A stretch of 23,346 bases of DNA from a virus, in the IMG/VR virus record IMGVR_UViG_3300027865_000222, positions 1-23,346 of that record. One strand, written 5' to 3'. Under the pieces are notes generated by a model. The model was not told where the DNA came from. It saw only the letters and a list, made by a program, of their open reading frames with translations, and did no database searches. Made by a program: the position numbers and the translations under genes. Positions 1 through 23,346 of this stretch are shown here, piece after piece. The number at the start of each line of letters is the position of its first letter. Position 1 is the stretch's first letter.

Positions 1-1385
1 TACGCAAGGCTGTGGGTAAAAAGATTGCCGAGAAGATGGCCGAACAGAAAGAGAAATTCATCAGCGGTTGTGGGAAGAATGATATATCTCAGGAGGATGC
101 CGAGAAGGTGTTCGCTGATATCGAAGAGTTCGCTAGCTATGGTTTCAACAAAAGCCATGCTATTGCCTATGCTATGGTTGGGTATCAGACAGCATACCTT
201 AAGCATAAGTATCCAGTAGAGTTCTTGTGTGCTCTTATGTGTACAGAGGACAAGCAAGAGAAAATTATCAAATATATTTCAGCGTGTCGTAAAAGCAACA
301 TCGAGGTGTTGCCTCCAGACGTCAATGCCAGCAATGAGGAGTTCACTGTATCAGGTAACTCTATTAGGTTTGGCTTCACAGCTATCAAAGATGTCGGGCT
401 AACAGCTATAAGAAAGATCATTCAAGCCAGACGTCATGGACCATTCGAAAGTTTGGATGACTTCATTGACAGGGTGGATGGTTCTAAGGTAAACCGTAAG
501 GTTATTGATGCCCTGATTGAGGCCGGAGCCTTTGATAGTATGGGACACAAACGATCTATTTCCAAGAGGGTTCTAGAGGATCTTATTAAGTACTACAAAA
601 AATATGATACATACAAACAGAAGTTAAAAGATTTCAATAATTTCGAGAAAGAATATCTACAAGCGTTATCTGAAGGCAAGAAGATACGAAAAAAGAGACA
701 GCCTAAGGAGCCAGTGAAGGTAGTACCACCGGTGCTTCCAGAATATGATGAAGATGCCTTGGTGAGAATGGAGAAGGATAGAGTAGGATTTTATATCACA
801 TCTAATCCTCTGTTGAGATTTATGGAAAATAATCCACAGGAGATGTGTGACGTAACGACTGGTAACATCCTAGAAGAATGCTATAATAACAGCCAGGCCA
901 GTATGCTTGGCCTAATCTCCAACATTAGAATTGTGCGCACCAAGCGAGGTGAGGAAATGGGTATCTTTACTTTAGAAGATTTAGAGGGTATCCTGGAAGT
1001 CATAGTATTCCCCAAATACTATAGACGCTATAAACATATGTTAAATCAAGATAATATCGTGAAAATTAATGGGAACGTTAACATTGAAGTATCTGGAGAG
1101 GGCGACAGCACAGTCAAACTGTTTCTCAACTCTATTAGTGATTTATCTAACATACATAAAAGATCTTTAAAAGTAAATCTAATGTTGACGGAAGACTACA
1201 CACCTGATAACATACAATTAATGGCCCATCAAGTGTATGAATTGGTACACGATAACGCGGGAGACACCCCGCTCTACCTGTATATGGGAGGGCTAGGCAT
1301 GCATTGCGGAAACATACAGTATACGCAGGAACTAAAATTATCCCTAGCGCAACTGCCTGATATACAAATAAAGGAGATTCAATAA
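1..1385 (+). CDS. dnaE: DNA polymerase III alpha subunit (C-family, DnaE-type), C-terminal part; 5' end outside the window
   Basis: Replicative DNA polymerase catalytic subunit. The frame is open to the left edge (first whole codon at 3), and the residues before the GTG at 12 (R-K-A) continue a DnaE-like RKAVGKK motif, so that GTG is not a start. Visible parts, numbering from base 12: a DnaE signature YGFNKSHAIAYA (43-54) followed by YQTAYLKHKYP (58-68); a PDVNASNEEF segment and the helix-hairpin-helix stretch AIKDVGLTAIRKI (125-137); GPFESLDDF; the RMEKDRVGFYITSNPL segment; an OB-fold around 295-365; and a short C-terminal domain. The catalytic palm and PHP domains must lie upstream. The next gene starts one base after the stop with an AGGAG ribosome site, so translation is probably coupled. 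DnaE versus PolC is judged from domain order; no 3'-5' exonuclease is seen here. Confidence 0.95.
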   Translation, partial: RKAVGKKIAEKMAEQKEKFISGCGKNDISQEDAEKVFADIEEFASYGFNKSHAIAYAMVGYQTAYLKHKYPVEFLCALMCTEDKQEKIIKYISACRKSNIEVLPPDVNASNEEFTVSGNSIRFGFTAIKDVGLTAIRKIIQARRHGPFESLDDFIDRVDGSKVNRKVIDALIEAGAFDSMGHKRSISKRVLEDLIKYYKKYDTYKQKLKDFNNFEKEYLQALSEGKKIRKKRQPKEPVKVVPPVLPEYDEDALVRMEKDRVGFYITSNPLLRFMENNPQEMCDVTTGNILEECYNNSQASMLGLISNIRIVRTKRGEEMGIFTLEDLEGILEVIVFPKYYRRYKHMLNQDNIVKINGNVNIEVSGEGDSTVKLFLNSISDLSNIHKRSLKVNLMLTEDYTPDNIQLMAHQVYELVHDNAGDTPLYLYMGGLGMHCGNIQYTQELKLSLAQLPDIQIKEIQ

Positions 1386-1386
1386 G

Positions 1387-2529
1387 ATGAGTAAAGAAAA
1401 GAAAAAGAAGCCCACTAAACGGGCACTTGCTCAGCAGATAGAAGCGAAAAAGAAATATGATCCTCTTGCTACCGCTGAAGACTGCCTTAAGGATATTGTC
1501 GAGATTAGACAAAAGTATCCTTTTGAAGATGTGAGCAGAGACTTTTACCGAATCCATGGTAAGTATTCAGATTCGACATGGTCAAGACACTTTGGTACGT
1601 TTGTACAATTCAAACGCAAAGGTGGTATTGGTAAAAGCAAGATGGTACAATCCATCGAACGAGGGATCGCTCTACATGATTCCCTTGATGTATTTAGAAA
1701 GTATTATGATACAGAAATCAAACCTTATCACGGAAAATATGAACGTGTACGATCTAAGACAGGTATCAAAACTATGTTAATTGGTAGTGACTTCCATGAC
1801 ATTGATACAGATCCTTTCATGTTGGCCGTCTTCTTGGACACGGCAAAGCGATTACAGCCGGACCATATTGTTTTGAATGGAGACATCTTTGATCTATATG
1901 AGTTTAGTAGATTTGAGATAGATCCACGGTGCTTTGATATTGTGGGGCGCTTTAACTTTGTAAAACAAAACATCTTTGGTACGCTTAGAAAAGCATGTCC
2001 AGATGCAGACATTGATCTTATTATTGGCAACCATGAATTTAGGTTGATGCGATACCTCTCTGATAAATCACCAGCCATGAAGATACTATTGCATGATGTT
2101 ATGGGGTTAAGGTTAAAAGATATCTTTGGGTTAGATGAGTATAAGATTAACCTAGTAGCCAAGATAGATCTAAGTGCATATAAAGCTGGCGAAGTGAAAG
2201 ATGAAGTTAAAGAAAACTTTAAAGTTTATTATGATTGTTATGTAGCCTCTCATGAAAAGGACTGGAAGTTTGGCATCTCTGGTACTAATGGCCACACACA
2301 TAAGCCACGCGTAGAGGTTAATACCAGTGTTCCTATGGGCAAGATGACATGGATGAATACTGGCTGTATGTCCAAAACACCTGTAGTATATCAGGAAGGC
2401 AAGGACACATACATTCAAGGGTTCGGTATTGCACACATCGACCCAGTTAAAAAGCAAGTTACCCAAGAAAACATTATTGTGACTGGAGATTTCGCAGTCG
2501 TTGCTGGTAAATATTATTTCAGAAAGTAG
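1387..2529 (+). CDS. Calcineurin-like metallophosphoesterase with N-terminal basic/HTH-like region
   Basis: Predicted metal-dependent phosphoesterase. The family's metal-binding motifs appear in order: SDFHD (D135, H137), GDIFD (D166), GNHE (N215, H216), an H289 in ASHEKDW and GHTHK (H303, H305). Residues 1-125 are an extra N-terminal part: a Lys-rich start, then a DVSRDFYRIHGKYSDSTWSR segment followed by HFGTFVQF that looks like a small helix-turn-helix DNA-binding unit. The start is chosen from AAGGAG 8-9 bases upstream, and it follows the polymerase stop by one base. Members of this superfamily include nucleases (Mre11/SbcD, the DP1 subunit of archaeal PolD) and protein or nucleotide phosphatases. 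No Rad50/SbcC partner is in the window. The substrate is unknown; a nuclease role at the replication fork is inferred only from the neighbouring polymerase. Confidence 0.85.
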   Translation: MSKEKKKKPTKRALAQQIEAKKKYDPLATAEDCLKDIVEIRQKYPFEDVSRDFYRIHGKYSDSTWSRHFGTFVQFKRKGGIGKSKMVQSIERGIALHDSLDVFRKYYDTEIKPYHGKYERVRSKTGIKTMLIGSDFHDIDTDPFMLAVFLDTAKRLQPDHIVLNGDIFDLYEFSRFEIDPRCFDIVGRFNFVKQNIFGTLRKACPDADIDLIIGNHEFRLMRYLSDKSPAMKILLHDVMGLRLKDIFGLDEYKINLVAKIDLSAYKAGEVKDEVKENFKVYYDCYVASHEKDWKFGISGTNGHTHKPRVEVNTSVPMGKMTWMNTGCMSKTPVVYQEGKDTYIQGFGIAHIDPVKKQVTQENIIVTGDFAVVAGKYYFRK

Positions 2530-2538
2530 GAGAAGGAA

Positions 2539-3069
2539 ATGAATAAAGTTATTGATATCAATAAGGCTCAGAAGAACAAGACCGAAGCAGAAAAGATTCT
2601 AGAAAAGAAGCTTACCACCGGTCAGAAACTATCATCACAAGAGGCTTTAACTATTCTAATGGAGATGAGTGGCGTAGTAGCAGACATGAGTCAGGCCATT
2701 CAGCAATTATCCTATCAGACTCAGGCCCTTGAAATGCATATTACTACAAGCTCTGCTCGTGAAGTAACACTCTTCAAACTTCTACAAGATAAGAAGGCTT
2801 TGTTCACAGAAGATGAATTCAAAGATGCGTACCAAGAGTATGTTGTAAAGCCAATGGAAGAGAAACAAAAACTAGTAGCAGACGCGAAGAAAAAGGCTGA
2901 AGACGATGAACTTAACAAGGTGAAAGAAGAAGCGAAGGAGGCCTCTCTAGATGCAGCACAAGGAAAAGAAGGAACCTCAGATACACCTGATCCTGTTGAA
3001 GTGCAAGAATCCACGGATGAAAAGCCCAGCGGGGAAGTGTCCGAAGAACCCACCTCACCCGCAGCCTAG
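2539..3069 (+). CDS. Hypothetical charged coiled-coil protein
   Basis: 176 residues, not recognised. The first 100 residues are amphipathic and likely helical (TGQKLSSQEALTILMEMSG, then AIQQLSYQTQALEMHI), consistent with a coiled coil. From about 115 the protein is a Lys/Glu/Asp-rich low-complexity helix (KKKAEDDELNKVKEEAKEAS), ending in an acidic, Pro/Ser/Thr-rich, probably disordered tail. There are no Cys residues, no signal peptide and no membrane segment. AGGAGAAGGA immediately precedes the ATG. It follows the phosphoesterase by nine bases, so it is co-transcribed with the replication genes. The composition would suit an adaptor or scaffolding role, but nothing in the sequence shows a function. 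Confidence 0.75.
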   Translation: MNKVIDINKAQKNKTEAEKILEKKLTTGQKLSSQEALTILMEMSGVVADMSQAIQQLSYQTQALEMHITTSSAREVTLFKLLQDKKALFTEDEFKDAYQEYVVKPMEEKQKLVADAKKKAEDDELNKVKEEAKEASLDAAQGKEGTSDTPDPVEVQESTDEKPSGEVSEEPTSPAA

Positions 3070-3226
3070 TACCGCCGATGCAGATTGGTGTGAGCGATGC
3101 CCTCACTTTAGGGGCACCGTAGATAGCCCGGACCATATCTTTGTAGATTGTGGATATCATGACCAAGATCTTGGCACTACTAATGTCCACAGATTTAATA
3201 ATATAATATTGGATGACGATGAATAA
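2951..3226 (+). CDS. Small Cys-containing protein, zinc-ribbon-like; start uncertain
   Basis: The convincing part is the C-terminal half: a Pro-rich stretch, then DWCERCPHFRGTVDS, a VDCGYH segment and an acidic end (ILDDDE). A Cys-x2-Cys pair with later Cys and His residues could bind one zinc ion. The ATG at 2951 has a strong AGGAGG at 2936-2941, nine bases upstream, but lies 119 bases inside the preceding gene in another frame, and its first residues look like out-of-frame reading of that gene. The ATG at 3017 (69 residues) is the alternative and has no good ribosome site. The 3' end overlaps the next gene by 14 bases. Function unknown. Confidence 0.6.
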   Translation: MQHKEKKEPQIHLILLKCKNPRMKSPAGKCPKNPPHPQPSTADADWCERCPHFRGTVDSPDHIFVDCGYHDQDLGTTNVHRFNNIILDDDE

Positions 3227-4127
3227 AATTGACAACATAATTACAGAAGAAAATGTTAGCGGTGACTATAGCTTATTGAAACACACTGAGGAACATTTAG
3301 TTAGGCCACGAACCGTTACTACTCGTGAACCTCACTTGTATCCTTCAGAGGCTTCGGTAAAAATTACTCACCCAGATGGAACAGAAGAAGTGCTTGGCAC
3401 TTGTATGAGGGCTGCCTATCTACGCTTCACAGGAGAAGAAAGAGAGTCTCCAAATGCAAGATCACAGTTTATCTTTGCCATGGGTCACATGGTCGAAGAT
3501 GTTTTTCTTGAACAGTGGAAACAAATGGGCGTATGGGTAGATGATGATGTAGAATTCTACAATAATAATTACAACATCAAGGGAAAGTTGGATGCTATTT
3601 GTAAGAATCCTGATGGCGAGAAGTATGGAGTAGAGGTTAAGAGCTTCTATGGTTACTTTGCACAGACACAAATCATTGGCAATAGGTCTGTCACTGGCAA
3701 GCCAAAAGAATCTCAACTCTTACAGACAGTCGTCTATGCTAATGAGTTTAAGAATCAATTGCCTTACTTTAAGATGATTTATCTAGAGAGAGGTAATGCA
3801 GCTCGAACCGAGTTTAAGATAGAGGTTAGACCTGTGGAGGGCACAGATAGAGTGGTGGTAAATGGCAATGTGGAGACACGATACACTATCCAGGATATAT
3901 ATGATAGGTATTCGCTGTTGACAGAGCACATTACTAATCGAGATGTACCACCTTCTGAATTCAAGCTTTACTATGATGACAATGAGATTGAGCGCTTCTA
4001 TAGTAAGGGACGCGTAAGTAAAACCAATTATCAAAAGTTTAAACGCAACTCTAAGAACCCTAACAATCGACCTGGTGATTGGCAGTGTTCATATTGCCCC
4101 TATAAGAAGTTTTGCTGGAGTGCCTAA
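3213..4127 (+). CDS. Cas4/RecB-like PD-(D/E)XK nuclease with predicted 4Fe-4S cluster
   Basis: Predicted DNA exonuclease of the Cas4/RecB family. The core is visible in order: C64 (LGTCMRAAYL), H92 in AMGHMVED, D127 in IKGKLDAI, the catalytic E141-V-K143 in GVEVKSF, and the Q168-x6-Y175 motif in SQLLQTVVYA. Near the end, C292-x2-C295-x5-C301 (CSYCPYKKFC) joins C64 as a typical four-Cys iron-sulphur ligand set. The length of 304 residues is somewhat longer than Cas4 because of an N-terminal extension of about 55 residues. All catalytic positions are present, so activity is expected. The first ATG at 3213 is used; a second ATG at 3219 is equally possible, and neither has a strong ribosome site. 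In phages such enzymes process DNA ends during replication and recombination; there are no CRISPR genes here. Confidence 0.88.
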   Translation: MTMNKIDNIITEENVSGDYSLLKHTEEHLVRPRTVTTREPHLYPSEASVKITHPDGTEEVLGTCMRAAYLRFTGEERESPNARSQFIFAMGHMVEDVFLEQWKQMGVWVDDDVEFYNNNYNIKGKLDAICKNPDGEKYGVEVKSFYGYFAQTQIIGNRSVTGKPKESQLLQTVVYANEFKNQLPYFKMIYLERGNAARTEFKIEVRPVEGTDRVVVNGNVETRYTIQDIYDRYSLLTEHITNRDVPPSEFKLYYDDNEIERFYSKGRVSKTNYQKFKRNSKNPNNRPGDWQCSYCPYKKFCWSA

Positions 4128-4393
4128 TGGTGAATACCGTAACCCAGTTAGATTTGACTAGGTCAATCCTCTGGGAACACGAAGACCCTCGTGATCAAGA
4201 TATATGTGAAAGCCTAACCAGGTTATTCGTTTGGCTGGTTGAGGGGAAGATATATGCCGTTAGTGACACTGAGATGACTACTCAGATGAAAAAAATGATT
4301 GATAATTTTAACAAAAATCGAGAGGTTTCTCGTGCTATTACAAAGGTACAAATTGTTAAACGAGAACGTACGGATGATTTAATATATGATTAG
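4127..4393 (+). CDS. Small hypothetical protein
   Basis: 88 residues starting MVNTVTQLDL. The ATG overlaps the previous stop (TAATG) and has GGAG six bases upstream, a typical coupled start; a longer reading from a TTG at 4112 lies wholly inside the nuclease and is unlikely. The sequence has a helical middle (DICESLTRLFVWLVEGKIYA) with a hydrophobic patch too short for a membrane helix, and a charged end. No motif is recognised. It lies between the Cas4-like nuclease and the primase-helicase, so it may be a small replication accessory protein, but that is only from context. Confidence 0.7.
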   Translation: MVNTVTQLDLTRSILWEHEDPRDQDICESLTRLFVWLVEGKIYAVSDTEMTTQMKKMIDNFNKNREVSRAITKVQIVKRERTDDLIYD

Positions 4394-4401
4394 AGGTAGA
4401 G

Positions 4402-6837
4402 ATGTCAAGATACGATGTAATTAGAGAGGCTGCAAATAAGGTTTGTGTACATCTGTCTTCCTATCTGGAAGAACAGGGTATAGATACATCTAAAAATTTC
4501 TCATGTCTTAGTCCTGATCATGAAGATAAGGACCCCTCTTGCGGACTATTGGAGAATAAGACTGTGTTCCACTGCTTCGGCTGTGGTGCATCAGGCAATA
4601 TCTTTCACGCTTCTTATTTTCTAGAGAATAAACCAGTCCGAGGAATTGAATGGATTGAGCAAAGTCTCAAACCGTTGGCTGAGAAATATAACGTTGAACT
4701 ACAGTTGGGCGAACTGTCGGATGAAGATATCTATAAATTTAATATCTATAGTGCGTATGCTGACGCAACCCATATCATTACAGACTTGCAAACAGCGAAC
4801 AAAAGAACACTGAATGCTGAGGTTAAGCGTCGAAACTGGGACTATAAGTTGTTGAAAGAACACAAGATAGGCACTGTTGACTATGAACGATTCATTAAGA
4901 CACTACAAACATTAGGGTGGGACAATCAATTCCTAGATGAGATTGACCTCAAGCGTCCAGATATTTTTAACAATAAGAATATGGTCTTTACTATCTGTGA
5001 TGAGTGGGGGCGTCCAGTTGGATTTGCTGCACGTAATCTACACTATAAGAAGGGTGCCAGTAACACCCCTAAGTATACTAACCAGAAGACCACAGGGCTA
5101 AAGTGTAATATTTATCAGAAGGGCAAAAGACTATATGGTATACATAAGGCCAAGAAGTTTGTACCACCTCTTATTATCATGGAAGGATACACTGATGTTA
5201 TCACTGCAAATCATCATGGTATTTTTAATTGTGTAGCCATAGGTGGCACGGCCTTTACTGAACAACATATCCTAGCACTTAAGGAGATGGAAATATTTGA
5301 TATTGTCTTGTGTCTTGATGGTGATACACCTGGACAAGAGAAGACAAAGAAACTATTAGACGAAAAACTTAGTAACCACAAGGACTTAAACATACATGTA
5401 ATGGTACTACCAGAAGAACTAGATCCCGATGAGTTCCTAAGAACCAAAGGAGTGGAAGAATTTCACAAGCTCAAGAAGTGGGATGCTTTTGACTGGCGAC
5501 TAAACCAATACCCAGACACAGATGAACCACAAGCAGTGTGCAGTACAATGATACCGCTTATCGTTTGTGAACCAAACTATGTCAAGAGAGAGATCATGGC
5601 AGGGCAACTGTCTGAATTCATTGGGGGAGTAGTCGGGGTACAGTCTATTATGGCTGAAGTAAGACGCATTAGCAGTCTCAAGGATGCTAATCGATCTAAA
5701 GAACAAGACCTTATCCTAGAGCACGCATTCTTAGAGGTTAAGAACAATCCAACCGAGGCAACCAGTGTCTTGTCTGACACACTCAACAAGCTTCATGAAA
5801 TGAGTGACAGGTATGACGAAGACCTTATGAGTGAGACTAACTTCTTAGATTTCATGAGAACACAGAAAGAATACGAAGAACATAGGGAAGGATTTGCTGG
5901 CTTTTTCTTGGAGAACATAGGGTTTGGAGCACTGGGTAAACGTATGGATGGAGACTGGAAGAAAGATGTCTTCATGTGTTTCGGTGGTGTGGAGAATGTA
6001 GGTAAAACTAGCATGATGTGTCAGTTGGCCTATGAAATCGCTAACAATCCCGCCAACAATGCCTGTGTTATATATCATACGATTGATGACACCATCTCTC
6101 AGATCTTGCCACGCTTTATTATTCAAGGTTATGGGGGATTGGACCTAGCTATCAACAAGGTTATATATCCGAGGCAGTACAAGGATGAAGCAGGGTACAA
6201 ACAGATCCTTCAGTTCAGAGATATGGGATACAAGAAGGTCTTCTCACTAGTACGTGAGGGGCGCCTAGTTGTGAAAGATGTGACACACGGTGGTAGTATG
6301 ACATATGGAGAGAGTCTCGTTCGATATTATAAAGAGAAGTATCCTGACCGTAACATCGTATATATATTAGACAATTTTCATAAAGCAACAGACTTTGATA
6401 AGGCCAGGGAAATACGAGATAAGTTTAAAAGACTCTCTAACTACGCCAAGGTAATTGCAACCAAGCACCATGTCACTGTTATGGCTACAGTAGAGTATAC
6501 CAAACTAGAACCAGGCACTATTCCAAACAATAGTAATATCGCAGAGACCAGAGCTATCCAATATGACGCTAACTTTATCGGCCATCTATACAATGATGTA
6601 CATGCGAAGCAAGATAAGGCATTGATTGTGCATGAGAAAAATGGTGAAGTATTGCCACGCGTTATGTTAACTGTAGGAAAGAATAAAATTAGTAGCTTTA
6701 AGGGAAAGCTATTGTTCGATCTTTATCCCGCTGCCGGACGTTACCTTAACGTAGATGCAGACAAGGCTAGAGAAGAGTATCTAAGTCGTAAAGAACAGTT
6801 TAAAGAAGAGGACGTTAAGAAGGAAGATATCCTGTAG
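4402..6837 (+). CDS. Bifunctional DNA primase-helicase (T7 gp4-like organisation)
   Basis: 811 residues with three recognisable domains in primase-helicase order. First, a CHC2-type zinc ribbon with C35, H40, C58 and C61 (an extra C47 lies between). Second, a TOPRIM fold with EGYTD (261-265) and DGDTPGQ (306-312) carrying the metal-binding acidic residues for primer synthesis. Third, a DnaB-like RecA-fold helicase with Walker A GGVENVGKTS (528-537), Walker B-like IVYILDNFHK (652-661) and a VMATVEYTK segment (693-701). The C-terminal tail is acidic and Lys-rich, like the tail that contacts polymerase in T7 gp4. It would unwind the fork and prime Okazaki fragments for the DnaE polymerase. The start follows an AGAGGTAGAG stretch nine bases after the previous stop. 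Confidence 0.93.
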   Translation: MSRYDVIREAANKVCVHLSSYLEEQGIDTSKNFSCLSPDHEDKDPSCGLLENKTVFHCFGCGASGNIFHASYFLENKPVRGIEWIEQSLKPLAEKYNVELQLGELSDEDIYKFNIYSAYADATHIITDLQTANKRTLNAEVKRRNWDYKLLKEHKIGTVDYERFIKTLQTLGWDNQFLDEIDLKRPDIFNNKNMVFTICDEWGRPVGFAARNLHYKKGASNTPKYTNQKTTGLKCNIYQKGKRLYGIHKAKKFVPPLIIMEGYTDVITANHHGIFNCVAIGGTAFTEQHILALKEMEIFDIVLCLDGDTPGQEKTKKLLDEKLSNHKDLNIHVMVLPEELDPDEFLRTKGVEEFHKLKKWDAFDWRLNQYPDTDEPQAVCSTMIPLIVCEPNYVKREIMAGQLSEFIGGVVGVQSIMAEVRRISSLKDANRSKEQDLILEHAFLEVKNNPTEATSVLSDTLNKLHEMSDRYDEDLMSETNFLDFMRTQKEYEEHREGFAGFFLENIGFGALGKRMDGDWKKDVFMCFGGVENVGKTSMMCQLAYEIANNPANNACVIYHTIDDTISQILPRFIIQGYGGLDLAINKVIYPRQYKDEAGYKQILQFRDMGYKKVFSLVREGRLVVKDVTHGGSMTYGESLVRYYKEKYPDRNIVYILDNFHKATDFDKAREIRDKFKRLSNYAKVIATKHHVTVMATVEYTKLEPGTIPNNSNIAETRAIQYDANFIGHLYNDVHAKQDKALIVHEKNGEVLPRVMLTVGKNKISSFKGKLLFDLYPAAGRYLNVDADKAREEYLSRKEQFKEEDVKKEDIL

Positions 6838-6850
6838 TAATTAAGGGGGT

Positions 6851-6879
6851 TTGACTCTTGTCCCAAAAAATGATACAAT
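6851..6879 (+). promoter_or_regulatory. Sigma-70-type promoter, near consensus with extended -10
   Basis: TTGACT at 6851-6856 and TACAAT at 6874-6879 are separated by exactly 17 bases. A TG at 6871-6872, one base before the hexamer, makes an extended -10. The expected transcription start is near 6886, about 16 bases before the ATG at 6902. It lies in the first noticeable gap between genes of the plus-strand block. It would let host RNA polymerase start a separate transcript covering the genes up to the terminator at 14425. Confidence 0.85.
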
Positions 6880-6901
6880 TTTCTTATGGAAGCATATCAC
6901 T

Positions 6902-7507
6902 ATGACGAATATGTGGGAGTGGTATTTCAAGAAAATGCCAGGAAACGATAAGAATTTAAACTTTTGGAGGGCACGCAGAGTGAAGGGGCTAGGATTCTAT
7001 AGATGTACTGACGACTACATGTTTAGCCTGGACTATGGCACTGACGCGAGACTGTTAGAACCCGGTGTGTTACTGGATTTTGAAGGTAAGGTATATCGTG
7101 TAGCGGCTAAGCAAATTGCCTTTGTTAAGAAGGACGACTACTCTAAAACTAAGAGACTGTCCCCTATATACCATATATATCTAGAGGATGCTCAGAGTAA
7201 GATGCACTTGTATAACGAGGATTCTAAGAAGGGCAGTAGATCTATTAAGGGTGGACGCATAAAAAAACCCCGTGGCGCTAAGACGCCCGAGGTTAAGATA
7301 CCTAGAGAACTTGTTAGAAGTGTTAAACCGACCAAAGAAGAGAAGCTATTAGCTCAGCACGAGAGAGCACAGGCGGCTAAGAAACGAGCTGAGAAGCGAG
7401 CAGCCAAGAAGACAGCAGCACTACTCGATCCAAAACCAACACTGGTAGCGAGAAAACCAATAGGAAAAAAGAAACGTAAAAAACGTAAGAAAAGGGGAAA
7501 GACATGA
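6902..7507 (+). CDS. Hypothetical protein with a histone-like Lys/Arg-rich tail
   Basis: 201 residues from the ATG at 6902. An upstream in-frame TTG at 6851 is rejected because it is the promoter -35 box; the ATG at 6902 has GGAAG at 6888-6892. The ATG at 6911 is an alternative. Residues 1 to about 95 form a compact, probably beta-rich domain (GLGFYRCTDDYMFSLDYG, then a GVLLDFEGKVYRVAAKQIAF stretch). From about 110 onward the chain is strongly basic with Ala/Lys/Arg repeats (RAQAAKKRAEKRAAKK) and ends in an almost pure Lys/Arg run (KKKRKKRKKRGK). This composition suggests binding to nucleic acid or to the membrane surface. It is the first gene after the strong promoter, a position typical of early expression. 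Family not recognised. Confidence 0.72.
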   Translation: MTNMWEWYFKKMPGNDKNLNFWRARRVKGLGFYRCTDDYMFSLDYGTDARLLEPGVLLDFEGKVYRVAAKQIAFVKKDDYSKTKRLSPIYHIYLEDAQSKMHLYNEDSKKGSRSIKGGRIKKPRGAKTPEVKIPRELVRSVKPTKEEKLLAQHERAQAAKKRAEKRAAKKTAALLDPKPTLVARKPIGKKKRKKRKKRGKT

Positions 7508-8457
7508 AGTGGGGCTTCAACGCAAAAGATTTAGTATACATGTCATTGATTGGCGTAGGTCTGTTCTTTGGATGGAGATTATATACAGACTTGACTTCAA
7601 AGATTGACAATCAAACGATTGCTTATCAGCAATTGGCTGAGAATGTGGCTAGAGCGTCTAATGAGTTCGTTACCAAGCATGATCTCAATGAGTTTGGCGA
7701 GGAGATATCAGGCAACTTCGGTATTATGAAGGCTGATATCAAGAAGTTAGGCGGACAAGTTACAACAGTAGGGCAAACAGTAGCAAAATTAGAATCATAT
7801 GTTGAGAAGGATGCAGCTAGTGACCACACGGCAGAGGTAGAGCTTCCAGACGGGACCAAGACTACGCAGGACTTCAAAAAGATTAAGAATGAAGAGGGGT
7901 TACCTATGGCGTGGTCTATGTATAAGGTGGGGTCTGAGAAACCTTGGACCGTGGGGACATATGAGTTAGAGTTTCATATCAATACTGTCCTAGGTCTAAC
8001 TGAGGATGACCAGATTATTCCAGAGAACGAGCTGGTGGTATACAACAACCAAGATGCTGAAAGTAAAGGCAAACCATTTAAATTACCCATTGTAAGTTCT
8101 ATATTTAAACAGACTATGCCTAACCAAAGTCAGTTTTTCTTGTGGGCTCCGCATCTGGACTTTGGATTGAACGTAGGGGCCAGTTTGACTGGTGCGGGTA
8201 TACTGGGTCCTGATCTAGGCTTTAGTGTTATGGCATATGGCAAGACAAAGAATGATAACGTATGGAGATTTGCGAGAATGGGTCTAGGTACTAGAGATGG
8301 CTTTAAGAAACCACAAGTTACACTGAGTCCTATAGGATATAACCTTGGTAAATTTATACCACTAATCAGTGACATCTGGCTGTACCCAACAGCGTCATTT
8401 GGAATAGGAGATTTTGGATCATATGGACTCGGAGCAACTATATCTACAACATTCTAA
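7504..8457 (+). CDS. Membrane-anchored coiled-coil protein with beta-rich C-terminal domain (spanin-like candidate)
   Basis: 317 residues; the ATG overlaps the previous stop (ATGA) and has AGGGGAAAGA upstream. Residues 9-27 (DLVYMSLIGVGLFFGWRLY) form one membrane helix, with a short basic N-terminus suggesting that the rest is outside the cytoplasm. Residues 30-105 are likely coiled coil (LTSKIDNQTIAYQQLAENVA and onward). Residues 130-317 are Gly- and aromatic-rich and beta-like, with an alternating pattern at the end (GSYGLGATISTTF) finishing in Phe, as in outer-membrane barrel proteins. The order (inner-membrane helix, coiled coil, terminal beta domain) would suit a protein that spans the periplasm. 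A lysozyme follows about 3.5 kb downstream in the same unit. A structural or membrane-remodelling role is equally possible; no family is recognised. Confidence 0.75.
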   Translation: MKWGFNAKDLVYMSLIGVGLFFGWRLYTDLTSKIDNQTIAYQQLAENVARASNEFVTKHDLNEFGEEISGNFGIMKADIKKLGGQVTTVGQTVAKLESYVEKDAASDHTAEVELPDGTKTTQDFKKIKNEEGLPMAWSMYKVGSEKPWTVGTYELEFHINTVLGLTEDDQIIPENELVVYNNQDAESKGKPFKLPIVSSIFKQTMPNQSQFFLWAPHLDFGLNVGASLTGAGILGPDLGFSVMAYGKTKNDNVWRFARMGLGTRDGFKKPQVTLSPIGYNLGKFIPLISDIWLYPTASFGIGDFGSYGLGATISTTF

Positions 8458-8941
8458 GCGGTTAAGTGAGGTGATGGACGCTCCTATAGTTGACCTGGAG
8501 CCTCACCCAGTGAAGCTAGAGACGTGGGAAGAGTTTATAGAGAGATCTCGCAACACTATAGCTCTTATTTTGACACGTGCATGGTGTAAGCTAAATGAGA
8601 AGCAACAGCTTCTCTATACGATGCAGGATTCTATAACTTTCACTAATGCCGACGTTCATCAGCAGATATCTATTGGACAGCTAGATCAAATTCGCAATGG
8701 TATGCTACAGCTTGATGTAGATGGATGTCAGTTCGGCACACCACAAGTGGTACATAATTTGGCTCAGAATAGACCTGCATTTATACATAAATGTATCCAT
8801 TGTGATACGCGAGACGAAAAGCATGGTGTTGGTATATATGACATAGTATGTGACAACTGTTCTCACTTACAAACAGATAAAATATTTCTAACAACAGAAG
8901 ACTTTAAACATGAAACACTTATATGGATAGACGAGGAATAA
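8423..8941 (+). CDS. Hypothetical protein with C-terminal zinc ribbon
   Basis: 172 residues from the ATG at 8423, overlapping the previous gene by 35 bases; AGGAG lies at 8406-8410, rather far upstream. The ATG at 8474, just after the previous stop, is an alternative start. The N-terminal two-thirds are helical and not recognised. Near the end are C124-x2-C127 (KCIHC) and C143-x2-C146 (VCDNC), a four-Cys zinc ribbon, followed by an acidic tail. Such ribbons often mediate contacts with nucleic acid or RNA polymerase. The tight packing with its neighbours supports it being a real gene. No specific function can be assigned. Confidence 0.72.
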   Translation: MDSEQLYLQHSKRLSEVMDAPIVDLEPHPVKLETWEEFIERSRNTIALILTRAWCKLNEKQQLLYTMQDSITFTNADVHQQISIGQLDQIRNGMLQLDVDGCQFGTPQVVHNLAQNRPAFIHKCIHCDTRDEKHGVGIYDIVCDNCSHLQTDKIFLTTEDFKHETLIWIDEE

Positions 8942-8942
8942 C

Positions 8943-9119
8943 ATGCCACGATATGAATACAAGTGCGAAAATGAGGAATGTACACAAGATACGTATACGG
9001 AATCACTCCCTATGAAGGACTACAAGAAAAAGACCCATTGTCCAAAGTGTAAGAAGGTGGGAGTCAAGCAGTTCGGTTGTAATATAGACAAGTTAGCCGC
9101 CTCTAAGTGGAGTGTATAA
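8943..9119 (+). CDS. Small FmdB-like zinc-ribbon protein
   Basis: 58 residues, beginning MPRYEYKCENEEC, the opening typical of FmdB-family zinc ribbons (MPxYEYxC). C8, C13, C33 and C36 (HCPKCKK) form the predicted zinc site, and C46 is extra. GAGGA lies about seven bases before the ATG. The start is two bases after the previous stop, and the stop TAA is followed directly by the next ATG. FmdB-like proteins are small putative regulators; in phages their role is not known. Confidence 0.8.
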   Translation: MPRYEYKCENEECTQDTYTESLPMKDYKKKTHCPKCKKVGVKQFGCNIDKLAASKWSV

Positions 9120-9815
9120 ATGATCATTACAACTACAGAGCTTAAGGCTTACACTGTATGTCCTATGTTGTGTAAGTTTGGAACAAAGCCTGCTGTAGAT
9201 CCACTGTTGATTGCCCTCAAGCGAGCCTTAACTTACTTATATTCTTTTGAAATGAGCAACAATAAGAAGGTGCTAGAGGGAAGTATGGTTAACAAGTGGG
9301 ATAAGATATGGAGACAAGAGGCTGGAGATCTAGGGGAAGATGAGCTGGCAGAAAGAGCTGTAGAAGGTTGGTTAATCATTAAGAAATTTATGGACAAGGT
9401 GTATGGGTCCGACAAGAGAGTTCCGCGTATTGTTAATCTATCTCATAAGGCAAGTGTAGAAAAGATCCACTTTCAGACTGTTTTTGATGTGGTTCTACAT
9501 GGTCCAAAGGAAGAAGTCACACTGCTAGAGTTTGGAACGGTAAGAGATACTCACAACTTACGATGGCAACTAGAGACAGACATAGAAGCCAAGGCTAAAT
9601 TATACCTATTAAAACGATCACTTGGTCGGTCTAATTGTACGTTGATACGATACAATCTGAATAAGAATCTGAACAAGACATCGATCAAAGCGACCCCAAC
9701 ATTTATGAAAGATACTGAAGAAACCATATTAGGTATCGTAGATAATATTGAAGAAGAGTTGTTCTACCCTAGTCCAACATGTAAGTGCCCGCACCCAGAG
9801 AGATGTAAATCATGA
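9120..9815 (+). CDS. Degenerate Cas4/RecB-like protein, probably without catalytic lysine
   Basis: 231 residues with the overall plan of Cas4-like nucleases: an N-terminal Tyr/Cys motif (YTVCPMLCKF, C14 and C18) and a C-terminal Cys cluster (C221-x-C223-x5-C229 in TCKCPHPERC) that could hold an iron-sulphur cluster. In the core, FDVV (D123) and LLEFGTVRD (E137) occupy the PD-(D/E)XK positions, but the expected E-x-K reads E-F-G, so the catalytic Lys is missing unless another Lys takes its place. It may be a DNA-binding or structural partner of the active Cas4-like protein at 3213-4127. GGAG lies seven bases before the ATG. The assignment to the fold is by motif order only. Confidence 0.65.
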   Translation: MIITTTELKAYTVCPMLCKFGTKPAVDPLLIALKRALTYLYSFEMSNNKKVLEGSMVNKWDKIWRQEAGDLGEDELAERAVEGWLIIKKFMDKVYGSDKRVPRIVNLSHKASVEKIHFQTVFDVVLHGPKEEVTLLEFGTVRDTHNLRWQLETDIEAKAKLYLLKRSLGRSNCTLIRYNLNKNLNKTSIKATPTFMKDTEETILGIVDNIEEELFYPSPTCKCPHPERCKS

Positions 9816-10483
9816 GTGTACAAATAGGATATCGAATAGATGGCCAAGATCCTCCTGCCATATGTGTAAGACAGGAGCTGCCGGATAATAGAGAAAGAAC
9901 AGAACAGTGTGATATTCACCAGACAATAGGTCCATTTACAGCTGGCACACACACCTTGGAGCTAATGGCATTGGTAGATCATGGTGAAACGGTTATTATT
10001 AATGAGAATAGCATGATTCAAATAGACAGATTTAGTCAACGCAATAGAGTGGCACATGAGGATCACCTAACTGGGGATTACCAAACTAATATGACCACAT
10101 GGCACCCTATAGATATGTCTATTACGTTTGACACCCTAGATGGTGAATCTGTTATATTTAATGCTTCCCTCACGTTAAACCAAAGACTGTATAGTGGTAA
10201 TATTTCAGATGGGATGGCCCATATTAACATAGCGGTTTGTGAAGACCTACCTGTAAGCTCAATGATTATGACATCAGGGGAAGTACTTTCAATTAAAAAT
10301 CAAGATGGTAATGAGGTATTCTCAATAGACCACAATGGTGATGTCCATATAAAAGGTAAGATTATATATGGTATGTTAGATCAGTCAGAACCACAACGTA
10401 TTATACATATTAAAACAAATAAAGAATTAATAAATCGATTTGACGATTTACTAATAGGAGACGAAGATGAATCTAAAAATTAA
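9812..10483 (+). CDS. Small tail-fibre-module-like protein located in the replication operon
   Basis: 223 residues, joined to the previous gene by an ATGA overlap. Residues 3 to about 75 match the second half of the fibre B module: QIGYRIDG against YIGYRIDSG, IGPFTAGTHTLEL against IGPFTAGQHTVKL, and IQIDRFSQ against MQLIRHKS. Residues 80-150 match the start of the C module: HEDHLTGDYQTNMTTWHPID against TEDILTSNFVPTTHTTWYDT, then FDTLDGESV against FNAIEGERV. After that it diverges into a segment (NGDVHIKGKIIYG) of a kind seen in phage structural proteins, and an acidic end. The giant fibres with these modules lie on the opposite strand from 14494. It could be a minor virion protein, a remnant of a duplication, or a regulator of fibre assembly; only the similarity is directly visible. 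Confidence 0.7.
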   Translation: MSVQIGYRIDGQDPPAICVRQELPDNRERTEQCDIHQTIGPFTAGTHTLELMALVDHGETVIINENSMIQIDRFSQRNRVAHEDHLTGDYQTNMTTWHPIDMSITFDTLDGESVIFNASLTLNQRLYSGNISDGMAHINIAVCEDLPVSSMIMTSGEVLSIKNQDGNEVFSIDHNGDVHIKGKIIYGMLDQSEPQRIIHIKTNKELINRFDDLLIGDEDESKN

Positions 10484-10640
10484 AGACAAACAAGGTAAGG
10501 TTAAGGCCGTACTTAGGGACGAAGATATTGAACCTACGTTTGACAAAGAGATCCTCGAAGAAGAAGAAGAGAAGGAAGCCGAACTAAAGAAGAAGAAAGA
10601 TATCAAGGACGAAGGAGAACTAGATGAATCAGTGGAATAA
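10467..10640 (+). CDS. Small acidic/charged protein
   Basis: 57 residues beginning MNLKIKDKQGKVKAVLRDED. AGGAG lies six bases upstream of the ATG, a strong ribosome site. The second half is almost entirely Glu, Lys and Asp (LEEEEEKEAELKKKK), probably one helix. It overlaps the fibre-like gene by 17 bases and the next gene by 17 bases, as expected in a compact phage operon. Function unknown; small charged proteins of this kind in phages often bind host proteins, which is a general guess. Confidence 0.7.
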   Translation: MNLKIKDKQGKVKAVLRDEDIEPTFDKEILEEEEEKEAELKKKKDIKDEGELDESVE

Positions 10641-10977
10641 TTTTGAGCGAACACAGAATGCGGCACTGAAGGCAGATGTAAACAAAGAGATCTATGAGTG
10701 TGAATGTGGCTGTACATGGTTTGAATCAGTCCGTGTTAACCAGTTTATCAGTGAGCAGCAGATTGTTATTGGGCAGAGTGTACCTCCTCTCACTCAAGGT
10801 GATTTTGTAATGTTACGATGTGCTCGTTGTAGTATTATGATAGAACCCAGGGTGATGCTTAACAATCCCACAAGACTCGAAGAAAAAAAGTATGCCGAAG
10901 CCATTAGTGATATTACAGAACCTATCAGCGAAGGGATAGCTACGGAAGATGCGGTTCAAGATACTGAACAAAAATAG
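10624..10977 (+). CDS. Hypothetical zinc-ribbon protein
   Basis: 117 residues, with AAGGAG about seven bases before the ATG. A CECGC cluster (C26, C28, C30) and a CARC pair (C66, C69) suggest a zinc-binding site bridging about 40 residues. Between them is a beta-like stretch (QQIVIGQSVPPLTQGDFVML). The C-terminus is acidic. It overlaps both neighbours, so it belongs to the unit starting at 6851. The role is unknown; it is the fourth small protein in the window with a likely zinc site. Confidence 0.72.
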   Translation: MNQWNNFERTQNAALKADVNKEIYECECGCTWFESVRVNQFISEQQIVIGQSVPPLTQGDFVMLRCARCSIMIEPRVMLNNPTRLEEKKYAEAISDITEPISEGIATEDAVQDTEQK

Positions 10978-11200
10978 GTATCCACTACCAGGTACTAAGG
11001 GTAGGTATGTTCACCTCGCTAGCATACAGCATAGCTTGCGTGAGTTTATCTATTTTGTAGACCAATGTACACATAAGACATATATAGAGGAAATAACTGG
11101 TGGTCGTATGGAGGCTATTGATGACGACAACTTATGGAACGACCTGGCAATGACACTCAAGGAAGCGGGATTGGATATCATGGTGCATAAAGATGGTTAA
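10949..11200 (+). CDS. Small hypothetical protein
   Basis: 83 residues beginning MRFKILNKNRY, overlapping the previous gene by 29 bases. The ribosome site is weak (GGAAG directly before the ATG, AAGGG farther upstream), but no other in-frame start gives a reasonable length. There is a basic beta-like N-terminal half (KGRYVHLASIQHSLREFIYF) and an acidic helical end. No motif recognised. Expressed, if at all, with its tightly packed neighbours. Confidence 0.6.
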   Translation: MRFKILNKNRYPLPGTKGRYVHLASIQHSLREFIYFVDQCTHKTYIEEITGGRMEAIDDDNLWNDLAMTLKEAGLDIMVHKDG

Positions 11201-11423
11201 AAAAGTTGGCCTTAGAGTAAGTATACCTTTTCTAGAGGCATACTTATTTAAGAATAAAATTCGCATCTCCCACGTACAGATGGACCACGGTTCTAGTACT
11301 GTTGTTATGTATTTTCATGGAATTGGGTCTGAAACACCAGAGGGATGTATGTTATCCGAGATCAAAGAAAATGACCTTCCTAAAATTATAGGACAAATAA
11401 AAGAATGTCTAACGCAAGATTAA
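11193..11423 (+). CDS. Small hypothetical protein
   Basis: 76 residues beginning MVKKVGLRVSIPFLEAYL, overlapping its neighbours by 8 bases upstream and 19 bases downstream. The alternating hydrophobic pattern (STVVMYFHGIG) suggests a small alpha/beta fold. No Cys cluster, membrane segment or known motif is visible. The ribosome site is weak. Not recognised. Confidence 0.6.
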   Translation: MVKKVGLRVSIPFLEAYLFKNKIRISHVQMDHGSSTVVMYFHGIGSETPEGCMLSEIKENDLPKIIGQIKECLTQD

Positions 11424-11989
11424 AACAGGGATATCGTAAGTCAGCCAGCCTATTACATAGGGCTGTTGGCGATATACTGCTTAAGAATCCGGTCTTCGAA
11501 CACGCTACAATTTACCAGGAATATCCTGTTAATAGGATCAGCCGCTACTTCGACTCCGGTCGCGAAAAATTTGACTGGGTCATATTGGATCCCTTTCGTG
11601 CTATTGTTGAGTGCCACGGTAAGCAACACTATAAACCTGTAAGATTTGGTGGCATTACCGAAGAGGCAGCTAGAGAGAATTATGAAGGCCAAGTGGTCAG
11701 AGATGCAAAGAAACAAGAAGCAGCCCAAAAAGCAGGCTATGCATATATAATAGTTAAATATGACGAGGTTCCAACTGTCGAGCTAATCATAGAAAGGATT
11801 GCAAATCATGAATTTTATAGCCACGATGTGGAAGAAACTCTTCCAGAAAGTCCCCAAAGAAAATGGTACCAGCGAGCCAAAGAGATCAGCAGACAGTGGT
11901 CTGAAGCCAATGGAATCAAAGAACGACAAAGAGAATACAGAAAGAAACAATATGAACGCGCAAAACAACTCAAAAAAAAGAACGACTAA
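11405..11989 (+). CDS. Vsr/PD-(D/E)XK-like endonuclease
   Basis: 194 residues with a restriction-endonuclease-like core: D58 in FDWVILDPF, E69-x-H71-G-K-Q74 in IVECHGKQHY, and a later RD-x-KK (99-103) followed by QKAGYAYIIVKYDE. This order (Asp, Glu-x-His, Gln-His, then Arg-Asp with a conserved Gly-Tyr-x-x-Ile strand) is seen in Vsr-type and EDxHD-type phage endonucleases, some of which act as free-standing homing enzymes. The C-terminal 45 residues are Arg/Lys/Gln-rich and helical. The 3' end overlaps the lysozyme start. It may act in recombination, DNA processing or homing; the substrate cannot be deduced. The ribosome site is weak. Confidence 0.72.
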   Translation: MSNARLKQGYRKSASLLHRAVGDILLKNPVFEHATIYQEYPVNRISRYFDSGREKFDWVILDPFRAIVECHGKQHYKPVRFGGITEEAARENYEGQVVRDAKKQEAAQKAGYAYIIVKYDEVPTVELIIERIANHEFYSHDVEETLPESPQRKWYQRAKEISRQWSEANGIKERQREYRKKQYERAKQLKKKND

Positions 11990-12419
11990 TCAGGAAGGTG
12001 TAAACTTGATTAAACGATGGGAGGGTCTTGAACTGAAGGCTTATCCTGACCCTGCAACAGGTGGAGATCCTTGGACTATTGGATATGGCCATACTGGTTC
12101 TGATGTGAAGCCGGGCCTGGTAATTACCGAGGCAGAGGCTGAAGGTCTACTAAGAAAAGACCTGGGACGCTTCGAGAAAGGTGTCTTAGCACGCGTTAAA
12201 AGCCCCGTGAGCGACAATCAGTTCGCTGCCCTAGTCTCCTTCTCATATAACTGCGGATTAACCAACCTGAGCCGATCTACGCTCTTAAAGAAGGTAAATG
12301 CTGGGGATCTAGTGGGTGCATCCAATGAATTTCCCCGATGGAATCGTGCAGCTGGTAAGGTATATAGGGGACTAACTTTACGCAGAGAGGCCGAGAAGTC
12401 ATTGTTTTTAAAGGCATAA
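11952..12419 (+). CDS. Phage lysozyme, glycoside hydrolase family 24 (endolysin)
   Basis: 155 residues; cleaves the peptidoglycan glycan strand for host lysis. It opens like GH24 enzymes with NQEGVNLIKRWEGLELKAY, including the catalytic Glu (E24), D33 nine positions on, and T42 in PWTIGYGHT; the TGGDP insertion between Asp and Thr is familiar from phage lysozymes of Gram-negative hosts. The C-terminal signature RGLTLRREAEKSLF is also present. No signal peptide or SAR helix is seen, so a holin elsewhere is expected; none is recognised here. The ATG at 11952 gives the normal family length; it lies 38 bases inside the nuclease gene. A TTG at 12006 with AGGAAGG seven bases upstream is an alternative but would cut the usual N-terminus. 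Confidence 0.93.
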   Translation: MNAQNNSKKRTTNQEGVNLIKRWEGLELKAYPDPATGGDPWTIGYGHTGSDVKPGLVITEAEAEGLLRKDLGRFEKGVLARVKSPVSDNQFAALVSFSYNCGLTNLSRSTLLKKVNAGDLVGASNEFPRWNRAAGKVYRGLTLRREAEKSLFLKA

Positions 12420-12420
12420 T

Positions 12421-12837
12421 ATGGACACCTTATGGTATAGACAAAAGAATAAACCTGTGTTAAGATTAACTTATAGGTCGGAACCACTCACTAAGTCTAA
12501 TCAGACATTCTTTGGTCGAGGCAGGGCCTACATACCTAAGAAAGTTCAAGACTACGAGAAGGAACTTCAAAAAGCTGCCACAGCGGCAGTAAAGAAAGCA
12601 AGGTTAAAGAGACTTAAGGGGTTTATTATAATGGAAATTTGGTATTATGTGGGTTGTAAAAGACGCAAAGATTTACCGAACCTACCTAAGACCACTACGG
12701 ATGCTCTTAATGAGACTGTGTACCATGATGACTTCCAGATACATGATATGGTTATACATCGCAGATTAGATAGAGAAGATCCACGAGTAGAAATTACTCT
12801 ATGGGAAACGAGAGACGCAGAGTGGGACGAAAATTAG
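12421..12837 (+). CDS. rusA: RusA-like Holliday junction resolvase
   Basis: 138 residues. Resolves four-way DNA junctions formed in recombination and replication. Family features in order: a KSNQTFFGRGRAYIPKKV segment, the RRKDLPNLPKTTTDALN motif with D84 and D94, and YHDDFQIHDM with D103 and D104, the acidic residues that bind metal. It ends with a PRVEITLWE strand as in other phage RusA proteins. The start is one base after the lysozyme stop. In phages RusA resolves branches before packaging; here it pairs logically with the Cas4-like nucleases and the primase-helicase. Confidence 0.92.
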   Translation: MDTLWYRQKNKPVLRLTYRSEPLTKSNQTFFGRGRAYIPKKVQDYEKELQKAATAAVKKARLKRLKGFIIMEIWYYVGCKRRKDLPNLPKTTTDALNETVYHDDFQIHDMVIHRRLDREDPRVEITLWETRDAEWDEN

Positions 12838-13616
12838 ATCATCTATATAAAACGACAAAGTTACCAGTTCTTGAGCTTAAAGAAGTAGACGCACTGGTTA
12901 ACACTTACCTCAATGGCAAAGATGAGGATCGAGAGGAAGCCCTTTCAACCCTTCTTAAGGCCTGGCACAAATACTTTATGAAATATGTTGAGATCTTATG
13001 TGGTTCCAAGATAGACGTACGCAACAGAGATACAAAAGAGTTTTTGCAGTTGTTCTTATCTACCGAAGATCGCAATCCATACAGCGTGGTAAGTATTCGG
13101 AACTATGTTAAGACAATATGCAACAACTTAGAACCCGATGATATATATAATCAATTGTGTATGATTTTTATGGAATTGTTGAATGAGTACCAGCCGCAAG
13201 AGGGTATTAATTTTACCCGATATCTAACGAAATTGTTTAGATGGAGCGTCAAATCATGGCTGATGGAAATGGCATCCGATCCATTGTCTGGAGTGTTCAC
13301 CAACATTGAGATTGTAGAAGATATTTTAGAACGCAACACTGGTCAAGTACAACCGACCGCAAATGATACCATTGTTAACGATGGATTAGGCCTAGAGCTA
13401 GACTTAAAATGGGTCTTCCAAGAGGGGGAGGGGATGTTTTCTAACCTTTCTTCTTATGAGCGGTATCTGATTTACTTAAACTATAAAGAAGAAATGAGTA
13501 TTAGGGACATGGCTAAAAAATTTGGTAGGTCCAAGAATACTATTCATACGCACCTTAAGAGTGCGTTAGACAAATTAAGGAGAATTCATAATGAGCAACA
13601 TGAAAGGGATAACTAA
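12801..13616 (+). CDS. Phage sigma factor (sigma-70 family, ECF-like size)
   Basis: 271 residues. Residues 113-155 resemble region 2 (DDIYNQLCMIFMELLNEYQP, then INFTRYLTKLFRWSVKSW), which binds core polymerase and melts the -10 element. Residues 215-263 resemble region 4 with a clear helix-turn-helix (EEMSIRDMAKKFGRSKNTIH), which binds the -35 element. Residues 20-105 are an extra N-terminal helical part. It overlaps RusA by 37 bases and has a weak ribosome site. Phage sigma factors usually redirect host RNA polymerase to middle or late promoters; the minus-strand fibre genes are obvious candidates, though their promoter is outside the window. Confidence 0.8.
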   Translation: MGNERRRVGRKLDHLYKTTKLPVLELKEVDALVNTYLNGKDEDREEALSTLLKAWHKYFMKYVEILCGSKIDVRNRDTKEFLQLFLSTEDRNPYSVVSIRNYVKTICNNLEPDDIYNQLCMIFMELLNEYQPQEGINFTRYLTKLFRWSVKSWLMEMASDPLSGVFTNIEIVEDILERNTGQVQPTANDTIVNDGLGLELDLKWVFQEGEGMFSNLSSYERYLIYLNYKEEMSIRDMAKKFGRSKNTIHTHLKSALDKLRRIHNEQHERDN

Positions 13617-14052
13617 GACTCAGGCTGACATTGTTTCGCAAGAAGCACCGATAGCTAAGAGCCTAACCAGTGAAGTTATGGAGGATCTGCCTGGTCTTCA
13701 AGGTGCATTAAAGTCAACAGAAGAGCAAAAGAAAGCAATGTTTATGACGGTATTAAGAAGCCGTCCATTCGTAAGTAAGTTTAACTTTAAGCTTGGTGAA
13801 TTTAAAGGAACCAAAACTGAGCTTGTTAACATCGGAGGTATTGCAGACTTGCACCTTCGTTCTTATGAAGAAATTGCTGCTATCTTTGTTGCTGCAACTA
13901 AGGCCAAGAGAGACTTCGTAGGATTCACATATGAAATTAGAGAAGATAAGACTGGTCAGGTTCAGGGGCGATTAGAAGTAGAATTTGGAGCCAAAGTTAC
14001 AGAGGCTCTTAAAGGATTTAAGCCCTCTATTACATTAGAATACATGAACTAG
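13591..14052 (+). CDS. Hypothetical protein, possibly structural or DNA-associated
   Basis: 153 residues beginning MSNMKGITKTQADIVSQEAP, with AAGGAG nine bases upstream; overlaps the sigma gene by 26 bases. A helical N-terminal third is followed by beta-like strands (VSKFNFKLGEFKGTKTELV, then RDFVGFTYEIRED) and ends with ITLEYMN. There are no Cys, signal or membrane features. Codons look well adapted (many GCT, GTT and AAG), suggesting high expression. Not recognised; the strong ribosome site fits an abundant product. Confidence 0.72.
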   Translation: MSNMKGITKTQADIVSQEAPIAKSLTSEVMEDLPGLQGALKSTEEQKKAMFMTVLRSRPFVSKFNFKLGEFKGTKTELVNIGGIADLHLRSYEEIAAIFVAATKAKRDFVGFTYEIREDKTGQVQGRLEVEFGAKVTEALKGFKPSITLEYMN

Positions 14053-14055
14053 ACT

Positions 14056-14403
14056 ATGATCTACGGCATTACAAACCCACCGTACTATGACAGAGCCCTG
14101 ATGATTGATATAGATGGAACTGTTATTAATCATGATATACCTGGGGCCATACCAGGGGCGGTGGAATGGGTTAACAAAAAGTATGATGAAGGTTACGGTA
14201 TATTCTTCTTTACCTCTCGCTTAGCGGTAGATAAAGAAATTACAGAACAGATGCTTAAGAAGCATGGATTTAAATATCACGATGTGATATATGGTAAACC
14301 CTATTCAGGCTCAGTAGTACATATTGATGACAGGAAATTCAAGTCTCTTCATGTACCACGGAATTTGGGAGTTACTGCAGTAAAAGATGATGATTTAAAA
14401 TAA
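14056..14403 (+). CDS. HAD-superfamily phosphatase-like protein
   Basis: 115 residues. HAD motif I is LMIDIDGTV (nucleophile D18, D20), motif II is FFTSR (T53/S54), a Lys lies in GKPYSG (K81), and motif IV is HIDDRKF (D91, D92). The short length, with almost no cap domain, suits small phage phosphatases acting on nucleotides or nucleic-acid ends. It starts three bases after the previous gene and is the last plus-strand gene before the terminator. The substrate is not predictable; a nucleotide or 3'-phosphate role is a guess from the neighbourhood. Confidence 0.85.
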   Translation: MIYGITNPPYYDRALMIDIDGTVINHDIPGAIPGAVEWVNKKYDEGYGIFFFTSRLAVDKEITEQMLKKHGFKYHDVIYGKPYSGSVVHIDDRKFKSLHVPRNLGVTAVKDDDLK

Positions 14404-14424
14404 CTTTATACGTGTAAAACAAAT

Positions 14425-14468
14425 AAAGCCCTAGGCGTCCATAACGGATACCTAGGGCTTTTCTTTTT
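14425..14468 (+). terminator. Intrinsic terminator, probably bidirectional
   Basis: An 11-bp perfect stem, AAAGCCCTAGG (14425-14435) with CCTAGGGCTTT (14451-14461), may be extended inside by GTCC/GGAT. It is followed by a T-rich run TTCTTTTT. On the minus strand the same hairpin is followed by TTTATTTGTTTT, so it can also stop transcripts coming from the convergent fibre genes. It lies between the ends of the two convergent blocks. Confidence 0.88.
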
Positions 14469-14470
14469 GT

Positions 14471-14499
14471 GGCTATGTTTTATAGCCTATGTTTTATAG
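14471..14499. repeat. Tandem 13-base repeat with a small hairpin
   Basis: CTATGTTTTATAG occurs at 14473-14485 and again at 14487-14499. The first copy with its flanks forms GGCTAT-GTTTT-ATAGCC (14471-14487), a 6-bp stem. The second copy includes the last codons of the minus-strand fibre gene (stop codon at 14494-14496). The hairpin may assist termination of minus-strand transcripts or be a short slippage duplication. Confidence 0.7.
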
Positions 14500-17400
14500 T
14501 ACTGGTACGCTAAAGTTTGCCCAAATTTTATCTCCAGAAGCAAAGGTCAAGGGGATAGTATTGGATATAATATTTAGTCCTGGACTACCCGCTATTCCGC
14601 CCAGTGGCAGTACAGAGGTTGTATCATTATAGCTACATGTACCTGGGGCATATGCAGTTACTCCGACATCTAAGACACGTACCTCACCAAAATTACCCTC
14701 ACTAACGGTGGTGGATAATAACTTAGATGTATCTATAGTATATCCCCCTGGTAAATTGATTGTTAATGTTGCTGCTGTGGGGGCTCCAGTACACGCAACT
14801 TGAACTCGACATTCTAAGGTATCCCCAATCTTCCTATAGAACCCTGTATAAGTGGCATTGCTAACCCAAGACCCTGTTGGTACAAATGAGGTCCAGCTCT
14901 CAGCGGCTGGCAGTGTTCCTCCAATAAGGTTAATAGACACTGTGTTTCTGTTGGCAAGAGCTGTTAGATCTGTGTCGCTACCCCCATTAATATATATCCT
15001 GACTTGTAGGGTATCTCCTGCTGCCATCTCTATAATAGTTGTTCCACCAGCCCCGGTATTTGTGGCTGTGGCGGTACCTTTAACATTAAGATCTAATGAA
15101 GTATGTTCAGCACCATTCTTATATACAACCAACCATGTAAACCCGGCCTCTCCCCAAGCAAGAACATCCATAACTACGTTTGAAGATATTCTATAGTATC
15201 CAGCGGTGGGAGCAGTAAACACCCAACTACCACCAGTAGTAACGGCATCATGTGTATCAATCTCTTTTGTGGGGAAGTCAAGAATAGTTAGCAAGTTGTT
15301 GGTGATAGTGGTGCCAGCACCATTGGTATATTTAGCAACAACTATTTCTCGTTCTTGGGATGTAAATCTAGTGACTTGCATTTTACTGTTGACATAGAAG
15401 CCGTAAGACCCGCCCTTAGCCAAAATTTTTGGTGATGTACTGCCGGATATCCTGCTAGCTTTGATCTTAATAGTATGCGAGCCAGCTGATAGGGCTGGAG
15501 TCATGAGAGTAAAACCAACCAGTGCAACTGCTGTCGATTCTCTATTTAAATCATACCCCACTACTATTGGTGTGCTGGAGTCAACCTGATATCCATATAC
15601 AATACCATTATCTGTGGCATCAGGCACAAACCATGAGCCCTCAAAGGTAACCTGTACACGTTCACCTTCCACTGTATTAACTGTAGCGCTTAGACCTGTT
15701 ACATCTGTCATACCACCACCCTCTGCAGCTACAAACGTATCTGTAATAGTGTGGTCAGATGCTAGAACTGTTTCTTCTACTTCTAATCCATTGATGCCCG
15801 AACCTTGAGCCAAGATAGTACATGTCCATGGTACAGAGGTATGTACAAGCATTGTTCCGGTGCCATCAATCCTCTTCCATTGTGGACGTATGGTGTGTTC
15901 ACCAGCTGCTAGATCTACAAGTAAGCTAACAGTATTATTGTGGTAAACACTTGTATCGCCAACACTAGAAACACCCATAGATTGAACTGTGCCATCATCA
16001 ATAACGGCTCCTGCCTCAAGAACTGTATAGGCGGTTCCTGCATAAGTAGATACTGTGAACTGGATTAAATGTGGACCACTAACTGGTGTTGTGAATGTCT
16101 GATTGGGCATACCTGTAATATCTACAAAGCTAGTAGAGGTACTGGTGGTAGTGGCTACAAATGAAAGCTTTTCCATATACCCACCCAGTGCTGCGTTTGG
16201 AAATGTTACTTTTGCTTCTGTTCCATCTGCCTCTACAAGTGCACCAACGAAATTAAGAGCACTGGGTTTTTCAACGATCTCTGTACCCTCGTCTTTAATA
16301 GGAATAAGACCACCGCGATGTTGGGTGGCTTGGAATCTCGCTATTGTATCTGTACCATTACTTCGAACGCTCCAACTAGAACTAGCAGTACATGACGCTC
16401 TGAGTTTAATCGTATGTGAACCTGCTGTGACAAAATTTATAGCTTGGGCAAAACTAGCATTATATATGCTAAATAATGAGTCTCCAGAATCATTAATAAG
16501 ATATACTTTGTCGTCTGTGCCGCCATCTACCTGTAAAAAGAAAAAGAACCCATCTAATCCACCAGAAGAACTAATATACTGAGCTACACCTGAAAAATTA
16601 AACATCACTTCTTCACCCTCTATTGTATTAATAGTAACTTCAAGCCCTGTGTCGGCAACTGTAGCAGAATTAATAGTGGTACTAGATGACCCAAGGTCAT
16701 CTTTAGTTACAATAGTGCCAGCGCCAATGCCAAGAGATTTAAAACGAGTAACTTGGAATGCATTATCTTTATAGTTATTTGCGACGGCTCCCAAAAATAC
16801 GGCATCACCTACACCACTTACGGCAACTAGCTTAATCGTATGTTGACCAGCTGAAAGCGGCGCTGTCATTGTTGTGAAATCACATGGGAAACCCGTACCT
16901 GCAGTTGTATCCCCATTGTGATATCCAGTCTCTACTGGGGTATCACTATCAACTTGATAACCGAACACAACATCATAAGTGGCAGGTATACTAACACTAC
17001 CATTATAAGATACTTGTACGCGTTCACCCTCTAGAGTATTGACCACACACTGTACAGTAGAAACCTGTGCCATATTACTACCCGGTTGGTCAATATATGC
17101 TGCCGTAACAGTGAAATCTATATCTAGTCTATCCTCGATTACTTCTAGACCGTTAATGCCAGCTCCTTGAGCTTGAATATCTAGTGTCCACCCATAGGTC
17201 GCATCAAATGTGGGGGTTCCTGATCCAGAACTACGTTTCCATTGGGGTCGGATCGTGTGCTCACCAGCTGTAAGGTCAATATTATTTATGAAGGTTGATC
17301 TATCATGATTAGAGGTAGCATTATGATAAAATGCACCTAACGAAACAATAATAGAATCATCAATAAGAAGTTGGAATCCTGCTCCTGCTCCGGAAGTAGC

Positions 17401-17622
17401 GGCATAAAAATCTGCAGTAAATATAAAGTTGTGAGGTCCAGAGACTGGCGTTGTAAAGGTTTGATTTGGCATACCCGCCACATCAACAAAAGTTGCACTA
17501 GTAGTACTGGTTGGTGATGCATCAAATGCGAGGTGTTCTAGATAGCCACCTACCCCACCATTAAGACCTTCTAATTCTGTCAGTACTTTTGCATCGGTTA
17601 AATTATAATTGGCATCAGACAT
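14494..17622 (-). CDS. Modular tail fibre-like protein with C1q-like and terminal beta domains
   Basis: 1042 residues. A short leader (1-24) is followed by modules A (25-160), B (161-300), C (301-434), a 45-residue linker (435-479), A (480-614) and B (615-752). Each module is a beta-sandwich-like unit with a GxHTI motif near its end (AGEHTIRPQW, AGQHTIKLVA, AGSHTIKLRA). Residues about 771-900 look like a C1q/TNF-type jelly roll (GGSWVFTAPTAGYYRISSNV), and 905-1042 form another domain seen in phage fibres (YRKIGDTLECRV, then TINLPGGYTID). The ATG is preceded by AAGGAG, which overlaps the stop of the upstream gene. The last domains are the likely receptor-contacting tip. Assignment as a fibre is by architecture, not by a named homologue. 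Confidence 0.82.
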   Translation of the reverse strand: MSDANYNLTDAKVLTELEGLNGGVGGYLEHLAFDASPTSTTSATFVDVAGMPNQTFTTPVSGPHNFIFTADFYAATSGAGAGFQLLIDDSIIVSLGAFYHNATSNHDRSTFINNIDLTAGEHTIRPQWKRSSGSGTPTFDATYGWTLDIQAQGAGINGLEVIEDRLDIDFTVTAAYIDQPGSNMAQVSTVQCVVNTLEGERVQVSYNGSVSIPATYDVVFGYQVDSDTPVETGYHNGDTTAGTGFPCDFTTMTAPLSAGQHTIKLVAVSGVGDAVFLGAVANNYKDNAFQVTRFKSLGIGAGTIVTKDDLGSSSTTINSATVADTGLEVTINTIEGEEVMFNFSGVAQYISSSGGLDGFFFFLQVDGGTDDKVYLINDSGDSLFSIYNASFAQAINFVTAGSHTIKLRASCTASSSWSVRSNGTDTIARFQATQHRGGLIPIKDEGTEIVEKPSALNFVGALVEADGTEAKVTFPNAALGGYMEKLSFVATTTSTSTSFVDITGMPNQTFTTPVSGPHLIQFTVSTYAGTAYTVLEAGAVIDDGTVQSMGVSSVGDTSVYHNNTVSLLVDLAAGEHTIRPQWKRIDGTGTMLVHTSVPWTCTILAQGSGINGLEVEETVLASDHTITDTFVAAEGGGMTDVTGLSATVNTVEGERVQVTFEGSWFVPDATDNGIVYGYQVDSSTPIVVGYDLNRESTAVALVGFTLMTPALSAGSHTIKIKASRISGSTSPKILAKGGSYGFYVNSKMQVTRFTSQEREIVVAKYTNGAGTTITNNLLTILDFPTKEIDTHDAVTTGGSWVFTAPTAGYYRISSNVVMDVLAWGEAGFTWLVVYKNGAEHTSLDLNVKGTATATNTGAGGTTIIEMAAGDTLQVRIYINGGSDTDLTALANRNTVSINLIGGTLPAAESWTSFVPTGSWVSNATYTGFYRKIGDTLECRVQVACTGAPTAATLTINLPGGYTIDTSKLLSTTVSEGNFGEVRVLDVGVTAYAPGTCSYNDTTSVLPLGGIAGSPGLNIISNTIPLTFASGDKIWANFSVPVL
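15367..16185 (-). repeat. Fibre repeat unit VI (A-B only)
   Basis: A (GGYMEKLSFVATT) and B (VEGERVQVTFEGSW, ending MQVTRFTSQ) are present, then the array switches to the C1q-like tip instead of a C module. Confidence 0.83.
16173..16323 (-). repeat. Conserved 151-base linker, copy 1
   Basis: Encodes the end of C (HRGGLIPIKDEG), KPSALNFVGALVEADGTEAK and the first residues of A. Matches copies at 19419-19569 and 22350-22500 without gaps; the differences are largely at third codon positions. Confidence 0.88.
16186..17550 (-). repeat. Fibre repeat unit V (A-B-C-linker) in the downstream fibre gene
   Basis: Complete unit of 1365 bases, opening GGYLEHLAF (A), then B with NTLEGERVQVSYNG and C with AGTIVTKDDL, closing with the linker KPSALNFVGALVEADG. 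Confidence 0.85.
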
Positions 17623-17631
17623 AGTCTCTCC

Positions 17632-20600
17632 TTAAATGCTAAACCAGTTGGTTCCATCACTATACAGTCTCATTGAACCGTAGTTTACAGTGATAGGAAG
17701 TGAAGCTGCTCCATCAATGGTTTGGGCTACTTCTGTGGCTATGGTAATATTGCTAGCTGCGGCACCACCAGATTCATCTTTTATGGTAATAATCTTACCA
17801 AGTATTGTGTCCGCTGTTCTTAATGTAATTGTAATACCTGCAGCAGTACACCCTACGATTGTAGACCCATCCGTATTTGTGCTACTTCCTGCTATCTGCC
17901 TAGTAAACTCTGGCGTATTGACATCACCTAGATCGATGTCCTTATCTGGCATAGATACTGTACGTACTGTACTAGTGGTAATGCCGGATGCCTCAAAGGC
18001 TATTTCTTTTGTGTTGTCCCCATTGTCTTGGACTCTAAATGTATCATCAGTGAAATCGGTTCCGCCACCAGGGATAGTAATCAATGCTTTACTGCCCGAT
18101 TGTGTGACTACCACTCCAGAGCCTGCGAAGTTAAGAGCAGATGGTTTATCTACAATATCTACTCCGTCGTCCTGTACTGGAATGAGTCCACCGCGATGCT
18201 GAATGGCTTGTAGTGTTGGAACAAAACCAGCTACATAGTTTGCACCCGATAAATACCAAGTGCCTATAGAATAGGCTGCCTGTACTTTAATTGTATGTTG
18301 ACCCGCTGTGAGAGCAGGTGTTACCCAGGAGTGAGTTAAGCCTTTTCTAGCTTGAGTACCTACATTATTATAGTTATATAAAATTGGAGAATCAGTAGTT
18401 CCGTCAATTTCAAATTTAACCAACATACCTAAAATAGTAGAACCAGTAGGTCGACCAACGCCAGTAAAGACTAAGTGTACCTGTTCATCAGCAATAGTAT
18501 CAATGGTGACCTCTAGACCAGTGTCCATATATGTCGGGCCTGATGTAGAAATAGTGACATCTGTAGCTAGTGTATCTTCTGTGACAATTGTGCCAGCGCC
18601 AATACCAAAGGATTTATATCGAACAACTTGCATCCTTGCGTCAGTGGCTGTGGTATCTGTACCATAAAGTTTTGCTGAACCGGCAGACTGCCCTGCCAAC
18701 AATTTAACGGTATGTTGCCCCGCCGTAAATGGACCAATCATCTTAGTGACATATAACCCTTGTACAGTATTGTTCTGTCGATCTAATTCATAGTGCAGTA
18801 CTACTGTAGGGTCAGCATCAATTTGATAGTGTATAGTAAAATCATCAGTACCAGATGCGCTTAAGTGTAAACTACCTATAAATTTAAGTTCTACATATTC
18901 TCCTTCAAGTGTATTGACATCGACAGACAATCCAGTAATAGCTACTGGAACAGTATTACTTCCTGTTACAGTATACTCAGTAGCGATAGTAGCTTCTTGT
19001 ATTTCGAGACCATTAATACCTGTGCCCTGAGCTGAGACTGTTAGGAAGGTTGGAATATTGGCATTACGTCTTATACCAACAACCGATACCTTTACTTCTA
19101 AATCAACCGTATGTTCACCACTGGCTAAATTAGCAAAGCCCCTGAATGTAGCACGCTCATGTGCCGATGCCGTAGCAGTATACATACGCCACGTATCTGT
19201 ATCACCTATGATTATTTCACTGGCTGTACCTTTATCTATAATAACTCTATAGTAGCCGACACTAGCAGCAGATGTTATATATCCACCAGTCGATAATTCA
19301 AATAGATGTGAACCACTAACTGGGGTAGTAATGGTCTGCTGTGTGGTTCCTGTCATTGTTGCATACGATGTGCTTGTATCGTCATCATTGCCGGATGGAT
19401 ATCTTTCGATAATATTTTCCATATACCCACCAAGCGCCGCGTTTGGAAATGTAACTTTCGCTTCAGTTCCATCTGCCTCGACCTGTGCACCAACAAAATT
19501 AAGTGCTGAAGGTTTTTCGACTATCTCCAGACCATCGTCTTTGATTGGAATTAACCCACCACGATGCTGAGTCGCAGCAATCCAAGAAGGACCACCAAGG
19601 CTACCATCTCTCAAGGTAGGTTGAGCTGAACCAGAAACATAGTACATTCTTAACTTAACAGTATGTTCACCTGCTGATAAAGCTGGAGTTACCCATGGTA
19701 ATGCACTCCATTTACGCTGACTACTTGTGCTATCATTGTGATACATGAAGGGTGAGTCGGTGACACCATCAAGTTGGTATCTTACCTGATAAAGCAGAGA
19801 ACCAGAACCTGTACTTACATGTGCGGCACCATCCATAGTTACTCTTTCACCTTCTATAGCATTAAAGGTAACTTCTAGACCTGTGTCATACCATGTAGTG
19901 TGGGTAGTGGGTACAAAGTTAGAGGTAAGTATATCTTCTGTAATAATTGTGCCAGCACCAATGCCAAAGGATTTATGACGAATCAATTGCATCTTACAAC
20001 TATGGTTGTTTGCTGTATCACCACGGACGATAGGATCTCCCCCACCAGAACTAGAGGCGGTTAAATCAATTGTATGTTGTCCGGCTGAAAGCGGATCTGT
20101 AAATACAGAAAAACTTATAGTGCCATCACTGACATTGGCGTTCCACGCATCATTAACTATAATAGGAGTTCCACTATCAATTCTATAACCAATATATATA
20201 TCTGTGCTACTTGTTAAATACGCGACACCATTAAATTTAATTTCTATCTGTTCATTCTCTAAAGTATTAATAGTAGCAGATAAATCTGTAATTGGTTCCA
20301 TCCCTACACCGGGTACATCTGCGTAAACAGCTGTTACGGTAAAATCTGCACCACGTGTAGCTTCTATAACCTCTAACCCATTGATACCTGAACCTTGGGC
20401 CTGAATAACCATTGGCCAACTCGTACCAGCAACAAGAACGGAAGCGCCTGCACTGTTCGCTTTCCATTGTGGTCTAATAGTATGAGAACCCGCTGCCAGA
20501 TCAACAACAGCATATATTGTTCTTCGATACCATTCACCCGTGTTGTTGAGATTTATTGTGCCCATTGATTGAGCAGCCCCATCATCAACAACTATACCAA

Positions 20601-23346
20601 TCTCTGCCGTAGCGGTAATCTCTGTACTTAGATAAAGAGAAGGAGAGAGAAGGATTAAATGTGGTCCACTCACTGGGGTGGTAATCGTTTGATTAACTGC
20701 ACTAGTAATATCTACAAATGTGGTGCTTGTTGTATTGCCCGATGTCCCAAATGTAAGCTTTTCAACATATCCACCTAGTGCACCGTTCGGTTGTTGTACA
20801 AATTCTAACGCATCTTCAGTATCATTAACTCTTACGATTTTTCCTGCATCATCAGTAAAGTCGGCTGGTGTATCAGTTAAACTTAGAAAGTCTCCACCGC
20901 CACCAGGAATCGTTACTAAGACCTCATCTGTAACTGGTTCTGTGACTGTGACACCTGCTCCAGCGAAATTGAATTTAGTAACAGCTGTAGTAAGGGGACT
21001 TCCCTCGTCGTCTACTTCAATATCACTACCGCCGCCACCGCTAGGGATAGTGACAGTAGCTACGCCGCCTACATCTGTAACTGTTGCACCTGCTCCAACA
21101 AAATTAATTGCTGAAGGTGCGGTTAAAATATTTGAGCCCTCTTCCTGGATTGGAATCTCTATACCACCACCAGGCACCATCCAACCACGAACAAGAACAT
21201 TAATAGCTGTAAATGTCGCACCACTGTCTACTTTATATTGAACAAATCTATCAGCATCGCACTCAACAATGGCAGTGGTTCTGCGAACAACGGAATCTGC
21301 TGGACAAGTTAGTCCATCTCCATCATATGCATTTGTTTGTCCTTTTGTCCTAAAATTAACATTACCAGCGCCGGAGGAAGACGCAATAAGCAATCTAATA
21401 AAGACTCGCTTACTAGCCGCTTCTGCTGGCACAATTCCCGAAAGATCTAAATCATGCCATGCAGTGTCTTTTGTAAAATCTCCTTCAGTAAAATCATACC
21501 CGGCTGGATCTCCTCGATCTACATATTGTTCTGCTGCACCTACATTAAGGGTTTTATAGCGAACAATCTGCATGGTTGTGTTGGCAGTAAGAGCTGTTCC
21601 TTTAATAATAGGATCAGCTGCACCACCAGAACTTGATGCTGTTATTCTAATAGTGTGTGAGCCATTTGATAGTGGACCTATCATCTTTCTGAAACCGATA
21701 GCGTCGTTTTTCTCATCCCAAAGATTGACAGTTACAATAGGGGTACCCGCATCTATATCATAACCCAGTATAAGGTCTTGGGCGCTGGCCGAAGGAAGCT
21801 CAACAACACCATTAAAGTTTAGTTCTACATATTCATTTTCTAGAGTATTAACTGTAAGTGTTAGCCCTGTAATTGGAGCCATGCCTGCACCTGGTACTGC
21901 AGAATATGCCTGTACTACAGTAAAGTCACTTGCAAGTGCAACCTCTTGAACCTCTAAACCGTTGATACCTGAGCCTTGAGCTGAGATGATAAGTGGGAAT
22001 GGACCCCCTGTAACACGGAAGCTACCCGAACCACTAGTTCTACGTACCCTAAGTCTTACGGTGTGTTCGCCTGCAGGGAGATCAACAATGAGTGATAATG
22101 TTGCGTCTCCTGTACCATCACTCGTTTCTCTGACTAAGGATGATTTAAATTCATAGTCCGTTGTGTCATCAATTCTAACAGCGAAAGCACCCACAGCTTG
22201 AGCCGTAGCTGCACTAGATCGAGTAAGAAGAGTAAATAAATGAGGGCCACTTACTGGAGTGGTAAAGGTTGTATCTATAGTACCGACTAAGTCGATCAGT
22301 GTAGCACTTGTATAGTTTGTACTCGGAGTAGGAGTAAAGTCAATTTGCTCCATATATCCACCCAGAGCTGCATTCGGGAAGGTTACCTTCGCTTCTGTTC
22401 CATCTGCCTCGACCAGGGCACCTACAAAATTAAGAGCTGAAGGCTTATCTACTATCTCAAGATCATTATTCTTAACGGGTATTAATCCACCACGAAATTG
22501 TGTAACTTTTAGACCTGGCTCCCCAGCATCTACACCAAGTGAATCTTGGACATCCCACAGTGTGGTGTCACTAGTATAATACCTCAGCTTGATTGTGTGT
22601 GTGCCAGCTGTAGCAATAGTGATAGGTATAGCAAATGAACCATTTTGATTGTAGGCAGTAGTATAAGCTTTAAGAGCCCTGTGTGTTACAATCTCTGCAT
22701 CACTATCTACTTTAATGGATAGCTTAATGTGTACGCCTGCCGTACCACTCTCTCGTCTATATTCACCGTTCCATGATACTAATACAATTTCGTCATCAAA
22801 AGCAGTAGTAATATCAACTGTCGGACCCACATCACTCCACACACCAGAAGAACTTTGGTTGGCAATATTGGCACCAACAGCATCCTCTGTGACAATAGTA
22901 CCTGTACCAATACCAAAGGACTTGGTTCTAATAACCTGGAATAAACAATCTGTCCCATTAGATAAGCCACCCAATCCAAGTAGACTAGGATCTGTCGCAG
23001 TAGTAGAGGACGCTACTAATTTAATGGTGTGTTGTCCTGCAGATAGTGGAGTAGTCATAGTCGTGAAGCTAACATTATTTGCTTCAGTGGTCTGGTTGGC
23101 TGAATAACCACCAGGTATGGCCGTATCACTATCTACTTGATAACCTATCATCAAATCGTTAGCCGCACTACCAGCAGAGGTTCTATATGATCCTACAAAA
23201 GAAACTTGTACTCGTTCTCCCTCTAGTGTATTAACTGTCAGGCTCATATCTGGAACAGCTGCCATATTGCCACCAGGTTGATCAATATATGCCTGAGTAA
23301 CTGTATAGTCGGTGGTCCGTCTAGCCTCTATAACTTCAAGACCATT
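17632..23346 (-). CDS. Giant modular tail fibre-like protein; 5' end outside the window
   Basis: The frame is open to the right edge: 27 residues upstream of the ATG at 23265 (starting NGLEVIEARR) continue a B module, so that ATG is internal and at least 1904 residues lie in the window. Numbering from 23265: B to 120, C 121-256, linker 257-301, A 302-438, B 439-576, a different C-like unit 577-697, three linkers 698-829, A 830-966, B 967-1102, C 1103-1233, linker 1234-1278, A 1279-1420, B 1421-1555, C 1556-1689, linker 1690-1735. It ends with a domain common in phage virion proteins (ITIKDESGGAAASNITI, then LYSDGTNWFSI). The linkers resemble the short FLSLTDTPADF and PSALNFVGA units of phage fibres. 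It is presumably a long fibre shaft encoded with late genes. Confidence 0.85.
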   Translation of the reverse strand, partial: NGLEVIEARRTTDYTVTQAYIDQPGGNMAAVPDMSLTVNTLEGERVQVSFVGSYRTSAGSAANDLMIGYQVDSDTAIPGGYSANQTTEANNVSFTTMTTPLSAGQHTIKLVASSTTATDPSLLGLGGLSNGTDCLFQVIRTKSFGIGTGTIVTEDAVGANIANQSSSGVWSDVGPTVDITTAFDDEIVLVSWNGEYRRESGTAGVHIKLSIKVDSDAEIVTHRALKAYTTAYNQNGSFAIPITIATAGTHTIKLRYYTSDTTLWDVQDSLGVDAGEPGLKVTQFRGGLIPVKNNDLEIVDKPSALNFVGALVEADGTEAKVTFPNAALGGYMEQIDFTPTPSTNYTSATLIDLVGTIDTTFTTPVSGPHLFTLLTRSSAATAQAVGAFAVRIDDTTDYEFKSSLVRETSDGTGDATLSLIVDLPAGEHTVRLRVRRTSGSGSFRVTGGPFPLIISAQGSGINGLEVQEVALASDFTVVQAYSAVPGAGMAPITGLTLTVNTLENEYVELNFNGVVELPSASAQDLILGYDIDAGTPIVTVNLWDEKNDAIGFRKMIGPLSNGSHTIRITASSSGGAADPIIKGTALTANTTMQIVRYKTLNVGAAEQYVDRGDPAGYDFTEGDFTKDTAWHDLDLSGIVPAEAASKRVFIRLLIASSSGAGNVNFRTKGQTNAYDGDGLTCPADSVVRRTTAIVECDADRFVQYKVDSGATFTAINVLVRGWMVPGGGIEIPIQEEGSNILTAPSAINFVGAGATVTDVGGVATVTIPSGGGGSDIEVDDEGSPLTTAVTKFNFAGAGVTVTEPVTDEVLVTIPGGGGDFLSLTDTPADFTDDAGKIVRVNDTEDALEFVQQPNGALGGYVEKLTFGTSGNTTSTTFVDITSAVNQTITTPVSGPHLILLSPSLYLSTEITATAEIGIVVDDGAAQSMGTINLNNTGEWYRRTIYAVVDLAAGSHTIRPQWKANSAGASVLVAGTSWPMVIQAQGSGINGLEVIEATRGADFTVTAVYADVPGVGMEPITDLSATINTLENEQIEIKFNGVAYLTSSTDIYIGYRIDSGTPIIVNDAWNANVSDGTISFSVFTDPLSAGQHTIDLTASSSGGGDPIVRGDTANNHSCKMQLIRHKSFGIGAGTIITEDILTSNFVPTTHTTWYDTGLEVTFNAIEGERVTMDGAAHVSTGSGSLLYQVRYQLDGVTDSPFMYHNDSTSSQRKWSALPWVTPALSAGEHTVKLRMYYVSGSAQPTLRDGSLGGPSWIAATQHRGGLIPIKDDGLEIVEKPSALNFVGAQVEADGTEAKVTFPNAALGGYMENIIERYPSGNDDDTSTSYATMTGTTQQTITTPVSGSHLFELSTGGYITSAASVGYYRVIIDKGTASEIIIGDTDTWRMYTATASAHERATFRGFANLASGEHTVDLEVKVSVVGIRRNANIPTFLTVSAQGTGINGLEIQEATIATEYTVTGSNTVPVAITGLSVDVNTLEGEYVELKFIGSLHLSASGTDDFTIHYQIDADPTVVLHYELDRQNNTVQGLYVTKMIGPFTAGQHTVKLLAGQSAGSAKLYGTDTTATDARMQVVRYKSFGIGAGTIVTEDTLATDVTISTSGPTYMDTGLEVTIDTIADEQVHLVFTGVGRPTGSTILGMLVKFEIDGTTDSPILYNYNNVGTQARKGLTHSWVTPALTAGQHTIKVQAAYSIGTWYLSGANYVAGFVPTLQAIQHRGGLIPVQDDGVDIVDKPSALNFAGSGVVVTQSGSKALITIPGGGTDFTDDTFRVQDNGDNTKEIAFEASGITTSTVRTVSMPDKDIDLGDVNTPEFTRQIAGSSTNTDGSTIVGCTAAGITITLRTADTILGKIITIKDESGGAAASNITIATEVAQTIDGAASLPITVNYGSMRLYSDGTNWFSI
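18061..19431 (-). repeat. Fibre repeat unit IV (A-B-C-linker)
   Basis: Complete unit of 1371 bases. A opens YMENIIERYP, B EIQEATIATE, C AGTIVTEDTL; the linker has a different second half (VVVTQSGSKALITIPGGG) leading into the C-terminal domain of the protein. Confidence 0.85.
19419..19569 (-). repeat. Conserved 151-base linker, copy 2
   Basis: Same length and reading frame as copies 1 and 3, encoding HRGGLIPIKDDG and KPSALNFVGAQVEADGTEAK. A fourth copy at about 18112-18198 matches only over its first 30 residues. Confidence 0.88.
19432..20778 (-). repeat. Fibre repeat unit III (A-B-C-linker)
   Basis: Complete unit of 1347 bases. Modules open with GGYVEKLTFG (A), EATRGADFTV (B) and AGTIITEDIL (C), and end with the linker KPSALNFVGAQ. 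Confidence 0.85.
20779..22362 (-). repeat. Fibre repeat unit II (A-B-variant C-three linkers)
   Basis: A and B are typical, but the C position (21175-21537) holds a different sequence (YVDRGDPAGYDFTEGDF onward) with two Cys, followed by three consecutive linker types: PSAINFVGAG, FNFAGAGVTV and FLSLTDTPADF. This is the longest and most divergent unit. Confidence 0.82.
22350..22500 (-). repeat. Conserved 151-base linker, copy 3
   Basis: Same length as copies 1 and 2, encoding FRGGLIPVKNND and KPSALNFVGALVEADGTEAK, then the start of an A module. Confidence 0.88.
22363..23346 (-). repeat. Fibre repeat unit I (B-C-linker, cut by the edge)
   Basis: Residues ending at the linker FPNAA. B begins outside or at the window edge with NGLEVIEARR; the C unit starts TGTIVTEDAV and ends FRGGLIPV. 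The A module of this unit is outside the window. Confidence 0.85.

Follow-up and report, generated by a model that had tools for sequence, protein, structure and literature searches.

The window (the whole stretch of 23,346 bases that was analysed, a virus record open at both ends) carries two convergent transcription units. The unit on the plus strand runs from a DnaE fragment to position 14403 and comprises, among others, genes for a metallophosphoesterase, a Cas4-like nuclease, a primase-helicase, RusA, a phage lysozyme and a sigma-factor-like protein; its content relates mainly to DNA metabolism. The gene considered here, P0001, belongs to this unit and sits between a putative nuclease gene and a zinc-ribbon-like gene. 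The minus strand encodes two giant modular fibres. The relevant features are as follows.

9120-9815, plus strand: gene coupled to P0001 on its upstream side; no family match; cysteines at both ends
9812-10483, plus strand: P0001, intact open reading frame of 223 amino acids (25 kDa, pI 4.6)
10469-10642, plus strand: small open reading frame of 57 amino acids, read from the sequence, starting MNLKIKDKQGKVKAVL and overlapping the end of P0001
11799-12419, plus strand: lysozyme gene in the P0001 operon
12801-13616, plus strand: sigma-factor-like gene in the P0001 operon
about 14425-14470, no strand assigned: convergent hairpin terminator, AAAGCCCTAGG...CCTAGGGCTTT followed by a T-rich stretch
14494-17622, minus strand: fibre 1, 1042 amino acids, modules A-B-C-A-B and then other domains
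17632-23346, minus strand: fibre 2, at least 1904 amino acids, running off the contig; modules B-C-A-B-x-A-B-C-A-B-C

The P0001 gene and its transcription unit

The start codon of P0001 overlaps the stop codon of the preceding gene (ATGA), which looks Cas4-like by eye. In its own reading frame P0001 has a strong codon signal of +0.11 nats per codon; the remaining five frames give values of −0.22 to −0.29. An intact frame with a frame-specific signal points to a maintained gene and not debris, and we infer that it is under selection. The product is acidic and soluble, and neither a signal peptide nor a membrane segment was found in it (maximum 19-residue hydropathy 1.08). It has no Pfam match at E ≤ 1, its sole PHROG matches are families of unknown function and none of the PADLOC models of anti-phage defence matches it. 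The 57 amino acid frame overlapping its end likewise gave no family match and nothing significant in profile searches; this short acidic product begins with MNLKIKDKQGKVKAVL, which by eye resembles the C-terminal hairpin of P0001 (LSIKNQDGNEVFSI). Further small observations in the same unit concern a zinc-ribbon frame at 8943-9119 (MPRYEYKCENEECTQD...), FmdB-like by eye, and the metallophosphoesterase (1387-2529), which is about 35-41% identical to versions from Bordetella, Stenotrophomonas and Roseobacter phages; that of Stenotrophomonas phage ANB28 carries a large intein-like insertion.

P0001 had been described as lying inside a replication operon. DNA-processing genes do surround it, but because the lysozyme and the sigma-factor-like gene are also present the unit is not purely a replication operon, and early expression of P0001 is therefore no safe assumption. 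That P0001 is on the strand opposite to the fibres and in a separate transcription unit agrees with the strong convergent hairpin terminator between the two: the segment 14395-14500 folds at −36.6 kcal/mol (z = −6.0), although a simple terminator scan did not call the hairpin at 14425-14470. The GC skew switches sign within 14000-15000, at the border of the two units. The distance of about 10 kb first given between P0001 and the fibre modules has to be corrected, since 4.0 kb separates P0001 from the end of the nearest fibre gene and the distance to the B-C modules is 5.8-12.9 kb.

Homology of P0001 to the fibre modules

When P0001 was compared with its own genome by tblastn, the matches were P0001 itself and three stretches of the fibre genes, and nothing else:

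16552-16971, minus strand: fibre match, E = 5e-8
19825-20199, minus strand: fibre match, E = 4e-7
18478-18834, minus strand: fibre match, E = 1.5e-6

The fibres were cut into A, B and C modules and a profile was built from four B-C pairs. P0001 scored 41 bits with this profile, while the best of 2,000 shuffled versions of P0001 scored 11, and among the B-C profile matches listed no other non-fibre reading frame of the window rose above shuffles. Addition of an independent B-C pair, from the contig described below, raised the score of P0001 to 47 bits (best shuffle 8.6). None of 8,256 reading frames from about 40 other phage loci exceeded 7.7 bits with the B-C profile. The profile comparison proposed in the first-pass annotation is thus clearly significant, and the similarity between P0001 and the modules is real; identity is about 27%, without frameshift or stop. 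As to its extent, which had been put at residues 1-155, residues ∼3-125 match firmly but the remainder only weakly, to ∼145. It follows that residues ∼150-223 are not fibre-module sequence.

At the DNA level P0001 and the fibre genes share short matches only, the best being 18 bp in the TAGTHT motif. Among the genes of the plus strand unit, P0001 has the codon usage furthest from that of the operon (z = −3.3), and its usage fits that of the fibres (z = +0.9). We do not read this as a sign of recent transfer, because the signal stems from the non-homologous residues 126-223.

Among GTDB genomes, a single clear relative of the fibre B-C modules turned up, on a 4.5-kb contig of a Marinimicrobiota MAG (DAOUYY010000207.1, 1-4462), where a fibre about 40% identical is followed by structural-looking phage genes and a GIY-YIG-like reading frame; this is probably a phage contig binned with its host. 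The C-terminal domain of fibre 1 (residues 912-1042; 14494-14889) is also shared with the fibre of this contig, as well as with a protein of a spring podovirus (MW202898; 37%) that carries a caprin-2 annotation.

No relative of P0001 itself was confirmed by tblastn in phage and plasmid collections; with its N-terminal part alone, phage tblastn returned E values of 1 or worse, Rhodococcus minor tail proteins among them. The assembly of the Marinimicrobiota contig contained no match. Pattern scanning, which picks up only close relatives, was applied to IMG/VR and GTDB genomes, where entries closest to the window may be missing from the searched set; it likewise yielded no confirmed relative. A search for the lineage via primase, DnaE, metallophosphoesterase or fibre motifs retrieved no syntenic phage. 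In the papers covered by literature searches no equivalent of P0001 is described, an absence that is no proof of novelty.

Register, junction and predicted structure

The homologous part of P0001 is not a complete b1-b8 module in natural strand order. It spans about one module period and is divided as follows.

9818-10051, plus strand: residues 3-80, second half of module B, strands b4-b8 (half-profiles, AF2)
10028-10063, plus strand: equivalent of the B-C junction, RFSQRNRVAHED (alignments)
10043-10186, plus strand: residues 78-125, first half of module C, strands c1-c3 (half-profiles, AF2)
10274-10480, plus strand: residues 155-223, non-module part with a DG-x-x-VFSID-x-NG-x-V hairpin and then a predicted beta-alpha element

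With profiles of second halves, residues 1-80 scored 36.3 bits for B, 11.2 for C and 4.0 for A; none of the 942 scored shuffles reached the B score. With profiles of first halves, residues 73-160 scored 18.0 bits for C, 8.2 for B and −0.1 for A, and the C score was reached by 0 of 953 scored shuffles. Because modules B and C are distantly related to each other (cross-scores of 24-51 bits), the margin for the C half is modest. These half-specific scores uphold the original proposal that P0001 aligns, in order, with the second half of B and then the first half of C. Set against the natural module boundaries in the fibres, a register from b4 to c3 means that P0001 begins and ends mid-module. The shift is no artefact of where the modules were cut, because fibre 1 begins with a complete A module and because module B occurs twice in the fibres with other sequence in place of C after it. 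In the alignments the junction of P0001, RFSQRNRVAHED, lacks four residues relative to that of the fibres, RYKSFGIGAGTIVTED.

The AF2 model of a fibre B-C pair consists of two tandem beta-sandwich (jelly roll) domains (mean pLDDT 71), with tandem CBM22 modules as the best PDB matches. For residues 1-125 of P0001, AF2 predicted 8-10 strands, with block pLDDT values mostly of 85-94 and two blocks at 70-75; the input included module rows, which may lend confidence to these values. Strands were placed at residues 2-9, 16-22, 29-42, 45-55 and 68-75 in the B half and at 78-85, 98-108 and 112-124 in the C half, that is, b4-b8 and then c1-c3, the order expected from the register. Between the strands that flank the junction the gap is six residues in the fibre model and two in P0001, which fits the inter-domain linker of the fibres having become a turn. 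The most likely arrangement is that b4-b8 and c1-c3 together form one circularly permuted jelly roll. The earlier term ‘circularly shifted unit’ therefore holds for the register, on which half-profiles, unit boundaries in the fibres and predicted strand order agree, but closure into a single fold is the part that is inferred. In Foldseek searches, P0001 gave weak matches to the PDB (TM of 0.3 or less) and, among viral models, a tail fibre as top match (E = 8.5e-5, low TM).

Beyond the homologous part, a hairpin-like segment at residues 161-180 (DGNEVFSIDHNGDVHIKG) was predicted with a pLDDT of about 72, and residues 183-223 have low AF2 confidence. This part also gave a weak match of 22 amino acids to a short tail fibre of phage S-PM2 (E = 9). 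The small phage proteins of PHROG 35044, 16927, 34638 and 14313 may share the DG-x-x-VFSID-x-NG hairpin, with E values of 0.01-0.06 only; 19 phage records followed up through families 14313 and 35044 provided no identity for the C-terminal part, and a pattern scan for the hairpin found no match.

Origin and possible role of P0001

Domain shuffling between fibres is a known phenomenon. P0001 is best read as an apparently maintained protein that descends from two adjacent modules, B and C, in the giant fibres of this phage lineage. It keeps strands b4 (module B) through c3 (module C), which amount to a single jelly-roll period in circularly shifted form, with four residues fewer in the B-C linker. 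Most likely the protein would be a permuted jelly roll, then a flexible segment and, at the C-terminus, a short hairpin or helix, and its job would be related to the fibres, either as an accessory virion protein or as an assembly partner docking on fibre modules. Homology and register are established, and the fibre-related role, the conjectural part, we hold at roughly even odds. It is also the likeliest single reading, with about half of the total weight, ahead of co-option, relic, decoy and convergence; on sequence data a minor virion protein, an assembly partner, a decoy and a captured fragment, the options listed in the first-pass annotation, are not separable.

A module fold co-opted for an intracellular task outside the virion, for example binding of a host or replication protein, would have severed the link with the fibres. 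The company of primase-helicase, DnaE, RusA and Cas4-like genes, the acidic, soluble character of a protein with no export signal and a C-terminal part unlike the fibre modules all suit this possibility, which deserves serious weight but is the less probable one: the lysozyme and sigma factor genes mean that the unit is not purely early, and none of the family searches linked P0001 to an intracellular function. Rather unlikely is a captured fibre fragment persisting as a neutral relic. P0001 does begin and stop mid-module, the collections searched held no relatives, and illegitimate recombination between the convergent units could have produced it; yet the intact coding signal disfavours a relic, with 223 open codons and strong frame specificity, as do ATGA coupling to the upstream gene, divergence to about 27% identity without frameshift or stop, the tidy shortening of the linker by four residues and the additional C-terminal part.

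We consider it very unlikely that P0001 is a soluble decoy or superinfection-exclusion protein occupying the host receptor. By homology, a fibre module set free by lysis could bind the same receptor, but with neither signal peptide nor membrane segment P0001 would stay cytoplasmic until lysis, which disfavours a secreted decoy. Least probable of all is an unrelated jelly-roll protein resembling the fibres by chance or through its general fold. Jelly rolls are common in phages and the fold search with P0001 alone was weak; against convergence stand the half-specific scores for B then C, the similarity across the junction and the lack of anything comparable in the 8,256 other reading frames.

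A more specific form of the fibre-related role, which we advance tentatively and regard as improbable as it stands, is that a duplicate of one fibre module left the structural genes in a circularly shifted register and became a dedicated fibre partner, whose half-B/half-C composition would allow it to cap or complement the fibre modules where B meets C during assembly. If so, the phage would build a chaperone or cap from its own fibre. A lone fibre module in shifted register within a non-structural operon would exemplify how a new phage protein can arise by circular permutation and, should P0001 act on the fibres, how a fibre partner can be derived from the fibre itself.

Of the known systems, C1q/caprin-2-type fibre domains touch on this locus through fibre 1, whose C-terminus is matched by the caprin-2-annotated podovirus protein. 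Tandem CBM22-like modules are similar to the fibre B-C model, whereas P0001 has no sequence-family match and the alignment TM scores are low. Fibre chaperones (Tfa/gp38-type, T4 gp57A and that of Pam3) would be analogous in their working if P0001 docks on the fibres, but P0001 has no Pfam or PHROG chaperone match, is itself a homologue of fibre modules and is encoded by a gene that does not adjoin the fibre genes; T4 gp57A also lies apart from the fibre genes. A further comparison is with the A/B/C modules encoded by this phage and by the Marinimicrobiota contig. P0001 departs from them in being a stand-alone single unit of shifted register with a linker four residues shorter, encoded in a separate plus strand operon outside any tandem array in a fibre gene and extended by its own C-terminal part, and resembles them in sequence, in strand pattern and in the order of B then C.
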